Shown in pieces: positions 1-64,000 of a stretch of DNA of 64,000 nt. The notes under the pieces were generated by a model. It worked only from the letters and a program-made list of their open reading frames with translations. It was not told the DNA's origin and did not search any database. The position numbers and the translations under genes were made by a program. Numbering within the stretch: the stretch's first letter is position 1; each line of letters opens with the position of its first letter. The DNA comes from a bacterium (lineage in GTDB: Bacteria; SAR324; XYD2-FULL-50-16): assembly GCA_024275165.1 (NCBI GenBank), contig JAJRZQ010000003.1, positions 1 through 64,000 on the forward strand, in the 5' to 3' direction.

Positions 1-3000
1 CGGGGGCAGATGGGGGAGTTCTTCTTGAATCCCGTAGAGAATCTCGACCCGTTTGATGGAGTCAATCCCCAAATCCGCTTCCATGTCCATGCCCAGTTCG
101 AGCATGTCGGGGGCGTAACCGGTTTTCTCCGCCACCACGGCAAATAAGGCCTTCTGCAACCCCTGGGCGCTTTCTGTGGGACGGTGGGGCAAGGGAGGGG
201 TCATCGGCGCTTGAGGAGGCGGACTCGGCAGGGGGGCCATTGGACGGGGCTCATGGCGCAACTCAACCGGGGCATGGGGCATGGCGGCCTCAATGGGCAC
301 TCGGGTGGCCGGTTGGCGCTGGGGCGCGGCGGGAGGCAGAGGCTGACCGGCGATTAAACCGTGTTGAGCGCGAATGAGCTCAAAGGCATTGCGGGCAAAT
401 TCCCCCTGCTGGGCTAAATATTGCTCATGCACCTTTAGGGTTTCTGCTTGATGCTGATGAAACCGCATCAGGTTGGCCAAGGCCTGCTCGCTGCCGGGAT
501 GGGCGGCCAGTTCACGCACAGAGCGAGAATATTCAGCCTGATTTTCTAAAAACTGCTCGTGTATTTTTAAGGTTTGGGTTTGCTGCGCCTGAAAGCGAGC
601 TAAACCAGCTTCCAAACGATTCATAGCCGGGTCGAGTCCTAAGTCTTGCTTTGGTTCTTGCATTGCGGTCACAGGAGGTAAGGGGGCTTGGGCCGGGGTT
701 AGTTTAAAGCCGTCATGCAGCGCCTCTGCGTAAGCTTTTTTTGTCGCGGCACTAACGAAGTTGTTGCCGCTGATGCGTACCGCGCCAGGGGCGGGCCGGA
801 TCGCTTCAGGGGCCGGGTCAAAAGCGTAGGGATCTATATTTTGTAAGGGCAAGCCCGCTACCCGCAATTGCACGACACTGTCTCGAAATTGGCGGTCATC
901 GGGCTTGGCGGCACTGGCGTTTAAAGACAGGGCGAGGAAGTCTTCCCCCTCTAAGTTATGCTGGACCAGTTTAGATAAAATGGACTGGGGACCAAATTCC
1001 ACAAACAACCGCCCGCCTTGAGCGTAGATCTCCTGGATTTCTTGGGTAAAGCGCACCGGGTTTAGGATATGCTCTTTAAAGCTGGCTTGAATCTCTTTGG
1101 GTTCTTTGGGGTAAACTTTTCCCGTGGCGTTGGAATAAACGCTACGCTTGGGCTCGGCAAAGGCAACCTCACTGATCGCCTGGGCAAAGGGGGCCTGGGC
1201 ATGGCCCACCAAGGAAGTGTGAAAGGCGGCTGAAACCGGCAAAAGCTTCACCGTGTATTTGAGTGATTTAAGGTGCGATACCGCTTTTTTCAACTCTGCG
1301 GTAGGCCCGGCGATAACCACCTGCTTTTTGCTGTTGTAGTTTGCTTGAATCACCTGGGGAAAGTCGTTTAAATCCCGCTCTAAACCTTGGATGTTTCCCA
1401 TTACGGCAGCCATGCCGCCCGCGTCTTGACCGGGAATGGCCCGCATGGCCTCCCCCCTCGCTTTAGCTAATTTTAAAGCCGAGGCCTCATCCAAGACTCC
1501 AGCAGCGCAAAGGGCGATCAACTCACCAAAACTATGGCCTGCCGTGATTTCAGGGGTAAAACCCGCTTGCTCTAAAACACGATACAAGCCGAGGCTAAAA
1601 CAGCCGATGGCCGGTTGCGCGTTTTCGGTTTGTTGCAGGGTTTGGGCCTGTTGTTTTTTTTCCTCCTCCTTAAAAACCGGTTCGGGAAAAACGATTTCGC
1701 TTAAAGGAGGGCGGTTGGAGGCGAGCATTAAGGCGTCCATCTCGCCGTAGAGGTTCAATAGGGGAGGAAAATTATAAGCCAGTTCCCGACCCATATTCAA
1801 ATAGGGGGATCCCTGCCCGGAAAACAGGGCCACCTGCTTTCCCGCTAGGGCCTGAGCGCGATAATGCACCCCCTGGGGCAGGGAGAAGGTTTTTTCTTCC
1901 GTGTTTTTGTTGAGGTTATCCAAGGCGGTTTGCAGTAGAGCCGCCGCCTCTAAAGGGGTCTCTGCCAGCAAACCCAAACGGGGTTGATTTTCAGGAATTA
2001 GACAAGCTTTGCAAGTCTCGGCGAGTTGCCAAAAACGGCTTTCCTTTTCTTCGCCGCTCAAATCAACGAGGGTTTGACGAATCTTTTGTTTTAAGGCCTC
2101 TTTATTCACCCCCCAAAGATAGATTTCCTTTGGGTAAGGAGCCAAACGAAAACCCTGAATAGGCGGGTCATGCTCTTCTAAGGTGTAATGGAAGTTCGTC
2201 CCCCCAAAGCCAAAGGCGCTGACCCCTGCCCGGCGTGGAGGTGCCCCGACAGGCTTTGCCCAAGGACGAGTTTCGCTGTTGAGGTACAAGGGGCTGCGTT
2301 CCAACCCCAGTTCGGGGTTTGGGGTTTGGATATTGATATGGGCGGGAAGAACCTTATGATACAATGACAAGGCGACTTTGATGATCCCTGCGGCGCCGGC
2401 AGCGCTTTTGGTGTGGCCGATCTGGCTTTTTACGCTGCCCAAGGCGGCCCCTTTTTGATTGGGTTTTTTCTCGCCCAACAAGAGGGTCAAGGCCTTGACC
2501 TCCGCGGCGTCTCCCGCTTTGGTGCCCGTGCCGTGAGCCTCCCATAAGCCAACGGTTTCGGGGCCATACCCGGCGCTTTGGTACGCCCGCTGGAGGGCTA
2601 AAAGCTGCCCCTCGGAACGAGGGGCATAGATGGATTTAAAACGACCATCGGAACTGCTGCCGATTCCCTTGATCACCGCGTAGATTTTATCCCCATCGCG
2701 CTCCGCGTCTTCTAAGCGTTTCAAAAGAATAAAACCGATCCCCTCACCAATCATGATCCCCGCGGAATCCTGGTCAAAGGGCCGCACCTTTTCCTTTTGG
2801 GTAAAAGCCGGGGTTTTGGAAAAGCACATATACATGTGGGTGCCGTTGTCGGTATCCACTCCCCCGGTGATCATCATATCGGCGCGGTAATCGCTCAATT
2901 CGCTGATCGCCATGCGAATGCCCGCCAAACTAGAGGCGCAGGCCGCGTCCACCACGCAATTGGTGCCGCCTAAGTTGAAGCGGTTGGCCACCCGCCCGGC

Positions 3001-3570
3001 AATGACATTGCCTAGGGTGCCGGGAAAAGCGTTCTCCTCCCAACGAACATAGGCTTTTTTTATTTTTTCAATGATATTTTTTCTCGCGACTTCATCCAGC
3101 CCCACCGCTTTTAAGGCGCGCTCCCAAACAGGGTACTGCATGCGGGCAATCAAGGGTTGCAAGAGCTTCTGCCCCCCGCCAACACCTAAAATACAGCCGG
3201 TGTTTTCTCGGTTCCAGTCTTTTTGCCCCTCCCCGTAACCTGCGTCTTTTAAGAGATCACGGGTCATCATCAAGGCCCATAGTTGGGCCACATCCGTGAC
3301 TTCTAAAATATTGGGGGGCAAGCCGAATTCAATGGGGTTGAAATCGAGGTCGGGCATGAAGCCGCCCTTTTTGCAATAGACCTTATCTTCTGCTTTCGGG
3401 TCGGGGTCGTAGTAATCTTCAATCTCCCATCGGCTACTGGGAACCTCGGTAATGCAGTCGCTTGCCTTGAGGATTTGGCTCCAGTATTCTTTTAAGTTTT
3501 TTGCTTGGGGAAAGGCGGAAGCCATGCCGATAATGGCGATGGGGGTCTGATGCTTTTTATCCACTGGCAT
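1..3570 (-). CDS. pfaA: PUFA/secondary-lipid synthase subunit PfaA (partial, N-terminal 1190 aa)
   Basis: This is the first subunit of an iterative type I polyketide synthase of the omega-3 PUFA / secondary-lipid (Pfa) class, which condenses malonyl units on an acyl carrier protein. I translated it directly from the minus strand. The ketosynthase has its active-site Cys at about residue 211 (DAACASSLAG) and the His motifs EAHGTGT and GHTKSAAG. The acyltransferase has GHSFGE with Ser at about 680. A helical linker carries two similar segments (TLKIHEQFLENQ and TLKVHEQYLAQQ). The first ACP has LGIDSIKR with the phosphopantetheine Ser at about 1171. KS-AT-ACP with a GIDSIK carrier motif is typical of PfaA, which normally has several tandem ACPs and a ketoreductase further on. 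The reading frame is open at the left edge, so those parts and any pfaB/C/D lie outside. No clear Shine-Dalgarno precedes the ATG at 3570. The product (EPA, DHA or another lipid) cannot be told from here. Confidence 0.93.
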   Translation of the reverse strand, partial: MPVDKKHQTPIAIIGMASAFPQAKNLKEYWSQILKASDCITEVPSSRWEIEDYYDPDPKAEDKVYCKKGGFMPDLDFNPIEFGLPPNILEVTDVAQLWALMMTRDLLKDAGYGEGQKDWNRENTGCILGVGGGQKLLQPLIARMQYPVWERALKAVGLDEVARKNIIEKIKKAYVRWEENAFPGTLGNVIAGRVANRFNLGGTNCVVDAACASSLAGIRMAISELSDYRADMMITGGVDTDNGTHMYMCFSKTPAFTQKEKVRPFDQDSAGIMIGEGIGFILLKRLEDAERDGDKIYAVIKGIGSSSDGRFKSIYAPRSEGQLLALQRAYQSAGYGPETVGLWEAHGTGTKAGDAAEVKALTLLLGEKKPNQKGAALGSVKSQIGHTKSAAGAAGIIKVALSLYHKVLPAHINIQTPNPELGLERSPLYLNSETRPWAKPVGAPPRRAGVSAFGFGGTNFHYTLEEHDPPIQGFRLAPYPKEIYLWGVNKEALKQKIRQTLVDLSGEEKESRFWQLAETCKACLIPENQPRLGLLAETPLEAAALLQTALDNLNKNTEEKTFSLPQGVHYRAQALAGKQVALFSGQGSPYLNMGRELAYNFPPLLNLYGEMDALMLASNRPPLSEIVFPEPVFKEEEKKQQAQTLQQTENAQPAIGCFSLGLYRVLEQAGFTPEITAGHSFGELIALCAAGVLDEASALKLAKARGEAMRAIPGQDAGGMAAVMGNIQGLERDLNDFPQVIQANYNSKKQVVIAGPTAELKKAVSHLKSLKYTVKLLPVSAAFHTSLVGHAQAPFAQAISEVAFAEPKRSVYSNATGKVYPKEPKEIQASFKEHILNPVRFTQEIQEIYAQGGRLFVEFGPQSILSKLVQHNLEGEDFLALSLNASAAKPDDRQFRDSVVQLRVAGLPLQNIDPYAFDPAPEAIRPAPGAVRISGNNFVSAATKKAYAEALHDGFKLTPAQAPLPPVTAMQEPKQDLGLDPAMNRLEAGLARFQAQQTQTLKIHEQFLENQAEYSRSVRELAAHPGSEQALANLMRFHQHQAETLKVHEQYLAQQGEFARNAFELIRAQHGLIAGQPLPPAAPQRQPATRVPIEAAMPHAPVELRHEPRPMAPLPSPPPQAPMTPPLPHRPTESAQGLQKALFAVVAEKTGYAPDMLELGMDMEADLGIDSIKRVEILYGIQEELPHLPP

Positions 3571-3688
3571 AAAGGCTATGGGGTCGAGTCATAAATTGAG
3601 AGGCGCATTGCCCTTTAGAAGCTAAAGCCTAACAAAGTCGCCTATTTTGGGCAACGCTTTGTTGCGGGGGAGGGGATTGGGGAATTGA

Positions 3689-3717
3689 GTAATATATTCA
3701 ATAACCTAACTGTACAA
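3689..3717 (-). promoter_or_regulatory. Possible weak promoter upstream of pfaA
   Basis: On the minus strand TTGTAC (3717-3712) and TATTAC (3694-3689) are separated by 17 bp in the 209-bp gap between the flavoprotein gene and pfaA. Both hexamers match sigma-70 consensus poorly. A small inverted repeat, GCAAC-GCTTT-GTTGC, lies just downstream near 3651-3665. The gap size suggests pfaA may have its own promoter, but the call is tentative. Confidence 0.25.
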
Positions 3718-3779
3718 GCAGCCAACTTGCGGCGGCTGTCTTAGAAAGTGATATAGGCTCTCGCGCCGTAGCGCCAAAG

Positions 3780-4745
3780 CTAGAGCAAGCGGGTCAGCCT
3801 CTCTTGAATCAAACTTTTCGCCTCCTTCATGATTCGCTGTATCAACTCTTCCACGCTGGGAATATCGTCAATCAAGCCCACGACCTGGCCCAAGGTCAAA
3901 ACAGCGTGCTGGTCATCCCCGCTTTGATAGGCCTTGAATCCCCTTAACCCGCTGGCTAGAGGGGCGATTTCCTCAATTCCCTTACCCGCCGCTTCCAAGC
4001 GCAAAATCGCTTGGGCCTGTTCATTATCGTAAACCCGGGCCGAATTTTTTAAGCTTCTGAAAATCAAGCTTGTTTCATTCTCCTGCGCATTCGCTAGTTT
4101 TTGTTTTAGTTCCTCGTTCAAAGGGGCCTCTTTCGTTAATAAAAACCTCGTCCCCATGTTGATGCCCTCTGAGCCCAAGGCCAAAGCGGCAACCAAGCCC
4201 CGCCCGTCGGCAAAACCACCCGAAGCGATCACCGGGATTTGCAAAGCCTTGGTAACCCGGGGAATCAAAACCAAACCGCCGATATCCTCTTCCCCCGGAT
4301 GCCCGGCGCATTCAAAACCGTCAATGCTAACCGCGTCGCACCCCAAGGCCTCGGCTTTGAGAGCATGCCTTAAGCTGGTGCATTTATGAATCACCTTTAC
4401 CTTTTTGGCCTTGAGCAGGGGCATAAAGGGTTCCGGGCTACGGCCCGCGGTTTCTACAATATCAATCCCCTCTTCCAGGGCGACCTGCAAATACCGCTCA
4501 TAGGGAACGGGTTTCAAGGTGGGCAGTAAGGTGAGATTCACCCCAAAAGGCTGAGCGGTCAAGGCCCGAGTGGCTTGGATTTCTTTTCTGAAGGCTTCTG
4601 GGTCGGGGTGACTCAAGGCGGTCAAGACCCCCAGCCCCCCCGCGTTGGCCACTGCCGCCACCAAAGGGGCCTTGGAAATCCACATCATTCCCCCCGACAT
4701 CAAGGGAAAAGAGACCCCAAACAGGGTTGTGAAGCGGGTTTTCAT
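3780..4745 (-). CDS. Nitronate monooxygenase-family flavoprotein (possible enoyl reductase)
   Basis: This 321-residue FMN TIM-barrel protein belongs to the nitronate monooxygenase / FabK-like family, which covers nitroalkane oxidation and enoyl-ACP reduction. Visible signatures are the N-terminal glycine-rich MSGGMMWIS, the SIDGFECAGHPGE segment holding the family's active-site His, PVIASGGFADGRGL for phosphate binding, and GTRFLLTKEAP. It starts 3 bp after the stop of etfA and is probably co-transcribed with the upstream ETF and acyl-CoA dehydrogenase genes. PfaD, the enoyl reductase of PUFA synthases, is a distant and much longer member (about 540 aa), so I do not call this PfaD. Its position just upstream of pfaA makes an enoyl-thioester role plausible, but nothing in the sequence proves the substrate. 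Confidence 0.85.
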   Translation of the reverse strand: MKTRFTTLFGVSFPLMSGGMMWISKAPLVAAVANAGGLGVLTALSHPDPEAFRKEIQATRALTAQPFGVNLTLLPTLKPVPYERYLQVALEEGIDIVETAGRSPEPFMPLLKAKKVKVIHKCTSLRHALKAEALGCDAVSIDGFECAGHPGEEDIGGLVLIPRVTKALQIPVIASGGFADGRGLVAALALGSEGINMGTRFLLTKEAPLNEELKQKLANAQENETSLIFRSLKNSARVYDNEQAQAILRLEAAGKGIEEIAPLASGLRGFKAYQSGDDQHAVLTLGQVVGLIDDIPSVEELIQRIMKEAKSLIQERLTRLL

Positions 4746-4748
4746 CAG

Positions 4749-5657
4749 TTAACCTTGAAGTTTGTCCGTTAAAATCGGCAAAAACTGGGTTAAATCCGCC
4801 ACGCAAAACAAATCGGCCACTTCCCCAATGGGGGCCTCTTTATCTTTATTGATCGCCACGATAAAATCAGACCCCTTCATCCCCGCTAGGTGCTGGATGG
4901 CACCGGAAATACCGCAGGCAATATACAGTTTCGGGGTTACGCTCTGGCCCGTGGTGCCCACTTGGTGGCTATGCTCCACCCAGCCGGCATCCACTACAGG
5001 GCGACTGGCGCCCAAATCGCCGTGAATCGCGGCGGCCAAGTCGCGCACCAATTGCACCCGCTCCGCCTTGCCCACGCCACGACCGGCAGAAACAATGATT
5101 TCCGACTTGGTGAGGTCTAATTCTTTTGCCGCCGCGGCCTCAAAGCCCAAAAACTCCACTTGACTTTGCCGGTCTGTATCCAGGGCGGTTACCTGCGGAC
5201 TACCGCCCGCCTTAAGGGGCGCGAATGCCCCCCCTTGCAGGGTCACCACCAGTTTGCCGCTTGTTTCCACCTGCCGCCGTAGTTTCGCGTTGTAGGCCGG
5301 TAAAAAGGGCTTGCCCTCAGCCAGTTCCACGACCTCGCTCAGTTGCGCCGCCTCTAGACCCTGGGCCACCCTGGGGGCCAAATCCCACCCATAGGAACTA
5401 TGGGCAAAGATCACCAAATCCGCGCCAAACTGCTCCACCGCGCTGAGAATTAAAGCCTTGTGCCCCTTGGGGTTGTACTCCAGGTGCTTTGCCACCTCCG
5501 CCAAAAATAAGGTTCCCGCAAAGGCGGGGAGGGCCTCTGCCGCCCCCACCAAAAATAGGGCGGCCTCTGCCCCCAGGGCCTTTGCATAGCTCAGTCCCTC
5601 TAAATAATTCTCTAAGGGTTGCCCCTCTCTGGATTCCGCGATGACCAATGCTTTCAT
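4749..5657 (-). CDS. etfA: Electron transfer flavoprotein alpha subunit
   Basis: EtfA pairs with EtfB and carries the FAD that accepts electrons from acyl-CoA dehydrogenases. The 302-residue protein has the conserved C-terminal FAD-binding domain, with SAGRGVGKAERVQLV, the arginine-containing GASRPVVDAGW, HSHQVGTTGQSVTPKLYIA and GISGAIQHLAGMKGS. The N-terminal half is the weaker adenine-nucleotide-hydrolase-like domain. It lies 8 bp downstream of etfB in the same minus-strand operon and directly upstream of the nitronate-monooxygenase-type gene. Length and motif spacing match ordinary housekeeping EtfA of beta-oxidation. I saw no sign of the extra ferredoxin domain found in some bifurcating versions. 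Confidence 0.96.
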   Translation of the reverse strand: MKALVIAESREGQPLENYLEGLSYAKALGAEAALFLVGAAEALPAFAGTLFLAEVAKHLEYNPKGHKALILSAVEQFGADLVIFAHSSYGWDLAPRVAQGLEAAQLSEVVELAEGKPFLPAYNAKLRRQVETSGKLVVTLQGGAFAPLKAGGSPQVTALDTDRQSQVEFLGFEAAAAKELDLTKSEIIVSAGRGVGKAERVQLVRDLAAAIHGDLGASRPVVDAGWVEHSHQVGTTGQSVTPKLYIACGISGAIQHLAGMKGSDFIVAINKDKEAPIGEVADLFCVADLTQFLPILTDKLQG

Positions 5658-5665
5658 GATTTCTC

Positions 5666-6430
5666 CTAGATGAGGGATTTAGCTTTCAGTTCCGCGACAA
5701 GCTGGTCTGCCATGGCCCCAAGGTCTCCTTCTAAAAATTTCGCCTGCCCTTTTTTGGCGGGCGGTCGCAACGAGGTGGTTTGACTTCTCGCCGCGGGAGG
5801 AGCAAGACTGGCCGCTTCCAACTGGGTAATCTTTTTTTTCTTCGCCTTCATGATATTGGGCAAGGTAGGGTAGCGCGGCTGGTTGAGCCCCAACTGACAG
5901 GTAAACAAAGCCGGGGCCTGAAGCTTTAGATTCATTCTCTGCCCCCCTTCCAATTCTCGTTGCACCAAAAAACCATCCCCTTCTTGGCAGAAAGAGACCA
6001 CCGTGGTCACCGCCTCAATCCCCAGCAGCTCAGCGAGCAATAAACCGGTTTGGGCATAACCTAGGTCTTGGGACTGCATGCCCGTAAAAATCACCTCAAA
6101 GTCTTGGTCCTTCACGGCCTGGTAAATCAAGCTCGCCACCTGATAGGGGTCTCTAGAGGCGGTGTCTAGGATATGAATTCCCTGATCGCAACCCATGGCC
6201 AAGGCTTTTTTGATTGCTTCTGCAACCCGCTGCGGCCCGAGGCTCAAGACGGTCAACTCGCTGCCCTCACCCAGTTTTTCTTTGAGGCGTACCGCTTCTT
6301 CAATGGCGAACTCATCGTATTCATTGACGCGAAAGGCCAAATCCGCCTCTTCAATAGCGGTGCCCCCTGCCTGAACCTGAAAGCGAGATTCCATATCGGG
6401 AACCTGCTTAACGCAAACCAGTATTTTCAT
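5666..6430 (-). CDS. etfB: Electron transfer flavoprotein beta subunit
   Basis: The 254-residue partner of EtfA begins MKILVCVKQVPD, the usual EtfB opening, and has the AMGCDQGIHILD and FTGMQSQDLGYAQTG segments that bind the adenine nucleotide and contact dehydrogenases. The C-terminal part (about 195-230) is Ala/Pro/Lys-rich and loosely conserved. The start overlaps the stop of the upstream iron-sulfur oxidoreductase by 4 bp, indicating translational coupling. The run acyl-CoA dehydrogenase, membrane oxidoreductase, EtfB, EtfA forms a complete route from acyl-CoA to quinone. Confidence 0.96.
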   Translation of the reverse strand: MKILVCVKQVPDMESRFQVQAGGTAIEEADLAFRVNEYDEFAIEEAVRLKEKLGEGSELTVLSLGPQRVAEAIKKALAMGCDQGIHILDTASRDPYQVASLIYQAVKDQDFEVIFTGMQSQDLGYAQTGLLLAELLGIEAVTTVVSFCQEGDGFLVQRELEGGQRMNLKLQAPALFTCQLGLNQPRYPTLPNIMKAKKKKITQLEAASLAPPAARSQTTSLRPPAKKGQAKFLEGDLGAMADQLVAELKAKSLI

Positions 6431-8430
6431 TGTTTCTCCTTTGGTTGCCGCGAGGCCAACGCCTCGACTAGAATTTCACTTAAGTCTTGGGCAATGATTT
6501 TTCCCTCCAAGTCGGCCCCCTTAATGCCGTCTTCAAACATGGTCAAACAAAAGGGGCAATTGCTGGCGATTACCTTGGCTCCGGTTTCCACCGCCATGCG
6601 CACTCGTTTTTGATTGATCCTCGTGCCTTGATTTTCTTCTGCTAAGATCCGGCCCCCGCCCCCGCCACAGCAAAAACTTTCTTTTTTGCGCAGGCGCATT
6701 TCCTTGACCTCGGCCCCGGCTTGCGCGAGCAACTGCCTGGGGGCCTCGTATTGATCATTATAACGACCCAGGTAACAAGAATCGTGATAGGCCACGCTTT
6801 CCGCTTGGGGATTGAGTTTGAGCTTCCCCGCTCGAACCAATTTATCCAAAAAGCTCGCGTAATGCTCGACCTCAATCCTTAAGCCCAAATCAGGGTATTG
6901 CTTGGAGAGAGTATCAAAACAGTGGGGGCAGGTGGTGACCACCTTTTTTACCCCCTCGGCTTGTAGGCTCGCGATGTTTTCTGCGGCCAAGGCTTGATAT
7001 AAATATTCATTGCCCATCTTGCGCGCCGGCTCCCCGCAACATTTTTCCCCCTTGCCCAAGATAGCGAGCTTGACCCCAGCGGCCTTTGCGAGTTGAATTA
7101 GATTCTTGGCCACCTTTTGGTTGCGGGCGTCAAAAGAGGCATAGCAGCCCGTAAAATAAACCACCTCCGCTTCGTTTAGGGGGACTAACAACTCTTCTGC
7201 ATCCTCGCTCCAATCAGCGCGGGTAGCCGGGGCAGCCCCTAAGGGGTTGCCGTTGACTTCCATCTGATCCATGGCTTGGGCCACCTCGTCGCCGGAAAAT
7301 TGCCCCTCCATCAAGACTAAATTCCTTCGCATCTCGATAATCTTCGGCACATGCTCCACCTCGGCAGGGCAGCCCGACTGGCAGGCGCGGCAGGTGGTAC
7401 AGGCCCACAAGGCCTCGGCCCCGATTTTTGCCACAAGCTTGGCCGTAGGGCCTTCTTGGGCCAGTTCCTTGATCTGCCGTATCACCTTCATGGGGCTCAA
7501 GGGCTTTTCGGTATTCCAGGCGGGGCAGGCATCCTCGCAGCGTTTGCACTGCACGCAGGCCTCGGCGTCGAGCATGTCCTTCCAGGTGAGGTCTTGAATC
7601 TCCGCGGCGCCAAAAGTCTCTTGGCTTTCATCTTCTAAGTCGAGAGTGATAAGCTTTCCCTTCGGCCCCAAATCCGCGCAAAAGGCGTTGAGGGGGATTA
7701 AAACCAGGTGGCGCAAGCGGGTAAAGGGAACGCTCGCGATCCAACTCATCACCAAGACCATATGTACCCACCAAACCTGGGCATGCAGCCCCCTTAAGGC
7801 CCTTGCGTCAACACCTGCAAAGGACTTGGCCACCAATAATCCAAGGGGGGAAAAACGAGCCAGTTCCGGATTTTGGTTGACTTCCGTCACGGCAATGCGC
7901 AGCCCTTCAATCAAAAAGCCGGTCACTAAAATAACAAAAAGCAGGAAAAGCGACCAAAAATCACCGGGGTTTTTAGGTAGGTTCAAGGAAGTGGCAATAT
8001 AACGACGCGCCGCCAAACCCAAAATCATGATGAGGGCGATGAAGCCGGATAAATCCAAGGCAATGGAGTAGAAAAGATAAAAAGAACCCTTTAAAAAAGT
8101 AATCCCAAAGAGGGGGGCCAAAATATCGGCCTGGATAAAGATGAGGGTCGTCCCGATAAACAAAACCACAAAACCCCATAAAAACAGGCTATGGAGCCCG
8201 CCTACAGTCCGCTTGGAGCGGACCCGGCTCTGGGCTAAGCTTTGGCTCAAGGCATAGGCAAGCCGTTTCCAGAATTGATCATCTCGCTTTAAGGGGCGGC
8301 CAAGCTTCAAGGTTTTTACCTGGGCAGCCATCCCCCAGATAAAAACCGCGATAGCTAAGGCAGTGAGCAGATACAAGGTGGTCAAGGCCTCGGTGCCGAT
8401 ATTCCAGTAAATCTCTCTTGTCGCTTCCAT
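6427..8430 (-). CDS. Membrane ETF:quinone oxidoreductase-type iron-sulfur protein (EMO-like)
   Basis: This 667-residue fusion has an N-terminal membrane domain resembling the nitrate-reductase gamma subunit (about five to six hydrophobic segments, residues 15-260). A two-cluster ferredoxin domain follows with CVQCKRCEDACP and CTTCRACQSGCP. Two C-terminal CCG domains follow, as in heterodisulfide reductase subunit B (FTGCYASF and EKCCGEPARKMGN; HDSCYLGRYND and CCGGGGGRI). Proteins of this architecture next to etfBA act as membrane ETF:menaquinone oxidoreductases, replacing the mitochondrial-type ETF-QO. It sits between an acyl-CoA dehydrogenase (6 bp upstream) and etfB (4-bp overlap). Electron flow from ETF to the membrane quinone pool is therefore the likely role; a menaquinone acceptor is inferred. 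Confidence 0.9.
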   Translation of the reverse strand: MEATREIYWNIGTEALTTLYLLTALAIAVFIWGMAAQVKTLKLGRPLKRDDQFWKRLAYALSQSLAQSRVRSKRTVGGLHSLFLWGFVVLFIGTTLIFIQADILAPLFGITFLKGSFYLFYSIALDLSGFIALIMILGLAARRYIATSLNLPKNPGDFWSLFLLFVILVTGFLIEGLRIAVTEVNQNPELARFSPLGLLVAKSFAGVDARALRGLHAQVWWVHMVLVMSWIASVPFTRLRHLVLIPLNAFCADLGPKGKLITLDLEDESQETFGAAEIQDLTWKDMLDAEACVQCKRCEDACPAWNTEKPLSPMKVIRQIKELAQEGPTAKLVAKIGAEALWACTTCRACQSGCPAEVEHVPKIIEMRRNLVLMEGQFSGDEVAQAMDQMEVNGNPLGAAPATRADWSEDAEELLVPLNEAEVVYFTGCYASFDARNQKVAKNLIQLAKAAGVKLAILGKGEKCCGEPARKMGNEYLYQALAAENIASLQAEGVKKVVTTCPHCFDTLSKQYPDLGLRIEVEHYASFLDKLVRAGKLKLNPQAESVAYHDSCYLGRYNDQYEAPRQLLAQAGAEVKEMRLRKKESFCCGGGGGRILAEENQGTRINQKRVRMAVETGAKVIASNCPFCLTMFEDGIKGADLEGKIIAQDLSEILVEALASRQPKEKQ

Positions 8431-8436
8431 ATTGTT

Positions 8437-9582
8437 TTAAGTGGGGTTTAAAATCTCTTTGGCCATTACGATGCGTTGAATTTCGCTGGTGCCTTCATAA
8501 ATCTCGGTAATCTTCGCGTCTCGGTAGAGCCGTTCCAAGGGGTAGTCGGTGGTGAAGCCGTAGCCCCCAAAAATCTGCAAGGCCTCCTTCGCGCAGGCGT
8601 TGGCCACTTCGCTCGCCTTGACTTTAGCCATGGCGGAAGCCAAACTATAGTCTTTTTTTTGATCTTTCAACCAGGCCGCCTTGTAGGTGAGCAACCTCGC
8701 TGATTCCAGCCCTAAGGCCATGTCGGCCAGTTTGAACTGAATCGCCTGAAAGCGAGACAAGGCCTTACCGAATTGTTTTCGTTCCAAGGCGTAGTCTCGA
8801 GCCAGCTCAAAGGCCGCTTGGCCAATCCCTAAGGCTTGGGCGGCGATGCCGATCCGCCCGCCGTTGAGCGTTTCCAAGGCGAGGTGAAAACCTTTGCCTT
8901 CCTTACCCAGTAGGTTTTCTTTGGGGATTTTTACCTTTTCCAAAGCAAAGGCGCTGGTATAACTGGCGCGAATCCCCATTTTTTCTTCATTTTTCAGCAG
9001 GGTCACCCCCTCGCTTCGCAAGTCTAAAATAAAGGCGGAGATTCCTTCATGGCCGAGCTTTGAGTCTTGGGTGGCAAAGAGGATCCCCAGCCCCAAATAG
9101 CCCCCATTGGTGACAAAAATCTTATTGCCGCTCACTTCATAATGGTCGCCTTGGTCCATATATCGAGTTTGAATCGACCCGGCATCGCTGCCCGCGCCCG
9201 GTTCAGTGAGCAGAAAACAACCGATCTTTTCCCCCTGGGTTAACAAAGAGAGGTATTGCTTTTTTTGCGCTTTGGTTGCCGCGCGCGCCAAGGGGTCGCC
9301 CGCTAAACTGGTGTGGGCGCTGACCAAAACACCGGTGCTGGCGCAGGCCTTGGAGAGTTCTTCGACCAGCAGGCAGTAGCTGAAAAAATCCATTCCCGCG
9401 CCGCCATACTCTTGTGGAAGATAGCTGCCTAAAAAGCCCAGTTCTTTAAGTTGAGGCAAAATCGAGGGGGCCAGGGCGTGGTCTTGATCGCTTTGGGCGG
9501 CAAAGGGGGCCACCTCGTTGCGGGCAAAGTCTTTCACGGCCTCTAAAATAATCCGTTGCTCTTCGGTTAAAGCAAAATCCAT
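8437..9582 (-). CDS. Acyl-CoA dehydrogenase
   Basis: The 381-residue flavoenzyme catalyses alpha,beta-dehydrogenation of acyl-CoA, the first step of beta-oxidation. It begins MDFALTEEQRIILEAVKDFA, has the FAD/substrate segment FLLTEPGAGSDAGS, the mid-domain TNGGYLG, and the catalytic glutamate in IYEGTSEIQR near the C terminus. Length and motifs match short- or medium-chain enzymes of the butyryl-CoA dehydrogenase type. The start ATG lies a few bases from a MITE that separates it from the upstream thiolase. It is the first gene of the tight ETF-linked minus-strand run, so it probably donates electrons to the adjacent ETF. Confidence 0.95.
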   Translation of the reverse strand: MDFALTEEQRIILEAVKDFARNEVAPFAAQSDQDHALAPSILPQLKELGFLGSYLPQEYGGAGMDFFSYCLLVEELSKACASTGVLVSAHTSLAGDPLARAATKAQKKQYLSLLTQGEKIGCFLLTEPGAGSDAGSIQTRYMDQGDHYEVSGNKIFVTNGGYLGLGILFATQDSKLGHEGISAFILDLRSEGVTLLKNEEKMGIRASYTSAFALEKVKIPKENLLGKEGKGFHLALETLNGGRIGIAAQALGIGQAAFELARDYALERKQFGKALSRFQAIQFKLADMALGLESARLLTYKAAWLKDQKKDYSLASAMAKVKASEVANACAKEALQIFGGYGFTTDYPLERLYRDAKITEIYEGTSEIQRIVMAKEILNPT

Positions 9583-9613
9583 TTTTCCCTTATGAAAACA
9601 CTAGATATTTTAA

Positions 9614-9824
9614 GGAAACTCTGAAAAACGCGGAGTCTCCCGACAAGACAGGGATGCCTTGCCAAATCAAAAAGCGGAACTTGTTGATTCGCGTTGGGAT
9701 TGTGGATTTCATTCCCAACCGAAACAACGGAAAAACTTGACGCGCCCCAGGGGCTATAATCAGCCCGAAGGGCACGAACCTACCGCTTGAGCAAGCGGTA
9801 GGCAAGGAGTTTTTCAGAGGTTCC
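9614..9824. mobile_element. 211-bp MITE, copy 1 (15-bp terminal inverted repeats, TTAA flanks)
   Basis: The element begins GGAAACTCTGAAAAA and ends with its near-perfect inverse TTTTTCAGAGGTTCC. TTAA directly flanks both ends (9610-9613 and 9825-9828), as expected of a 4-bp target-site duplication. An internal palindrome (CCTACCGCTTG, GCAAGCGGTAGG) lies near the right end. A gap-free copy of the same 211-bp length is at 57839-58049, with about 25 mismatches by eye. There is no transposase, so this is a non-autonomous element. A YTAR-type 4-bp target is characteristic of IS5-group elements, so mobilisation by such a transposase is inferred. It lies between the thiolase and acyl-CoA dehydrogenase genes. 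Confidence 0.85.
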
Positions 9825-9856
9825 TTAAATTAACAAAATTCCCTTTCTTTGCCACC

Positions 9857-11035
9857 TTAAAATTCCGCGTTTTCCAGTAGCATGGCTACGGCCTCCCCTC
9901 CACCAATACAAATGCTGGCGATGCCGCAGCGCTTTTTTTGCCTTTGGAGCTGTTTGGCCAGAGTCAGCGCCAGCCTCGCCCCGCTGGCGCCGACAGGGTG
10001 ACCTAAGGCAACCGCCCCTCCAAGAAGGTTGATCCGCTCTAAGGGAATCCGCATCTCCCTTGCCGCCATTAAGGGCACTGCGGCAAAGGCTTCATTGACC
10101 TCCCAAAGGTCGATGTCGTTGACCCGCAATCCCCTTTGCCTTAACAGCTTTTGCATGGCCCCCGCAGGAGCGAGGGAAAAATGATCCGGCGCTTGGGAGT
10201 GCTGGGCATAGGCTACAATCTCGGCTAAGGGACGCATCCCCTTTTGCTGGACTGCCCGCTCCGAGGCAACGCATAACACCGCTGCCCCGTCATCAATACT
10301 GCTGGCATTCGCGGCGGTAATACTGCCTTCGGGAAGAAACACGGGTTTTAAATTAGAGATTTTTTCAAAGCGCGCCCGAGCTGGCTCTTCGTCTTCAGTA
10401 ATCAGGCGTTCCCCTTTTTTATCCCTTAAAGTCAGGGGTAAGATTTCTTCTTCGTAATGCCCCGCCTTTTGGGCCGCTTGCGCCTTTTCATAACTCCGAC
10501 GGGCAAAGTCGTCTTGCTCTTCTCGGCGAATGCCTTTTTCACTGATCCGGGCCTCGGTGAGCAGGCCCATGGGTTGACTTGTATAGGGGTCGGTCAGGGC
10601 GTCCCAGAACAAGAGGTCTTGAGCCGTTGTATCGCCAAAAGTTTGCCCAAAACGAAGGTTGCGCAACCCGTAAGGGGCTTGGCTCATGGACTCCATCCCC
10701 CCGGCAAGAAAAATTTGCCCCTGGCCCAAGCGAATCGCGTCCGCGGCCAGCATGATCGCTTTTAAGCCGGAGCCGCAAACCTTGTTGATCGTCATGGCGG
10801 GGGTGGCATCTTCAAGCCCCGCGTAACGCATCGCTTGACGGGCCGGGGCTTGACCCGTACCCGCTTGAATCACCTGCCCCAAAATAACCTCGTCAATCTC
10901 TGCGGGTTCCAACCCTTGTCTTTGGACCAAGGCCCGCATCAAGGGCGAGGCAAGACGGGGGGCGGAGAGCTCCTTTAAGGCCCCGCCCAAACTACAAAAG
11001 GAAGTACGCAAGCCATCGACCAAATAAACCTTCAT
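9857..11035 (-). CDS. Acetyl-CoA acetyltransferase / 3-ketoacyl-CoA thiolase
   Basis: The 392-residue thiolase has all three catalytic signatures: the nucleophile Cys in NKVCGSGLKA, NEAFAAVPL with GHPVGASGAR, and the C-terminal second Cys in SICIGGGEAVA. It performs acetyl-CoA condensation or 3-ketoacyl-CoA cleavage; the family does not let me decide the chain length. It is transcribed divergently from a MerR-family regulator across an 83-bp gap holding a palindrome and a promoter-like sequence. It is probably the first gene of the lipid operon that continues, past the MITE, into the acyl-CoA dehydrogenase and ETF genes. Confidence 0.95.
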   Translation of the reverse strand: MKVYLVDGLRTSFCSLGGALKELSAPRLASPLMRALVQRQGLEPAEIDEVILGQVIQAGTGQAPARQAMRYAGLEDATPAMTINKVCGSGLKAIMLAADAIRLGQGQIFLAGGMESMSQAPYGLRNLRFGQTFGDTTAQDLLFWDALTDPYTSQPMGLLTEARISEKGIRREEQDDFARRSYEKAQAAQKAGHYEEEILPLTLRDKKGERLITEDEEPARARFEKISNLKPVFLPEGSITAANASSIDDGAAVLCVASERAVQQKGMRPLAEIVAYAQHSQAPDHFSLAPAGAMQKLLRQRGLRVNDIDLWEVNEAFAAVPLMAAREMRIPLERINLLGGAVALGHPVGASGARLALTLAKQLQRQKKRCGIASICIGGGEAVAMLLENAEF

Positions 11036-11080
11036 CCTTATTCCTTTTTTCGCTAATGCTTTTGACGCCTTTTAAGAAGA

Positions 11081-11116
11081 ATGATAGCTTAACATTACTC
11101 TATCGTAAAGGTTAAG
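11081..11116. promoter_or_regulatory. Divergent promoter and likely MerR-type operator
   Basis: An imperfect palindrome, CTTAACATTAC (11088-11098) and GTAAAGGTTAAG (11105-11116), fills the gap between the thiolase and the MerR gene. On the minus strand TTTACG (11109-11104) and TATCAT (11086-11081) are 17 bp apart and would drive the thiolase operon, with the palindrome over the -35 and spacer. MerR-family regulators typically bind such spacers and are usually encoded beside their targets. That this MerR protein binds here is inference. Confidence 0.5.
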
Positions 11117-11118
11117 TT

Positions 11119-11511
11119 ATGCAAGAGAGTGAAAGCGTCAAAATAGGGGAACTGGCCAAAAGACTGGAAATCACCCCTCGTACCATTCGCTACTATGAAG
11201 AGATCGGCCTCATGCCGCCTGCCGTACGGCTGCGCGGCGGGGCCCGAGTCTACGGCCCCGATGAGATTTTGCGCTTGAGATTCATCTTAAAACTCAAAGA
11301 ACTGGGTATTACCCTAGAAGAAATGCGGGAACTGGCCCTGATTTATCAAAAGGTCAAGAGCCCGCAAAAACTTTGGCCCCGCTTGGTGCAAATGCTTGAT
11401 GGGCATTTGCAAAAAATTGATGAAAAAATCAGCCGGATTACTGCCTTACGCAAAGAAATAGCCCAATACCGGGTGCGAATTGTCAAAGATATTCAAGATG
11501 AACAACAATGA
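11119..11511 (+). CDS. MerR-family transcriptional regulator
   Basis: The 130-residue protein has the N-terminal winged-helix signature (KIGELAKRLEITPRTIRYYE, then EIGLMPP and the wing) and a C-terminal dimerisation coiled coil from about residue 85. No cysteine pair of the metal-sensing members is present, so a metal sensor is unlikely. Some MerR proteins beside fatty-acid or branched-chain degradation genes respond to acyl-CoA-type ligands, and the neighbours here (thiolase, acyl-CoA dehydrogenase, thioesterase) make that plausible. The stop overlaps the start of the thioesterase by 4 bp. No strong Shine-Dalgarno precedes the ATG. Confidence 0.92.
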   Translation: MQESESVKIGELAKRLEITPRTIRYYEEIGLMPPAVRLRGGARVYGPDEILRLRFILKLKELGITLEEMRELALIYQKVKSPQKLWPRLVQMLDGHLQKIDEKISRITALRKEIAQYRVRIVKDIQDEQQ

Positions 11512-11903
11512 AGATTAAAAAATTTCAATGCTCTATTGAAGTGCGCTTTGCCGACCTCGATGCCTATGGCCATGTCAATAACGCAAAATATTTCACCTAC
11601 TTGGAAACAGCGAGAACCAAATTGTTCCTGGAAAACTTCGTCGATTTCATGAACGAAGGGGTCTTGTTTATCGTGGTGCGGGCCGAGTGCGACTTCAAAA
11701 AACCCATTCGCCTGCAAGATGCCGTTCAAATCGGCTTGTGGGTCAGCACAGTGGGGAAGACCAGTTTTGAGGTGGACTACCTGATCGAAGACCCGCAAGG
11801 TCGGCTCTACGCCACCGCCAAAACCGTCATGGTCGCCTTTGATCAGAAAAAAAATCAACCCACGGCGTTGCCGGAAAAATTTACCCAGATGTTTTTACCT
11901 TGA
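11508..11903 (+). CDS. Acyl-CoA thioesterase (4HBT hot-dog family)
   Basis: This 131-residue single hot-dog-fold protein belongs to the 4-hydroxybenzoyl-CoA thioesterase / YbgC-like family. The signature VRFADLDAYGHVNNAKYFTYLE contains the catalytic Asp and the HVNN helix cap. It probably hydrolyses an acyl-CoA; the substrate is unknown. The start ATG overlaps the MerR stop (ATGA), so the two are translationally coupled and probably co-regulated with the divergent thiolase operon. It is the last GC-rich gene before the AT-rich restriction-modification pair. Confidence 0.9.
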   Translation: MKIKKFQCSIEVRFADLDAYGHVNNAKYFTYLETARTKLFLENFVDFMNEGVLFIVVRAECDFKKPIRLQDAVQIGLWVSTVGKTSFEVDYLIEDPQGRLYATAKTVMVAFDQKKNQPTALPEKFTQMFLP

Positions 11904-11960
11904 CGCAAAAATAAAGATAAATAACATTTATATTTAAAACCTGCATTGTTGATTCAAGTA

Positions 11961-12758
11961 ATGGAAGATAACAATTTAACTCCTGCACAATATTTTAAAT
12001 TATATCGAGATTTGCTTGGATTTTCAAATCAAGCTGATACAAAGGCATTTTTAACAGCAAAAAATATTTTTCCTAAAATTGATTTTGACTACATGGGGCA
12101 ACTAAATACAAGGTTAGATGAGATTATTCAAAAGTTGAATAAAGCTGTTCATGAATCCTACCAACTCAAACAAGCAGAATTAGAAGTCTTTTTACGGGAC
12201 AAACTATATGAAACCTATGTAAAAATTCAAAAAAACAGCTTACTTCCTCGGTTAAATAATCAAGGTAGAAGACCAGAAAAAGTGTGTTTTTCTTGGTTGC
12301 GAGGATTTGTGATGATGGAGTATTTTACACCAGCACTAGCAAAAATATTTCAATGTAAATTAGAGGATATTAAGTTTGTAGGTGACGACGATATAAGTTC
12401 TTTGGAAACTTTTAAACGAACTCCTACCGCTGATATAGAAATCTCAAGTAAGTATCATGGGAAACTCAGAGTTGAGGTGCAAGCGGGATTTCAAGGAATT
12501 AATGATATTAAAGAACATAAAGTTAGAGAGGCGCAAAAGGTTGCAAGGCAAAAAAACAAAAAAACTATTTGTGTACATTTTGACCTTTTCAACGGGCAAG
12601 TCGCTTTCGTACCTTTGGATAAAATTAAAGAAAACGACCTAAACTGGATAACAAGACAACAAATGGAGGGACAAAGTGTTTTTGCAATAGATCAAAACTA
12701 TTTTAAATGGAGGCTCCTTGATTCAATTCCTGCTATAAAAAACTTGGAGTTGTTTTAA
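11961..12758 (+). CDS. Type II restriction endonuclease (PD-(D/E)xK-like, specificity unknown)
   Basis: The protein has about 265 residues and lies immediately upstream of, and 1 bp overlapping, a C5 DNA methyltransferase, the normal layout of a type II restriction-modification system. The likely catalytic core is PTADIEISSKYHGKLRVEVQ at about residues 153-172: an Asp on one strand, then E-V-Q in place of the usual E-x-K. A Glu-x-Gln version is known from BglII. I do not recognise the specificity family. The gene is visibly AT-rich with codon use unlike its neighbours, indicating transfer. I chose the ATG at 11961; an in-frame TTG at 11946 would add five residues, and neither start has a clear Shine-Dalgarno. 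Confidence 0.78.
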   Translation: MEDNNLTPAQYFKLYRDLLGFSNQADTKAFLTAKNIFPKIDFDYMGQLNTRLDEIIQKLNKAVHESYQLKQAELEVFLRDKLYETYVKIQKNSLLPRLNNQGRRPEKVCFSWLRGFVMMEYFTPALAKIFQCKLEDIKFVGDDDISSLETFKRTPTADIEISSKYHGKLRVEVQAGFQGINDIKEHKVREAQKVARQKNKKTICVHFDLFNGQVAFVPLDKIKENDLNWITRQQMEGQSVFAIDQNYFKWRLLDSIPAIKNLELF

Positions 12759-13882
12759 TGAATAAGTATATTGCCATTGATCTTTTTTGCGGTGCAGGCG
12801 GTTTAAGTGTTGGTTTAAAAAAAGCTGGTTTTTCTTTAGTATTGGCTAACGAAATTGAAAAAGATTTCGCTGCAACCTATCAACTTAACCACCCAGGCGT
12901 AAAGATGATAAATAAAGATATTCATCAAGTTGATTTTTCCAAAGAAATTAAAGCGTTGGGTTCTAGCCCTGTGCATCTTGTGGCTGGTGGCCCTCCTTGC
13001 CAAGGATTTAGTACAGTTGGCGCGAAAAACAAAAAAGATCCTAGAAATAGTTTGTTTTTTGAGTTTTTACGAGCTTTATCAGAAATAAAACCTTTTTATA
13101 TCTTCTTTGAAAATGTGGCCGGGTTTTCAAAGATGTATCAAGGAGAGGCTTACCGTACCTTGTTGTCAGAGTTGGATGCTTTAGAGTATAATGTCATTAG
13201 CGGGGTATTGGAAGCATCGGAGTTTGGACTGCCACAAAAAAGACATCGGACTATTATAATAGGCTGGAATAAACAGTTACCACCAGTTTGCTTTCCTAAA
13301 CCTAATCATTGCGAGAATCCAAATTTTTTAGGTTTGAAACCAAAAATAACTCTGATGGAGGCGATTTCAGATTTGCCTGAATTAGAACTAGGTTCCTTTG
13401 TAAAAAGTTATGCCTCAGAACCTCAAAATCCTTACCAAGAAAAATTACGAAGTCAAGTCAGCGAACTCACTGAGCATAATTGTGCTAATTACGGTTCAAA
13501 AATGCGTGAAATATTATCGCTTATACCAAGTGGAGGAAGCGTGAAGGATCTTCCAGATAGACTGAAACCAAAAAATTACTTTAGCAATACTTACGCAAGG
13601 TTACTACCACATACTCCTTCTCCTACGATAACGCGTAATTTTGGCACTCCTTCTTCTTCACGTTGTATTCATCCTTTTCAAAACAGAGCATTAAGTACTC
13701 GCGAAGGGGCAAGGTTACAAGGTTTTGCAGATGATTTTATTTTTGTTGGTTCAAAGGGGTCGAAAAATTTGCAGATTGGCAATGCTGTTCCTCCAGTTAT
13801 CGGTGAAGTCGTGGCTAAAGAAATACTTCTTAGTTTTGAGCGGAGTCTTGCAGATGCGAAACTATTGCGGGAAATTGGTTGA
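12758..13882 (+). CDS. DNA (cytosine-5-)methyltransferase
   Basis: The 374-residue m5C methyltransferase has its motifs in order: motif I DLFCGAGGLSVGLKKAGF, motif IV with the catalytic Cys GGPPCQGFSTVG, motif VI FENVAGF, motif VIII QKRHRTIIIG, and motif X QIGNAVPPVIGE. The target-recognition region is about residues 200-310 and gives no readable specificity. It protects host DNA from the adjacent nuclease. TAATG links the nuclease stop to this start. Base composition is AT-rich like the nuclease, in contrast with the flanking lipid genes, so both probably arrived together. No integrase, attachment repeat or transposase is visible at the edges. Confidence 0.95.
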   Translation: MNKYIAIDLFCGAGGLSVGLKKAGFSLVLANEIEKDFAATYQLNHPGVKMINKDIHQVDFSKEIKALGSSPVHLVAGGPPCQGFSTVGAKNKKDPRNSLFFEFLRALSEIKPFYIFFENVAGFSKMYQGEAYRTLLSELDALEYNVISGVLEASEFGLPQKRHRTIIIGWNKQLPPVCFPKPNHCENPNFLGLKPKITLMEAISDLPELELGSFVKSYASEPQNPYQEKLRSQVSELTEHNCANYGSKMREILSLIPSGGSVKDLPDRLKPKNYFSNTYARLLPHTPSPTITRNFGTPSSSRCIHPFQNRALSTREGARLQGFADDFIFVGSKGSKNLQIGNAVPPVIGEVVAKEILLSFERSLADAKLLREIG

Positions 13883-13907
13883 CTAGAGGCAGAAGCCCCT
13901 CTATTTT
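13879..13907 (+). promoter_or_regulatory. Candidate promoter for the fadNAE-type operon
   Basis: TTGACT (13879-13884) and TATTTT (13902-13907) are 17 bp apart and overlap the methyltransferase stop codon; TATAAT follows at 13907-13912. An inverted repeat with AGAGG and CCTCT arms lies in the spacer and could act as a weak terminator for the methyltransferase or as an operator. The promoter therefore straddles the right edge of the AT-rich block. Confidence 0.45.
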
Positions 13908-13986
13908 ATAATAAAGATTTCTAAAGCGAAAACAGGGGATTGTGGCCGAGGGTCGCGGCCTTTAACCTAAGTTGGGAGAAAAGAAC

Positions 13987-16332
13987 ATGCGAAGAATTGA
14001 AAAAGCTTGCGTTTTAGGCTCTGGGGTTATGGGGGCGACCATCGCCGCTCACTTAACCCACGCGGGCCTGACCGTTTATATGCTCGACCTCCCCGGCAAA
14101 GAGGGGCAAGAGCGCAACGCGATTTCAACAGCGGGATTGGCGCACTTGAAAAAAATCAAGCCCGCCCCCTTGTACGACATCGCCTACGCAAGCCGCATCC
14201 TCCCGGGGAATTTGGAAGACGACCTGGAACGACTCCAAGAATGCGATTGGGTCATTGAGGTAGTGGTGGAAAAAATGGAGGTCAAAAAATCCCTCTTAGA
14301 TAAAATCACCCCCTATTTAAAACCAGGCGCGATTTTATCGACCAACACCAGCGGCCTTTCGGTCAACGAGATGGCCGCCTCCTTGCCCGCAGAATTGCAA
14401 AAAAACTTTTTGGTCACCCATTTTTTCAATCCACCCCGCTACATGCGCCTCATGGAACTGGTACCCTGCAAGGCCACGGACCCGGCGGCGCTGCAGGATT
14501 TGGCCGAATTCATCTCCAGCCGCTTGGGCAAGGGAATCGTCTATGCCAAAGACACCACCAATTTTGTGGCCAACCGCATTGGGGTCTTTTCCATCTACAA
14601 CGCCATGGGGCACATGATGGAGATGGACCTTTCCATAGAACAGGTTGATTCCATAGCCGGTACCGCCATTGCCCGGCCTAAGTCAGCGGCCTTTCGCACC
14701 TCGGACTTGGTCGGGATCGACACCATGGTGCATGTAGGAAACAACTCCTATGACACCCTGCCCAAGGACGAGTTTAGGGAGACCTTCAAGGTCCCCCCCT
14801 TTGTGACCCAATTGATTGAAAAAGGGCACTTGGGCGATAAATCGGGCCAGGGGTTTTATAAAAAAGAAAAGGACAAAGAAGGCAAGAGGGTGATCACCCA
14901 CTTGGATTGGAAGACCGGTGCCTATCGCCCTCCTGAAAAACCCCGCTTTAAGTCCATTGGCGCGGCCAAACTGGAAGATGACCCCAAAAAAAGAATCAAG
15001 GCCCTATTCAACATCGACGATGAGGCGAGTCGCTTTGCCTGGGCCACCCTGCGCGACGCTTTGATCTATTCCTACAACCGCGTTCCTGAAATCGCCGACG
15101 ACATCGTCAATATTGATCGCGCCATGCGCTGGGGCTTTAATTGGGAACTGGGGCCCTTTGAGGTCTTCGATGCCTTGGGGGTTCAGTGGTTTTGCGAACG
15201 GGCCGAAAAGGAAGGCACCGCCCTGCCCCCTGGATTAAAGGAGGTGACCTCCTTTTACCGCTTTGAAAAGGGGGTAAAGGAATATTGGGACTTGGTCAAC
15301 AAGAGTTACCAACCCATGCCCCTCCGCCCCAATGAAATTCAATTCGAGATTTTACGCCACAGCGGCAAGGTAGTGGAAAAAACCCCCAACTGCTCGGTGC
15401 ACGACCTCGGTGACGGGGTGTTTGGCTTGGAGTTTCACTCCAAAATGAACACCCTGGGGGGGGATATCCTACAGATGACCTTAAAAGCGGTCCAACGGGC
15501 GGAACAAGAGGGTGTCGGGCTGGTGATCGCCAACCAGGGGGCAAACTTCAGCGTTGGGGCCAACTTGGCCCTCTTGACCATGGCAATCGCCGAAGGGGAA
15601 TGGGACGACATCGCCTTGATGATTCGCCAATTCCAAAGGGCGACCATGGCCTTGAAGTATTCCAAGGTGCCCACGGTGGCCGCTCCCTTTCACCTGGCTT
15701 TGGGCGGGGGTTGCGAATTCAGCCTCCATGCCGATGCCATCAACGCCTATGCCGAAACCTGGATGGGGCTGGTCGAGATCGGGGTAGGATTACTCCCCGC
15801 CGGGGGCGGTACCAAGGAAATGGCCCTGAGGGCCGTTGAGCTGGCCGAGCGGTTCAACTGTGACATTTCCCCCTTTATCTTTAAGCATTTCCAGCAGATC
15901 GGGATGGCCAGCGTCTCCACCAGCGCCGACAACCTCTTTAAACTAGGCTATATGAGGACGGGGGACTCGGTGACCATGAACTTAGACAACCTGGTCTTTG
16001 ACGCCAAGCAGAAGGTCTTGAGTCTGGCCGCGAACTACCGACCCAAAGCCAAGCGAACCAACTTGCCCGCCCCAGGGCGCAGCGTGGCGGCGAGCATCCA
16101 AAGCCAGCTTTGGAACATGATGAAGGGCGGCTTTGCCACGGAGTACGAATACCAATTGGGCCAGCAGATCGCCTATACCATCACTGGTGGAGATGTCGCC
16201 GCAGGCACCTTGATCAGTGAAGATTATCTATTAGAACTCGAATTGGAAGGCTTTTTAAAGCTCTGCGGCAACAAAAAAACCTTTGAGCGCATCCAACATA
16301 CGCTCAAAACAGGCAAACCCCTTCGCAACTAG
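13987..16332 (+). CDS. fadN: 3-hydroxyacyl-CoA dehydrogenase / enoyl-CoA hydratase (FadN-type)
   Basis: This 781-residue bifunctional beta-oxidation enzyme has the dehydrogenase first, with the NAD-binding VLGSGVMGATIAAHLTHAG and the HFFNPPRYMRLMELV motif. Two dehydrogenase C-terminal domains follow (about 185-420). The enoyl-CoA hydratase domain (about 450-700) has NFSVGANLALL and HLALGGGCEFSLHADA. This order is the reverse of E. coli FadB and matches Bacillus FadN. The start at 13987 is preceded by GGAGAA with good spacing; the frame is open to a TTG 15 bp upstream, which is less likely. It is the first gene of a tight fadN-fadA-fadE run. Confidence 0.95.
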   Translation: MRRIEKACVLGSGVMGATIAAHLTHAGLTVYMLDLPGKEGQERNAISTAGLAHLKKIKPAPLYDIAYASRILPGNLEDDLERLQECDWVIEVVVEKMEVKKSLLDKITPYLKPGAILSTNTSGLSVNEMAASLPAELQKNFLVTHFFNPPRYMRLMELVPCKATDPAALQDLAEFISSRLGKGIVYAKDTTNFVANRIGVFSIYNAMGHMMEMDLSIEQVDSIAGTAIARPKSAAFRTSDLVGIDTMVHVGNNSYDTLPKDEFRETFKVPPFVTQLIEKGHLGDKSGQGFYKKEKDKEGKRVITHLDWKTGAYRPPEKPRFKSIGAAKLEDDPKKRIKALFNIDDEASRFAWATLRDALIYSYNRVPEIADDIVNIDRAMRWGFNWELGPFEVFDALGVQWFCERAEKEGTALPPGLKEVTSFYRFEKGVKEYWDLVNKSYQPMPLRPNEIQFEILRHSGKVVEKTPNCSVHDLGDGVFGLEFHSKMNTLGGDILQMTLKAVQRAEQEGVGLVIANQGANFSVGANLALLTMAIAEGEWDDIALMIRQFQRATMALKYSKVPTVAAPFHLALGGGCEFSLHADAINAYAETWMGLVEIGVGLLPAGGGTKEMALRAVELAERFNCDISPFIFKHFQQIGMASVSTSADNLFKLGYMRTGDSVTMNLDNLVFDAKQKVLSLAANYRPKAKRTNLPAPGRSVAASIQSQLWNMMKGGFATEYEYQLGQQIAYTITGGDVAAGTLISEDYLLELELEGFLKLCGNKKTFERIQHTLKTGKPLRN

Positions 16333-16340
16333 GAGAGACC

Positions 16341-17513
16341 ATGAAGGACGCAGTCATTCTTTCAGCGGTACGCACCCCCGGCTGTCGGGCCAACAAGGGC
16401 AAATTGAAGGATATTCGACCCGATGACCTCGCCGCCATTGCCGTTCAAGCCGCGATAGAACGCGCCCGCATTACCCCTGCGGCAGTGGAGGATGTCATCT
16501 TAGGTTGCGCCTTCCCCGAAGGGGAACAGGGCATGAATATTGGCCGCGTTGCGGCCATGCGGGCAGGGCTGCCGCAAGCGGTGCCGGGAATTACCGTCAA
16601 TCGGTTTTGCTCTTCGGGCCTGCAAACCATCGCCCTCGCCTCAGACGCCATTAAAGCGGGGAGCAACGAGCTGCTGGTCGCTGGCGGGGTGGAATCCATG
16701 AGCCTCGTCCCCATGGGAGGAAATAAATATTCGGTCAACCCAGACTTGATGAACGAATGGCCTGAATCTTTTGCCAGTATGGGTATTACCGCCGAACTGG
16801 TAGCCGATAAATACGAGATCACTCGCGAGGCCATGGATCAATTCGCCTTAGAGAGCCACCAAAAGGCGGCAAAGGCAACCGAGTCGGGTATTTTTAAAGA
16901 AGAGATTATTCCCGTTGAGGTGGAATGGAGCCAGCTTGCCAACAACAAGGTGAAAAAAACCACCGAGATTGTAGATTACGATGACGGCATCCGCACCGAT
17001 ACCAGCATCGAGAGCCTAGGCAAACTCAAACCCGCCTTCCGCCTAAAAGGTCGGGTCACGGCGGGCAACTCCAGCCAGATTACCGATGGAGCGGCGGCAA
17101 TGGTGATCGCCGGCAACGATTACGCGAAACAACATAAATTAAAACCCCTAGCCAAGTTTGTAAGCTTCGCGGTCAAGGGCTGCGCCCCAGAGATCATGGG
17201 AATCGGCCCGATTGTCGCCATTCCCGCTGCCTTGGAAAAAGCGGGGTTGACCTTAGAAGATATCGGTCTCATCGAACTCAACGAAGCCTTTGCGGCCCAA
17301 TCCTTGGCGGTCATCGGCAAATTAGGGCTCAACCCCGAAATCATCAATGTCAACGGAGGGGCCATTGCCTTAGGCCACCCCTTGGGTTGCAGCGGAGCTA
17401 AATTGACCGCTACCTTGCTGGCGGAGATGAGGCGGAGAGAGGTCCGCTACGGAATGGTGACAATGTGCATTGGCGGCGGCATGGGCGCTGCCGGAATCTT
17501 TGAACTCTTATAA
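16341..17513 (+). CDS. fadA: Acetyl-CoA acyltransferase (beta-ketothiolase)
   Basis: The 390-residue thiolase performs the last step of the beta-oxidation cycle. Catalytic signatures are NRFCSSGLQTIALA (nucleophile Cys), NEAFAAQSLAV, GHPLGCSGAKL and TMCIGGGMGAAGIF. It starts 8 bp after the stop of fadN with an AGGAGAG Shine-Dalgarno and is followed 10 bp later by an acyl-CoA dehydrogenase. The arrangement is the same as the fadNAE operon of Bacillus. It is clearly distinct from the thiolase at 9857, so the window has two paralogues, probably for different substrates or directions. Confidence 0.95.
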   Translation: MKDAVILSAVRTPGCRANKGKLKDIRPDDLAAIAVQAAIERARITPAAVEDVILGCAFPEGEQGMNIGRVAAMRAGLPQAVPGITVNRFCSSGLQTIALASDAIKAGSNELLVAGGVESMSLVPMGGNKYSVNPDLMNEWPESFASMGITAELVADKYEITREAMDQFALESHQKAAKATESGIFKEEIIPVEVEWSQLANNKVKKTTEIVDYDDGIRTDTSIESLGKLKPAFRLKGRVTAGNSSQITDGAAAMVIAGNDYAKQHKLKPLAKFVSFAVKGCAPEIMGIGPIVAIPAALEKAGLTLEDIGLIELNEAFAAQSLAVIGKLGLNPEIINVNGGAIALGHPLGCSGAKLTATLLAEMRRREVRYGMVTMCIGGGMGAAGIFELL

Positions 17514-17523
17514 AGGACATATC

Positions 17524-19281
17524 ATGGTCATGAAAGGGAGCGAATTTTTGGTTAAAGAGATCCTGCCTTCGGAGGTCTTTACCCCCGAAGACTTTAGCGA
17601 TGAGCAGAAACAGATTCGAGATACGACCCGCGATTTGGTCGACAACGAGATCCTTCCCCAAGTAGAAGAGATCGACAGCCCCAATCATCAATTGGTGGTG
17701 GAATTCCTGGCCAAGGCGGGGGAGCTGGGGTTACTGATGATGGACCCCAAAGAAGAAGACGGCGGCTTGGGGCTGGATAAATCCACGGTGATGCTGGTGG
17801 CCGAAGAAATAGCCCATACCGGTTCCTTTTCGGTAGCCTTTGCCGCCCATACGGGAATCGGGACCCTGCCTTTAGTCTATTACGGCAGCCAGACCTTAAA
17901 AGACAAATACCTAGAAAAGATCATCACCGGGCAATGGGGCGCCGCCTTTTGCCTCACCGAGCCCAACGCGGGCTCCGACGCCATGACCGTAGATACCCAA
18001 GCGACCACGGAGGGGGATCATTACCTTCTCAACGGCACCAAGCAATTTATTACCAACGGCGGCTTTGCCAAGCTTTTTACCGTTTTTGCCCGCTTGGATA
18101 AAGAACACTTTACCGCCTTTATGGTGGAAAAAGACTTTGTCGGGGTTTCCATCGGCCCAGAAGAAAATAAAATGGGTATCAAGGGAAGCAGTACCACCCA
18201 GGTGATCTTTGATCAAGTCAAGGTGCCCAAAGAAAACCTTTTGGGAGAAATCGGCAAGGGGCACCATATTGCCTTTAATGTACTCAATATCGGTCGCATC
18301 AAATTGGGAGCCGCGGTCAACGGGGCGGCCAAAGAGGTCTTAAAAACCTCGGTGGCCTATGCCAAGGAGCGAAAACAATTCCAGCACCCCATCAGCGATT
18401 TCGGGGCGATTCAAGAAAAAATCGCCGATCGCACAGCGCAGCTTTTTGCGGCGGAATCCTTGATCTATCGCATCACGGGAGACTTAGACATTGCTTTAGC
18501 TGAGGTGCCTCAAGATGAAAATTACTATAAGAACTACACCAAAATCATTGCCGATTACAATGGGGAATGCGCGATTGCCAAGGTTTATTGCTCCGAGCAG
18601 CTCGCCGCTATGGTCGATGAGGGCTTGCAAATCTATGGTGGTTACGGCTTCATCAAAGATTACCCGGCAGAACGCTTTTACCGTGACGAACGGATCAACC
18701 GTCTCTTTGAGGGCACCAACGAGATCAACCGCTTGCTCTTGCCCGACGCGATTTTAAAAAAATCCCTCAAAGGAGAACTCCCCCTGCAAAGCCTCGCCAT
18801 GAAAGCTTTTGAAGGATTGGTCAACCCAAGCTTTGATTTACCGGAAGAGACTCTATTTGCCAAAGAATTCCAAGTCGTTAAAAATACGAAGCAGATTTTT
18901 TTAGTCTTGGCCGGGGCAGCGGTGCAAAAATTTCAAATGGCCTTGGCGAAGGAACAAGAGGTTTTAATGGCCGTCGCGGATGTGGCAATTTACATCTATG
19001 CCTTGGAATCCGCCCTATTGCGCGCCGCCAAACATTACAACCAGGCCAGTGACAAGCGCAAAAAACTACTCGCCGCCTTGGTGAAGGTCTCTACCTTCAA
19101 CAACCTAGAAGCCTTAGCCCAGGCCGCAAAAAAGGGCGCCTTCTACATCGAAGAAGGCGATAACCTGACCCTCCTCTTGAGCGGGATTCGTCGTTACGGC
19201 AAGTACGACGCGAGCGGGCTCTTGCAGGCAAAACGAACCCTGGCCCAATCGGTGATTGAGCAAGGCAAATACCCTCTATAA
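17524..19281 (+). CDS. fadE: Acyl-CoA dehydrogenase with C-terminal extension (FadE-type)
   Basis: The dehydrogenase has about 585 residues, some 200 longer than the usual 380-residue enzymes. The core (about 30-410) has CLTEPNAGSDAM, KQFITNGGFAKLF, QIYGGYGFIKDYPAERFYRD and the catalytic glutamate in LFEGTNEINRL. The extra C-terminal helical domain (about 430-585) resembles that of very-long-chain and Bacillus FadE enzymes. I chose the ATG at 17524 because AAAGGA lies just upstream and the thiolase ends at 17513; the frame is open further upstream but would run inside fadA. It probably acts on long-chain acyl-CoAs and passes electrons to the ETF encoded at 4749-6430. Confidence 0.95.
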   Translation: MVMKGSEFLVKEILPSEVFTPEDFSDEQKQIRDTTRDLVDNEILPQVEEIDSPNHQLVVEFLAKAGELGLLMMDPKEEDGGLGLDKSTVMLVAEEIAHTGSFSVAFAAHTGIGTLPLVYYGSQTLKDKYLEKIITGQWGAAFCLTEPNAGSDAMTVDTQATTEGDHYLLNGTKQFITNGGFAKLFTVFARLDKEHFTAFMVEKDFVGVSIGPEENKMGIKGSSTTQVIFDQVKVPKENLLGEIGKGHHIAFNVLNIGRIKLGAAVNGAAKEVLKTSVAYAKERKQFQHPISDFGAIQEKIADRTAQLFAAESLIYRITGDLDIALAEVPQDENYYKNYTKIIADYNGECAIAKVYCSEQLAAMVDEGLQIYGGYGFIKDYPAERFYRDERINRLFEGTNEINRLLLPDAILKKSLKGELPLQSLAMKAFEGLVNPSFDLPEETLFAKEFQVVKNTKQIFLVLAGAAVQKFQMALAKEQEVLMAVADVAIYIYALESALLRAAKHYNQASDKRKKLLAALVKVSTFNNLEALAQAAKKGAFYIEEGDNLTLLLSGIRRYGKYDASGLLQAKRTLAQSVIEQGKYPL

Positions 19282-19292
19282 AAAAGTGGGGC

Positions 19293-20273
19293 ATGGCCCC
19301 GCTTTACCCCATGACCTTTCAACTCAAAAAACATAAAATCCCCACCCCTTACCTGGTAGGGCCGGTGGATATCTTCGAGGTCACCACCCAAGGGAAACGA
19401 TTGCTCTTCGATACCGGCCCCCAGACCTCAGAGGCCATGAACTATTTACGCCAACACCTCAAACTGGAGAGCTTAGATTACCTCTTCATTACCCATTGCC
19501 ACCCCGACCATTACGGTCTGGCTCGCTTTATTGAAGAAAACAGCCCGGCCCAGGTGATCTTGTGCCAGCGGGATATTTTGCTCTTTGAACGCTTTGGGGA
19601 ACGAATCGAGTTTTTAGAAAAAGAGTTTCAGGCAATCGGATTTCCTCCCGAATTGATGGCCTATTTTGCGGGCTTGATCCCCCGCTTTCAAGGGGACATC
19701 CCCTTTCCGAAACAGTACCACGCTTTAGAAGAGGTCGCCCAGTTGCTCGAGGAGTTGCAAATCGGCTGGCTCGATTGCCCGGGGCACAGCCAAAGCGATA
19801 TTGTCTATCTTTTGGGAAAAAGGGCCATTACCGGGGATACCCTACTCCGAAAAATCTTCACCGCCCCTTTATTGGATATGGATGTAACCGGTCAGGGCCG
19901 TTTTTCCAACTACCGAGCCTACTGCGCCTCTATTCCTAAATTGATGAGTTTGCAAGATCAGGTGATTCTACCAAGCCACAACGATTATATCGACTCGGTG
20001 GCCGCCCAGATTCGCTTTTATGTAGATAAAACCATCGCCAGGGCGGCAAAGCTGTTGCCCTTAACAAAAAAAGGGCTTGGTGACTGGGAAATTTTACAAC
20101 AACTATTTCCCCAGCATCTGCGACCCAAAGAATACTTTAAACTCTATGTGAAAATCGGGGAATTGCGTTTTTTTCAGGATTTTATCGCCACCCCCCAAAC
20201 CCTGTACCAAGCCTTAGAGAGTCAGGGGATTTTAGATGAGGCCTTGGAGGTGAATTTACAACCTTTTGTTTAG
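19293..20273 (+). CDS. Metallo-beta-lactamase-fold hydrolase
   Basis: The 326-residue protein has the zinc-binding motif THCHPDHYGLARFIE (HxHxDH, about residues 68-73), further ligands in DCPGHSQSDIVY and ITGDTLL, and PSHNDY toward the C terminus. The fold covers glyoxalase II, thioesterase-like and other hydrolases. The nearest recognisable type is the generic MBL-fold hydrolase found at the end of beta-oxidation operons, so a CoA-thioester hydrolase role is possible but unproven. It starts 11 bp after fadE; an in-frame ATG at 19311 is an alternative start. Its stop codon overlaps the stop of the convergent pentapeptide-repeat gene. Confidence 0.88.
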   Translation: MAPLYPMTFQLKKHKIPTPYLVGPVDIFEVTTQGKRLLFDTGPQTSEAMNYLRQHLKLESLDYLFITHCHPDHYGLARFIEENSPAQVILCQRDILLFERFGERIEFLEKEFQAIGFPPELMAYFAGLIPRFQGDIPFPKQYHALEEVAQLLEELQIGWLDCPGHSQSDIVYLLGKRAITGDTLLRKIFTAPLLDMDVTGQGRFSNYRAYCASIPKLMSLQDQVILPSHNDYIDSVAAQIRFYVDKTIARAAKLLPLTKKGLGDWEILQQLFPQHLRPKEYFKLYVKIGELRFFQDFIATPQTLYQALESQGILDEALEVNLQPFV

Positions 20274-20956
20274 GGTTTGCAAACCCCGATGCTCTCTTTG
20301 CCGCAGAGGCGGCCATCCATCCAGCGGGCTCCGGACAGGTTGGCGGTTTCCCATTCCACATCTTTCCAGGTCACGCGACTCAACCAGGCCCCTTGCAGTT
20401 GAGCCTTACCCAGCCTAGAGCCGGTCAGGTCGGCTTGATCTAAGATCGCGCCTTGCAGATTTGCCCCCCGCAGGTCGGCCCAGCGCAGGTCGGCCCGAAA
20501 AAGCAGAGCCCCGCTTAAATCCGCATCCCTTAAATCAGCGCCTTGCAAGCTCGCCCCTTCAAGCTTCGCGCCTTGCAGGCTGGCCCGCAACAAAATCGCC
20601 TCGTCCAGATTCGCTTGGGCAAGCTGCGCTTGGTCTAGGTTGGCCTGGATCAGGCGGGCCTTGACTAGGCTCGCCTGGGTCAAGTCAGCTTGCTCTAAAT
20701 TGGCCTGATTGAAGTTGGCCCCCCTTAAACTGGCCAAAGTAAAATCGGCTTGGGCTAAGTTGGCTTCAATGAAGTTCGCCCCAACCAGAGTGGCTTTAAA
20801 AAACATAGACTTATGTAAATCCAACCCCGCCCCGTTAGCCCGAGGTAGGTGACGACCCGAAAAGTCACAGGCAACGCAATCTTGGAGTTGAGCCTCTTGC
20901 GCCTGCAAAAAAGGGCCGAAAAGGCAAAGGAAAAAAAAGAAAAGGCTCGCTTTCAT
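20270..20956 (-). CDS. Secreted pentapeptide-repeat protein with single cysteine-bracketed module
   Basis: The 228-residue protein has a signal peptide (about 1-20, ending LQAQ-E). CVAC follows at 27-30, then about 35 pentapeptide units of the A(D/N)LxxA type (for example ANLAQADF), which form a right-handed square beta-helix. It ends with the cap WMDGRLCGKESIGVC. The same CxxC opening and W-x-D/N-G-x-x-C-x(3)-S-x-G-x-C ending bracket each of the five modules of the protein at 60420. Its start overlaps the stop of the OmpL47-like gene by 4 bp, so they are made together. The function is unknown; the location is probably periplasmic or surface. The stop is shared with the convergent hydrolase gene. 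Confidence 0.85.
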   Translation of the reverse strand: MKASLFFFFLCLFGPFLQAQEAQLQDCVACDFSGRHLPRANGAGLDLHKSMFFKATLVGANFIEANLAQADFTLASLRGANFNQANLEQADLTQASLVKARLIQANLDQAQLAQANLDEAILLRASLQGAKLEGASLQGADLRDADLSGALLFRADLRWADLRGANLQGAILDQADLTGSRLGKAQLQGAWLSRVTWKDVEWETANLSGARWMDGRLCGKESIGVCKP

Positions 20957-22722
20957 CGAATCAAAAATTTAAATTGCACCATTTTGATGTTCCCGACCCG
21001 GTCTTCTGCCGCAAGGGTCACCTGGTAAGAGCCCCGCCGGCGAAAACGCAAGGGCTCACTAAAGGGGTGAGGGGCTTGATTGTTAATCCGGTAGCGGAGT
21101 TGGTTGAGCCCTGCCGCATGATCCACGGCGACCACAAAAAGCAGCGTATTTAAGGGGTAAACCGGTTTGTCCAGTTCACTGCTCACCTGGGGGCTGCCGA
21201 ATTGATAGGCGATTTCAGGGGGTTGGTTGTCGATGGTCAAACGCAGGCGTTTGGTCGCCTCCGCGTTGTCCACCCGGTCCACAGCGCGGTAGCGGATCAC
21301 ATGCTCCCCCTCGGTCTCTAAGTTGAAACTGCGTTGAAATTTCTCCTCGGCCCCTTCGTCTACCTGATAAAAAATAGAGGCAATTCCGCTCCCTGAATCC
21401 TCCCCCTCCAGTTTGATGGTTGTTTTGCGGCTTCCATAGATTTTTAATCCCTCTCGATGAATGGGCCCATATAATACATGAGAGGTATAAGGAATCGAGT
21501 CATCCCGCACGAGGGTTAATTTTTTTAAGGAAGAACGGTTTCCCACCTGATCCAAGGCGTAATAGGCGATTTGCGAACGCCGTTGTTGGGGCAGTGTCAA
21601 GGGGCCTTGGTAGGGAACAAAGTGGCGACCTAAACGGTACATGATACGCTCTACTCCGGAGCGTTGATCAACTCCTGTGAGTAGCAAGCGGCTTTGGGGG
21701 TTTAAAAAAAGTTTGTTTTTATATCGCCAGCTCGGCCCCTCGGCGCTGACTTGAACCTGTGGGCCTAAACGATCTAGATAAAAACTGAACTCCTGGGTGG
21801 GCTCACGGTTACCCACCCGATCTAGGGCCCAATAAGAGAGTTGGTAGGGGCCGTTTTTAAGCTTTGCGAAGCTCAAGGGTTGTTTTCGGTAAATTCCTTT
21901 TTGCTTTGTCGGCCCTTGGAGACGGTAGTGGATTTGCGCTACCCCGGCTACGGCATCAGAGGCTTGCAGCTTGATTTTGGTTCGTCTACTGAAGGTGTCT
22001 TCTTGTTTGGGGCCTAAAACGGTCAATTGAGAAGTCGGCGGCGTAAAATCCAAACTAAAGCGGAAGTGTTTTGGCTTCTCCACATTCCCCACCTGATCCA
22101 CCCCGTAATAATAAAATTCATAATCCCCCTCGCTTTCATAATAGAAGGGGCTGGTGTAGAGTTGATACCGCTTTGTTTCTGCCGAGACATAAACCCCGGC
22201 GACCCCGGAACGCACCTTGGAGACTTCCTTCCCCATTAAGGAAAGGCTGACCGGATTCCCATAAACCATCCGGTTTTTCAGCCTAACCTTGTTCCCTTTC
22301 GACGCGCTGACCTCGCTGCGGGGGGGAGTGGCGTCCAGGTGCAGATAAAATAGGTTGGCTTTTTTTTGCTGGGTGAACCCCTTGCCCTTTTGGTAATGCT
22401 CTGGGTGGATCAAACTATGCCGCCCCTCCACCGAATCGAGCAGAAGGGGAATGGATTGTTTTTTATCCAGACTCTCTTGATTGGGCAACTCCATTCCTGG
22501 GCCTTTGGGATGGGTCGACAGAGAAAGATATAAAGGCAATCCCTGAGGCAGGTAAATTTTACCCTCTGGGCTTTGGAACAGCTTTTTTTCATGCCGCAAA
22601 GGCTGTGGTTCGCTCCTTTCCAGGGCTTGCAGAGGAAACCCAAAACCCCAACAGAGCAAGAAAAAAGAGAAAATCAACGACCTCAGTCCTTTTAAAATTG
22701 GCTTGCAACAGCGCGCAGGCAT
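20953..22722 (-). CDS. OmpL47-like repeat protein, secreted
   Basis: The 589-residue protein has an N-terminal hydrophobic signal (about 12-33). It contains at least four repeats of the kind YYYGVDQVGNVEKPKHF, YWALDRVGNREPTQEF, YYALDQVGNRSSLKKL and YRAVDRVDNAEATKRL. Each is followed by a TPP-type linker and a new Ig-like strand set. This repeat is typical of OmpL47 of Leptospira and many predicted surface or adhesion proteins. No membrane anchor or sortase signal is visible at the C terminus. The 3' end overlaps the start of the pentapeptide-repeat gene (ATGA). A role at the cell surface is inferred from the family. Confidence 0.85.
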   Translation of the reverse strand: MPARCCKPILKGLRSLIFSFFLLCWGFGFPLQALERSEPQPLRHEKKLFQSPEGKIYLPQGLPLYLSLSTHPKGPGMELPNQESLDKKQSIPLLLDSVEGRHSLIHPEHYQKGKGFTQQKKANLFYLHLDATPPRSEVSASKGNKVRLKNRMVYGNPVSLSLMGKEVSKVRSGVAGVYVSAETKRYQLYTSPFYYESEGDYEFYYYGVDQVGNVEKPKHFRFSLDFTPPTSQLTVLGPKQEDTFSRRTKIKLQASDAVAGVAQIHYRLQGPTKQKGIYRKQPLSFAKLKNGPYQLSYWALDRVGNREPTQEFSFYLDRLGPQVQVSAEGPSWRYKNKLFLNPQSRLLLTGVDQRSGVERIMYRLGRHFVPYQGPLTLPQQRRSQIAYYALDQVGNRSSLKKLTLVRDDSIPYTSHVLYGPIHREGLKIYGSRKTTIKLEGEDSGSGIASIFYQVDEGAEEKFQRSFNLETEGEHVIRYRAVDRVDNAEATKRLRLTIDNQPPEIAYQFGSPQVSSELDKPVYPLNTLLFVVAVDHAAGLNQLRYRINNQAPHPFSEPLRFRRRGSYQVTLAAEDRVGNIKMVQFKFLIR

Positions 22723-23062
22723 AGAAATAACGACCCTTTAAAAAAAACAAAAACAGGACCTTGCCCTGGTTTTGTTCCGCTTGTTCAAAGCAAATCTTCA
22801 GAAACCCCCGGATGGATTGCCAAGTCTAAATGCTAAAATCAGACCGAAATCACGGGTAGAGAATAAACTTTTTACCCTATTGCTTAGTTTTTTTCGCTGA
22901 CCCAAAGCAAAGGACCAAAACAAGGCCAGCGAAATTCAACTCTTGCTGAAACTTTTACATGGCTTTTCTCCTTTCCCAAGGCAATTCCGTCGGAGCCCAG
23001 TTGAAGGAGCTTGAAGATCAGGCCCAGGTGGAGTAAAGATAGATGAACCCTTTTCATCTGCC
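22723..23062. other. Divergent intergenic region (340 bp) with two hairpins
   Basis: No convincing gene is present. On the minus strand, 22738-22775 forms a stem with CCAGG and CCTG arms followed by T-rich sequence, resembling a terminator or attenuator in the leader of the OmpL47-like gene. At 23041-23059 a perfect 7-bp inverted repeat (AGATGAA, CCCTT, TTCATCT) ends 3 bp before the start of the recombinase-like gene and would cover its ribosome-binding region. Promoters for both genes presumably lie here, but I cannot assign hexamers with confidence. Confidence 0.5.
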
Positions 23063-23947
23063 ATGACAACGCCGCCCCCCCCCATTGCAACCCCCTGTTA
23101 CCAAGCTTTGCTCGATGAGTTTTTATCGGGAAAAAGCCCCTCAACCCAGCGGGCCTATTTGCAAGATTTGCGGGACTTTCAGCAATACCAAGGCACGGAA
23201 AGCTTAAGCGAAGCCTTAGAGGATTTTTTTTCCAGCCCCCACAGCCAAGCGAACTTAAAGGCGATGCATTATCGCCATTTAATGGAACAACGAGGGTTGA
23301 AACAAAGTTCCATCAATCGCCGTATCTCCATGCTGCGCGCCTTGAGCAAAACAGCCTTGCGCAAGGGGCTCGCGCCTTGGGCCTTGCAAATTGACCCCTT
23401 GGAAAGCGAGAAAAACGCGCCGACCGTGACCGATCCGGCAAGGATCAAAAAGGTTTTTGCCTGGTTTAAAGATCAAGCCGACCGCCCCCTTCTGCGCCGA
23501 GATTTAGCGATTGTGCTTTTGATTCGAGACCTTGCCTTCACAAATTCTGAACTCTCTTCTTTACGCTTACAGCAACTCGATTTATTTTTAGGGCTCTTGC
23601 ACCGCCCCGGCACCCCCCCGTTGAAGTTGAACCAACGGTTACGCCAGGCCTTAAAGGCTTGGGTGGAGGTTCGATGCGTTGACCCCGGGCCTTTGTTCGA
23701 CAATTTTGATCACGCCGGGAAGGCGCAGGGTCTGAGCGGCACCAGTATCTACCGCATCATCCGGGCTTTGGGAGAGGCGAGCGGAATCAAGATGACCCCC
23801 CGCAGCCTGCGCCAGGGGGTGATCCGGAAAAAAGTTCAGCAAAAAAAGGAGGGGCCAAAGGGCTTACAGGAACTGCTCCGCTTCAGCGGGCATCGACATG
23901 TCAAAAGCTTAAAGGGATTAGGCCCCCCAATTGAGGACCTGAAATGA
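23063..23947 (+). CDS. Tyrosine-recombinase-like protein with lost catalytic residues
   Basis: This 294-residue protein has the XerC/D layout: an N-terminal SAM-like core-binding domain (about 10-105, with STQRAYLQDLRDF) and a C-terminal catalytic-type domain. The alignment is easy but the active site is broken. The first Arg, normally in GLRxSEL, is Thr160 (AFTNSEL). The box II His is Arg247 (RSLR, with Arg250 kept). The His of the GH motif is kept (SGHRH, 277). The nucleophilic Tyr nine residues later is Leu286, and no clear beta-hairpin Lys is present. The frame is intact, so a DNA-binding role without strand transfer is more likely than a decayed integrase. It overlaps the ClC gene by 4 bp. 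No Shine-Dalgarno is visible. Confidence 0.8.
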   Translation: MTTPPPPIATPCYQALLDEFLSGKSPSTQRAYLQDLRDFQQYQGTESLSEALEDFFSSPHSQANLKAMHYRHLMEQRGLKQSSINRRISMLRALSKTALRKGLAPWALQIDPLESEKNAPTVTDPARIKKVFAWFKDQADRPLLRRDLAIVLLIRDLAFTNSELSSLRLQQLDLFLGLLHRPGTPPLKLNQRLRQALKAWVEVRCVDPGPLFDNFDHAGKAQGLSGTSIYRIIRALGEASGIKMTPRSLRQGVIRKKVQQKKEGPKGLQELLRFSGHRHVKSLKGLGPPIEDLK

Positions 23948-25986
23948 GTTTAGGCCAGAAATGGGAGAATTGGCTGAGCAAGGCACGGGCCACCGAACAT
24001 GTCTTCATTGTGCTCTTGGCTATTTTGATCGGGGTACTCGCTGGTTTAGGGGCTATTGGTATCCGCTGGAGCATTCAGGCGATCTCTCTCTTCGCCTTCC
24101 CCGGGCCGGGACAAATGGTGGACAACATCGCGGCCCTGCCTTGGTGGTGGGTCCTGTTGGCCCCTGCCTTGGGCGGGTTGATTGTCGGCCCCATCACCCA
24201 TTACTTTGCCCCAGAAGCCAAGGGAACGGGAATCCCCGAGGTCATGCAAGCCGTGTTGGTGCAAGGGGGAAAGATTCGCAAGCGGGTGGCCTTGGTAAAA
24301 GCGATTTGTTCCAGCATCACCATTGGGAGCGGCGGCAGCGTCGGGCGAGAGGGGCCCATCGTTCAAATCGGGGCCAGCTTGGGCAGCAGCCTAGCGCAGG
24401 TTTTAAAGGTTCCCGGAACCCGCACCAAAACCTTAGTCGGTTGCGGCGCCGCCGCCGGCATTGCCGCTGCCTTCAACGCCCCCATTGCCGGTGCGCTCTT
24501 TGCCGCGGAGATCATCTTGATGGATTTCGCCGTCGCCCAATTCAGCCCCATCGTGATCAGTTCGGTCACCGCCACTGTGATCAGTCATCACTTCGAGGGG
24601 AATTTCGCCGCCTTTTCCGTACCCCATTATGAATTGCATTCCGCTAAGGAATTTTTCCTTTACGCCCTCTTAGGGGTACTCTGCGGCATTGTCTCCGCTG
24701 CCTTTATCCAGACGGCGCAAGGCTTGGACTGGGCCATTGAAAAAAAAATCGCCGCCCCCTCTTGGCTCATGCCCGCTTTGGGGGGATTATGGATCGGCGG
24801 GATCGGGATCGCCTTCCCGCAAATCATGGGCGTGGGCTACGGGAGCATCAACCACGCCTTGCAGGGGGAGGTATTATGGCAGTTGGCTCTGATTTTGGTC
24901 TTGATTAAAATTGTCGGCACCGCCTTAACCCTGGGTTTTGGCGGTTCCGGGGGGATTTTTGCCCCCAGCCTGTTTGTGGGGGCCATGCTGGGCGCGGGTT
25001 TTGGCAACTTGAGCTTGAACCTACTCCCCCAATGGGAACTCTCACCAGGGGCCTACGCCTTGGTGGCCATGGGGGGAATTGTGGCAGGCACCACCCGAGC
25101 CCCGATTACGGCAATTTTAACCATTTTCGAGTTGACCAATCAATATGATGTCATGCTCCCCTTGATGCTGACTTGCATCCTCTCTGCCCTGATCAGTTCG
25201 CGCTTGCAGCAGGAAAGCATTTATTCGATCAAACTTGCCAAGAAAAAAATCAACCTCGCCCAGGGGTTGGAGCGCAACCTCTTAAAGAGTCTTTTTGTGC
25301 GGGATTTATACCCCGCCGAAGTCGCAACCGTGGAGCCAAATAGCCCCTTCCCCCTCATTACGGAAATTTTGACCCACCAACGAAGCCCCTACCTGCCTGT
25401 ACTGGAAGGAAAAAAACGCTTGGTGGGCATGATCAGCCTACATGATATCAAGAGCTATCTCTTGGAAAAGGATTTTCTCGCTGATCTGATTGTGGCGCAG
25501 GATATCGCGATGGCGCAACCGCGTTGGCTCACCCCCGAGATGACGCTCTATACCGCCTTGCGGATCATGGAAGAGGTTGATTTAATGGGTTTGCCCCTTG
25601 TAAGCGGCGCGAAAGAACAAACCTTCATCGGGATGATCTGGCAAAAAGACCTACTCGATAGCTACCAGCAAGAGGTACACCACCGTGATATCACTTCCGA
25701 CTTGGCCGAGCATCTTTACGGCAGTCAAAGTTTGCAAAAAGTGGTGGCGCAGGGGGTCGCCCTGGCCGAGGTGCCGATTCCCCCCAGCTTTGTGGGTAAA
25801 TCCCTAAAGCAGTTGGAGGTGCGCGGAACCTATGGGGTGATGGTTTTGAGCATTAAAAGCACCCGCGATGGCCTGACCCACCTCCAGGCCTTTCCTGAAG
25901 CGGATTACAAGATTCAGCCTAGCGACAACCTCTTGGTGGTCGCAGGCACGCCCCAGGCGGTGAGCCGACTTGAGGCTTTAGGTTAG
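23944..25986 (+). CDS. ClC-family chloride transporter with CBS and TrkA-C domains
   Basis: The 680-residue protein has a ClC membrane domain of about 420 residues. GSGGSVGREGP carries the gating glutamate near residue 136, and GFGGSGGIFAPSLFVGAMLG and the ANKE-region equivalents follow. A pair of CBS domains (about 450-570) and a C-terminal TrkA-C-like domain (about 600-680, IPPSFVGKSLKQLEVR) come next. The kept gating Glu fits either a Cl-/H+ exchanger or a channel. CBS and TrkA-C domains suggest nucleotide or ligand control. It is translationally coupled to the recombinase-like gene upstream, an odd pairing. A signal-less N terminus and multiple hydrophobic helices place it in the inner membrane. 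Confidence 0.95.
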   Translation: MSLGQKWENWLSKARATEHVFIVLLAILIGVLAGLGAIGIRWSIQAISLFAFPGPGQMVDNIAALPWWWVLLAPALGGLIVGPITHYFAPEAKGTGIPEVMQAVLVQGGKIRKRVALVKAICSSITIGSGGSVGREGPIVQIGASLGSSLAQVLKVPGTRTKTLVGCGAAAGIAAAFNAPIAGALFAAEIILMDFAVAQFSPIVISSVTATVISHHFEGNFAAFSVPHYELHSAKEFFLYALLGVLCGIVSAAFIQTAQGLDWAIEKKIAAPSWLMPALGGLWIGGIGIAFPQIMGVGYGSINHALQGEVLWQLALILVLIKIVGTALTLGFGGSGGIFAPSLFVGAMLGAGFGNLSLNLLPQWELSPGAYALVAMGGIVAGTTRAPITAILTIFELTNQYDVMLPLMLTCILSALISSRLQQESIYSIKLAKKKINLAQGLERNLLKSLFVRDLYPAEVATVEPNSPFPLITEILTHQRSPYLPVLEGKKRLVGMISLHDIKSYLLEKDFLADLIVAQDIAMAQPRWLTPEMTLYTALRIMEEVDLMGLPLVSGAKEQTFIGMIWQKDLLDSYQQEVHHRDITSDLAEHLYGSQSLQKVVAQGVALAEVPIPPSFVGKSLKQLEVRGTYGVMVLSIKSTRDGLTHLQAFPEADYKIQPSDNLLVVAGTPQAVSRLEALG

Positions 25987-25997
25987 ATTCAAGCCCT

Positions 25998-26020
25998 AAA
26001 AAAACTCCGCTGACGCGGAG
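25998..26020 (-). terminator. Terminator-like hairpin downstream of the ClC gene
   Basis: CTCCGC (26005-26010), TGAC, GCGGAG (26015-26020) forms a 6-bp stem with a run of seven A on its left. It therefore reads as a rho-independent terminator only for minus-strand transcription. No minus-strand gene obviously uses it; the next one upstream on that strand ends at 27192 with its own terminator. On the plus strand it lacks a T-run. Confidence 0.35.
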
Positions 26021-26224
26021 AAAGCCTACCCCGCCGTACCGGAACGACTCTAATCCAGCTCATTGTTGTTTCCACTCCCCCGTAAAAAAAATGGATTCCT
26101 TGCAGGTATCGCTTGACGGAGATACTTTTTAGTACATACTAACTATATTAGTTTGCTAATGGTAATTTATTTTTCCGTTAAGACGAATTATCCTCCTTCA
26201 ACCTGGATGTACAAAAGGAACAAA

Positions 26225-27055
26225 ATGCGCATCATGATGAATACAATGAAATTTAGACTTGCTCGGTATAAAATCCTCCCTCTCTGGTTGCTGCTCTTCA
26301 GTTTTATCCAAGCCTCGCCCGCTTGGGCCGGGAATGGGGCCAACTTCGTACTCTACAACCACCATACCCCCAAAGCGGGAGAAAGCGAAGTCATGCTGAT
26401 GTATGACCTAGGCCAAGAACCGGATAAAACCCTGTACGAAGCGCAAATGATTGAAGCCGAATACGGCCTCACCGATTATTGGACCACGGAATTCATGATC
26501 GAGGGGCAAAACACCCCCTCCAGCGGGGGCCAACGCAATACGGGTTTCAGGTGGGAAAACCGCCTCCGGCTCTTTGACTATGGCGCTTTTTTAAATCCAG
26601 TGGTTTATATGGAATATGAAGATCTTAGCGAAGACACCAAATACCTCATGGAAATGAGCGGTAGGGAAGATGCCCGCACCTTGCAAAAAAAACGGCCTCG
26701 GGAACGAGTTTTTGAGACCCGTTTAATCCTAGGTGAAGATATCAGCGAACACATGGATGTCAGCTTTAACTGGATTAATGAAAATGATTTGGATACCGGC
26801 ATCATTGCCTATGGGTACGCTCTAGGCTTCAATTACGCCGCTTCGGAGCGACTGACCATCGGGCTTGAATTATTCGGCGGTATTGGAGACAGTGATTTAG
26901 GAATCACCACAAAGCGAGAAATCACACAACATTACACGGCAATCAACTTTAAAACCCGCTTCACGGAAAATGGATTTTTAAAATTTGGCGGCGCCGTGGG
27001 GAATACCGATGTCAGCCAAGACCTAACCCGTTTCTCCATCGGTCTCAACTTTTAA
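26225..27055 (+). CDS. Outer-membrane beta-barrel protein, function unknown
   Basis: The protein has about 276 residues and a signal peptide ending SPAWA-GN near residue 37. The remainder is made of alternating amphipathic strands with aromatic girdles (for example EVMLMYDLG, EFMIEGQ, VVYMEYEDL, LTIGLELFGG). It ends on SIGLNF, the terminal Phe typical of BAM substrates. The pattern resembles proteins annotated as putative copper-resistance or DUF-type barrels, but I do not assign a function. I chose the ATG at 26225 because AAGGAA lies 4 bp upstream; the frame is open to an ATG at 26153. It stands alone between two hairpins. Confidence 0.82.
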   Translation: MRIMMNTMKFRLARYKILPLWLLLFSFIQASPAWAGNGANFVLYNHHTPKAGESEVMLMYDLGQEPDKTLYEAQMIEAEYGLTDYWTTEFMIEGQNTPSSGGQRNTGFRWENRLRLFDYGAFLNPVVYMEYEDLSEDTKYLMEMSGREDARTLQKKRPRERVFETRLILGEDISEHMDVSFNWINENDLDTGIIAYGYALGFNYAASERLTIGLELFGGIGDSDLGITTKREITQHYTAINFKTRFTENGFLKFGGAVGNTDVSQDLTRFSIGLNF

Positions 27056-27140
27056 GCGTCGCGACCTTCTTGCAAAGCGGGGAAAAAGCTTATTCCCTTT
27101 TGGAATAAAAACACCTCGACCTCGTCAAGCGCTGCGAAAT

Positions 27141-27179
27141 AAGGCAATAAAAACCGGGTCCTCTGGTTTTTATTGCCTT
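27141..27179. terminator. Bidirectional rho-independent terminator
   Basis: A perfect 15-bp stem, AAGGCAATAAAAACC (27141-27155) and GGTTTTTATTGCCTT (27165-27179), with a 9-nt loop, lies between the convergent outer-membrane protein gene and the small minus-strand gene. The A/T-rich arms can provide U-tracts in both directions. Confidence 0.8.
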
Positions 27180-27191
27180 GCGGAGCCCAAT

Positions 27192-27515
27192 TTAAACCAA
27201 ACCCAAAAGGGATTCCCGGGGCAAGGGAGGTTGAGAGAAGGAAAAAACCCTTTTTTTCTTTTTCTCGGGGCGAATTCCGTCTTCTTCTAAACTTTCACGC
27301 AAGATATTCAGGGCCATGATTTCTTCCACTTCGTTGGTGGAGGCTTCTAAGAGGTCTAAGGCGCGAGTTAAAGAAATACCGCGTGAGGTAATCGCCTCTA
27401 ATTGAAGAGCGATGCTGCGTAAGGTTTTCTCAATCATTTTTTGCTCCATTTTTTGGGGTTGCCTTGAATCCAGATGGGATTCGCCGCCTTTAGCAAGGTT
27501 CAGATTCTGAATCAT
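27192..27515 (-). CDS. Small hypothetical protein
   Basis: The frame encodes 107 residues. An internal ATG at residue 22 (MEQKMIEKTLRSI) may be the true start and would give 86 residues. The middle (about 30-75) is predicted helical and the C terminus is basic and proline-rich (KKKKRVFSFSQPPLP). I recognise no family and see no signal peptide or membrane segment. The gene ends beside the bidirectional terminator and is oriented like thyX, 265 bp upstream of it in the genome. It is plausible as a small cytoplasmic protein; codon use looks like its neighbours. Confidence 0.5.
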   Translation of the reverse strand: MIQNLNLAKGGESHLDSRQPQKMEQKMIEKTLRSIALQLEAITSRGISLTRALDLLEASTNEVEEIMALNILRESLEEDGIRPEKKKKRVFSFSQPPLPRESLLGLV

Positions 27516-27751
27516 AATCGTAATAATTCAAGACCCGTGCCAAAGACGCAATTATGCGTTAAACCAAGAAGTTAAAAACGAATGCCACTTCAATTTCGGC
27601 AAAGCTTTCCCCTTAGACCAAAATGACCCAAAAAAGGCGGAAAAAAATTAAGGAAAAGGATAGGGGAAAAGCTTCCCTTCCATGGCCTAGGGGCCCTGTG
27701 CTACATTTATCAAATTGATCTCATCCTTGAGTTGTGTAAAATAGATCCAAC

Positions 27752-27776
27752 AAAAAACCTCTATGCTTGAGGCTTC
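27752..27776 (-). terminator. Weak terminator downstream of thyX
   Basis: On the minus strand AAGCCTC and GAGGTTT arms, with one G-U pair and a 7-nt loop, are followed by a short T-run (TTTTTTG) directly after the thyX stop. Confidence 0.45.
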
Positions 27777-27780
27777 CGAC

Positions 27781-28596
27781 TTATGAACCCGCGCCTTCAT
27801 CCTTGAGGGCTTTGCGATGGCTTAATTTTTCATTTTGCCATAAATCAGCTAAATCTTGCTTGTGCGGCCTGGATTTGCTCCACAAGCAGGCTTGATAGGC
27901 CTTGTAATCCTCATCACAATAAAGATTACGGTTTTCCCAGCATTTAATGCCCAATCGTTCCGCTAAATGAGGAAATTCATGTTTCATGATTTTATAAATC
28001 TGTTTGGCCATCTCCCGAATCTCCCACTGAGCCCGCTCGCACATCCGCACATCCAAAAACTGCTGCATGGCCTGAAACCCCATGGCAAACTGCTCTCGGC
28101 TAAGGGTGGCCATGGGTAAGGCAAAGCGGGCATCTTCTTTTTGAATCCCCTCCGCAAGGCATTCATCGTAAAATTGGACCGTCTCTTTTTGAAGCTTTTG
28201 CCATTTTTGTAAAATTTGGGGGTTTTCCTGGATGCTTGGAGGAGTGACAAAGGCTTTGATGCCTTGATTAAACTCCACATAGCGTTGACTCATCTCCTCT
28301 CGCTCTACCCCGATATGATGCCGATTAAACTGGGCAGTGCAAGCCCGAGAAATATTATCCACCACAAAGACAAAAACAACCTGCCTTAAGGGACTGGTAT
28401 GCCCGGTGCTGAGTTTTTCCGCGACAAAGCTCTCCATCTTGGCGCGCTCAATTTCTCCAGCGCGGATTTTTCTCCACATTTCTTCTGCGTTGTCTTTGGA
28501 ATAACAGATGCGAAAGGCGGAGTACAACACTTCAATCGGGTCTTTGGAGACCCCTAAAAAGTTGACCTTCAATTGAGGAAACGCCATATCATTCAT
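27781..28596 (-). CDS. thyX: FAD-dependent thymidylate synthase ThyX
   Basis: The 271-residue ThyX methylates dUMP to dTMP using methylene-tetrahydrofolate, FAD and NADPH. The opening VLYSAFRICYSK, the substrate segment TGHTSPLRQVVFVFVV, the RACTAQFNRHH region and the C-terminal REMAKQIYKIMKHEFP are recognisable. The signature normally written RHRx(7-8)SxRY reads RHHIGVEREEMSQRY here: the third-position Arg is His and the dUMP-contacting Ser in the middle is absent. The gene overlaps sppA by 4 bp (ATGA), an unusual pairing. ThyA was not seen in the window, so ThyX may be the only thymidylate synthase, but that needs the genome. Confidence 0.9.
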   Translation of the reverse strand: MNDMAFPQLKVNFLGVSKDPIEVLYSAFRICYSKDNAEEMWRKIRAGEIERAKMESFVAEKLSTGHTSPLRQVVFVFVVDNISRACTAQFNRHHIGVEREEMSQRYVEFNQGIKAFVTPPSIQENPQILQKWQKLQKETVQFYDECLAEGIQKEDARFALPMATLSREQFAMGFQAMQQFLDVRMCERAQWEIREMAKQIYKIMKHEFPHLAERLGIKCWENRNLYCDEDYKAYQACLWSKSRPHKQDLADLWQNEKLSHRKALKDEGAGS

Positions 28597-29474
28597 TTAA
28601 AAGTCCAATCCATAAGGTAAAAAATGCCCTGGCGGGCAGAAAGTTCGTCCAACCCCGTCAAACTTTGCAATGTCTTTAAAAAAGCGACGCCCGATTCTTC
28701 GGGACGGTCTAGGTCCCAATCCTTTAAACCCAATTCTTGGGCTAAAAGTTGTTCCACTTTTTTATAGTCTGCCAAGTCGTCAATCAAACCCAGTTTTTTG
28801 GCTTGGCTACCGGTTAAAACTCTGCCATCCCCCACTTCAGCTAGTAACTTTGCCTCAATGGGACGGCGAGACAATACATCGGCTAAAAATTGCCGATGCG
28901 TCTCCTGCAGTAGGGATTCTAGCAAAGAGCGTTCCTCTGGGCGCATGGGGCGAAATGAGTTTCCTATATCTTTGTTTTTACCGGCTTTTAAAGTTTCAAA
29001 GCGCAAACCCAGCTTTTGCGCCAGTCCTTGCGCATTCACCGACTCCATCAAAACCCCAATGCTGCCGGTTAAGGTACCTGGAGAAGCATAGATCTTGTCT
29101 GCGCCAATCGCGACATAATATCCACCACTCGCCGCGACCGACCCCAAAGAAGCAAAAACCTTCTTTTTTCCCCTCAAGCGGTTCAAGGCGGCAAAAATCT
29201 CCTGAGAAGGCCCAACCGCGCCACCGGGGCTATCGACTCGCAAGAGAACGCCTCGAACCCGGTTATCTTCACTTAAAGTTTGAATCCGCTCTAAGATTGC
29301 TTCACTATTAAAAATCACTCCCTTGACCTCGACCACCCCAATTTTTGCTCGCATGAAACTCCCCCGGAGCAGGGAAAGAAGCAGCGTGAGCAAAAAAAAC
29401 ACCCCTAAAGGAACCAACAGGGGGTGGCGTTTTACAAAGGACGCAGGTCGCGCGGAAGAAGAATGCCAAATCAT
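28593..29474 (-). CDS. sppA: Signal peptide peptidase SppA (S49 family)
   Basis: The short-form SppA of about 293 residues is anchored by one N-terminal membrane helix (LLVPLGVFFLLTLLLSLL). The catalytic Ser lies in SVAASGGYYVA and the general-base Lys in GKNKDIGNSF. LRVDSPGGAVGPS and SPGTLTGSIGVLM are also family hallmarks. It cleaves leftover signal peptides in the inner membrane. I chose the ATG at 29474 with AAGGA upstream; the frame is open to a TTG at 29501. Its stop overlaps the thyX start, so the two are coupled. Confidence 0.94.
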   Translation of the reverse strand: MIWHSSSARPASFVKRHPLLVPLGVFFLLTLLLSLLRGSFMRAKIGVVEVKGVIFNSEAILERIQTLSEDNRVRGVLLRVDSPGGAVGPSQEIFAALNRLRGKKKVFASLGSVAASGGYYVAIGADKIYASPGTLTGSIGVLMESVNAQGLAQKLGLRFETLKAGKNKDIGNSFRPMRPEERSLLESLLQETHRQFLADVLSRRPIEAKLLAEVGDGRVLTGSQAKKLGLIDDLADYKKVEQLLAQELGLKDWDLDRPEESGVAFLKTLQSLTGLDELSARQGIFYLMDWTFK

Positions 29475-29606
29475 ACTATTTTTATCCTTAATTCCCCTCA
29501 AAGGGAGTTGTGAAGGCTCTAAAAAGCTCCCTTTTAAAGGCTGTTCAAGCCAAGCAAAAGGGCGGATTTAAATTGAAAAAAAGAAAAAAACCCGTAAAGC
29601 CACAAA

Positions 29607-30605
29607 TCAGGCCGACTTGCTGGAAAAATCAGCAATCCAGCGAATCAGATTGATCACTACCAATAAAGCCCCTTCCAAGCGGCTTACCTGCCAACCGGTT
29701 CGCATAAAGAAGATCACCATGCAAACCATAGCCACCAAAATAACCATGCTGCTTTGCGCCTCATAGGAGACTTCAAGAGGGCTGCCCAGCATCCCGGCCA
29801 AACCTAAAACCCCAAGCAGGTTAAAGAGGTCTGAGCCGATCAGGTTGCCCGCGGCCATGCCGTGTTTGTTTTTCGCCACCGCCATCAAACTGGTTGCCAG
29901 TTCGGGCGCACTGGTACCCGCCGCTACAATGGTCACCCCGATCACCCAATCCGACACCCCAAAGGCGTGAGCGATTTCCGAAGCGGAATCCACCAGCAGA
30001 TCCCCCCCACCAACCACGCAGGCTATCCCAAGCAGCAGCAGGGCATAGACCTTAAAGCTTACCTTTTCATGGGAGACCTCATCGTCTTCCAGTTGTTCTT
30101 TTTTGATAAAAAGAAACAGCATATACCCGATGAGCAAGCTTATCATCACCGCCCCTTCGGTAAAACTTAGGTTCATGGGCGAACCTTGGAGTTCCGGCTG
30201 CCCGCTTAAAAAAGCGAAGAGCTGGGCAGGGCCAAAAAGAAACCAAGAGAGCAAAAGGGTGACAAAGATCAAAAAAAATCCGTCCCGGTAAACCAGTTTG
30301 GGGCTGGTCTGCACAGAACGGATCATGGCCGTGCCCCCGAGAATAAAACCGAGGTTGAAGATGTTTGAACCCACGACATTCGAAACCGAGATATCGTTTT
30401 TACCATAGATCACCGCCACGGTGGTAACGGCAAATTCAGGGGCGGAAGTCCCGATAGCGACCACGGTCAACCCGATAACCAGGTCTGAAATACCTAAACT
30501 AGCGGCAATGGAACTTGCCGATTCCACCAGCCAATCCGAACCTTTCCAGAGCATGAGGATCGCAATAACGAATAAAGGAAGCTGAATCAGCAAGGTTTCT
30601 GTCAT
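29607..30605 (-). CDS. Calcium/sodium antiporter, YrbG-type
   Basis: This inner-membrane exchanger of about 332 residues belongs to the K+-dependent Na+/Ca2+ exchanger-related YrbG family. Its two inverted halves each carry the ion-binding motif: VVAIGTSAPEFAVT with VGSNIFNLGFILG, and IVAAGTSAPELATS with IGSDLFNLLGVLG. About ten hydrophobic helices are visible. I chose the ATG at 30605 (MTETLLIQLP) because the frame upstream to 30716 has no membrane-protein character or ribosome-binding site. It stands as a single gene. Confidence 0.93.
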   Translation of the reverse strand: MTETLLIQLPLFVIAILMLWKGSDWLVESASSIAASLGISDLVIGLTVVAIGTSAPEFAVTTVAVIYGKNDISVSNVVGSNIFNLGFILGGTAMIRSVQTSPKLVYRDGFFLIFVTLLLSWFLFGPAQLFAFLSGQPELQGSPMNLSFTEGAVMISLLIGYMLFLFIKKEQLEDDEVSHEKVSFKVYALLLLGIACVVGGGDLLVDSASEIAHAFGVSDWVIGVTIVAAGTSAPELATSLMAVAKNKHGMAAGNLIGSDLFNLLGVLGLAGMLGSPLEVSYEAQSSMVILVAMVCMVIFFMRTGWQVSRLEGALLVVINLIRWIADFSSKSA

Positions 30606-30833
30606 GTTTTTTTTAAAATTAGGTCTAAAAACTGCATTTAACTGCGAGGCTATAATTCTAAGAACCCTTAAAAAGTCAGCGGCTCTCAGCGAGCCTAAGA
30701 TAAACCCATCAATCAATCCATGCTCGAGATTGATTTGTTTTCAGGCTTTAGGACGCATTCCCACCCCAAAACAGGGTTGCACCCAAGGCTAAATCATCTG
30801 CACGATTAAATAAACCAAAAAACCCATACAGCT

Positions 30834-31043
30834 ATGAGTGGCAAGGTTTCAAAGCAATTGGTCTTGACAGAGGTCACCCGCCTGCTTGCAAGCGAAGAGG
30901 GGGTATTGACCCTCCTGACCGGGGCCTTGGCGATTTCTGATTTTGACTCGTTGGAAATGGCGCTAGAAGAAGCCCTCAAAGCCTATAACGGGAACCGTTC
31001 TTATTTCCGCGCCCTGATCCATCGCCACCAGCAGTCTCGTTAA
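30834..31043 (+). CDS. Small hypothetical protein
   Basis: The frame encodes 69 residues with an evenly amphipathic, probably all-helical composition (TRLLASEEGVLTLL, SLEMALEEALKAYNG) and a basic end. Codon use is like neighbouring genes. No Shine-Dalgarno is visible. Its stop overlaps the stop of the convergent hexapeptide-repeat gene by 4 bp. I recognise no family. It may be a real small protein, but the call rests on composition and position only. Confidence 0.45.
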   Translation: MSGKVSKQLVLTEVTRLLASEEGVLTLLTGALAISDFDSLEMALEEALKAYNGNRSYFRALIHRHQQSR

Positions 31044-31834
31044 ATTCTCAATTTTTTGCAGTCGGCCAAATCTTTTAAAATTGAGCGAGGCGGGTACACC
31101 CCCTTAGGCAGGGTCAGATTGGGCAAAAGCCAGCACTCTTTCATCACAAAGCTTAAGGGGGAGATCACGCTATTGCAGCCTGCCTCCAAACCATCCCCTA
31201 AAAAGGCGCCGAACTTGTTCTTGCCGCTCAAACGCTTTTCTCCACCAATTTTCAAACTCATTTCAGGAAACTCCAAGGCCTCTTTTTGGGCGAGACTGCG
31301 AAATTCGAGGTTGCTGATCTTTGTCCCCGCGCCGAGGTTGATGTTGCGCCCTAAGATACTATCTCCAATATAGGAAAAGTGACCCGCTTCCACATGCTCT
31401 AAAAGAATCGAGTTTTTCATCTCCGTCGTGTGTCCGGCCACGCATTTGGGACCGATAAACAAGTTCCCCCTCAGATACGCCCCCTGGCGGACTTCGCTCC
31501 CCTCTAAAATGATGCAGTGATCTTTGATGGTGCTGCCCGCTTCGAGCATCACCCCCTTTTGGATGAAGATTTTGCCTTTTTTATCACAAAAATCCTGCTT
31601 TAAGATCCGGGTTTCCTTGATAAAGAGGCTGCGCTCTTCACTGCCTGAGGGGGTGCGGTAGCGTTGTTTGACGGCCTTGACGCTGCCTGCATCCTTTTTA
31701 TCTTGAAAAAAGTCTTGAATAAAGGGTTGTAAGCGTTCTAAAGGGGTAAAAAGGTTTGCTAAATCAACAAAAAGCGACTGGGCCGGCCCGGAAACGGGCC
31801 GAGCGAAATAATGGCTCAGGTCTTGCCAGTCCAT
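31040..31834 (-). CDS. Hexapeptide-repeat (left-handed beta-helix) protein, possibly acyl- or nucleotide-transferase-like
   Basis: The protein has about 264 residues, with an N-terminal helical part (1-75). From about 80 onward it has irregular hexapeptide repeats like those of the GlmU C-terminal acyltransferase domain: KIFIQKGVMLEAGSTIKD, GAYLRGNLFIGPKCVAGHT, SILLEHVEAGHFSYIGDSIL and GRNINLGAGTKISNLEF. The conserved YIGDSxxGxxxNxGAGT signature is that of GlmU-type acetyltransferases. No nucleotidyltransferase domain is attached; a separate one is encoded at 62216. I chose the ATG at 31834, which shares one base with the stop of the ketopantoate-reductase gene. It is the last gene of the uppS-to-panE run. 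Confidence 0.82.
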   Translation of the reverse strand: MDWQDLSHYFARPVSGPAQSLFVDLANLFTPLERLQPFIQDFFQDKKDAGSVKAVKQRYRTPSGSEERSLFIKETRILKQDFCDKKGKIFIQKGVMLEAGSTIKDHCIILEGSEVRQGAYLRGNLFIGPKCVAGHTTEMKNSILLEHVEAGHFSYIGDSILGRNINLGAGTKISNLEFRSLAQKEALEFPEMSLKIGGEKRLSGKNKFGAFLGDGLEAGCNSVISPLSFVMKECWLLPNLTLPKGVYPPRSILKDLADCKKLRI

Positions 31835-32769
31835 CAAGCCCCCTCGATCAAGCCGTAATTCATCATGGTCAACTGCATGAGGTTAAAAACCGTTTGATTT
31901 ACGGGAATCGAGATTCCGTATTGCTGCGCTTTTCGGAGCAAGGTGCCTGCCAAGGGGTCGAGTTCAGGGAGTTGGCCTGCTTCTAGGTCTTTGAGCATAT
32001 TGGATTTAACCTGACCTAAACGCAGCGCCTTATGCCGTAAGTCTTCGACCGTTTCTTCAGGGATTTCAACCCCTTCGGCCAAGGCCACCCGTTGCACCTC
32101 TAAAATCATCTGGTCTAAAGTAGGCCGCAGGGTATCGCAAGCTAAAATCTGACTCATATCGGTACGCGTCAAGGCACTGATCAAATTAAAACTATTGTTC
32201 CACAAAAAACTTTTCCAAATCTCTAAGGTAATGTTGTTGGAAATTTTATGCTCAATCCCCGCATGGCTTAAAATCTGGCTCAGCCACTCTAAACGGCGGG
32301 AAGGCTGATGATCCATCTCCCCATAGGTGAGGTGCGCCGGAGCTTGCTGGAGCAGGGTATTTTGCTCTGAAAAAAACCCGGAAAAACTAGGCACGCAGCC
32401 AATGACCAGATTCGAGCCCAACAAATCAGCTAGAATCTTTTCATTATCCAGCCCGTTTTGCAGACTCACGATGAGCGTGGAGGGGGTCAAAACCGGCAGC
32501 AAATTCATGGCGATTTCATAGGTATGAAAGGCCTTGACGGCAATCAAAACCAGATCTTGCACGGGAAGGCCATCCAAATCAGCATGAATGTTGGGCGTAA
32601 AATCATATTCCTGATCCAGCAAGCGCAGTTTCAACCCCTTTGCTTGCAGGCTTTCGACCCGGTTCGGCTTGTCGATAAAGATGACCTCATGACCGGCCTG
32701 AACAAGCTTGCCCCCAAAGTAGGCCCCGATTGCTCCGGCACCATAAACTAAAATTTTAACTTTGTTCAT
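31834..32769 (-). CDS. panE: Ketopantoate reductase family protein (ApbA/PanE)
   Basis: The 311-residue Rossmann protein begins with the NADP site ILVYGAGAIGAYFGGKLVQAG. SLQNGLDNEKIL follows, and in the C-terminal domain the conserved Lys and Asn/Ser of the active site appear in EIWKSFLWNNSFN. Ketopantoate reductase makes pantoate from 2-dehydropantoate using NADPH, but many ApbA/PanE paralogues have other substrates. Placement after rseP, with a 1-bp TAATG overlap, is unusual for pantothenate synthesis. The PanP-type aspartate decarboxylase at 36870 would fit the same pathway. Confidence 0.87.
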   Translation of the reverse strand: MNKVKILVYGAGAIGAYFGGKLVQAGHEVIFIDKPNRVESLQAKGLKLRLLDQEYDFTPNIHADLDGLPVQDLVLIAVKAFHTYEIAMNLLPVLTPSTLIVSLQNGLDNEKILADLLGSNLVIGCVPSFSGFFSEQNTLLQQAPAHLTYGEMDHQPSRRLEWLSQILSHAGIEHKISNNITLEIWKSFLWNNSFNLISALTRTDMSQILACDTLRPTLDQMILEVQRVALAEGVEIPEETVEDLRHKALRLGQVKSNMLKDLEAGQLPELDPLAGTLLRKAQQYGISIPVNQTVFNLMQLTMMNYGLIEGA

Positions 32770-34061
32770 TATTTAAAAAGTCGCAAACTATCTTGAACGG
32801 AGACAAGTAAAATTAAAAACAACAACAATAAAAAACCCGTTCGGGTAACCCGATTTTTCCAGGCTGAAGAAAGAGGAGAGCCTTTAACCCGCTCAATGGC
32901 GAGAAGTAAAATATGCCCTCCATCCAAAGCGGGGATGGGAAAAAGGTTAAAAATACCCAATTGCAAAGAGATAAAACTCAAGAGTTCGAGGAGGTCGCTC
33001 ATCCCGTTTTTCGCGGCTTGCCCCATCACCTGCGCGATCATAATCGGGCCTCCAATGCTATCGCTACCAGCCTTACCAGAAAACAATCGAAAAACAAAGT
33101 GGAAGGTTTTTTGACCGAGGTCCAATACCCGATTAACCCCCTGCCCAATCGCCTGGACAAAGGGAACCGAATTTTTCGTGCTCGGGGGGGCAATGCCGAT
33201 ATACCAGATTTTCCGGGTTTCGGAAAAGGAAGGCGCCACCATCACCTCTTGGGTTTCTCCGCTGGTTTTTTTCAAGAGCAGGCGAATGGGCGCGCCCGCG
33301 CCTTCTTGAATAAAGGGAGTGAGTTCATACCAACTGGTCAGGGACTGATTTTGAAAACGAAGGATCAGGTCTCCTTTTTCAATTCCCGCCAAGGCCGCGG
33401 GGCTACCGGGAGTCACCGCCCCCGCCCGGGCCTCCATCCAGGGGAGCCAGCCCGGTGAGCCTGAATCCGGCAAACCGATCAAGTTCATTTGCAAGGGGAC
33501 TAGGGCTTTACCCCGGCGAACCCGCAGCTCGACCTTCTCCCCCTTGTGGGCAAAAAAAGCTTCATGGGCCTCTTGAAAGTTTTGCACCCCTTGCCCCGCG
33601 ATGCTGACAATCAAGTCTCCCTTTTGCAGGCCTGCCTTCCAAGCGGGGGTGTCGGGGGTCGCCTGCCAGATTAAGGGGGGCTGCTCTAGGTATTGGGGGC
33701 GTTCGAGCCCCATCATAAACACCAAGGGCATGAGCAAAAAAGCGAGCACGAGATTCATCACCGGGCCGGCAAGCAAAACAAAAAGCTGCTGCAAAGGGGT
33801 TTTACTGGTGTAGGAATCGGGGTCGCCCGAAGCCTCTTCTTCCGTATCCAAACCCTTGAGCCGCACAAAGCCGCCGAGAGGAATCCAGCTCAACATGTAT
33901 TCGGTTTCCCCGATCACCTTCCCCCAGGCCTTGGGGGGGAAGCCAATCGAAAACTCCAAAACCCGCACCCCCACCAAACGGGCCGCCGTAAAATGCCCCA
34001 ACTCATGAACAAAGACCAAAAAACTCAAAGAAAGAATAAAAACAATCAAGGTGGTTAACAT
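32769..34061 (-). CDS. rseP: Site-2 intramembrane metalloprotease RseP
   Basis: The 430-residue site-2 protease has the zinc motif HELGH in the first membrane helix (FLVFVHELGHFTAARL). Two PDZ domains (about 130-205 and 210-285) follow, and the LDG motif FPIPALDGGHILLLAIE is near the C terminus. It cleaves transmembrane anti-sigma factors such as RseA in envelope-stress signalling. It overlaps dxr by 7 bp. uppS-cdsA-dxr-rseP is the classic proteobacterial envelope and isoprenoid cluster, although bamA, which often follows, is not here. Confidence 0.97.
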   Translation of the reverse strand: MLTTLIVFILSLSFLVFVHELGHFTAARLVGVRVLEFSIGFPPKAWGKVIGETEYMLSWIPLGGFVRLKGLDTEEEASGDPDSYTSKTPLQQLFVLLAGPVMNLVLAFLLMPLVFMMGLERPQYLEQPPLIWQATPDTPAWKAGLQKGDLIVSIAGQGVQNFQEAHEAFFAHKGEKVELRVRRGKALVPLQMNLIGLPDSGSPGWLPWMEARAGAVTPGSPAALAGIEKGDLILRFQNQSLTSWYELTPFIQEGAGAPIRLLLKKTSGETQEVMVAPSFSETRKIWYIGIAPPSTKNSVPFVQAIGQGVNRVLDLGQKTFHFVFRLFSGKAGSDSIGGPIMIAQVMGQAAKNGMSDLLELLSFISLQLGIFNLFPIPALDGGHILLLAIERVKGSPLSSAWKNRVTRTGFLLLLFLILLVSVQDSLRLFK

Positions 34062-35242
34062 GGGGCTTGCTCCTGAGCGAATTTACGCCCCCATTGGTCG
34101 GCGGCAAGGGCTTGATCTAGTGTATCGAGCGTCCAGGGGAATTGGCTACCCGTGGTCGATTTTTCTTGCTTTAAGCGTTCCATCAACTCGCCTAAACAAC
34201 TTAAAATTCTCATAAAGGGGATTTGATCTTGTAAAAAAAGTTCCACTAAAACCTCATTGGCACCGTTCAAGGCCGCGGGAGCCCCTCCCCCCAAGGCAAT
34301 CGCTTGATAGGCGTAGGCAATGCTGGGAAAGCGTTCCAAATCCGGTGGCTGAAAATGCAAGGCCCCCAATTGCGCCATATCGAGAGGGGCCACCCCCGAA
34401 GCAATGCGCTGGGGAAAGGCGAGGCAGTAGGCAATGGGAGTGCGCATATCCGGGGTGCCCATTTGAGCGATCAGGCTGCCGTCTTTATAGGCCACTAAGC
34501 TGTGCAGAATGGATTCGGGATGCACCACCACCTTGATTTGTTCTGCTTTGAGGTCAAAAAGCCAATGCGCCTCAATGATCTCTAAGGCCTTGTTCATCAT
34601 GGTCGCCGAATCAATGGTGATCTTTGCCCCCATCGACCAATTGGGGTGTTTTAAAGCCCTTTCTTTGGTAATGGAAGCAAATTCTTCTTTGGCCAACTGG
34701 CGAAAGGGCCCCCCTGAAGCGGTCAAAGTGATGTGGGCCACATCTTTGCGTTCGCTCCCCTGCAAGGCCTGAAAAATGGCGTTATGCTCGGAGTCAATGG
34801 GCAAAAGAACGACCTTGTTGTTGCGTACCCCTGCCATCACCAAGGAACCGGCCATCACAATGCTTTCCTTATTCGCCAAGGCCACCCGTTTTTTCGCCGC
34901 AATCGCGGCCAGCACGGGCCGAATTCCGCAAGCCCCCACCAGAGCGACCACCACTTGGGTGGCTTCTTCACATTGTGCCACGGCGATTAACCCGGCTTCT
35001 CCCTCCTCAATCCGAGGGCGGTAATCAGGGGGCAAGAAAGACATAAATTCAGCGGTCTTCCCCAAACCGAGGGCAATCAAGAAGGGGCGAAAGCGCAGAG
35101 CCTGCTCCGCTAAAACCGCGATGCGCGAATTCCCGCTGAGAGCCACCACTTGGTATTGATCTAGGTTGCGGGCAATCACCTCCAAGGTGGAAACCCCAAT
35201 ACTGCCCGTAGAGCCTAAAATCGCGATTCCTTGAGGCTTCAT
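34055..35242 (-). CDS. dxr: 1-deoxy-D-xylulose 5-phosphate reductoisomerase
   Basis: The enzyme has about 395 residues and performs the second step of the non-mevalonate isoprenoid pathway, converting DXP to MEP with NADPH. It begins with the NADPH site IAILGSTGSIGVSTLEVI. ANKESIVMAG, the metal-binding LPIDSEHNAIFQALQG, TASGGPF and the long HPNWSMGAKITIDSATMMNK are present. I chose the ATG at 35242, which overlaps the cdsA stop (ATGA). It supplies precursor for undecaprenyl diphosphate made by the neighbouring UppS. Confidence 0.97.
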   Translation of the reverse strand: MKPQGIAILGSTGSIGVSTLEVIARNLDQYQVVALSGNSRIAVLAEQALRFRPFLIALGLGKTAEFMSFLPPDYRPRIEEGEAGLIAVAQCEEATQVVVALVGACGIRPVLAAIAAKKRVALANKESIVMAGSLVMAGVRNNKVVLLPIDSEHNAIFQALQGSERKDVAHITLTASGGPFRQLAKEEFASITKERALKHPNWSMGAKITIDSATMMNKALEIIEAHWLFDLKAEQIKVVVHPESILHSLVAYKDGSLIAQMGTPDMRTPIAYCLAFPQRIASGVAPLDMAQLGALHFQPPDLERFPSIAYAYQAIALGGGAPAALNGANEVLVELFLQDQIPFMRILSCLGELMERLKQEKSTTGSQFPWTLDTLDQALAADQWGRKFAQEQAPC

Positions 35243-36051
35243 GATCCGCTTAGGGTGAGCAGCCAATAAAGAGGCAAGCAGGTTAGGTAGGCATCGAAAC
35301 GATCTAAAATCCCCCCATGACCGGGGAGAATATTCCCCGAATCCTTAATCCCGCAAAAACGCTTGAATTTAGACTCGAACAAATCCCCTGCCTGGGCGGC
35401 AAAAACCAAAAGCAAAATCAGGCCGACCAATAGAGGCCAAGGCATAAGCTTAAGATACCAACCCCCAAACCCCAGCCCGAAAAGCAGCCCACCGAGATAG
35501 CCAAAGAGGCTGCCCTCAATGGTTTTATTGGGGCTGATCGCGGGGGCTAATTTATGCCTGCCAAAGCGCTTGCCCCCAAAATAGGCGGTGCTGTCGTTAA
35601 TGGCGGCGGTTAAAATGATAAACAGCAGAATCCATTCCCCATCCAGACGATTAAAGCGCAAAACCGTCAAAATGTAAAAAGGGAAGGTGATCCAAAGCAA
35701 GGGCAAGGTCTGCCAGAGCAAGCCTTCTTTATACCCCCCCCGCACGATCCAAGGAGAACTGAGCAGAGTACTCAGCAAAAATCCAGAGAGCAGATAAAAC
35801 AGATTGAGATTACCCTCTTGATAAAACCACCCGGCCCCAAAAGCCAAAAAATGATGCAGGTACAAGGCGGTAGGGCGCAGAGGCAAGCCTTTACGAGCGC
35901 CCGCTTGGGCGTATTCACGCGTGGCGATCAACCCTAAAGCCGCGGCAATGAGGACAAAAGTGGGTCGCGGGGTGTAAAAAAGATAGGCCCCCGCCGCTAC
36001 CACCAGCCCGGCGGCGGAAATGACCCTCAAACGGAGTTCGCTAACCGGCAT
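35239..36051 (-). CDS. cdsA: Phosphatidate cytidylyltransferase
   Basis: The integral membrane enzyme of about 270 residues makes CDP-diacylglycerol from phosphatidate and CTP. The C-terminal signature (KTIEGSLFGYLGG, with SKFKRFCGIKDSGNILPGHGGILDRFDA) is typical of CdsA. About seven hydrophobic helices precede it. The chosen ATG at 36051 sits behind GGAAGG and overlaps the uppS end by 11 bp; the frame is open to 36093. Confidence 0.95.
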   Translation of the reverse strand: MPVSELRLRVISAAGLVVAAGAYLFYTPRPTFVLIAAALGLIATREYAQAGARKGLPLRPTALYLHHFLAFGAGWFYQEGNLNLFYLLSGFLLSTLLSSPWIVRGGYKEGLLWQTLPLLWITFPFYILTVLRFNRLDGEWILLFIILTAAINDSTAYFGGKRFGRHKLAPAISPNKTIEGSLFGYLGGLLFGLGFGGWYLKLMPWPLLVGLILLLVFAAQAGDLFESKFKRFCGIKDSGNILPGHGGILDRFDAYLTCLPLYWLLTLSGS

Positions 36052-36772
36052 GCACCTTCCCCATCCTACGGGCGCGCATGGCATATACCTCAATGGCTTT
36101 GAGCAGTTCTTTTTTGCTGAAATCGGGCCAAAGGAGTTCGGTAAAATAAAACTCCGCGTAAGCCGCCTGCCATAAAAGGAAGTTGGAAAGGCGCAACTCG
36201 CCGCTCGTGCGGATCACGAGGTCTAATTGAGGCAACCCCTTGGTATCTAAATACCCGCAGAGGGTTTCTTCCTTAATGGCCTCCGGGTCGAGGCTCCCTT
36301 CTTGAACCTTGCGGGCGATTTTTTGGGTCATGCGCACCAATTCATCTCGCCCCCCGTAATCAACAGCTAAGCAGAGGGTCATCCCTTGATTGCTTTTCGT
36401 TTTTTCCAAGGCTTCGGCTAAAGGGGTCTGTACAAACTCAGGTAAGCGGTCCCGGCGCCCCAAAAGGCGCAATTGGATGTCGTTTTGAATTAGGTTGTTC
36501 AACTCTTTGCGTAAATATTCCTCAAAGAGCTGCATCAAGGCGTTGACCTCGGTAACGGGTCGTTGCCAATTCTCGGTAGAGAAGGCGTAGAGGGTTAAAA
36601 CCTCAATGCCCAACTCCCGTGCGCCCTCAACGGTTTCACGCACGATTTTAATGGCCGACTTGTGACCCATAATGCGGGGGAAATGTCGCTTTTCCGCCCA
36701 CCGGCCATTGCCATCCATGATGATACCAATGTGCTTAGGCAGGGTATGGGGCTTTTGCTTTGCTTGGTTCAA
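36041..36772 (-). CDS. uppS: Undecaprenyl diphosphate synthase
   Basis: The 243-residue cis-prenyltransferase makes the C55 lipid carrier for peptidoglycan and O-antigen. HIGIIMDGNGRWAEKRHFPR contains the catalytic Asp and the diphosphate-binding residues. TLYAFSTENWQRP and the C-terminal LVIRTSGELRLSNFLLWQ with the TELLWPDF motif complete the family pattern. It is the first gene of the envelope cluster, reading minus, 97 bp downstream of the decarboxylase stop on the other side. Confidence 0.97.
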   Translation of the reverse strand: MNQAKQKPHTLPKHIGIIMDGNGRWAEKRHFPRIMGHKSAIKIVRETVEGARELGIEVLTLYAFSTENWQRPVTEVNALMQLFEEYLRKELNNLIQNDIQLRLLGRRDRLPEFVQTPLAEALEKTKSNQGMTLCLAVDYGGRDELVRMTQKIARKVQEGSLDPEAIKEETLCGYLDTKGLPQLDLVIRTSGELRLSNFLLWQAAYAEFYFTELLWPDFSKKELLKAIEVYAMRARRMGKVHAG

Positions 36773-36869
36773 GGAGCTTCACAATGGGGGTAAGAGAAAA
36801 GAATTATAATAGGGCAAGCAGGTTAATTTTGCAAGCTGAGGGGGAGGGCGGCCATTTTGGCCGCCTCAA

Positions 36870-38483
36870 TCAGGAAGAAAGGAGGGAGGCAAACCCTGGA
36901 GCCATTTCCAAATAAACCGCCTCGCCGATTGCTTGTTGCTCTGCCAAAATCTCGTTGAGATATTCAGGGCGGGTGAGTAAATTGGTCAAAACCGCTCGCA
37001 AGACAACAATATCTTGAGCGTATCCGGTTGACTCTAATGTAGTTCGACTGGTAAAACTTGTTCCCGCCTCCCTTTGGCGTTTTTGCAACTCAACATTGAT
37101 CTGATTTAAAAGAAGGTTGATGTCACGGGTTTGCTTTTTGTTTTTTAAAAGCTTAGCCAACTCAGGGGGGCAAAAACGATAGGTTAAAATACAAACCTCG
37201 GGAATACTGGTCCGCTCAAAACAGGGATGAGCGTCAATGAGCAAAGCAAACCGCTCAGAAAGGCTTAAGGCCCGCTTTAAAAGGTTGTGATAGCCTTGAG
37301 TGCACAACATTTTTAAGGTAAACCAAAGTTTTAAGGCATTAAAGCGGCGGCTCCCCTCAAAATTGGTCTGGCCGATATCCACAGAGCCTTTGCGAATAAT
37401 ATAATTGGCGTTTTGCCGCCAGGCCTCTAAACTCGCCTGCTGCTTAAACAACACCGCCGAATGGCTCATGGATAAATAAAAGAGCTTGTGTCCATCCAAA
37501 ACCACGGAATCCGCCTTTTCGACCCCTTTAAGCTTGTCGCGCAACTGCGGGCTGACTAAAAGAGCCCCACCCCAGGCGGCATCGACATGAAACCAGATTT
37601 TTTCCCTTTCGCAGAGAGCTGCCATTTCGGGCAAGGGGTCGATGTTCCCCGTTTCCGTGGTGCCGGCAATCCCAATGAGGGCTAAAATCTTGAGTTTGGA
37701 TTTCTTGAGCCCTTTAACCTCTTGCTTTAATAATTTCAAATCAATACGGTTATGCTGATCCACGGGAATCTGGATTACCGACTCTTCGCCTAAACCTAAG
37801 ATGCTCGCTGATTTTGTCACCGAATAATGCACCCGCCTGCTTGTTAAGATCACTACCCCTTCGATTCCCTGCTCACGGTAGACCTGATAGACCCCTTTTT
37901 TGCGGATCCCCGGTAAAACCGACTCGCGCGCTACCGCCAAGGCCGTGAGGTTGCCTAAAGTTCCCCCACTGGTGGTATTGCCCAAGGCGATCCCCGGGTG
38001 CTGGATCACCCGCTTGTAAAAGGCTTCCGGCAGATCATAAACCAGGCGATGAAGCCAACTGATCGTTTGCCGCTCAATATAGGTCGAGGCCAACGCTGTT
38101 TCAATCTTCACCTGATTTTGGTTGATCGCCGTAATCAAAATATCGACCACCACCGAAAACCAAGGCAAGGCCGTGGTCATGTGACCGATATAACGAGGGT
38201 TGTTGATCCGTACGGAGTTGTCTAAAATCTTCGTCCGGCACTCGGCGAACACGGTTTCAATGGGGAGACCCTCTAAGGGAGGGGCGACCTCAGAGAAAAG
38301 GCGAGCTAATTCAGGCAAGGTGATATCTGCGTGGATTTTTTTCTGCTCCGGATTTTTTACCCAATCCACCGCGATATCCACCGCGATTTCGCACCATTTT
38401 TTAAAGGTCGCGTCATCGCCGGGGCCAACAAAAAACTTTTGGGTGATCGCGTCAATCTCCGCTTGGAGCTGATTGAGTTCCAT
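36870..38483 (-). CDS. panP: PLP-dependent decarboxylase, PanP-type (putative aspartate 1-decarboxylase)
   Basis: The group II decarboxylase has about 537 residues. The PLP lysine is in SVVLDGHKLFYLSMSHS, with FHVDAAWGGALL (Asp for the pyridine nitrogen) and GNTTSGGTLGNLTALAVAR. The N-terminal stretch NNPRYIGHMTTALPWF, NQNQVKIE and ERQTISWLHRLVY resembles the PanP family of Vibrio-type aspartate decarboxylases that replace PanD to make beta-alanine. A glutamate or aromatic decarboxylase remains possible. I chose the ATG at 38483 behind a G-rich stretch; a TTG at 38513 with a strong GGAG region is an alternative. It follows livF, so it may be co-transcribed with the Liv transporter. Confidence 0.72.
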   Translation of the reverse strand: MELNQLQAEIDAITQKFFVGPGDDATFKKWCEIAVDIAVDWVKNPEQKKIHADITLPELARLFSEVAPPLEGLPIETVFAECRTKILDNSVRINNPRYIGHMTTALPWFSVVVDILITAINQNQVKIETALASTYIERQTISWLHRLVYDLPEAFYKRVIQHPGIALGNTTSGGTLGNLTALAVARESVLPGIRKKGVYQVYREQGIEGVVILTSRRVHYSVTKSASILGLGEESVIQIPVDQHNRIDLKLLKQEVKGLKKSKLKILALIGIAGTTETGNIDPLPEMAALCEREKIWFHVDAAWGGALLVSPQLRDKLKGVEKADSVVLDGHKLFYLSMSHSAVLFKQQASLEAWRQNANYIIRKGSVDIGQTNFEGSRRFNALKLWFTLKMLCTQGYHNLLKRALSLSERFALLIDAHPCFERTSIPEVCILTYRFCPPELAKLLKNKKQTRDINLLLNQINVELQKRQREAGTSFTSRTTLESTGYAQDIVVLRAVLTNLLTRPEYLNEILAEQQAIGEAVYLEMAPGFASLLSS

Positions 38484-38534
38484 CTCCCCCCCTTGTTTTC
38501 TTTTTTTGTTCAAAAAACTCCTCTCCTCCAGGGG

Positions 38535-39242
38535 CTAAATACCTAAATAAGCCTGCTTCACCTCAACAGATTGAGCTAAGTCGCCGGCTTTACCGCTCAG
38601 GGTAATGTGCCCATTTTCCATGACAAAGGCACAGTTTGCAGACTTTAAGGCAAGAGAGGCATTTTGTTCAATGAGAAAAATGGTCATTTGCCTTTCTTGA
38701 TTGATTATCTTAATAATCTCAAAAATTTGCTGAATAATCAAGGGGGCGAGCCCTAAACTGGGCTCATCCAACAAGAGCAGCTTGGGCCGGGCCATCAAGG
38801 CACGGGCAATGGCCAGCATTTGTTGCTCCCCTCCGCTCAAGGTACCCGCTTTTTGTTGGCGCCGTTCCGCTAAAATAGGAAAAAGCTCCAGGCAATAACG
38901 CAGGTCCGCTTGCGTCCCTAAAGCGTCACGGCGCAGATAGGCCCCTATTTCAAGATTTTCCAGCACCGTAAATTTAGGAAAAATCCGCCGCCCCTCCGGG
39001 ACTTGGATCAAGCCTTTTTTTACGATTTCTTCAGGAGGGAGGTTTTGAATCTCTTCCCCTTGGTAGACAATTCGGCCCTCACGGGTTTGGAGTAAGCCGC
39101 TGATCGTCTTTAAGGTGGTGCTCTTTCCCGCTCCGTTTGCCCCGATTAAGGCGACAATCTCCCCTTGACGCACCACCAAATCCACCCCCTTGAGGGCCTC
39201 AATCCCTCCGTAGCCGCTTTTGACCCCTTCCAGCCTAAGCAT
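38535..39242 (-). CDS. livF: Branched-chain amino-acid ABC transporter ATPase LivF
   Basis: The 235-residue ABC ATPase has Walker A GANGAGKST, the signature LSGGEQQMLAIARALMARP, Walker B LLLLDEPSLGLAP and the H-loop motif. Length and the IYQGEEIQNLPPEEIVKKGL region are LivF-like. It overlaps livG by 8 bp and is the distal gene of the liv operon. With LivG it energises import through LivH/LivM. Confidence 0.95.
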   Translation of the reverse strand: MLRLEGVKSGYGGIEALKGVDLVVRQGEIVALIGANGAGKSTTLKTISGLLQTREGRIVYQGEEIQNLPPEEIVKKGLIQVPEGRRIFPKFTVLENLEIGAYLRRDALGTQADLRYCLELFPILAERRQQKAGTLSGGEQQMLAIARALMARPKLLLLDEPSLGLAPLIIQQIFEIIKIINQERQMTIFLIEQNASLALKSANCAFVMENGHITLSGKAGDLAQSVEVKQAYLGI

Positions 39243-40014
39243 GCCCCCCCTCCGCGCCTAAGTAGGCGGTAATCACCGCGGGGTTTTTTCGAATCTCTTC
39301 GGGGCTGCCGCCGGCAATACTCCGCCCACGATCCATGACAATGACCGAATCCGAAATCTTCATCACCAGTTTCATGTCATGCTCAATCAAGAGAAAAGAT
39401 AAGGAAAATTCTTCTTTTAAGCGCACAATCAACTGATCCAGCTCTGCTGTTTCCGCCGCGTTCATCCCCGCTGCCGGCTCATCGAGCAACAGCAGGCGAG
39501 GCTCGCTCGCCAAGGCTCGCGCGATTTCCAAACGCCGTTGATCCGCGTAGGCTAGGTTTTTAGCCGAATTCAAGGCTTGCTGGAGCAGGCCCATGACCTC
39601 TAAAAAGTAATAGGCTTTTTCTTTAATCTCCTTTTCTTCCGCAAGGTGGCGACGGGTATGGAAAAAAGCGTCCAGAAAGTTCGCCTTAAAGCGGCAATGA
39701 GCCCCCACCATGACATTCTCAATCACCGTGAGGGAGTCAAAAAGGCGGATGTTTTGGAAGGTACGGGCCAAGCCTAATTTAGTGATCTGGTGGGGTAAAA
39801 GCCCCTTGAGGGGGGTTGCCCCATCTAAAAAAATCTGCCCCTCGCTAGGGCGCGTCATCCCCGTGAGGCAATTGAATAAGGTGGTTTTTCCCGCTCCGTT
39901 TGGGCCGATGAGGGCTTTGATCTCTCCTGAGGCGATTTGCAGATCGACCCCGTCTAGGGCTTGAATGCCTCCGAAGGTTTTTTTCAGCCCCCGTACCTGA
40001 AGTAGCGGGGTCAT
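39235..40014 (-). CDS. livG: Branched-chain amino-acid ABC transporter ATPase LivG
   Basis: The 259-residue ABC ATPase has Walker A GPNGAGKTT, the LARTFQNIRLFDSLTVIENV segment typical of LivG, the signature LAYADQRRLEIARALA (degenerate relative to LSGGQ, as usual in LivG), and Walker B LLLLDEPAAGMN. The BCA_ABC C-terminal tail (NPAVITAYLG) is present. Its start overlaps livM by 4 bp. Confidence 0.95.
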   Translation of the reverse strand: MTPLLQVRGLKKTFGGIQALDGVDLQIASGEIKALIGPNGAGKTTLFNCLTGMTRPSEGQIFLDGATPLKGLLPHQITKLGLARTFQNIRLFDSLTVIENVMVGAHCRFKANFLDAFFHTRRHLAEEKEIKEKAYYFLEVMGLLQQALNSAKNLAYADQRRLEIARALASEPRLLLLDEPAAGMNAAETAELDQLIVRLKEEFSLSFLLIEHDMKLVMKISDSVIVMDRGRSIAGGSPEEIRKNPAVITAYLGAEGGHA

Positions 40015-41201
40015 GCCTTGCTCGCTTTATCGCGTTCGTAGCGGGGGCGCAAACGAGGCACCAAACCCTGGGGGCGAAAAATCATCATCGCCACCATCAA
40101 GGCCCCAAAGAGCAGCATGCGGTATTCGGCTAAGAAACGCAGGTATTCGGGGAGTAAAATCAACAAAATCGCGGCCAACACAACCCCCAAAACACTCCCC
40201 ATCCCCCCTAAAACCACAATGGACAAAATAATCGCCGATTCAAAGAATTGAAAGCTCGCGGGATTGATAAAACTGGTTTTAGCGGCAAAAACAACCCCCA
40301 CGACCCCGGCCCAAAAAGCCCCCAGTCCAAAGGCGTTGAGTTTGGTTTTCGTGAGGTCGATGCCCATGGCCTGGGCCGCGAGCTCGTTTTCTCGAATCGC
40401 CATCCAGGCCCGGCCCACCCTAGAATATTGCAAGCGTTTGGTGGCGGTAATGGCCAAAAGCAAGATTCCCAACATGATATAAAAAAGAAAGACAATCCCC
40501 CCCTCATAATCAAACCGGAACCCGAAAAAAGTCGGCTTGGGAATGTTGGGTATCCCTTGGACCCCGAAGGTGAAATCGGCTTCGTTTTCCAAAAGCAAGC
40601 GGAGGATCTCTCCAAAACCCAAGGTGACAATAGCGAGGTAGTCGCCTCGCAGGCGCAAGACTGGAATCCCCAATAAGATGCCCATCGCCGCCGCGAGCAG
40701 CCCCCCAACCCCTAAGCTCTGCCAAAAACCCCAGCCCAGGTAATGATGCAATAAACCGTAGCTGTAAGCCCCGATAGCGTAAAAGGCGACATAACCTAAA
40801 TCCAGCAGGCCCGCCATTCCCACCACAATATTTAATCCCAGGGCCAAGGTGATATAGGCCATCGCGGTAATCAGGATATTCACCTGATACCCGCCGGCCA
40901 CCCAGGGAACCAGACTTAAAACCAGAAACAAAAGCAGCAAAACCCGTTGGTTGACAAGCAAATGGGCCCGAGCCGCCAAAACCCCCGGAGCGGGGCTGCT
41001 GCGCGCCTGTTGAGGCCGATGCACCAATAGGTAACGCCAGAGCCAAGAAAGAGAAAAGGTGAGGGCAAAAACGCCCATCAGCCTTCCCCAACGCCAGTCT
41101 AAGGTTTTTTCAATAAAATCGACCTTCATTCCCACCAAGGGTAGAGCGAGCAAGGTCAAACCAAAGGCCGTACTGAGGTGGCGGAGTAGTTCTTTGCGCA
41201 T
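40011..41201 (-). CDS. livM: Branched-chain amino-acid ABC transporter permease LivM
   Basis: The permease has about 396 residues and eight to ten membrane helices. The family segments NIVVGMAGLLDLGYVAFYAIGAYSYGLL, GIPVLRLRGDYLAIVTLGFGEI and SAIILSIVVLGGMGSVLGV are present. I chose the ATG at 41201, sharing one base with the livH stop (TGATG); the upstream frame to 41270 is inside livH. It pairs with LivH in the inner membrane. Confidence 0.94.
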   Translation of the reverse strand: MRKELLRHLSTAFGLTLLALPLVGMKVDFIEKTLDWRWGRLMGVFALTFSLSWLWRYLLVHRPQQARSSPAPGVLAARAHLLVNQRVLLLLFLVLSLVPWVAGGYQVNILITAMAYITLALGLNIVVGMAGLLDLGYVAFYAIGAYSYGLLHHYLGWGFWQSLGVGGLLAAAMGILLGIPVLRLRGDYLAIVTLGFGEILRLLLENEADFTFGVQGIPNIPKPTFFGFRFDYEGGIVFLFYIMLGILLLAITATKRLQYSRVGRAWMAIRENELAAQAMGIDLTKTKLNAFGLGAFWAGVVGVVFAAKTSFINPASFQFFESAIILSIVVLGGMGSVLGVVLAAILLILLPEYLRFLAEYRMLLFGALMVAMMIFRPQGLVPRLRPRYERDKASKA

Positions 41202-42109
41202 CACACCTTTTCGCTCTGCTGTTGGCCTAAAATCCCGGCAGGGCGAAAGATCAAGATCAAAACCAGGCAACCAAAGGCAAAAACATCTTCATAGTCGGAA
41301 GAGACATAACCAGCCGCAAAGGCCTCGACCAGCCCCAAAACAAGCCCCCCCAAGGCCGCCCCCGCGACACTGCCGATCCCGCCCAATACCGCGGCGGTAA
41401 AGGCTTTAATCCCCACTAAAAAACCGATATTGTAATTGATCTGGCCCATGTGACTCGAGATCAAAACCGCGCCAACGGCAGCCAAAGCACTGCCGATGAC
41501 AAAGGTCAAGCTGATCACTTGGTCCACCTTCACCCCCAGCAACATCGCCATTTCACGGTCTTGCTCAATGGCGCGCATGGCGCGGCCCGTTTGGGTATAG
41601 CGTAAAAAGAGAAACAACCCCCCCAATACGGTAAGGCTCACCAAGGTGAGAATCAATTCCCCCGACCCGATGTAATCGCTGAGGAAATCAACTTCAACCA
41701 GATTATACAACAGGCTGGGAAAGGCAACGAAGTCCGCTGTTTGAGCTAAGATGACATATTCGCGCAGAAAGATCGACATTCCAATAGCGCTAATCAAGGG
41801 AGCAAGGCGATTGGCCCCCCGCAAGGGCCTGTAAGCCACCTTTTCAATGGTGTAACCGTAGGCGGCCCCATAAGCGGCGGCAAAAAGCAGGGTGAGCAAT
41901 AAAACGGCCCACAAGGAAAAACCTAAAAGGCTGCAAATCGCGGCAGCGGTCAATCCCACAAAAGCGCTGATCATATAGACCTCGCCATGGGCGAAATTGA
42001 TGAGGCCCAAGATACCGTAAACCATGGTGTAGCCCAAGGCAATCAGCGCGTAGATGCTGCCTCGGGTCAACCCGCTAAAGGCAAGCTCAAAGAAGTATTG
42101 GCCGTCCAC
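41201..42109 (-). CDS. livH: Branched-chain amino-acid ABC transporter permease LivH
   Basis: The 302-residue permease contains YALIALGYTMVYGILGLINFAHGEVYMI near the start, RAMRAIEQDREMAMLLGV in the cytoplasmic coupling loop, and FTAAVLGGIGSVAGAALGG. About eight membrane helices are seen. It lies 19 bp downstream of the binding-protein gene and overlaps livM by 1 bp. Confidence 0.95.
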   Translation of the reverse strand: MDGQYFFELAFSGLTRGSIYALIALGYTMVYGILGLINFAHGEVYMISAFVGLTAAAICSLLGFSLWAVLLLTLLFAAAYGAAYGYTIEKVAYRPLRGANRLAPLISAIGMSIFLREYVILAQTADFVAFPSLLYNLVEVDFLSDYIGSGELILTLVSLTVLGGLFLFLRYTQTGRAMRAIEQDREMAMLLGVKVDQVISLTFVIGSALAAVGAVLISSHMGQINYNIGFLVGIKAFTAAVLGGIGSVAGAALGGLVLGLVEAFAAGYVSSDYEDVFAFGCLVLILIFRPAGILGQQQSEKV

Positions 42110-42128
42110 GGGCGGTTATGGTGTAGAG

Positions 42129-43232
42129 TTAATCGACAGCGATGAAAGCACCTTTTTTAACCTGATAAACAGAAAACCCGCTGCCAATCACATCTCCCTT
42201 TGCGTCAAAACGGATCTTGCCCAAGGTGGTTTGCGCCTCGTTTTTTTGCAAAGCGGCTTTAATCTGGTCTGGGTCGGTGCTGTGAGCGGCTTGAATGGCT
42301 TTGACCAAGGCGGTAAAGGCGGCGTGGGCTTGCAACCCAAAATTGCCGGGGGTTTGGCCCCGCGCTTTGAGTTTTTTTAAGACCTCCAGGGTTAGGGGCT
42401 GGGTGGAAATATCGGCGGGGCTGGTGGCGTAGTAGCCTTCAACAAATTGACGGCCAATCTTTAAAAAACTGGGGTCCTTGACTCCATCCCCGCTGATGAA
42501 GTCCATTTTCAGGCCTTTTTTACGGGCCTGGGTAACAATTTTGCTCGCTTCGGGGTGGTAGCCGCCAAAGGCGACGATTTGGGGGCGCAGGCGCTTTAGC
42601 TTATGAATCAAGGCAGAATAGTCCACCGCGCCGGGGGTCACCCCCTCAAAGAGCAAAGGCGTGATCCCTCGCTTTTTTAAGGCTTCTTTCAACTGATGGG
42701 CAAGGCCCTTCCCGTAATCGCCCTTATCGTGAACAATAGCGATTTGCTTGTATTTGAGTTTGTCTACAATGAAGTCGGCCTGGCGAATTGCCTGCACCGC
42801 GTCGTGGGGAATGGTGCGGAAAAAGTAGGGATTTTGCCCATTTAGGGTGAGGCTCGGCAGGGTGGCGCTGGGGCTGATGACCAGGAGTTTTTTCCCTCGA
42901 TAAACGCTTAAGGCGGCGTTGGTGGCCCCCGAGCAAATATGCCCGATCACGGCGATAACCTTTTGGTCCATTAGCTTAGAAGCCACAATGGTTGCCGCGT
43001 TGGGCTGGCAAACATCATCTTGAGCAATGATTTTTACCCTGCGCCCTAAGAGCCCGCCTTTTTTGTTGAGTTCCTCCGCGGCGAGCATCACCGTATTTTT
43101 AGGAGGAATACCATAAGGCGCGAGGTCGCCACTGAAGGAACCGGCTACCCCGATTAAAATAGGCTCCGCAGCCCAAGCCTGGGGAATGAAGGCAAATAAA
43201 GCGAAGGCGAACAGAATAATCAGATTGCGCAT
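42129..43232 (-). CDS. Periplasmic branched-chain amino-acid (or related) binding protein
   Basis: The 367-residue substrate-binding protein has a signal peptide (about 1-21, FIPQAWA-AE). The peripla-BP-6 features are ILIGVAGSFSGDLAPYG, AAEELNKKGGLLGRRVKII, VIAVIGHICSGATNAAL, and FRTIPHDAVQAIRQADFI. It is the first gene of the liv operon. LivK-type proteins bind Leu/Ile/Val, but family members also bind amides or urea, so specificity is open. There is no obvious regulatory leader in the 99-bp gap upstream. Confidence 0.92.
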   Translation of the reverse strand: MRNLIILFAFALFAFIPQAWAAEPILIGVAGSFSGDLAPYGIPPKNTVMLAAEELNKKGGLLGRRVKIIAQDDVCQPNAATIVASKLMDQKVIAVIGHICSGATNAALSVYRGKKLLVISPSATLPSLTLNGQNPYFFRTIPHDAVQAIRQADFIVDKLKYKQIAIVHDKGDYGKGLAHQLKEALKKRGITPLLFEGVTPGAVDYSALIHKLKRLRPQIVAFGGYHPEASKIVTQARKKGLKMDFISGDGVKDPSFLKIGRQFVEGYYATSPADISTQPLTLEVLKKLKARGQTPGNFGLQAHAAFTALVKAIQAAHSTDPDQIKAALQKNEAQTTLGKIRFDAKGDVIGSGFSVYQVKKGAFIAVD

Positions 43233-43331
43233 TGTTTTGTTAAATCTTTAGAGGTACCTCATGAAACAGCCTAGCCCCTGACTTGGCGTAAGTCAATAGA
43301 AGGGGCGCTAAGGCGTGCCCTGTGCCCTCCA

Positions 43332-44285
43332 TCACCAGCAAGCCGCCAACTCCCCCCATACCGCATCGAGGGTTAGGCTCCGCTGGCAATTCGTATGCCC
43401 CAAGGGGCAAACCCGCTTAAAGCAGGGCGAACAATCGAGGTTTAAACTGACCACCTTGGCCAAGGGGTTGAGCGGACCTGTCCAAATAGGGCTGGTGCTG
43501 CCAAATAAAGCCACCTGCGGCAAACGCAAGGCCGCCCCTAGGTGCATGGCCCCCGAATCATTGCTCACCAAAGCCTTGGCTTCACTCAAGAGGGCCACCA
43601 ATTGCAACAGCTTGGTCTTGCCCGTTAAATTCAGCACCCCTTTTGCCTCGGCAAAGGGATAATCCCCCTCCATCCCCACCACCACCACCGGGTGCCCCGC
43701 TTGGGTGAGCCGACTTGCCAGGGCTTGCCAATAAGCCAAGGGCCACTGCTTCGCCGGGCCGTAGATCGCCCCGGGAGCCAAGACAATAAAGCCTTTTGGC
43801 AAGCTCAACCCGCCTAAATGCTCCCTTACCCAGGTTGGAGTCAGCTCTAGGCGAGGCTGGGCCGGGCCTGTTTTCCCCAGGAGTTCTAAATACTCTTGGA
43901 TCAGGTGCCGACTCCTCGCCTCGGCCCGATAGGGCACGGCCTGGGTGAGCAAAAAACCTCGGAACGATTCCCGGTGCCCAATTCGGGCCGGCGCCCCACT
44001 GGCAAAGGCCATTAAGGCGGAAGAAAAACTAGGGGGAAGGAGATAAAACAGGTCGTAGCCCCGCTGCTTCAAGGCCCGCCCAAAAGCCCAGGGGCGCTGA
44101 ATTTGTTTGTTGTAACCGAGGATTTCGCCCCGCTGCGGCAGGGGAAGCCCGCGCAGCCCCTCTGGAACGATCAAGTCCACCTGAGCTTGAGGAAAACGCA
44201 ACAGTACTTGCTCCACAAAGGCCGTGGATATGAGCAGATCCCCTAAGTGATTGGGGACGCGAATGCAAATCTTGAAAGCCCTCAC
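43332..44285 (-). CDS. Glycosyltransferase family 9 (heptosyltransferase-like)
   Basis: The 317-residue GT-9 protein is of the ADP-heptose:LPS heptosyltransferase type. It begins IRVPNHLGDLLISTAFVE, the opening shared with WaaF/WaaC. FIVLAPGAIYGPAKQWPLAYWQAL and LVSNDSGAMHLGAALRLPQVALFGSTSP supply the conserved catalytic and sugar-nucleotide regions. CSPCFKRVCPLGHTNC near the C terminus is the typical Cys cluster of WaaF-like proteins. It probably adds a heptose or related sugar to lipopolysaccharide on the inner face of the membrane. It lies 12 bp downstream of the GT2-GtrA gene. Confidence 0.9.
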   Translation of the reverse strand: MRAFKICIRVPNHLGDLLISTAFVEQVLLRFPQAQVDLIVPEGLRGLPLPQRGEILGYNKQIQRPWAFGRALKQRGYDLFYLLPPSFSSALMAFASGAPARIGHRESFRGFLLTQAVPYRAEARSRHLIQEYLELLGKTGPAQPRLELTPTWVREHLGGLSLPKGFIVLAPGAIYGPAKQWPLAYWQALASRLTQAGHPVVVVGMEGDYPFAEAKGVLNLTGKTKLLQLVALLSEAKALVSNDSGAMHLGAALRLPQVALFGSTSPIWTGPLNPLAKVVSLNLDCSPCFKRVCPLGHTNCQRSLTLDAVWGELAACW

Positions 44286-44297
44286 AAAACCTCGAAA

Positions 44298-45395
44298 TTA
44301 AAGCTTGCGTTCAGGGAAGACCAGATACTTGCGTAAAAAGAAATTGATTACAAAAAGAATCAAGCTGGCAATCGCTTTCGACCAACCCTCGGCAAAGCCC
44401 AGGTTCGCCAAAAAAACCACCGAATACACATCCACCGCTCCCCCAATGACCACCACAAAGAGATACATCAATAGCTCAATCGGGGTACTCCAACTGGCGT
44501 TATGACGAAACAACAGCAAGATACACAACAGGTAATTGACCAAGGCGGCCCCCACATAGGCGCTCACTCCGGCCTCGACCAAAGGAACCCCGGCTTCGCG
44601 CATCCCTAAAAACATGCCTAAATTCGCCAGCGCGGCCGTGCCGCCGATAAAGAAATAAATCAAAAGCTGAATGGGCAGCGGGGCCTGGTGGGCATTATAG
44701 CGAAAAATACAGTAGAGGGCGCGAAAGGCGTCTTTCATCCCGATTTTTTTGCCTTCTTCATAGGTCCGCCCGGAATAGCTAATCCCAATTTCATAAACCC
44801 TCGCCTTGGAATGAGCCACCTTAGCGACCACTTCGGGCTCGAAACCAAAACGCTTCTCTTTTAAATCTAAACCTTGGAGCAATTCCCGCTTAAAAACCTT
44901 GTAACAGGTTTCCATATCCGAAAGGTAAAGATCGGTGAACATATTGGACAAAAGGGTCAAAAACTTATTGCCCATGGTATGCCAAAAATACATCACTCGA
45001 TGCTGCTTGCCCGAGAGGTAGCGGCTGCCGATTACGACCTCGGCGGTTTCTTGGATCAACGGCTGGAGCAGAATCTTTAATTCTTGGGGGTCATATTCCA
45101 AATCCGCGTCTTGGATGGCGATAAAATCCCCCGTTGCCGCTTTAATCCCCGTATGTAAAGCCGCGCCCTTACCCTGGTTGACCGGGTGATGAAAAACACG
45201 CACCGAGGCATGCTCGTCGGCCAGTTCATGGGCAATGCGCAAGCTCTCGTCTTTACTGCAATCATCGACGAGCAACAACTCCAGTCGCAACCCGGGCTCG
45301 GCAATGGCTAAAACCCGATCCACACAAACCCGGAGTGTATTTTCTTCGTTGTAGCAGGGGATAATAATACTGAGGGTATGACTTGACATGACCAT
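44298..45395 (-). CDS. Glycosyltransferase family 2 fused to GtrA membrane domain
   Basis: The 365-residue fusion has an N-terminal GT-A domain resembling dolichol-phosphate mannosyltransferase ([42 protein letters not shown]). From about 240 a GtrA-like domain with four hydrophobic helices follows ([30 protein letters not shown]). Such fusions make a polyprenyl-phosphate sugar and flip it across the membrane. Start choice is uncertain by two codons (45395 or 45389). The neighbouring heptosyltransferase suggests a role in LPS or glycan decoration. Confidence 0.93.
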
Positions 45396-45521
45396 AGGTA
45401 AAAAGGGTTGAAGGCATCATAATGGGCCAAATCCATTCTTACAAGCGCTTAAGGTTGACTTCTTTGGCAAGGAATTGGCATAGCCTTGGGGCAACTCTTG
45501 ATTTTTAATCGGTATGACTTC

Positions 45522-46379
45522 ATGAAAGCAAAGTTGACTTACACCTTGTTGATCCCTTTATTGGTCGCCTCTTGCACCGCCTATCGCCCAGCGGGAACAG
45601 CTCACCTCCAAGACGAATTTTATGTCCCTCCAAGGTGGGAGGCCCCCTTAGACTATGAAGCGAACCCGGCAAAACAAAAACCAGCAAACTTTGCCCCCAA
45701 TTTTGCGGCCTCTCCAACCAAAGGGGGTTGGTTGGCTCCGGCTTTTGCGTCCAATTCGCCCTACAGCAAAGGAGAAGGCTTTACTCCCCGCTTTGAAGCC
45801 AAAGGCACAGAACCCCAAGAACAGATGAAAGGCTATGCCTCCTGGTATGGGCCCGGATTTCATGGGAAACAAACCGCCAATGGAGAAGAATACGACCAAA
45901 ACGGGATGACCGCGGCCCATAAGTTTTTACCCATGAACACCTGGGTCAAGGTCACCAACGAGCAAAACGGGAAGACGGCGATTGTGCGCATCAATGACCG
46001 AGGCCCCTATAAAAAAAATCGCATCTTGGATTTAACCAAAGAGGCGGCAAAAGCCCTGGGCTTTTTTAACCAAGGCACGGCCCCGGTGCGCTTAAGGGTA
46101 TTAAAATACCCTAAGGGCTACGACCCCGCAAAGGGATTAGAACCTTATAAACAAGTGGTGGTGCAGGTGGCGGTTTTTACCGACTCAACTCGCGCCATGC
46201 GCTTAAAAGAAGAGTTGAGCCGTCGCTATGGGGCGATTCCCTTCTTGGTGGATCAACCTAAAAGGGGCTCTTGGCATGTGGTAGCCGGGCCTTATGATGA
46301 AAGAACCCTAGCCGCAAAGATTAGCGGGAAGTTGAAAGCCAATGGAATCTCTGGGTTTGTGCGTAGCTACAGAAAATAG
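45522..46379 (+). CDS. rlpA: RlpA-like septal lytic transglycosylase lipoprotein with SPOR domain
   Basis: The lipoprotein has about 285 residues and the lipobox LLVASC near residue 18. After a low-complexity linker comes the double-psi beta-barrel of RlpA (GYASWYGPGFHGKQTANGE, with AAHKFLPMNTWVKVTN and VRINDRGPYKKNRILDLT). A C-terminal SPOR domain (about 210-285, VVVQVAVFTDSTRAMRLKEEL) that binds denuded peptidoglycan at the septum follows. RlpA cleaves glycan strands lacking stem peptides. I chose the ATG at 45522 because it places the lipobox correctly; the frame is open to 45486. Confidence 0.93.
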   Translation: MKAKLTYTLLIPLLVASCTAYRPAGTAHLQDEFYVPPRWEAPLDYEANPAKQKPANFAPNFAASPTKGGWLAPAFASNSPYSKGEGFTPRFEAKGTEPQEQMKGYASWYGPGFHGKQTANGEEYDQNGMTAAHKFLPMNTWVKVTNEQNGKTAIVRINDRGPYKKNRILDLTKEAAKALGFFNQGTAPVRLRVLKYPKGYDPAKGLEPYKQVVVQVAVFTDSTRAMRLKEELSRRYGAIPFLVDQPKRGSWHVVAGPYDERTLAAKISGKLKANGISGFVRSYRK

Positions 46380-46398
46380 CAAAACAGACAGCGCAAAC

Positions 46399-46650
46399 TC
46401 AATTGGCTAATTGCGAGTAACCGGCTGGGATGTGTTGGTTTTCCTTTAAAGCCTGGTTTTGATCTTCCTCTTCTTCGGTTTCATATTGAATGGGCTCTCC
46501 ATCCTCACCGCGATATTGAGAATCGCCATAGAAGTAATAAGGATCATCTTCTTGCAGGGGGGACTGAAATAAACGAATCCACCAATAAAAAAAGAGCGCG
46601 ATAAAACCAAAAGCGAGAAAAAAAGAAAAAAGCTTGGAGATCGATTTCAT
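46399..46650 (-). CDS. Small single-span membrane protein
   Basis: The 83-residue protein has one N-terminal hydrophobic helix (FFLAFGFIALFFYWWIRLF) and a very acidic tail (YETEEEEDQN), probably facing out. No family is recognised. The start has no Shine-Dalgarno and lies 18 bp from the divergent start of the next gene, so the two would share a very short promoter region. A TATATAAAA stretch lies just upstream. It is likely real but unproven. Confidence 0.5.
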   Translation of the reverse strand: MKSISKLFSFFLAFGFIALFFYWWIRLFQSPLQEDDPYYFYGDSQYRGEDGEPIQYETEEEEDQNQALKENQHIPAGYSQLAN

Positions 46651-46668
46651 TTGTTTTATATAGGGATT

Positions 46669-47475
46669 ATGCCTAACTTTTTATATTATACCCCGCAAGG
46701 GCTAAAGGATCAAGTTTTTTTGCCATCCCCTTTAGGGAAGCATCGGCCTCTGCCCTTGATTTTATTTTTTTTCATTCTATTTTTTACCCTCTTAACCCCT
46801 ACTGCATCGCAAGCGGAAAACTATGCCCAGCGATTTGCCAAGGGGGAAAACTTTTATCTTTTTCACCCTCCCTTGGTGAGCGAGTTTTTTTTAGGACTCG
46901 TTGAGTTGCGGGGCAACCCCGCTCGAGCGCGGGCAAAAATCAAAGCTGAAATCTTAGCCTGCGCAATTGGTACGAATTCGCAATCCACCTGCCAGCAAGA
47001 CCACTACCGCATCGAAAAGAAAAAAAGACACATCTCCAACCAAGTTATCGCCAAGATAAACTGGACGGCCATTGAAGAGATTCATCGAGGCAAAACCAGT
47101 TTACTGCGGTTGACCTGGCGCCCCGAACTGATCAACACCGAAATCCGCCGGATGGAAGATTACCTGCAAAACCTCAATGTGGCTTATGAATCCGGCACCT
47201 ACCGCATCCCCAGGGAAATCTCTCGGGTTCAATTCGCCTTGCGCCTCCCCAGGCGAGTCGAAATCAGGGTAGAGCGCCGCTTAGCCAAGGTATTGCTGGA
47301 ACTCTACCAAAACCCGCCTCAAGATCAACGAGACGAAATGACCTTGGTTTTTGATTCTTCCACGGTGCTGAAAGACAAAGACCTAGCCAGTTTCACCCTC
47401 TTTTTAAAGGCGGATTCGATTCGTATCAATCACCTTAAATTTAAAGTTGAACCTGCCGCGCATGCTTTCAAGTAG
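46669..47475 (+). CDS. Secreted protein of unknown function
   Basis: The protein has about 268 residues and an N-terminal hydrophobic segment (LPLILFFFILFFTLLTPTASQA-EN) that is probably a signal peptide. The mature part is basic and rich in Arg and Glu, with two Cys about 10 residues apart (ILACAIGTNSQSTC). I recognise no domain. I chose the ATG at 46669 behind AGGGA; a TTG at 46651 is in frame. The gene ends about 85 bp before fadD with no obvious terminator between. It could be periplasmic or outer-membrane associated. Confidence 0.7.
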   Translation: MPNFLYYTPQGLKDQVFLPSPLGKHRPLPLILFFFILFFTLLTPTASQAENYAQRFAKGENFYLFHPPLVSEFFLGLVELRGNPARARAKIKAEILACAIGTNSQSTCQQDHYRIEKKKRHISNQVIAKINWTAIEEIHRGKTSLLRLTWRPELINTEIRRMEDYLQNLNVAYESGTYRIPREISRVQFALRLPRRVEIRVERRLAKVLLELYQNPPQDQRDEMTLVFDSSTVLKDKDLASFTLFLKADSIRINHLKFKVEPAAHAFK

Positions 47476-47478
47476 AGT

Positions 47479-47507
47479 TTGCGGAGAAAAAAAAAGCGTG
47501 ATAAACT
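47479..47507 (+). promoter_or_regulatory. Candidate sigma-70 promoter for fadD
   Basis: TTGCGG (47479-47484) and TAAACT (47502-47507) are exactly 17 bp apart in the short gap before fadD. Downstream at 47517-47537 a 6-bp inverted repeat, AACGCG and CGCGTT with a 9-nt loop, lies where a repressor of fatty-acid genes might bind; this is inference. Confidence 0.4.
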
Positions 47508-47561
47508 AAATTAGATAACGCGGTAGACTGTCGCGTTAACCAACCGATCTATGGAGTAGGC

Positions 47562-49238
47562 ATGGAGAAAATTTGGCTCAAGGAATACCCCTCGGATGTG
47601 CCTGAAGAGATTGAATTAGATCGTTATCAATCCATCAATGAAATCTTGGAAGAGGCCTTTGAAAAATACAGCGCAAGACCCTCTTATTCCAATATGGGTC
47701 ACACGATCAGCTACTTAGAGCTCGACCGTTTGACCATGGCTTTTGCCAACTATCTTCAATTTGAATTGGGCTTAAAAAAGGGGGAACGGGTCGCCATTAT
47801 GATGCCCAATTTGATCCAATACCCCGTTTGCCTGTTTGGTATTTTGCGCGCCGGAATGATCGTGGTGAATGTCAACCCCCTGTATACGGCACGGGAATTG
47901 GAACACCAATTAAAAGATTCCGGCACCAAGGCGATTATCGTGGTTGCCAACTTCGCCCATACCCTAGAAAGCTGCCTCTTAAAAACCATGGTGGAACACA
48001 TTGTGGTGACTGAAATCGGTGATATGCTCCCCCCGGTGAAAAAAACTCTCGTCAACTTTGTGGTAAAGTATATCAAACACATGGTGCCCAGCTATAACCT
48101 GCCCAAAGCGGTGCCCTTTCTCACCGCCCTCAAGCTCGGCAAACAAAAGCACTTTAAGCCCGTGACCGCAAAAAAGGAAGATATCGCCTTCTTGCAATAC
48201 ACCGGCGGCACTACGGGAGTCAGCAAGGGGGCTATTTTAACCCATGGGAACATCGTGGCCAATGTACTCCAGGCCAAAACCTGGATCGGTCATACCTTTG
48301 TAGAGGGAAAGGAAATTGCCATTACCCCTCTTCCCCTGTATCATATCTTTTCTTTAACCGCGAATTGCCTGTTCATGACCACCCTTGGCAGCCTCAATGT
48401 GTTGATTACCAACCCTAGAGATATGCCGACCTTTGTCGCGGAATTAAAAAAGTGGCCCTTTACCTTTTTTACGGGGCTCAACACCCTGTTTGCGGGGTTG
48501 TTGAATCAGCCCGATTTTGCGAGCGTTGATTTCAGTCATTTAAAAATCACCCTCGGTGGCGGCATGGCCGTAACCCACGCCGTGGCCGAAAAATGGAAGT
48601 CGGTGACCGGGCATGTACTCTTAGAGGCCTACGGCCTAACCGAAACAAGCCCCGCGGTCTGCATCAATCCGGTCAATTTAAAAGAGTATAACGGCTATAT
48701 CGGTTTACCCATCTCCTCGACTTTAGTCTGCATCCTAGACGAAAACGAGAAAGAAGTCCCCTTGGGAGAGCGGGGAGAACTGTGCATTAAAGGGCCGCAG
48801 GTAACCCAAGGGTATCATAACCTTCCTGATGAAACCGCCCACCTCTTTTCTAAAGAGGGTTGGCTGAAAACCGGGGATATCGCGACCATGACCGAGCAGG
48901 GTTATGTCAAGATCGTTGACCGAAAAAAGGATATGATCTTAGTCAGCGGGTTTAATGTCTATCCCAATGAACTCGAAGATGTAATCAGCGAGATGGAGGA
49001 AGTCTTAGAAGTAGCTGTCTTAGGCGTGCCCGATGAAAAAAGCGGTGAGGTGGTTAAGCTGTTTATTGTCAAAAAAGACCCCAAACTCACCAAGCAGGAT
49101 GTGCAGGTTTACTGCAAACAGCACCTTACCGGGTACAAGCGACCAAAATATATCGAATTCATTGATGAATTGCCCAAGACCAATGTGGGCAAGGTTTTAC
49201 GCCGCGCCTTACGGGAACGGCATATCTATCCGACCTAG
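47562..49238 (+). CDS. fadD: Long-chain fatty-acid-CoA ligase
   Basis: The 558-residue ANL-superfamily enzyme activates fatty acids through an acyl-adenylate. The P-loop motif is YTGGTTGVSKGAILTHGN, followed by GYGLTETSP-type AYGLTETSPAV, the hinge LKTGDIATM, DRKKDMILVSGFNVYPNELE, and the C-terminal catalytic lysine motif TNVGKVLRRALR. Sequence and length are those of FadD, with E. coli-like spacing. The ATG at 47562 has GGAG 5 bp upstream. It feeds the beta-oxidation enzymes encoded at 8437-9582 and 13987-19281, and possibly supplies primers for lipid synthesis. Confidence 0.96.
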   Translation: MEKIWLKEYPSDVPEEIELDRYQSINEILEEAFEKYSARPSYSNMGHTISYLELDRLTMAFANYLQFELGLKKGERVAIMMPNLIQYPVCLFGILRAGMIVVNVNPLYTARELEHQLKDSGTKAIIVVANFAHTLESCLLKTMVEHIVVTEIGDMLPPVKKTLVNFVVKYIKHMVPSYNLPKAVPFLTALKLGKQKHFKPVTAKKEDIAFLQYTGGTTGVSKGAILTHGNIVANVLQAKTWIGHTFVEGKEIAITPLPLYHIFSLTANCLFMTTLGSLNVLITNPRDMPTFVAELKKWPFTFFTGLNTLFAGLLNQPDFASVDFSHLKITLGGGMAVTHAVAEKWKSVTGHVLLEAYGLTETSPAVCINPVNLKEYNGYIGLPISSTLVCILDENEKEVPLGERGELCIKGPQVTQGYHNLPDETAHLFSKEGWLKTGDIATMTEQGYVKIVDRKKDMILVSGFNVYPNELEDVISEMEEVLEVAVLGVPDEKSGEVVKLFIVKKDPKLTKQDVQVYCKQHLTGYKRPKYIEFIDELPKTNVGKVLRRALRERHIYPT

Positions 49239-49280
49239 GCGCAGCAAACAGAAACCCGCCCCCTTCACAAGGGGTGGGGT

Positions 49281-49916
49281 TTAAGGCGCTGAAGAGAGCG
49301 CTTGCGCCTTTTTGCGCATCGCGGCCTCAACGGTTTGGCTTAAGTCCGCGGTAAAATCCCCCACCTTGCCGGCCTCGACTCCACAAAACTTATTGAGCGT
49401 ATCTTGCAGCTTCACCACCTTTTTCGCTTGGTATTTCGACATGGCCACGCAATAGTCGCATTTCCCCTTTGCCGGTTCTTCAATTTGCAGGCTATAGACC
49501 ACAAAGAGCGGCTGCATCAATTTAATGATGTTGAGCATACATTGTCGGTCACGGTAGGGCGAAAGACGAAAGGGCTTATATCCATAGCCCTGCACCAACA
49601 GCTTTCTTAAAATCAATTGCTGGCAACTGGGAGTGGAAAGATATTTGATATCCTTTCCCGCTTTCGTTTTTAAGTTTTCCAAGGGCTGACCTTTGTAGGG
49701 AAAATGGCAAACATCAAAAGAAACTTGGCTGTTCGCCCCAACCCCTAAGGGCATTTTTTGAATCTCTCCGGCCACAAAGTCGAAAAAGACGGCCTTGCCA
49801 ACCTGGAGTTTGGATAAATCAACCCGCTCTTCCAACAGCTTTTCAAGATGAATTTGGGCAAACAGGTCACTGGAAAAAAGGGAAAAGAAAAAAAAGAGCA
49901 GGGGGAAAATTTTCAC
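49281..49916 (-). CDS. Secreted cysteine-containing protein of unknown function
   Basis: The 211-residue protein starts at a GTG preceded by GAGG. Its signal peptide is MKIFPLLFFFFSLFSSDLFA-Q. The mature part has about seven cysteines, including KCDYCVAMSKYQ and STPSCQQLIL, suggesting disulfides in the periplasm. It ends in a charged helix. I recognise no family. It is convergent with fadD; the 42-bp gap contains a GGGTGGGG-type stem but no clear T-run. Confidence 0.7.
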   Translation of the reverse strand: MKIFPLLFFFFSLFSSDLFAQIHLEKLLEERVDLSKLQVGKAVFFDFVAGEIQKMPLGVGANSQVSFDVCHFPYKGQPLENLKTKAGKDIKYLSTPSCQQLILRKLLVQGYGYKPFRLSPYRDRQCMLNIIKLMQPLFVVYSLQIEEPAKGKCDYCVAMSKYQAKKVVKLQDTLNKFCGVEAGKVGDFTADLSQTVEAAMRKKAQALSSAP

Positions 49917-49967
49917 GGGGGTACCTCACTAGATAAATCAACCTAGCAGGCAGCGCCCGATTGAACA

Positions 49968-50000
49968 AGAGAGCTTCTCATTCTTTTCAAGAAGCTCTCT
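49968..50000 (-). terminator. Hairpin downstream of the 475-residue protein gene
   Basis: AGAGAGCTTCT (49968-49978) and AGAAGCTCTCT (49990-50000) form a perfect 11-bp stem with an 11-nt loop about 29 bp beyond the stop at 50029. No long U-run follows, so it may stabilise the 3' end or act as a weak terminator. Confidence 0.5.
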
Positions 50001-50028
50001 ACCCTCAAAAATCCTTACAAAAAATCAA

Positions 50029-51456
50029 TCAACTCCGCAAACTAATCGGCATATCAAATCCGTCTTTTTCATTTTTAGCTTCCACTTGCTCTGCTTCTTC
50101 TTGAGCCTGTTGCGCCTGGATTTGGTCATAATTGCGTTTGCGCGACTCTTCATGCAGTTCGAGGTCGGTTAAGGCGTTGTAGAGTTCGCGAGCTTGCTCG
50201 CTCGCTCCCTTAATCTGGCAGCGCTTGGTAAACAACACTTCCAGCCCCTCCCGAGCGGCGCCCAACAGTTCTTGCAAATCCGGCAAGGGGAAGAGATCCC
50301 TCGCCTCTAAGGTGAGCCAGGCAATTTTAATATAGGGGTCAATCTCAAACTGCTTGGTCATGATCGCCGTTTCAAGATGCTCTTTAATCGTTTCGTTTAA
50401 AAACCGAATCAGCTTCGAGGCGCTTTCCTTGGCTTCTTTGTTGTACCCTGAATACAGCTCTGCCTTAAACTCGTTGATACCATCAGCGGCAATAATCATG
50501 CGTTTTTGCAAAATAATGTCGCGGTGAATCTCGGGCATCAGTTTTAAGTTTTCCTTCACCTTTTCTTTAAAAATCGGCATATTGGCATACAATAAAGTCA
50601 AGGTGAAATAGATGTACAGCAAATGACTGGCTTTCTTTTTGGTATCCTTCACATTTTGCGATTCCGTCCCCTTCAACAGCATCTGGGCCGCTGCTTTGAT
50701 CTCAAAAATGGTGACGGACTCATTGACATAGATCGTCCCCTTCAGCAGAGTGGCCAAGCGATTCACCCCCACCATTTTTTCTTTCACTCCCTGCAAAAAG
50801 GTCAACTGCAACAACCGACCTTGCAAAATGCGGCGCAACTCGATAATGCGAGGGTTCGGGATATGTCCCGCCATTTTGAGCGTGCGCAGGATGCGGTCTT
50901 TTAGGTATTCCAAATAGGCAAGATAGATATTGACCAGCCAAATGGCATAGGTGATTTGATCCGCGCCATTATACACCGCTAAGGAGATTTCCATCAGGGC
51001 CGTGCGCATGATCGTCAGCTTGTTGGTGCGAACTCCGGCCTGATTGATGTCTTGATAGACCTGGATGGCATGCAGGGCATGCAACTCGGCATTGCTCGGA
51101 TGTTTTTTTAAGGCCCCCTCCAATTCTTGGCGAATGGTGGTGATGCGTGCCTTTTCCGTGTTTTGAATCGCTTGCTTAAAGGGGGTTAGGTTGACGCGAG
51201 AACTTTTTTTGCCGAACCAGCCTTTGGATACCTCATATTTGAGGTGGCGACCTAAAAATTGCGGGCCCATGGGGCAAGCGTTGACCAAGTACTCGAGCTC
51301 TCGAATCATGGATTCGATTCCCGCCTTGGCATCTCCTTTGGATTGTTTTAAAAGCTTAACTTTTTTAGCGTATTCTTCGGCAAAGGAATCGACGGAACTC
51401 TTCCCGCTTAGGTCATCCCCCTCAGAAGGCGGCATATTTTTCGGAACTTCGGGCAT
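50029..51456 (-). CDS. Predicted helical cytoplasmic protein, unknown function
   Basis: The 475-residue protein has no signal peptide. The whole sequence is helix-rich with TPR-like stretches (for example NAELHALHAIQVYQDI, ASHLLYIYFTLTLLYANM) and a C-terminal coiled coil rich in Gln and Glu (QIQAQQAQEEAEQVEA). No named domain is recognised. It lies 20 bp downstream of a TPR-rich protein in the same direction, so the two are probably made together and may form a complex. Confidence 0.78.
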   Translation of the reverse strand: MPEVPKNMPPSEGDDLSGKSSVDSFAEEYAKKVKLLKQSKGDAKAGIESMIRELEYLVNACPMGPQFLGRHLKYEVSKGWFGKKSSRVNLTPFKQAIQNTEKARITTIRQELEGALKKHPSNAELHALHAIQVYQDINQAGVRTNKLTIMRTALMEISLAVYNGADQITYAIWLVNIYLAYLEYLKDRILRTLKMAGHIPNPRIIELRRILQGRLLQLTFLQGVKEKMVGVNRLATLLKGTIYVNESVTIFEIKAAAQMLLKGTESQNVKDTKKKASHLLYIYFTLTLLYANMPIFKEKVKENLKLMPEIHRDIILQKRMIIAADGINEFKAELYSGYNKEAKESASKLIRFLNETIKEHLETAIMTKQFEIDPYIKIAWLTLEARDLFPLPDLQELLGAAREGLEVLFTKRCQIKGASEQARELYNALTDLELHEESRKRNYDQIQAQQAQEEAEQVEAKNEKDGFDMPISLRS

Positions 51457-51476
51457 AATCGCCTATTCTTTTTCGT

Positions 51477-53102
51477 TTACTGATCGTTCTGATTCGTTTC
51501 GCTCTCGGTCGATTCCATACCGGCTTTCCAACTGACCATTAATTCAGATAAAGCTTTCGGGCGCTTGAGGTTTTTGAGTAAATAGGCCTGCAAAACAAAA
51601 ACATCTTTATCTTTCTTCAAAATAAAGGCCTGCTTTAAAAAGTCGAGGGCCTCATTGTATTTTTTTTGATGTATCATGGCCTTACCCAAGGTGATCAGCT
51701 TTTCCCTTTTACTCATCAGCTCTTCTTCTTCTTCCAGCTGTTGGTAATGAGCGGCCTTGGTTTCATAATCATAGACCTTATCCTTATTTTTCATCAAGCC
51801 ATAGAGTGCCGCAAGCGCCTTATAGGCTGTCGCGGTCTCTTTAAACCGGACCGCGCTTTCGTATAGATCAACGGCTTCTTGGGTTTTCCCCCGCCCGCGG
51901 AATTTTTCTGCCTGATCTACAAACTGCCGATAGGCTTGAGATAAAATTTCTTTTGCCGCGGCATCCTCGGGAAAGGCTTGTTTCAGCTTGAGCCAGATTG
52001 CCGCGCTCTGGGTAAAATCTTCCAACTCATAATAAATTTGCCCCAATCGTTGTAGGCAATCCACTCGGTCAACCTGCTCGGCAACGACCTGAAAAAAGGT
52101 CAAGGCCTTTTCTAGTTCCCCCGCGGCGAGTTGTTTTTCCGCCACTTGCATCTGCTCGGCAATCCCAAAAAGGCCTTGAGATTCTTCCAACAAAGAAAGG
52201 GCAACGAGCAAAAACCTCATGGATTGCAACCAGTTCCCTTCTTCTTGGTAGAGCAGCCCGATATTGGTCGCCAAATAGCGGTTTTTGGAGCTGGTCGCAA
52301 AAGTGTTTTTCAGTATTTCAATGGTTTGGCGTCGATCACAGGCTTGCATAAAAATCAAGGCATAACAACTGAGCAACTCTAATCCATTAAAGAGGTGGCG
52401 CTCGGCCAGCAGGCGCTCTAAGTAGGGTAAAGCCGATTCTCCCTCTTTGGATTTTAAGCAAAAAAGAGCGTAATTGTAGGCTTTTTCAGCCAATTCCGGA
52501 TCAAGGCGCTGCTCAAGGGGAGGGAGTTCTAAGGAGCCGAGCAGCCGAAGCGCTTCTTGCTCTAGAGCCTCAAACCCCGGTTCATCCCCCTCGATTAAGC
52601 GGGCAAGGGGCTGCCCTATTTTAGTGAATTCAGGGAAATAGGGGGCGGATAAGTTCTTGAACAGGGATAAGGCGGTTTCGACTTCTTCGTCGTATTTATG
52701 GCACTTCGCCAAGCTGGCAGCCAGATTGAGCCGGAGGAGTTGATTTTCTTTATCCTGCTTGAGTCCATGACGATAATAATTGTTGGCTAAGCTGTACATC
52801 TCCAACTGGCGGGCGCAGTTTCCCATTTGGTTGGCGATTTTTGGGTCGCTTCCGCGCACGCGAAACAAGGCGCTCCCCCAAGTTAAGGCGGGCTCCCAAT
52901 CTGATTTTGAAATACACGCCTGAAATCGTTGAGAAATATACTTCTCCATTTTTGGGCGATCAAATTTCAAAGCCTTCAGCAAGCATTGCAGGGCATCTTT
53001 ATAGAGCTTGCCTTGAATCTTTTGCAAGGCAAGCTCAAGATGCTCTTCTAGGCTTTGGGGCTGAGTTTCTTTTTCCGGGCCGTTGAGACTGAGTAGGTCC
53101 AT
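51477..53102 (-). CDS. TPR-repeat protein, unknown function
   Basis: The 541-residue protein has many tetratricopeptide-like repeats (for example YKDALQCLLKALKF, NKYLATNIGLLYQEEGNW, DCLQRLGQIYYELEDFTQSA, YNEALDFLKQAFIL). No signal peptide or catalytic domain is seen. It probably serves as a scaffold for protein-protein interaction. It is coupled by a 20-bp gap to the 475-residue helical protein; the pair has no recognised partner in the window and lies just beyond the sdh operon. Confidence 0.85.
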   Translation of the reverse strand: MDLLSLNGPEKETQPQSLEEHLELALQKIQGKLYKDALQCLLKALKFDRPKMEKYISQRFQACISKSDWEPALTWGSALFRVRGSDPKIANQMGNCARQLEMYSLANNYYRHGLKQDKENQLLRLNLAASLAKCHKYDEEVETALSLFKNLSAPYFPEFTKIGQPLARLIEGDEPGFEALEQEALRLLGSLELPPLEQRLDPELAEKAYNYALFCLKSKEGESALPYLERLLAERHLFNGLELLSCYALIFMQACDRRQTIEILKNTFATSSKNRYLATNIGLLYQEEGNWLQSMRFLLVALSLLEESQGLFGIAEQMQVAEKQLAAGELEKALTFFQVVAEQVDRVDCLQRLGQIYYELEDFTQSAAIWLKLKQAFPEDAAAKEILSQAYRQFVDQAEKFRGRGKTQEAVDLYESAVRFKETATAYKALAALYGLMKNKDKVYDYETKAAHYQQLEEEEELMSKREKLITLGKAMIHQKKYNEALDFLKQAFILKKDKDVFVLQAYLLKNLKRPKALSELMVSWKAGMESTESETNQNDQ

Positions 53103-53256
53103 GCAACATCATCAAGAGTATCCCCTCCGCCAACCGTCATAGCTGGGGTTAGGGTTTCACAATTCTACTCTTTTCAGGGCTTGGCGGCAATAGGGTATTT
53201 CTTGCGAGGCACATCGGCTTTTACCCCGATTGGCCTTGATAAAGGAAGAGGGAAAA

Positions 53257-54111
53257 TCAACGAATCACATGCCGATTCATGCCTAATTCAGCCGGAGTAT
53301 AGCCCATCGCCAAGCCGACCAACTGCGAGAGGTGTAAAATGGGAATCCGGCGTTTATCTTCCCTCGCGCTTAAGGCCTTGGGTTGATAGGCGTCCATTGA
53401 GGTATGGCAGAGAGGGCAGGGGGTGACGATGTAATCGGCGCCTGAATCCAGCCCGTCTTGCACCGCGTTGGCGCTGATTTCCAACGATTCTTCTTCCGCT
53501 ACCAAGAGGGTATGGAAGCCACAACATTTGTTCTTGGATTTATATTCGACCACTTCCCCGCCCAAGGCCCCGATTAAGAGGTCTAAGCTGGCTGGGGCGT
53601 TGGGGTTGTCACGGCCCCCCATCAAGTGGCTGGGCCGCAGGATATGGCAACCGTAAAAGGGAGCGATTTTCACCCCTTCCAAGGGCTTAACCACCTTGCT
53701 TTTAATCCTGTCTAGGCCAATGGCTTCGTTGAGCACCCACAACAGGTGGGTGACTTCACTGGTGCCTTTGTACTCCAGCCCTTCCTCCGCCAGAGCTTGA
53801 TTTACATATTCCCTTTGCTTTTCCGAAGCGTCAAGGCGGTGCTTCGCTTCCAAAAGCCCCAGGGTGCAGGTATTGCAGGTGGTGACCATATCCATTCCCA
53901 TGCGCTCGGCATAGGCAATATTGCGGGCGTTGTTGAGTAAAAAGAGTTCCGGCTCCACAAAGTCGTAGTTACTGCCGCCACAACAGGTGCTTTCTTCGAT
54001 GCGGGTCATTTCCAACCCAAGAGACGACTTCCACAAGACCAAGGCCTGATCGAGTTCCTTGGTCATGGAATCATTCATACAACTAGTGTAATATGCGTAT
54101 TTTTTGCTCAT
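53257..54111 (-). CDS. sdhE: Succinate dehydrogenase subunit SdhE-type (CCG-domain, HdrB-like)
   Basis: The 284-residue protein has two CCG domains of the heterodisulfide-reductase B kind: YYTSCMNDSM with ESTCCGGSNYDF and TTCNTC, then FYGCHILRPS with NKCCGFHTLLV and PCPLCH. This subunit replaces the usual haem membrane anchors in the type-E succinate dehydrogenases/fumarate reductases (SdhABE, MfrABE). It sits directly after sdhB, with 11 bp between them. It is probably peripheral on the membrane, transferring electrons to or from quinone; the partner quinone is not known. Confidence 0.9.
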   Translation of the reverse strand: MSKKYAYYTSCMNDSMTKELDQALVLWKSSLGLEMTRIEESTCCGGSNYDFVEPELFLLNNARNIAYAERMGMDMVTTCNTCTLGLLEAKHRLDASEKQREYVNQALAEEGLEYKGTSEVTHLLWVLNEAIGLDRIKSKVVKPLEGVKIAPFYGCHILRPSHLMGGRDNPNAPASLDLLIGALGGEVVEYKSKNKCCGFHTLLVAEEESLEISANAVQDGLDSGADYIVTPCPLCHTSMDAYQPKALSAREDKRRIPILHLSQLVGLAMGYTPAELGMNRHVIR

Positions 54112-54122
54112 GGGGCCGACCT

Positions 54123-55112
54123 CTATTCCTTATCCTTAGGGTGATCCTTCCGGTACTTTAAAATGCTGCGCTTCAAACCATCATGGTCTTTAGCCGTATG
54201 GGGGAACATCGGGGGAACCCTCCCCTTCAGCCCCATGGAGACCGCAAAGGGAATTTGTGAAATTGCCCCCACAGGGCCTAGGGTCCGCAAGGGGAGGGTG
54301 ATTTCCCTCAAGCGACCCGGCCCTTGCTCAATATCTTGCTTAAAGGCCAAGGCATGGCGCGCGCCATCGGTATAATCGTGATTCTTTTGCAAACTCTCAT
54401 GCCGTAGGCCCGAAATCGCGTCCATGATCGGAATGTTTTTTACGCAAACCTCAACACAGCGATAACAATGGGTGCAATCCCAAATCCCGCCATCGTGGTT
54501 GGCGATTTCCAAGCGCTCGTCATTGATGGTATCGCGCTTGTCATCATTCATGCGAAAGGTTTTCAACATGACCAAGGGGCTGATGAAGTTGGGGGAAACC
54601 TCACACAAGCTGCACTCGGAATAACAAGAAGCGCACAAAATACAATCGGTCGCCGCGTTGATGCGTTCAAACTCTTCCGGCTGTACCGCGACTTCTTTCT
54701 CCCCCATTTTTTCATCTGCCGTAGTAGGGACAACCCAAGCCTTGTGATTTTTCAATTTTTGAATCATGGGATCAATATCCACCACCAAGTCGCGAATCAC
54801 CTTAAAATTGGCCAGGGGCTCAATGACAATCGTGCCTTCAACCTCGGCTAAGGGAATCTCGTCCCAGACCTGGGTCGTACAGGCAAGCTTAGAAACCCCG
54901 TTGACCTTGACCGCGCAAGAACCGCAGATCCCCGCCTGACAGAAAAAGCGCACGGTCAGGCTCGGGTCGATGTGATCCTTGATGTAATTGATCGCTCTTA
55001 AAATAGTAATCCCCTGTTCCAACTCTACATTATAGTTTTTGTAATGGGGCTCTTGATCTACTTCGGGGTTGAAGCAGCGAATCTTAAAAGTCAGTTCTCT
55101 GCGTTGCTCCAT
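54123..55112 (-). CDS. sdhB: Succinate dehydrogenase iron-sulfur subunit SdhB
   Basis: The 329-residue protein is longer than the usual 240. The [2Fe-2S] domain has FFCQAGICGSCAVKVNGVSK and a later Cys (KLACTTQ). The ferredoxin domain has CILCASCYSEC and CTHCYRCVEVC. A C-terminal extension of about 90 residues (for example RLREITLPLRTLG) is typical of the SdhE-linked type. It abuts sdhA with a 1-bp overlap (TAATG). Electrons pass from SdhA flavin through these clusters to SdhE. Confidence 0.95.
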   Translation of the reverse strand: MEQRRELTFKIRCFNPEVDQEPHYKNYNVELEQGITILRAINYIKDHIDPSLTVRFFCQAGICGSCAVKVNGVSKLACTTQVWDEIPLAEVEGTIVIEPLANFKVIRDLVVDIDPMIQKLKNHKAWVVPTTADEKMGEKEVAVQPEEFERINAATDCILCASCYSECSLCEVSPNFISPLVMLKTFRMNDDKRDTINDERLEIANHDGGIWDCTHCYRCVEVCVKNIPIMDAISGLRHESLQKNHDYTDGARHALAFKQDIEQGPGRLREITLPLRTLGPVGAISQIPFAVSMGLKGRVPPMFPHTAKDHDGLKRSILKYRKDHPKDKE

Positions 55113-56812
55113 TAGTATGTCCTTTCTTCAAGGGGGTATAGCCCCATGGTGACGGGCTTGTGGGAAAGTTCCACCTCGCCCTGGGCGTTGAACTTGGCAA
55201 TGGTATGCTTGTGCCAGTTGGCATCGTCTCGTTTGGGAAAGTCTTCCCTGGAGTGGCCACCACGGCTTTCCTCACGGGCTAAAGCGCCTTGGGAGACACA
55301 AGCGGCCAAATCCAGCATGTTTTGCAATTCCAAGACCTGCTGCAAATTCGTGTTAAAGACCCGAGAGTTGTCATGAACCTTAATTTTCTTAAAGCGTTCC
55401 CGCAGAGCGGCAATCTCTTCCACCCCTTTGGATAGGTTTTTCTTCTCCCGGTAAATCCCTACATTTTCGCCTAAGGTTTTGCCCATTTCATTGCGCAGCA
55501 CATCTAGGCGTTCGTGGTGATCGGGCTGGTAGAACTGGGCAAGGCGGCGCTCTTGGCGCTCTACTGCCACTCTTTCGTTCATGCTGCGGGGCTTGAGGGT
55601 GGGCAAATCGTTTTGCAGTTCCAAACCGGCGCGTTTGCCGAAAACCAAGATCTCCAACAGGCTGTTGCCCCCTAAGCGGTTGGCCCCATGCACGCTCGGA
55701 GCGGCGCATTCCCCCACGGCGTATAATCCTTTCATTTCCGTACGGGTGGAAACATCACAGTCGATTCCCCCCATGGAGTAATGCGCGGTCGGGCGAATGG
55801 GAATGGGTTCTTTGATCGGATCAACCCCTTCAAAATCAATGGCCAATTCTCGAATCTGCGGCAAACGGGCCATAATCAAGTCCTTCCCCAAATGAGTCAG
55901 GTCAAGCTTGATAAACGAGCCTGCCGCTGATTCAAAGCCACGGCCATGACGAATCTCCATCTCAATGGAACGGCTCACCAAGTCGCGGGGGCCCAGTTCC
56001 ATTTTTTCCGGGGCATAGTTGCTCATGAAGCGTTCGCCCTTATTGTTGATCAGGTATCCCCCTTCACCGCGCGCCGCTTCGCTGACCAAAAGGCCCGATT
56101 TGCGCAAACCCGTGGGGTGAAACTGGACGAACTCCATATCCTTTAAGCCAATCCCGGCGCGTAGGGCCACCCCTTGACCATCCCCGGAAAGACCGGCGGC
56201 GTTGGAACTCTTATGCCAGTACATTTTAGCATAGCCCCCCGTCGCCATAATAATCGCCTTGGCAGGAATCGCCATCACCTTGGAATTGCGCTGACTCATC
56301 ACCACCACTCCGTTGCAAGCCCCGTCTTGATGCTCTAGAGAAAGCAAAAAATATTCATTGTAAAACTCCACCCCCATGCGCAAGGCCTGCTCATAGAGAG
56401 TCTGCAAAATGGTGTGACCCGTTTTATCGGCGCAGTAGCAACAGCGGTGCCGATTCGCCCCGCCAAAAGGGCGCTGGGCGATGGAGCCGTCGGGAAAACG
56501 AGAAAAGGGAGCCCCTAAGTTTTCCAACTCGCGCACCACCTTGGGCGCCATTTCGCAAAGATAAGCCGCCGCGTCTTGATCGGCAAGATAGTCGCTCCCC
56601 TTGATGGTATCAAAGGTATGCAGTTCAATGGTATCGTCTTTGTGTTTGTTGGCCAAGGCGGCATTAACGCCCCCTTGGGCGGCAGAGGTATGCGAACGGG
56701 GTGGATACACCTTCGATACAACGGCGATCTTGGCCTGGGGATTTTTGTGGATGGCCTCCATGGCAGCGTAAAGCCCGCCGCCGCCGGCTCCGACGATTAA
56801 GATGTCGTACAT
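55112..56812 (-). CDS. sdhA: Succinate dehydrogenase flavoprotein subunit SdhA
   Basis: The 566-residue flavoprotein has the FAD site ILIVGAGGGGLYAAMEAIH. The covalent-FAD His segment is SHTSAAQGGVNAALAN. The substrate region is HPTGLRKSGLLVSEAARGEGG, and the catalytic Arg region follows with HYSMGGIDCDV, then NRLGGNSLLEILVFGKRAG. No Tat signal is present, so the complex faces the cytoplasm, unlike Wolinella-type periplasmic MfrA. It is the first gene of the operon; a CBS protein gene lies 15 bp upstream in the same direction. Confidence 0.97.
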   Translation of the reverse strand: MYDILIVGAGGGGLYAAMEAIHKNPQAKIAVVSKVYPPRSHTSAAQGGVNAALANKHKDDTIELHTFDTIKGSDYLADQDAAAYLCEMAPKVVRELENLGAPFSRFPDGSIAQRPFGGANRHRCCYCADKTGHTILQTLYEQALRMGVEFYNEYFLLSLEHQDGACNGVVVMSQRNSKVMAIPAKAIIMATGGYAKMYWHKSSNAAGLSGDGQGVALRAGIGLKDMEFVQFHPTGLRKSGLLVSEAARGEGGYLINNKGERFMSNYAPEKMELGPRDLVSRSIEMEIRHGRGFESAAGSFIKLDLTHLGKDLIMARLPQIRELAIDFEGVDPIKEPIPIRPTAHYSMGGIDCDVSTRTEMKGLYAVGECAAPSVHGANRLGGNSLLEILVFGKRAGLELQNDLPTLKPRSMNERVAVERQERRLAQFYQPDHHERLDVLRNEMGKTLGENVGIYREKKNLSKGVEEIAALRERFKKIKVHDNSRVFNTNLQQVLELQNMLDLAACVSQGALAREESRGGHSREDFPKRDDANWHKHTIAKFNAQGEVELSHKPVTMGLYPLEERTY

Positions 56813-56827
56813 TGGGGTTCCTTTATT

Positions 56828-57271
56828 TTACAAGGCAGTGTCATGATGAACAGGGAGCGCCGCTACCGCGTTGAGGATATTGCTCTCGGTGATGATGCCC
56901 ACCAATTTATCGCTTTCTACAATCAAAAGGCGGCGAATTCGAAATTGATGCATCATGCGAATCGCGTATTTCACCCGCATGGAAGGGTAGGTACTCACCA
57001 CCGGTTTGGTCATGATTTCATGCACCTTGGTATTCCAAATATCCTTAAAGGTTTGTTCCCCTGGATCAACGACCTTCGATAAGATGTCGCGCTCTGTGAC
57101 AATACCCCAGGTGTCGTCTTGGTTTCTGGGGTTGACCGCCAGACTGGAAATCGAGTGCTTACTCATCCTGACAATGGCATCGGCAACGGTCATACTGCCG
57201 TCGATGGTCGCCACTTCCCGAATCATGTATTGAGATACGGGCGCATTGCGAAGCTCAGTGATCTGCTGCAT
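56828..57271 (-). CDS. CBS-domain protein
   Basis: The 147-residue protein consists of two CBS domains (DGSMTVADAIVRMSKHSISSLAVNP, then STYPSMRVKYAIRMMHQFRIRRLLIVE). CBS pairs bind adenine nucleotides and often regulate transporters or enzymes. It lies directly upstream of sdhABE in the same direction, with 15 bp between it and sdhA, so a link to succinate oxidation is possible but not shown. Confidence 0.9.
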   Translation of the reverse strand: MQQITELRNAPVSQYMIREVATIDGSMTVADAIVRMSKHSISSLAVNPRNQDDTWGIVTERDILSKVVDPGEQTFKDIWNTKVHEIMTKPVVSTYPSMRVKYAIRMMHQFRIRRLLIVESDKLVGIITESNILNAVAALPVHHDTAL

Positions 57272-57452
57272 AGGAACCTGCTTGGGTATTCGTTTTCGTT
57301 CTCGCCTACGGATAAGGTAGGACGGGCTTAAACATTGAGAAAAGGCAAGATACCTGATTTTTGAAGGCGATTCAAGTTAAATCTTCTCTTTTACGAAGAG
57401 CCAAAAGTAGGTACGCAGCCTAACAAAGAAAAAAGCGCTTGGCAAGGAAGGA

Positions 57453-57746
57453 TTATCCTTCCTTGGCGTCCTGCTCAAGATCATTTTCTTTGGGTTGCGC
57501 TACCTCCGTCAGAGGTGGGGGAGGCTGAGCTGAAAAAGAGGGCTCTTTTTCCGCGAAAAACATCAACGGCAAGGCGGCAAGGCCGATAAAAACGCCGATG
57601 GCTGTCCAAAAACTTCGATGGACAAGCTTCAACTTTTTGGCCAGGAAATAAAATAAACTGCCCTGTAAAAAGTAAAGGCAAAGATAGACAAAGTATAACC
57701 CAACGCCTTCTGGAATCAACCGACTAAAGTGAAGAGACTCAAACAT
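57453..57746 (-). CDS. Small membrane protein
   Basis: The 97-residue protein has two hydrophobic helices (VGLYFVYLCLYFLQGSLFYFLA and FWTAIGVFIGLAALPLMFFA) and a proline- and acidic-rich tail (QPPPPLTEVAQPKE). No family is recognised. The stop region is followed by a plain AT-rich gap. It reads toward the CBS and sdh genes but is separated by 181 bp, so it is probably independent. Confidence 0.55.
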   Translation of the reverse strand: MFESLHFSRLIPEGVGLYFVYLCLYFLQGSLFYFLAKKLKLVHRSFWTAIGVFIGLAALPLMFFAEKEPSFSAQPPPPLTEVAQPKENDLEQDAKEG

Positions 57747-57838
57747 GAAAATGAAGAACCAGGATACATGAAAGTTGCTTGGCGCAGGAGAAAATATAGG
57801 GTAATGTTTTTTCAGGCATCAGTCTAGATCAGGCTTAA

Positions 57839-58049
57839 GGAAACTCTGAAAAACGCGAAGTTTCCCAGCAAGGCAGGGATGGCTTGCCAAATCAAAAAGC
57901 GCGACTTATTGATTCGCGTTGAGGTTGTGGATTTCATTCCCCACCGAAACGACAGAAAAACCCGACGCGCCCCAAGGGCTGTAAGCAGCCCGAAGGGCAT
58001 GAGCCTACCGCTTGAACAAGCGGTAGGCAAGGAATTTTTCAGAGGCTCC
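57839..58049. mobile_element. 211-bp MITE, copy 2
   Basis: This element has the same length, inverted ends and internal palindrome as copy 1 (GCCTACCGCTTG, AA, CAAGCGGTAGGC near the right end). The left flank is TTAA (57835-57838). The right flank is ACAA (58050-58053), so the target duplication has decayed. It ends 30 bp upstream of the start of the cysteine-repeat gene and could supply or block transcription there. An open frame runs through the element on the minus strand in both copies, but it is probably a by-product of the element sequence. Confidence 0.85.
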
Positions 58050-58079
58050 ACAAGTTTATTTTTACGCAAAAAAGGTTCC

Positions 58080-58418
58080 ATGCGCCGCTATGCTTTTTAT
58101 GGAATGTTATTCTGCCTAGCTTATCACCTTTTTGGAGGGATTGTCACGGCCCAGGCGATCGGCCTCGGGTTTTCACCGCAAGACTGCCGGGCCTTGGCGG
58201 CGCAAGACTTTCTTTTGTGCCAAAGCCAAGATTGCCGAGCTGCCCTAAAAAAAGATCCTTTTTTATGCCAAAGCCAAGATTGCCGGGCCTGGGCACAGCA
58301 GGATCCTCATTTATGCCAAAGCCAAGATTGCCGAGCCCTACTGCAACAAGACCCCTTGCTTTGCCAAAGCTCCTTCTGCCGGGCCTGGGTTTACAAAAAC
58401 CCCTTGCTTTGCCCTTAG
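58080..58418 (+). CDS. Small secreted protein of five 16-residue cysteine repeats
   Basis: The 112-residue protein has a signal peptide (about 1-26, ending VTAQA). From Cys36 onward it has five repeats of 16 residues with Cys at fixed spacing, C-x(10)-C-x(4)-C: pairs 36/47, 52/63, 68/79, 84/95 and 100/111. The core reads DCRAxxxxDPxLCQSQ. Ten mature cysteines and no other domain suggest a disulfide ladder or a metal-binding rod outside the cytoplasm. I know no named family. The ATG at 58080 has an AAAGG upstream; an upstream extension of the frame would run into the MITE. At DNA level a 20-mer recurs exactly at 48-bp spacing. Confidence 0.82.
   Translation: MRRYAFYGMLFCLAYHLFGGIVTAQAIGLGFSPQDCRALAAQDFLLCQSQDCRAALKKDPFLCQSQDCRAWAQQDPHLCQSQDCRALLQQDPLLCQSSFCRAWVYKNPLLCP
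58218..58333 (+). repeat. 48-bp tandem repeat inside the cysteine-repeat gene
   Basis: The 20-mer TGCCAAAGCCAAGATTGCCG recurs exactly at 58218, 58266 and 58314. The intervening bases vary but keep the Cys codons. This is a coding tandem repeat that can expand or contract in steps of 16 codons. Confidence 0.9.
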
Positions 58419-58790
58419 TCCATTATAATAAGAGGGAAGAAGTTCCGCCAAATAAATAAGCGTAGAAGTTTGATTTATTTAAATATTATGGATTGCCTTC
58501 CCGGCTCTTCCGGGCTAAAAAACTCTCTGCGTTGTGTTTTGCAAAGGCTCCTAAGCTTAGAGCCGATTCCAGGTTGCTGGTGTTTGCCGCGGCCACCTTC
58601 ATGCTTTCTCCCTTTATTCCTGCAAAGTTGCTGTTAAAACAAAATACTAGTAAACTTTTACCCAGCTTTTACCCCTGCTTTTTCTGGCCTGAATCACCAA
58701 GAGGGCTACACTGACCCCAAAATTCACAAAACCGAAGGGGCGGTAATTTTGCCTTTTCCCGCCCTGGAAAAAACAAATTGGAGAAAGGGG
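58419..58790. other. Intergenic region (372 bp)
   Basis: No convincing gene is seen. A CCCGG, CTCTT, CCGGG hairpin near 58499-58513 has no T-run. A promoter for the lipoprotein gene at 58791 probably lies in the last 100 bp. A short plus-strand frame (58493-58714) lacks coding character and I do not call it. Confidence 0.5.
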
Positions 58791-59222
58791 ATGAAAACAC
58801 GAAATAACCTCAAGATACTTGTAACCCGTTTCGGGTTCGCCTTGCTCTTAAGCCTGGGAGTCATGGCCTGTAAACCCACCACAGACCCCGCCACGGGAGG
58901 GGCGACGGATTCGCCTCCTCCGGGTCTGAGTAGCGCGAAGGCCCTGACTGCCTTTAAGTTTCTAGCGAGCGACAATTCCGCCTTGACCAACGATGTCTTA
59001 GCCTTGATAGATGAAAACAATCGAGCCATCACTGCCAACCTTCCCCCCGGCACGGATCGCAGTGCCCTGGTGACCACCCTGGCTGGAAGCGCTACCTCTG
59101 GCTTTGCCGATGGCACGGGTACGGCCGCGAAGTTTAACTTCCCTCGGGGCATTACCAATAACGGTACTGCCCTTTATATTGCCGACCAATACAACCACCG
59201 TATTCGCAAGCTCACCAAATAA
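58791..59222 (+). CDS. Short lipoprotein with a single NHL repeat
   Basis: The protein has about 143 residues. Its lipobox is LGVMAC near residue 27. A low-complexity Thr/Gly/Pro stretch follows, then an Ig-like region (KFLASDNSALTNDVLALID) and one NHL-type repeat (LAGSATSGFADGTGTAAKFN, FPRGITNNGTALYIADQYN). NHL proteins normally have about six repeats that close a propeller, so one repeat suggests a truncated relative or a repeat that pairs with others. The start has GGAGAAAGGGG directly upstream. It is transcribed in the same direction as the cysteine-repeat gene, 372 bp downstream. Confidence 0.72.
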   Translation: MKTRNNLKILVTRFGFALLLSLGVMACKPTTDPATGGATDSPPPGLSSAKALTAFKFLASDNSALTNDVLALIDENNRAITANLPPGTDRSALVTTLAGSATSGFADGTGTAAKFNFPRGITNNGTALYIADQYNHRIRKLTK

Positions 59223-59380
59223 GGGGGAACCCTTTGCCCCCCCTTAGGGGGGCGACCCCTTCCTAAGCGGCTCCAAAATCAAACCAGGGCTGGGCGCAGA
59301 AAGAATTATTTCTTGGGTTCATCGGGCAAATTTATGGCCTTAAAACTGGAATGAATTTCAGCCTAAAAAACCTCAAAAAA

Positions 59381-59423
59381 AACAAAAACAAAAAAACCTG
59401 AGGGCCCGAAGGCCCCCAGGTTT
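59381..59423 (-). terminator. Rho-independent terminator of the octahaem lipoprotein gene (UUCG loop)
   Basis: On the minus strand AAACCTGGGGGCC, TTCG, GGCCCTCAGGTTT forms a long stem closed by a UUCG tetraloop and followed by TTTTTTTGTTTTTG. It lies about 120 bp downstream of the cytochrome stop. Confidence 0.8.
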
Positions 59424-59480
59424 GCCCTCATCGGCCTGGGGGGGGGATGACCGATGAGAACAAATCCATAACACTTCTAA

Positions 59481-59507
59481 GGAGCCTCTGAGTTTTTCAG
59501 AGTTTCC
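59481..59507. mobile_element. 27-bp palindromic remnant of the MITE family
   Basis: GGAGCCTCTGA joined to GTTTTTCAGAGTTTCC consists of the two terminal repeats of the 211-bp element with the interior lost. It is flanked by perfect direct CTAA repeats (59477-59480 and 59508-59511), the target pattern expected for YTAR-type insertion. Confidence 0.7.
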
Positions 59508-59542
59508 CTAACCCAATCTGAGTTTCTTCAGCAAGGCAAATC

Positions 59543-60259
59543 TCAATCACCACCCAACCACTTGGCTCCATGACAAAGGTAGCAACTGGGGGCCTTTTGG
59601 GTTCCTTTTAAATCCGGGCCATGGCATTGGGCGCAATCGGACGCCGGTGCCGCTTTATGCCCCACGCCATATTTGAGTGCCGTATGATCCGAGGTATCCA
59701 GCCATTTCGCATAGTGACAGCCATAACAGCTTGGGGCGTTGTTGGCCCCGCTTAAACCTGTCCCATGGCAACCGGCGCAGAATCTATCGGGGTCCGTTCT
59801 CCCGGTTCCATGATAGCGCCCCTTAATATTGACCGGATGGCGCGCTTGCAACTCGCTCCAGTTGTCATAGTTATGGCAAGCGTAACAAGAAGGACGCCTG
59901 CCCGAACCTTTCAAGTCCGCGCCGTGGCAGTTGACGCAATCGCCGCTGAAATTCAAGGAGGGCTTGTGCTTTACCCCGCTTCGATTGGCGGTCGGGTCGC
60001 TTGCCCCGGATTTGACTCGGGTATGGTCGTCTTTGCTCCAAATGGCTTCATGGCAAGCATAGCAACTCGGAATCGGCCCATTCCCATTGAGGTTGATCCC
60101 ATGGCAGGCCGTACAGTTCTTGACCCCCTTGTACAGTTTTTTGCCATGCTGAACCCCTTTTTGATCAATGTTGTGCTGGGTCAAGAGGTCTTTGCATCCC
60201 GTCACCGTGAAAAGGGAGAAAACAATAAAAAATAAAAGTAAGGTCTTAAATCTCTTCAT
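59543..60259 (-). CDS. Octahaem c-type cytochrome lipoprotein
   Basis: The protein has about 238 residues and a lipobox FTVTGC near residue 22. Eight CxxCH haem-binding motifs follow (CTACH, CYACH, CVNCH, CYACH, CAGCH, CYGCH, CAQCH, CYLCH), organised as four pairs of similar sequence (for example DCVNCHGADLKGSG then PSCYACH). This is a multihaem electron-transfer protein anchored in the periplasm or on the outer membrane. Partner and terminal acceptor are unknown. I chose the ATG at 60259 because it places the lipobox; the frame is open to 60289. It is followed by a strong terminator. Confidence 0.9.
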   Translation of the reverse strand: MKRFKTLLLFFIVFSLFTVTGCKDLLTQHNIDQKGVQHGKKLYKGVKNCTACHGINLNGNGPIPSCYACHEAIWSKDDHTRVKSGASDPTANRSGVKHKPSLNFSGDCVNCHGADLKGSGRRPSCYACHNYDNWSELQARHPVNIKGRYHGTGRTDPDRFCAGCHGTGLSGANNAPSCYGCHYAKWLDTSDHTALKYGVGHKAAPASDCAQCHGPDLKGTQKAPSCYLCHGAKWLGGD

Positions 60260-60419
60260 AAACTGATTCAACAAATTGTAACCGATCAAAGCAAGGCTAG
60301 AAGCCTAAAATGGAATCTACATGAAGCAAAAATGAAAAATCCTTCATTCCTCATTTTCCGGCACTTGCCTGAGGGGGGGTATTGCTTTAGCATCGAGAAA
60401 AACCCCAGGAATCCTCATC

Positions 60420-62195
60420 ATGAAATGGTTGTACTTTTTCGGGTTGGCCCTTGCTTTCCCCCTCTCCCTTGCTTTTGCCTTCGACCCCCAAGCGGTAGCT
60501 CAGCTCAAGGCGGGCAAAAATTGCTCCCGCTGCGACTTGAACGGAGCCTCTTTGGAAGAGCTCGACTTGAGGGGCAAAGACCTCTCTCAAGCCAACTTGG
60601 ACAACGCAAACATGATGGGCGTGAATTTAGAAAACGCCAACCTCATGGGGACCACTTACGAGCAAACCTTTTTTGAAAACGCCACCTGGGTCAATGGAGA
60701 AGAATGCAAAAAAGGGAGTTTTGGCAAATGCCTTACCCAATCCTTCAGCCGCTTGATGGGAACAAAATCCTGCCCGGGCTGCGACCTCTCTTTTTCTCAC
60801 CTGCAAGGGGCCTATTTGCAAGGGGCTCAATTACCCCGAGCGATTTTAAGAGGCAGCAATTTCAATCAGGCCATTTTAATCAACAGCAATTTAACCGAGG
60901 CGGACCTCTCCGGGGCGGACCTGCAAAAAGCCAATCTAACAGGGGCGACGGTACGGAGGACAAAGCTAACCGGGGCGAAATTGAAAGGGGCCATCTGGGT
61001 GACCGGGAGTAAATGCATCCAAGGCTCTCAAGGGATGTGCCTCACCGAGGAATGGGGCAAACTCATCAAAGAAAAAAGATGCGATCAATGCGTGCTGCCC
61101 TTGGTCAAAAAACCAGGGCAAGATTTTAAAAAAGCGCAGATTCTTGAGGGGGAACTCTCCGATAGTGATTTTTCCAAGTCCGATTTTACGGGGGCCAATT
61201 TAACGGGCAGCGTGTTTATGCGGGCCAACTTGAGCAAAGGGATATTCAATCAGGTAATAGCGGTTAAGGTGAACTTCAACCAAGCAAAACTTGAGGGCAG
61301 TCAATTTATCCATACCGACCTTTCCAACGCCAAAATGAATGGCGCGATTTTAGATCAAGCGGTTTTTAGACAACCCAAGCTCCAAGGGGCGGACATGCAA
61401 GCCGCCAGTTTAAAAAAGGCCTCCTTTGAAGGCGTCAGTTTGCGGGGGGTGGACCTCTCTAAGGCAAATTTAGAAAAAGCGACTTTCGAAAAGGTGGATT
61501 TTGCCGATGCGCGCTTGACCGGGGCGACCTGGATCAACGGGCTGCGATGCAAACCGGGATCTAAAGGCGCCTGCATCACCGAGAGCGTAGAGCGAAGCTT
61601 AAATAAAAGCTGCCCCAAATGCAGCCTGATCTATGCCAACTTTACAGGTCGAGACTTAAGTAAAGCGAATTTGCAGGAAGCTGATTTTTATCGGGCCCAG
61701 TTCAAAGGGGCCAACCTCAGAGGGGCAAAACTCGGCAAAGCTTCCTTTAAAGAGGCGGACTTGCAAAACGCCGACCTCGCCTTTGCCGATTTAACGGGGG
61801 CTCTTTTGAATCACGCGGTTTGGGCCGATGGCAAGCTCTGCCAAAGCCCCTCCATAGGACGCTGTGACACAAAGGCGCTGAAAGAACTCTTGAGTAAAAA
61901 GCGTTGCAGACTTTGCAGCCTGCCCTATGCCAATTTAAAAGAGAGTCATTTGGCCTGGTATGATATAAGGGAATCCAACTTAATGGGGGCGAACTTTCAA
62001 AAAGCGACCTTAACCGGGGTGGTCTTTATGGGCACCAACCTACAAGGGGCGAATTTTAAAAACGCGGTGCTGATCAGCGCCGATTTTACGGGGGCGCAAC
62101 TTCAAGGGGCGGACTTTGCCGGAGCGGATTTGAGTCAAGCGGTTTGGAGCGATGGAACAATCTGTGGGGACAATAGCATTGGAACCTGCAAATAA
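60420..62195 (+). CDS. Secreted five-module pentapeptide-repeat protein with cysteine caps
   Basis: The 591-residue protein has a signal peptide (about 1-20). Five modules follow, each opening with a CxxC pair (C35/38, C118/121, C221/224, C398/401, C496/499) and closing with W-x-x-G-x-x-C-x(3)-S-x-G-x-C (C104, C207, C385, C482, C590 as last Cys). Between these, A(D/N)LxxA pentapeptides (for example ADLSGADLQKANL) form beta-helices. Module length varies from about 70 to 165 residues. The cysteines probably cap each helix by disulfides after export. A one-module relative is encoded at 20270. The function is unknown; DNA-mimic pentapeptide proteins such as Qnr are cytoplasmic and lack this signal and these caps. 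Confidence 0.9.
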   Translation: MKWLYFFGLALAFPLSLAFAFDPQAVAQLKAGKNCSRCDLNGASLEELDLRGKDLSQANLDNANMMGVNLENANLMGTTYEQTFFENATWVNGEECKKGSFGKCLTQSFSRLMGTKSCPGCDLSFSHLQGAYLQGAQLPRAILRGSNFNQAILINSNLTEADLSGADLQKANLTGATVRRTKLTGAKLKGAIWVTGSKCIQGSQGMCLTEEWGKLIKEKRCDQCVLPLVKKPGQDFKKAQILEGELSDSDFSKSDFTGANLTGSVFMRANLSKGIFNQVIAVKVNFNQAKLEGSQFIHTDLSNAKMNGAILDQAVFRQPKLQGADMQAASLKKASFEGVSLRGVDLSKANLEKATFEKVDFADARLTGATWINGLRCKPGSKGACITESVERSLNKSCPKCSLIYANFTGRDLSKANLQEADFYRAQFKGANLRGAKLGKASFKEADLQNADLAFADLTGALLNHAVWADGKLCQSPSIGRCDTKALKELLSKKRCRLCSLPYANLKESHLAWYDIRESNLMGANFQKATLTGVVFMGTNLQGANFKNAVLISADFTGAQLQGADFAGADLSQAVWSDGTICGDNSIGTCK

Positions 62196-62215
62196 CGGGG
62201 CATAGAAAAAAAAGC

Positions 62216-63103
62216 ATGAAACCACAGTTATTGATTCTTGCTGCCGGAATGGGCAGCCGCTACCAGGGGTTAAAACAGTTGGACGGGTTCGGCCCCGCAG
62301 GGGAAACCCTCATGGAATATAGCCTCTACGATGCCCAGAAAGCGGGGTTTTCCAAGGTAGTCTTTGTTATCCAAGAATCCTTTGCCGAGGCCTTTCGGCA
62401 GAAGATCGCCCTCCCTTATTCTAAGCTTTTAGAAACCGAAGTCGTTTATCAATCCATCGACCGCTTGCCCCCCGGGGCCGCTCCGGTTTCCGACCGCACC
62501 AAACCCTGGGGGACCGGGCATGCGGTGTGGTGCGCCCAAAAAGCCCTAAGCGCTCCTTTTGCGGTGATCAACGCCGATGATTTCTACGGGTCGCAATCCT
62601 TTCAACTCCTCGCTGATTTTTTGAGTCCGCAGGATTCGCATAGCCCCGAGTTTGCGCTGGCCGCTTACCGACTCAAGCAAACCTTAAGCGAGCAGAACCC
62701 CGTAAACCGGGGGATTGTTCAGCATCAAGCGGGCAGGGTGACGGGCATAGAGGAGGCCATCGGTTTAAAGCTTGTAAACCATCAAGCACAAGACGAACAG
62801 GGGCGGGTTTGGCCCCTAGACAGCCCGGTTTCGATGAATTGCTGGGGCTTTAGCCTAAAACTCTTTACTTTATTGGAACAAGAATTTTCTCTGTTTTTAA
62901 AAACTCAAGGGAGGGAGCAAAACAGTGAATTTTTTCTTCCTGCCGTTGTGGATCAGGCCTTAAAAACCGGCGCGGCCCAGGTAAGCTTGCTGCAAAGCCC
63001 TGAAAGCTGGATTGGGGTCACCCACCGAGCGGACCGAGCAAGGGCAAAAAAGGCTTTAGCCCAGAGGGTTCAAAGGGGAGATTACCCCAGCCCCCTTTTG
63101 TAA
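62216..63103 (+). CDS. Nucleotidyltransferase family protein (sugar-phosphate nucleotidyltransferase-like)
   Basis: The 295-residue protein has the N-terminal NTP-binding loop LILAAGMGSRYQGLKQLDGFGP and the metal-binding Asp region FAVINADDFYGSQSF, typical of the GT-A nucleotidyltransferase fold. It resembles UTP- or GTP-sugar transferases but is shorter than GlmU and carries no hexapeptide domain. The substrate is unknown. It lies 20 bp downstream of the pentapeptide gene and may be co-transcribed with it. Confidence 0.85.
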   Translation: MKPQLLILAAGMGSRYQGLKQLDGFGPAGETLMEYSLYDAQKAGFSKVVFVIQESFAEAFRQKIALPYSKLLETEVVYQSIDRLPPGAAPVSDRTKPWGTGHAVWCAQKALSAPFAVINADDFYGSQSFQLLADFLSPQDSHSPEFALAAYRLKQTLSEQNPVNRGIVQHQAGRVTGIEEAIGLKLVNHQAQDEQGRVWPLDSPVSMNCWGFSLKLFTLLEQEFSLFLKTQGREQNSEFFLPAVVDQALKTGAAQVSLLQSPESWIGVTHRADRARAKKALAQRVQRGDYPSPLL

Positions 63104-63256
63104 TTCAGGGTTTTCAAGAGAAAAAAATAAGACTATAACTGAATGAAGAATCCCCCAAAAACCCCATCCCTAAACTTTTTCAGCTTTTCGGGGCGGGAAA
63201 TTCAATCCCGGACCCCCCACAAGCCCCTAGGGGCCTAAATTAATTTTCTAAGGCAC

Positions 63257-63727
63257 ATGCAACTCCATAAATACCTAAACCCCCAATTGATTGTAACGAA
63301 CCTGCAGGCAGGCAATAAGGAAGAAGCCCTCACCTTAATGGTACGCGCCTTGGCCCTGAACAAGGCTGAAATCATCGACCCCGGGAGCCTGCTCAACGCT
63401 TTGCTGGAGCGAGAAAAGCTCTCCACGACCGGTATCGGCGCCGGCGTTGCCGTGCCCCATTGCAAAAGCCCGCAGGTCAAGGATCTGGTCATTTTGCTGG
63501 CCTGTTCCCCTGAAGGGGTGGACTTCGCCGCCTTAGACAAGCAACCCTGTCATCTCTTTTTTCTTCTTGTTGCCCCTGAGGACTCGCAATCTGAGCATTT
63601 AAAAGCCTTGGCGAAAATCGCTCGCTACGCCAAAGACGCCGGCATTCGGGATCAACTGTTATCCAAGACCACGCCGCAAGAACTCTTCGACTTCATTGTC
63701 GAACAAGAAAAACAAGAGTCTGGATGA
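63257..63727 (+). CDS. ptsN: PTS EIIA domain protein, EIIA-Ntr type
   Basis: The 156-residue PTS-EIIA-2 domain has its phosphorylation His in GVAVPHCKSPQVKDL (about residue 68) and an EIIA-Ntr-like layout. EIIA-Ntr proteins take phosphate from NPr and regulate potassium and nitrogen functions. The stop overlaps the next start (ATGA), so it is made with a mannose-type EIIA, a combination known from regulatory PTS systems in proteobacteria. EI, NPr and HprK are not visible in this window. Confidence 0.88.
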   Translation: MQLHKYLNPQLIVTNLQAGNKEEALTLMVRALALNKAEIIDPGSLLNALLEREKLSTTGIGAGVAVPHCKSPQVKDLVILLACSPEGVDFAALDKQPCHLFFLLVAPEDSQSEHLKALAKIARYAKDAGIRDQLLSKTTPQELFDFIVEQEKQESG

Positions 63728-64000
63728 CGCGCATTCTCTTAATAACCCATGGGGACTTAGGCAAGGTCTTTGTCGAGGTGGCGCAGGGGATTCTTAAAAA
63801 ATCGGTTGCCATCGACCTCTTGAGTTTTCAAGAGGAGCAAAGCCAAGAAGAGTTTTCCAAGGCCTTGCAAAAAATGATCGAACACTATCCACAAGAAGAC
63901 CAGATTTTGATCTTAACCGACCTGTTTGGGGGAACCCCCTCCAACCTCGCGATTCCCTACCTGGAAAAAAACCGCATTGAAGTGATTACGGGCCTCAACT
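63724..64000 (+). CDS. PTS mannose-family EIIA domain protein (partial)
   Basis: The first 92 residues are visible; the frame is open at the right edge. ILLITHGDLGKVFVEVA carries the phosphorylation His (about residue 9), and ILTDLFGGTPSNLA is the family signature. It is translationally coupled to the EIIA-Ntr gene. It is probably a regulatory rather than a sugar-transporting EIIA, because no IIB/IIC/IID genes are seen before the edge. Confidence 0.9.
   Translation, partial: MTRILLITHGDLGKVFVEVAQGILKKSVAIDLLSFQEEQSQEEFSKALQKMIEHYPQEDQILILTDLFGGTPSNLAIPYLEKNRIEVITGLN

Follow-up and report, generated by a model that had tools for sequence, protein, structure and literature searches.

The locus at 58080-58418 raises the question of whether a short open reading frame built from cysteine repeats, lying directly beside a transposable-element-like sequence, is a genuine gene, and, if so, to which family its product belongs and what it might do for the cell. 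The following features of the window, i.e., the whole stretch of 64,000 nucleotides that was analysed, are needed for the argument:

57838..58050, plus strand, MITE-like element of ~212 bp, non-coding, with terminal inverted repeats GGAAACTCTGAAAAA / TTTTTCAGAGGCTCC and a strong internal hairpin at 58003-58028
58065..58079, plus strand, possible ribosome-binding stretch AAAAAAGGTTCC preceding the ATG, by sequence inspection
58080..58418, plus strand, ORF of 112 amino acids plus stop, five-unit cysteine-repeat protein, predicted secreted, translation MRRYAFYGMLFCLAYHLFGGIVTAQAIGLGFSPQDCRALAAQDFLLCQSQDCRAALKKDPFLCQSQDCRAWAQQDPHLCQSQDCRALLQQDPLLCQSSFCRAWVYKNPLLCP
58080..58157, plus strand, predicted Sec signal peptide, residues 1-26, cleavage after AQA, by sequence inspection
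58179..58226, plus strand, unit 1, QDCRALAAQDFLLCQS
58227..58274, plus strand, unit 2, QDCRAALKKDPFLCQS
58275..58322, plus strand, unit 3, QDCRAWAQQDPHLCQS
58323..58370, plus strand, unit 4, QDCRALLQQDPLLCQS
58371..58415, plus strand, unit 5, divergent, SFCRAWVYKNPLLCP

Translation of 58080-58418 agrees with the earlier note, which had described a secreted protein of five cysteine repeats with ten mature cysteines spaced as C-x(10)-C-x(4)-C. Secretion is supported in the sense that a Sec-type signal peptide, MRRYAFYGMLFCLAYHLFGGIVTAQA (…TAQA/IG), can be read by eye at the N-terminus of the 112-residue protein. The mature chain has 86 residues, is near-neutral, and carries its ten cysteines with an exact C-x10-C-x4-C spacing. 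The consensus of the five units is (Q/S)DCRAxxx(Q/K)DPxLCQS, 16 residues long, and both cysteines, the arginine, the alanine, and the leucine preceding the second cysteine are invariant in all five. At the DNA level, Tandem Repeats Finder reports a 48/96-bp array at the gene (score up to 226), and a repeat search also finds successive copies at 48-nt spacing. The exact 48-bp DNA repeats proposed earlier hold for a 20-mer core, TGCCAAAGCCAAGATTGCCG, present at 58218, 58266, and 58314, and not for the whole units, which are 49-77% identical.

The repeats themselves allowed us to look for selection on the protein. When every unit was compared with every other, so that the codon pairs are non-independent, 28 of the 41 pairs differing by a single base were synonymous in the gene frame vs 9.8 expected. 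The other two plus-strand frames stayed near expectation (12/48 vs 9.9 and 15/50 vs 13.0), and one antisense frame was also in excess (26/50 synonymous vs 10.0), but it has in-frame stops. The codon use of the repeat gene scores 0.675, with 24 genes of the window spanning 0.667-0.746; this value lies above that of every one of 2000 uniform recodings of the protein (mean 0.532) and fails to distinguish the gene frame from the plus-strand frame one base away (0.666). Taken together, the synonymous excess and the codon use support selection at the protein level. Nei-Gojobori counts, in which single pS and pN values are rough owing to the small number of synonymous sites in a 16-codon unit, gave a pS between units of 0.52-0.97, a pN of 0.15-0.27 among units 1-4 and of 0.36-0.46 against unit 5, and a pN/pS of 0.18-0.41 among units 1-4, with the highest values (0.45-0.77) for the divergent unit 5. 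Because the synonymous sites are heavily changed and the amino-acid sites of units 1-4 are not, the array seems to be old and maintained by selection at the protein level. A recent tandem growth is not supported, given that the synonymous sites between units are near saturation. The exact 20-mer is the conserved CQSQDCR core and gives no sign of a fresh duplication. All in all, this looks like a genuine, slowly changing repeat gene.

To which family does it belong? In its own genome the protein matches only itself, and no relative was found in 57 further genomes ranging from close to distant kin, where the weak matches at E values of 0.008-1 do not carry such a repeat of cysteines; a single, loosely spaced match at those loci (L010) was rejected as an unrelated antisense frame. 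Neither a relative nor a second strain appeared in 51 other genomes of the class or phylum (52 with its own), in a species-level genome collection searched with sensitivity to close relatives only, or among IMG/VR viral contigs and plasmids. Pfam, NCBIfam, and the PDB sequences gave no match to the protein, in line with the previous statement that no named family was known for it, and Rfam gave none across 57300-59600. When 84,980 species genomes were scanned for runs of seven cysteines with exactly this spacing, at least 119 stretches came up, and among the matches listed there were only unrelated low-complexity, YTV, HvfA, or chance sequences. The single-unit motif CRAx4Dx3C gave 66 matches within the class outside its own genome vs 26 in the reversed control; those that were read stand alone, e.g., in a YkgJ-like protein, with no repeat protein among them. 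On these sequence comparisons, the protein fits no known family among those tested and is an orphan with a distinctive unit, although its general type, that of small exported cysteine-repeat proteins, is known. The C-x10-C-x4-C spacing as such is not unique, being found also in planctomycete YTV and in HvfA-type proteins of unrelated sequence.

Single-sequence AlphaFold models reached a pLDDT of 54 for the full chain and of 65 for the mature chain (pTM 0.44), the latter being all-alpha, in which QDCRAxxx and PxLC form short helices that recur in most units at low-to-moderate confidence. The PDB fold search with the predicted model retrieved no matching structure (best E value 4.2). The genome has genes for DsbA-like proteins, whose sites read CPHC and CPFC, and a search of it gave no DsbB or VKOR match. 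A further DsbA/FrnE-like gene (L182:1501-2079; G000:C14:142230-142808) has an in-frame TGA at the expected first active-site cysteine (stop-PFC), which suggests a candidate selenocysteine UPFC site; the 65 nt around and after that TGA show no unusual folding.

Starting from the observed reading frame, spacing, protein-level constraint, and DsbA-like genes, the weak all-alpha model together with these DsbA-like genes points to a disulfide-stapled helical rod as the most likely mechanism. The precursor would be made with a Sec signal peptide and cut after AQA, leaving the mature chain. Within each unit, QDCRAxxx and PxLC would probably fold as two very short helices, with breaks at Asp-Pro and Gln-Ser. 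A DsbA-type enzyme in the periplasm would probably oxidise the ten cysteines, and the resulting disulfides would staple adjacent helices together as a short, rigid rod, with the variable mid-unit positions facing outward. We tentatively favour, just short of an even chance, an orphan periplasmic or secreted all-alpha rod of this type, whose role would most likely be that of a stable scaffold or binding surface in the envelope or outside the cell. Several observations count against it: the undetected DsbB/VKOR, which bears on the re-oxidation of DsbA, the weak model, the lack of a fold match, the MITE directly upstream with no recognised plus-strand promoter, and the lack of a homologue.

The eukaryotic CHCH (twin CX9C / CX10C) proteins offer a lead for such a fold, with no claim of membership. 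They are mitochondrial helical hairpins with C1-C4 / C2-C3 disulfides, and they resemble the proposed repeat in having two short antiparallel helices stapled through cysteines ~10 residues apart, but differ in the longer loop between their two cysteine pairs. The repeat protein has no CHCH sequence or fold match in the PDB, and its all-alpha model is of low confidence.

Ten cysteines in 86 residues of a probably exported protein could also indicate a metal sink in the periplasm, with unmodified thiolates as ligands for copper, zinc, or mercury, the more so as the copper-binding HvfA precursors share the C-x10-C-x4-C spacing. However, the protein has no CxC or CxxC and a single histidine, and its many Leu, Ala, and Trp residues stand at fixed positions, a composition more suggestive of a folded core than of a metallothionein. 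Moreover, no metal-transport or metal-resistance gene was recognised among the immediate neighbours. We regard a metal sink as unlikely.

These neighbours and others in the window deserve a short description. The CBS-SdhA gene order is maintained in two family members (G002 and G004), in which a peptidase gene lies beyond the CBS gene in place of the repeat gene. On the minus strand, 59543-60289 encodes a predicted lipoprotein with many CxxCH haem motifs that matches cytochrome c7/c3 profiles. The genes at 60420-62195 and 20270-20956 encode secreted pentapeptide-repeat proteins, in which pairs of cysteines (CSRC, CPGC, CKKGSFGKC, and similar) mark the module boundaries. Further away, a cytosine-5 DNA methyltransferase-like gene at 11946-13882 adjoins a possible restriction partner, as read from sequence, and the pair sits between fatty-acid-oxidation genes.

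The element upstream bears on whether the gene is expressed at all. As the earlier note had stated, a MITE ends ~30 bp before the ATG of the repeat gene: its terminal repeats lie at 57839-57853 and 58035-58049, and it belongs to a genuine repeat family. The element is short and non-coding, has terminal inverted repeats, and is present in many dispersed copies, of which 40 scored as near-full-length (~210 bp, 88-94% identity), with weaker pieces bringing the candidates to 126. Matches to the terminal repeat number 127 in this 2.69 Mb genome vs 0 in the reversed control. Another copy lies in the window at 9614-9824, and at 59481-59510 two terminal repeats stand back to back (GGAGCCTCTGAGTTTTTCAGAGTTTCC), apparently what is left of a copy after an internal deletion. 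The flanks are AT-rich, with no clean target-site duplication across 12 copies, and four stretches surrounding terminal repeats that lie far apart contained no recognisable transposase. An ORF from 57879 runs through the element in frame into the repeat gene; this internal frame was rejected as coding because it stays open in no more than 7 of 16 copies, with no excess at third positions. No sigma-70-like promoter site was found on the plus strand upstream of the repeat gene. With the element ending so close to the ATG, the promoter may lie inside the MITE, lie upstream of it, or have been lost. The last case would make this an ORF that is non-functional or not expressed, an old repeat gene severed from its promoter by the MITE and now drifting, for which its orphan status and the pN/pS of its last unit would also speak. 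We consider such decay quite unlikely, since the frame is open, the signal peptide and all ten cysteines are intact, and the synonymous excess between units argues against it.

An envelope protein acting by intermolecular disulfide cross-linking, as may hold for the planctomycete YTV cell-wall proteins, is suggested by the spacing itself. The YTV proteins (PF07639; e.g., L153 from Blastopirellula and L104 from Pirellulales) have cysteine-rich tandem 16-residue units with the identical C-x10-C-x4-C, as well as an N-terminal export-like segment, and cysteine-rich members occur in planctomycete cell-wall preparations (PMC8567305). Nevertheless, their sequence is unrelated (CKMVPEKRTKTCTYKVC), and those seen here have ~500 residues and are beta-like (CKPVWETKTRxIC), whereas the repeat protein is short and predicted to be helical. 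The PF07639 profile gave no match to the repeat protein at E<=10, and the same profile matches the Blastopirellula protein at 8.7e-122. In addition, YTV genes are reported in Planctomycetales only (PMC8567305). We judge a cross-linker of this kind improbable.

The HvfA / oxazolin RiPP precursors (NF050137, NF050188; e.g., L131 from Alteromonas and L090 from Lysobacterales) are likewise small, with a signal peptide and tandem C-x10-C-x4-C, but have Gly/Lys-rich EGKCGEGKCGGDK units modified by MNIO enzymes. Neither NF050137 nor NF050188 matched the repeat protein, and the positive controls from Alteromonas and Lysobacterales did match. That our protein is a RiPP precursor with cysteines modified by an MNIO (DUF692) enzyme, as in the bufferins, HvfA, or the CxxxxC family, is highly improbable and largely refuted: it does combine small size, a Sec signal peptide (by inspection), and a repeated CxxxxC motif, as in the MNIO-associated signal-peptide precursors described in PMC12452194, but it has no EGKCG motif and no NCBIfam match, and the genome, 98.35% complete, gave no match to PF05114 (MNIO) in a search that was positive in two control genomes.

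The disulfide-stapled rod that we favour would, if true, be a very small repeat fold. A bolder and unlikely version of it is a new minimal fold, in which 16-residue units of two short helices, stapled by disulfides, stack into a rod; this fold would have arisen in a single bacterial lineage, independently of the YTV and HvfA proteins whose cysteine spacing it shares. Profile libraries have poor coverage of secreted cysteine-repeat orphans, and this one combines a strict spacing with a selection that is visible between its own repeats, although there is no homologue to compare it with. The presence of C-x10-C-x4-C in three unrelated cysteine-repeat groups raises the question of whether there is a structurally favoured 16-residue cysteine period.
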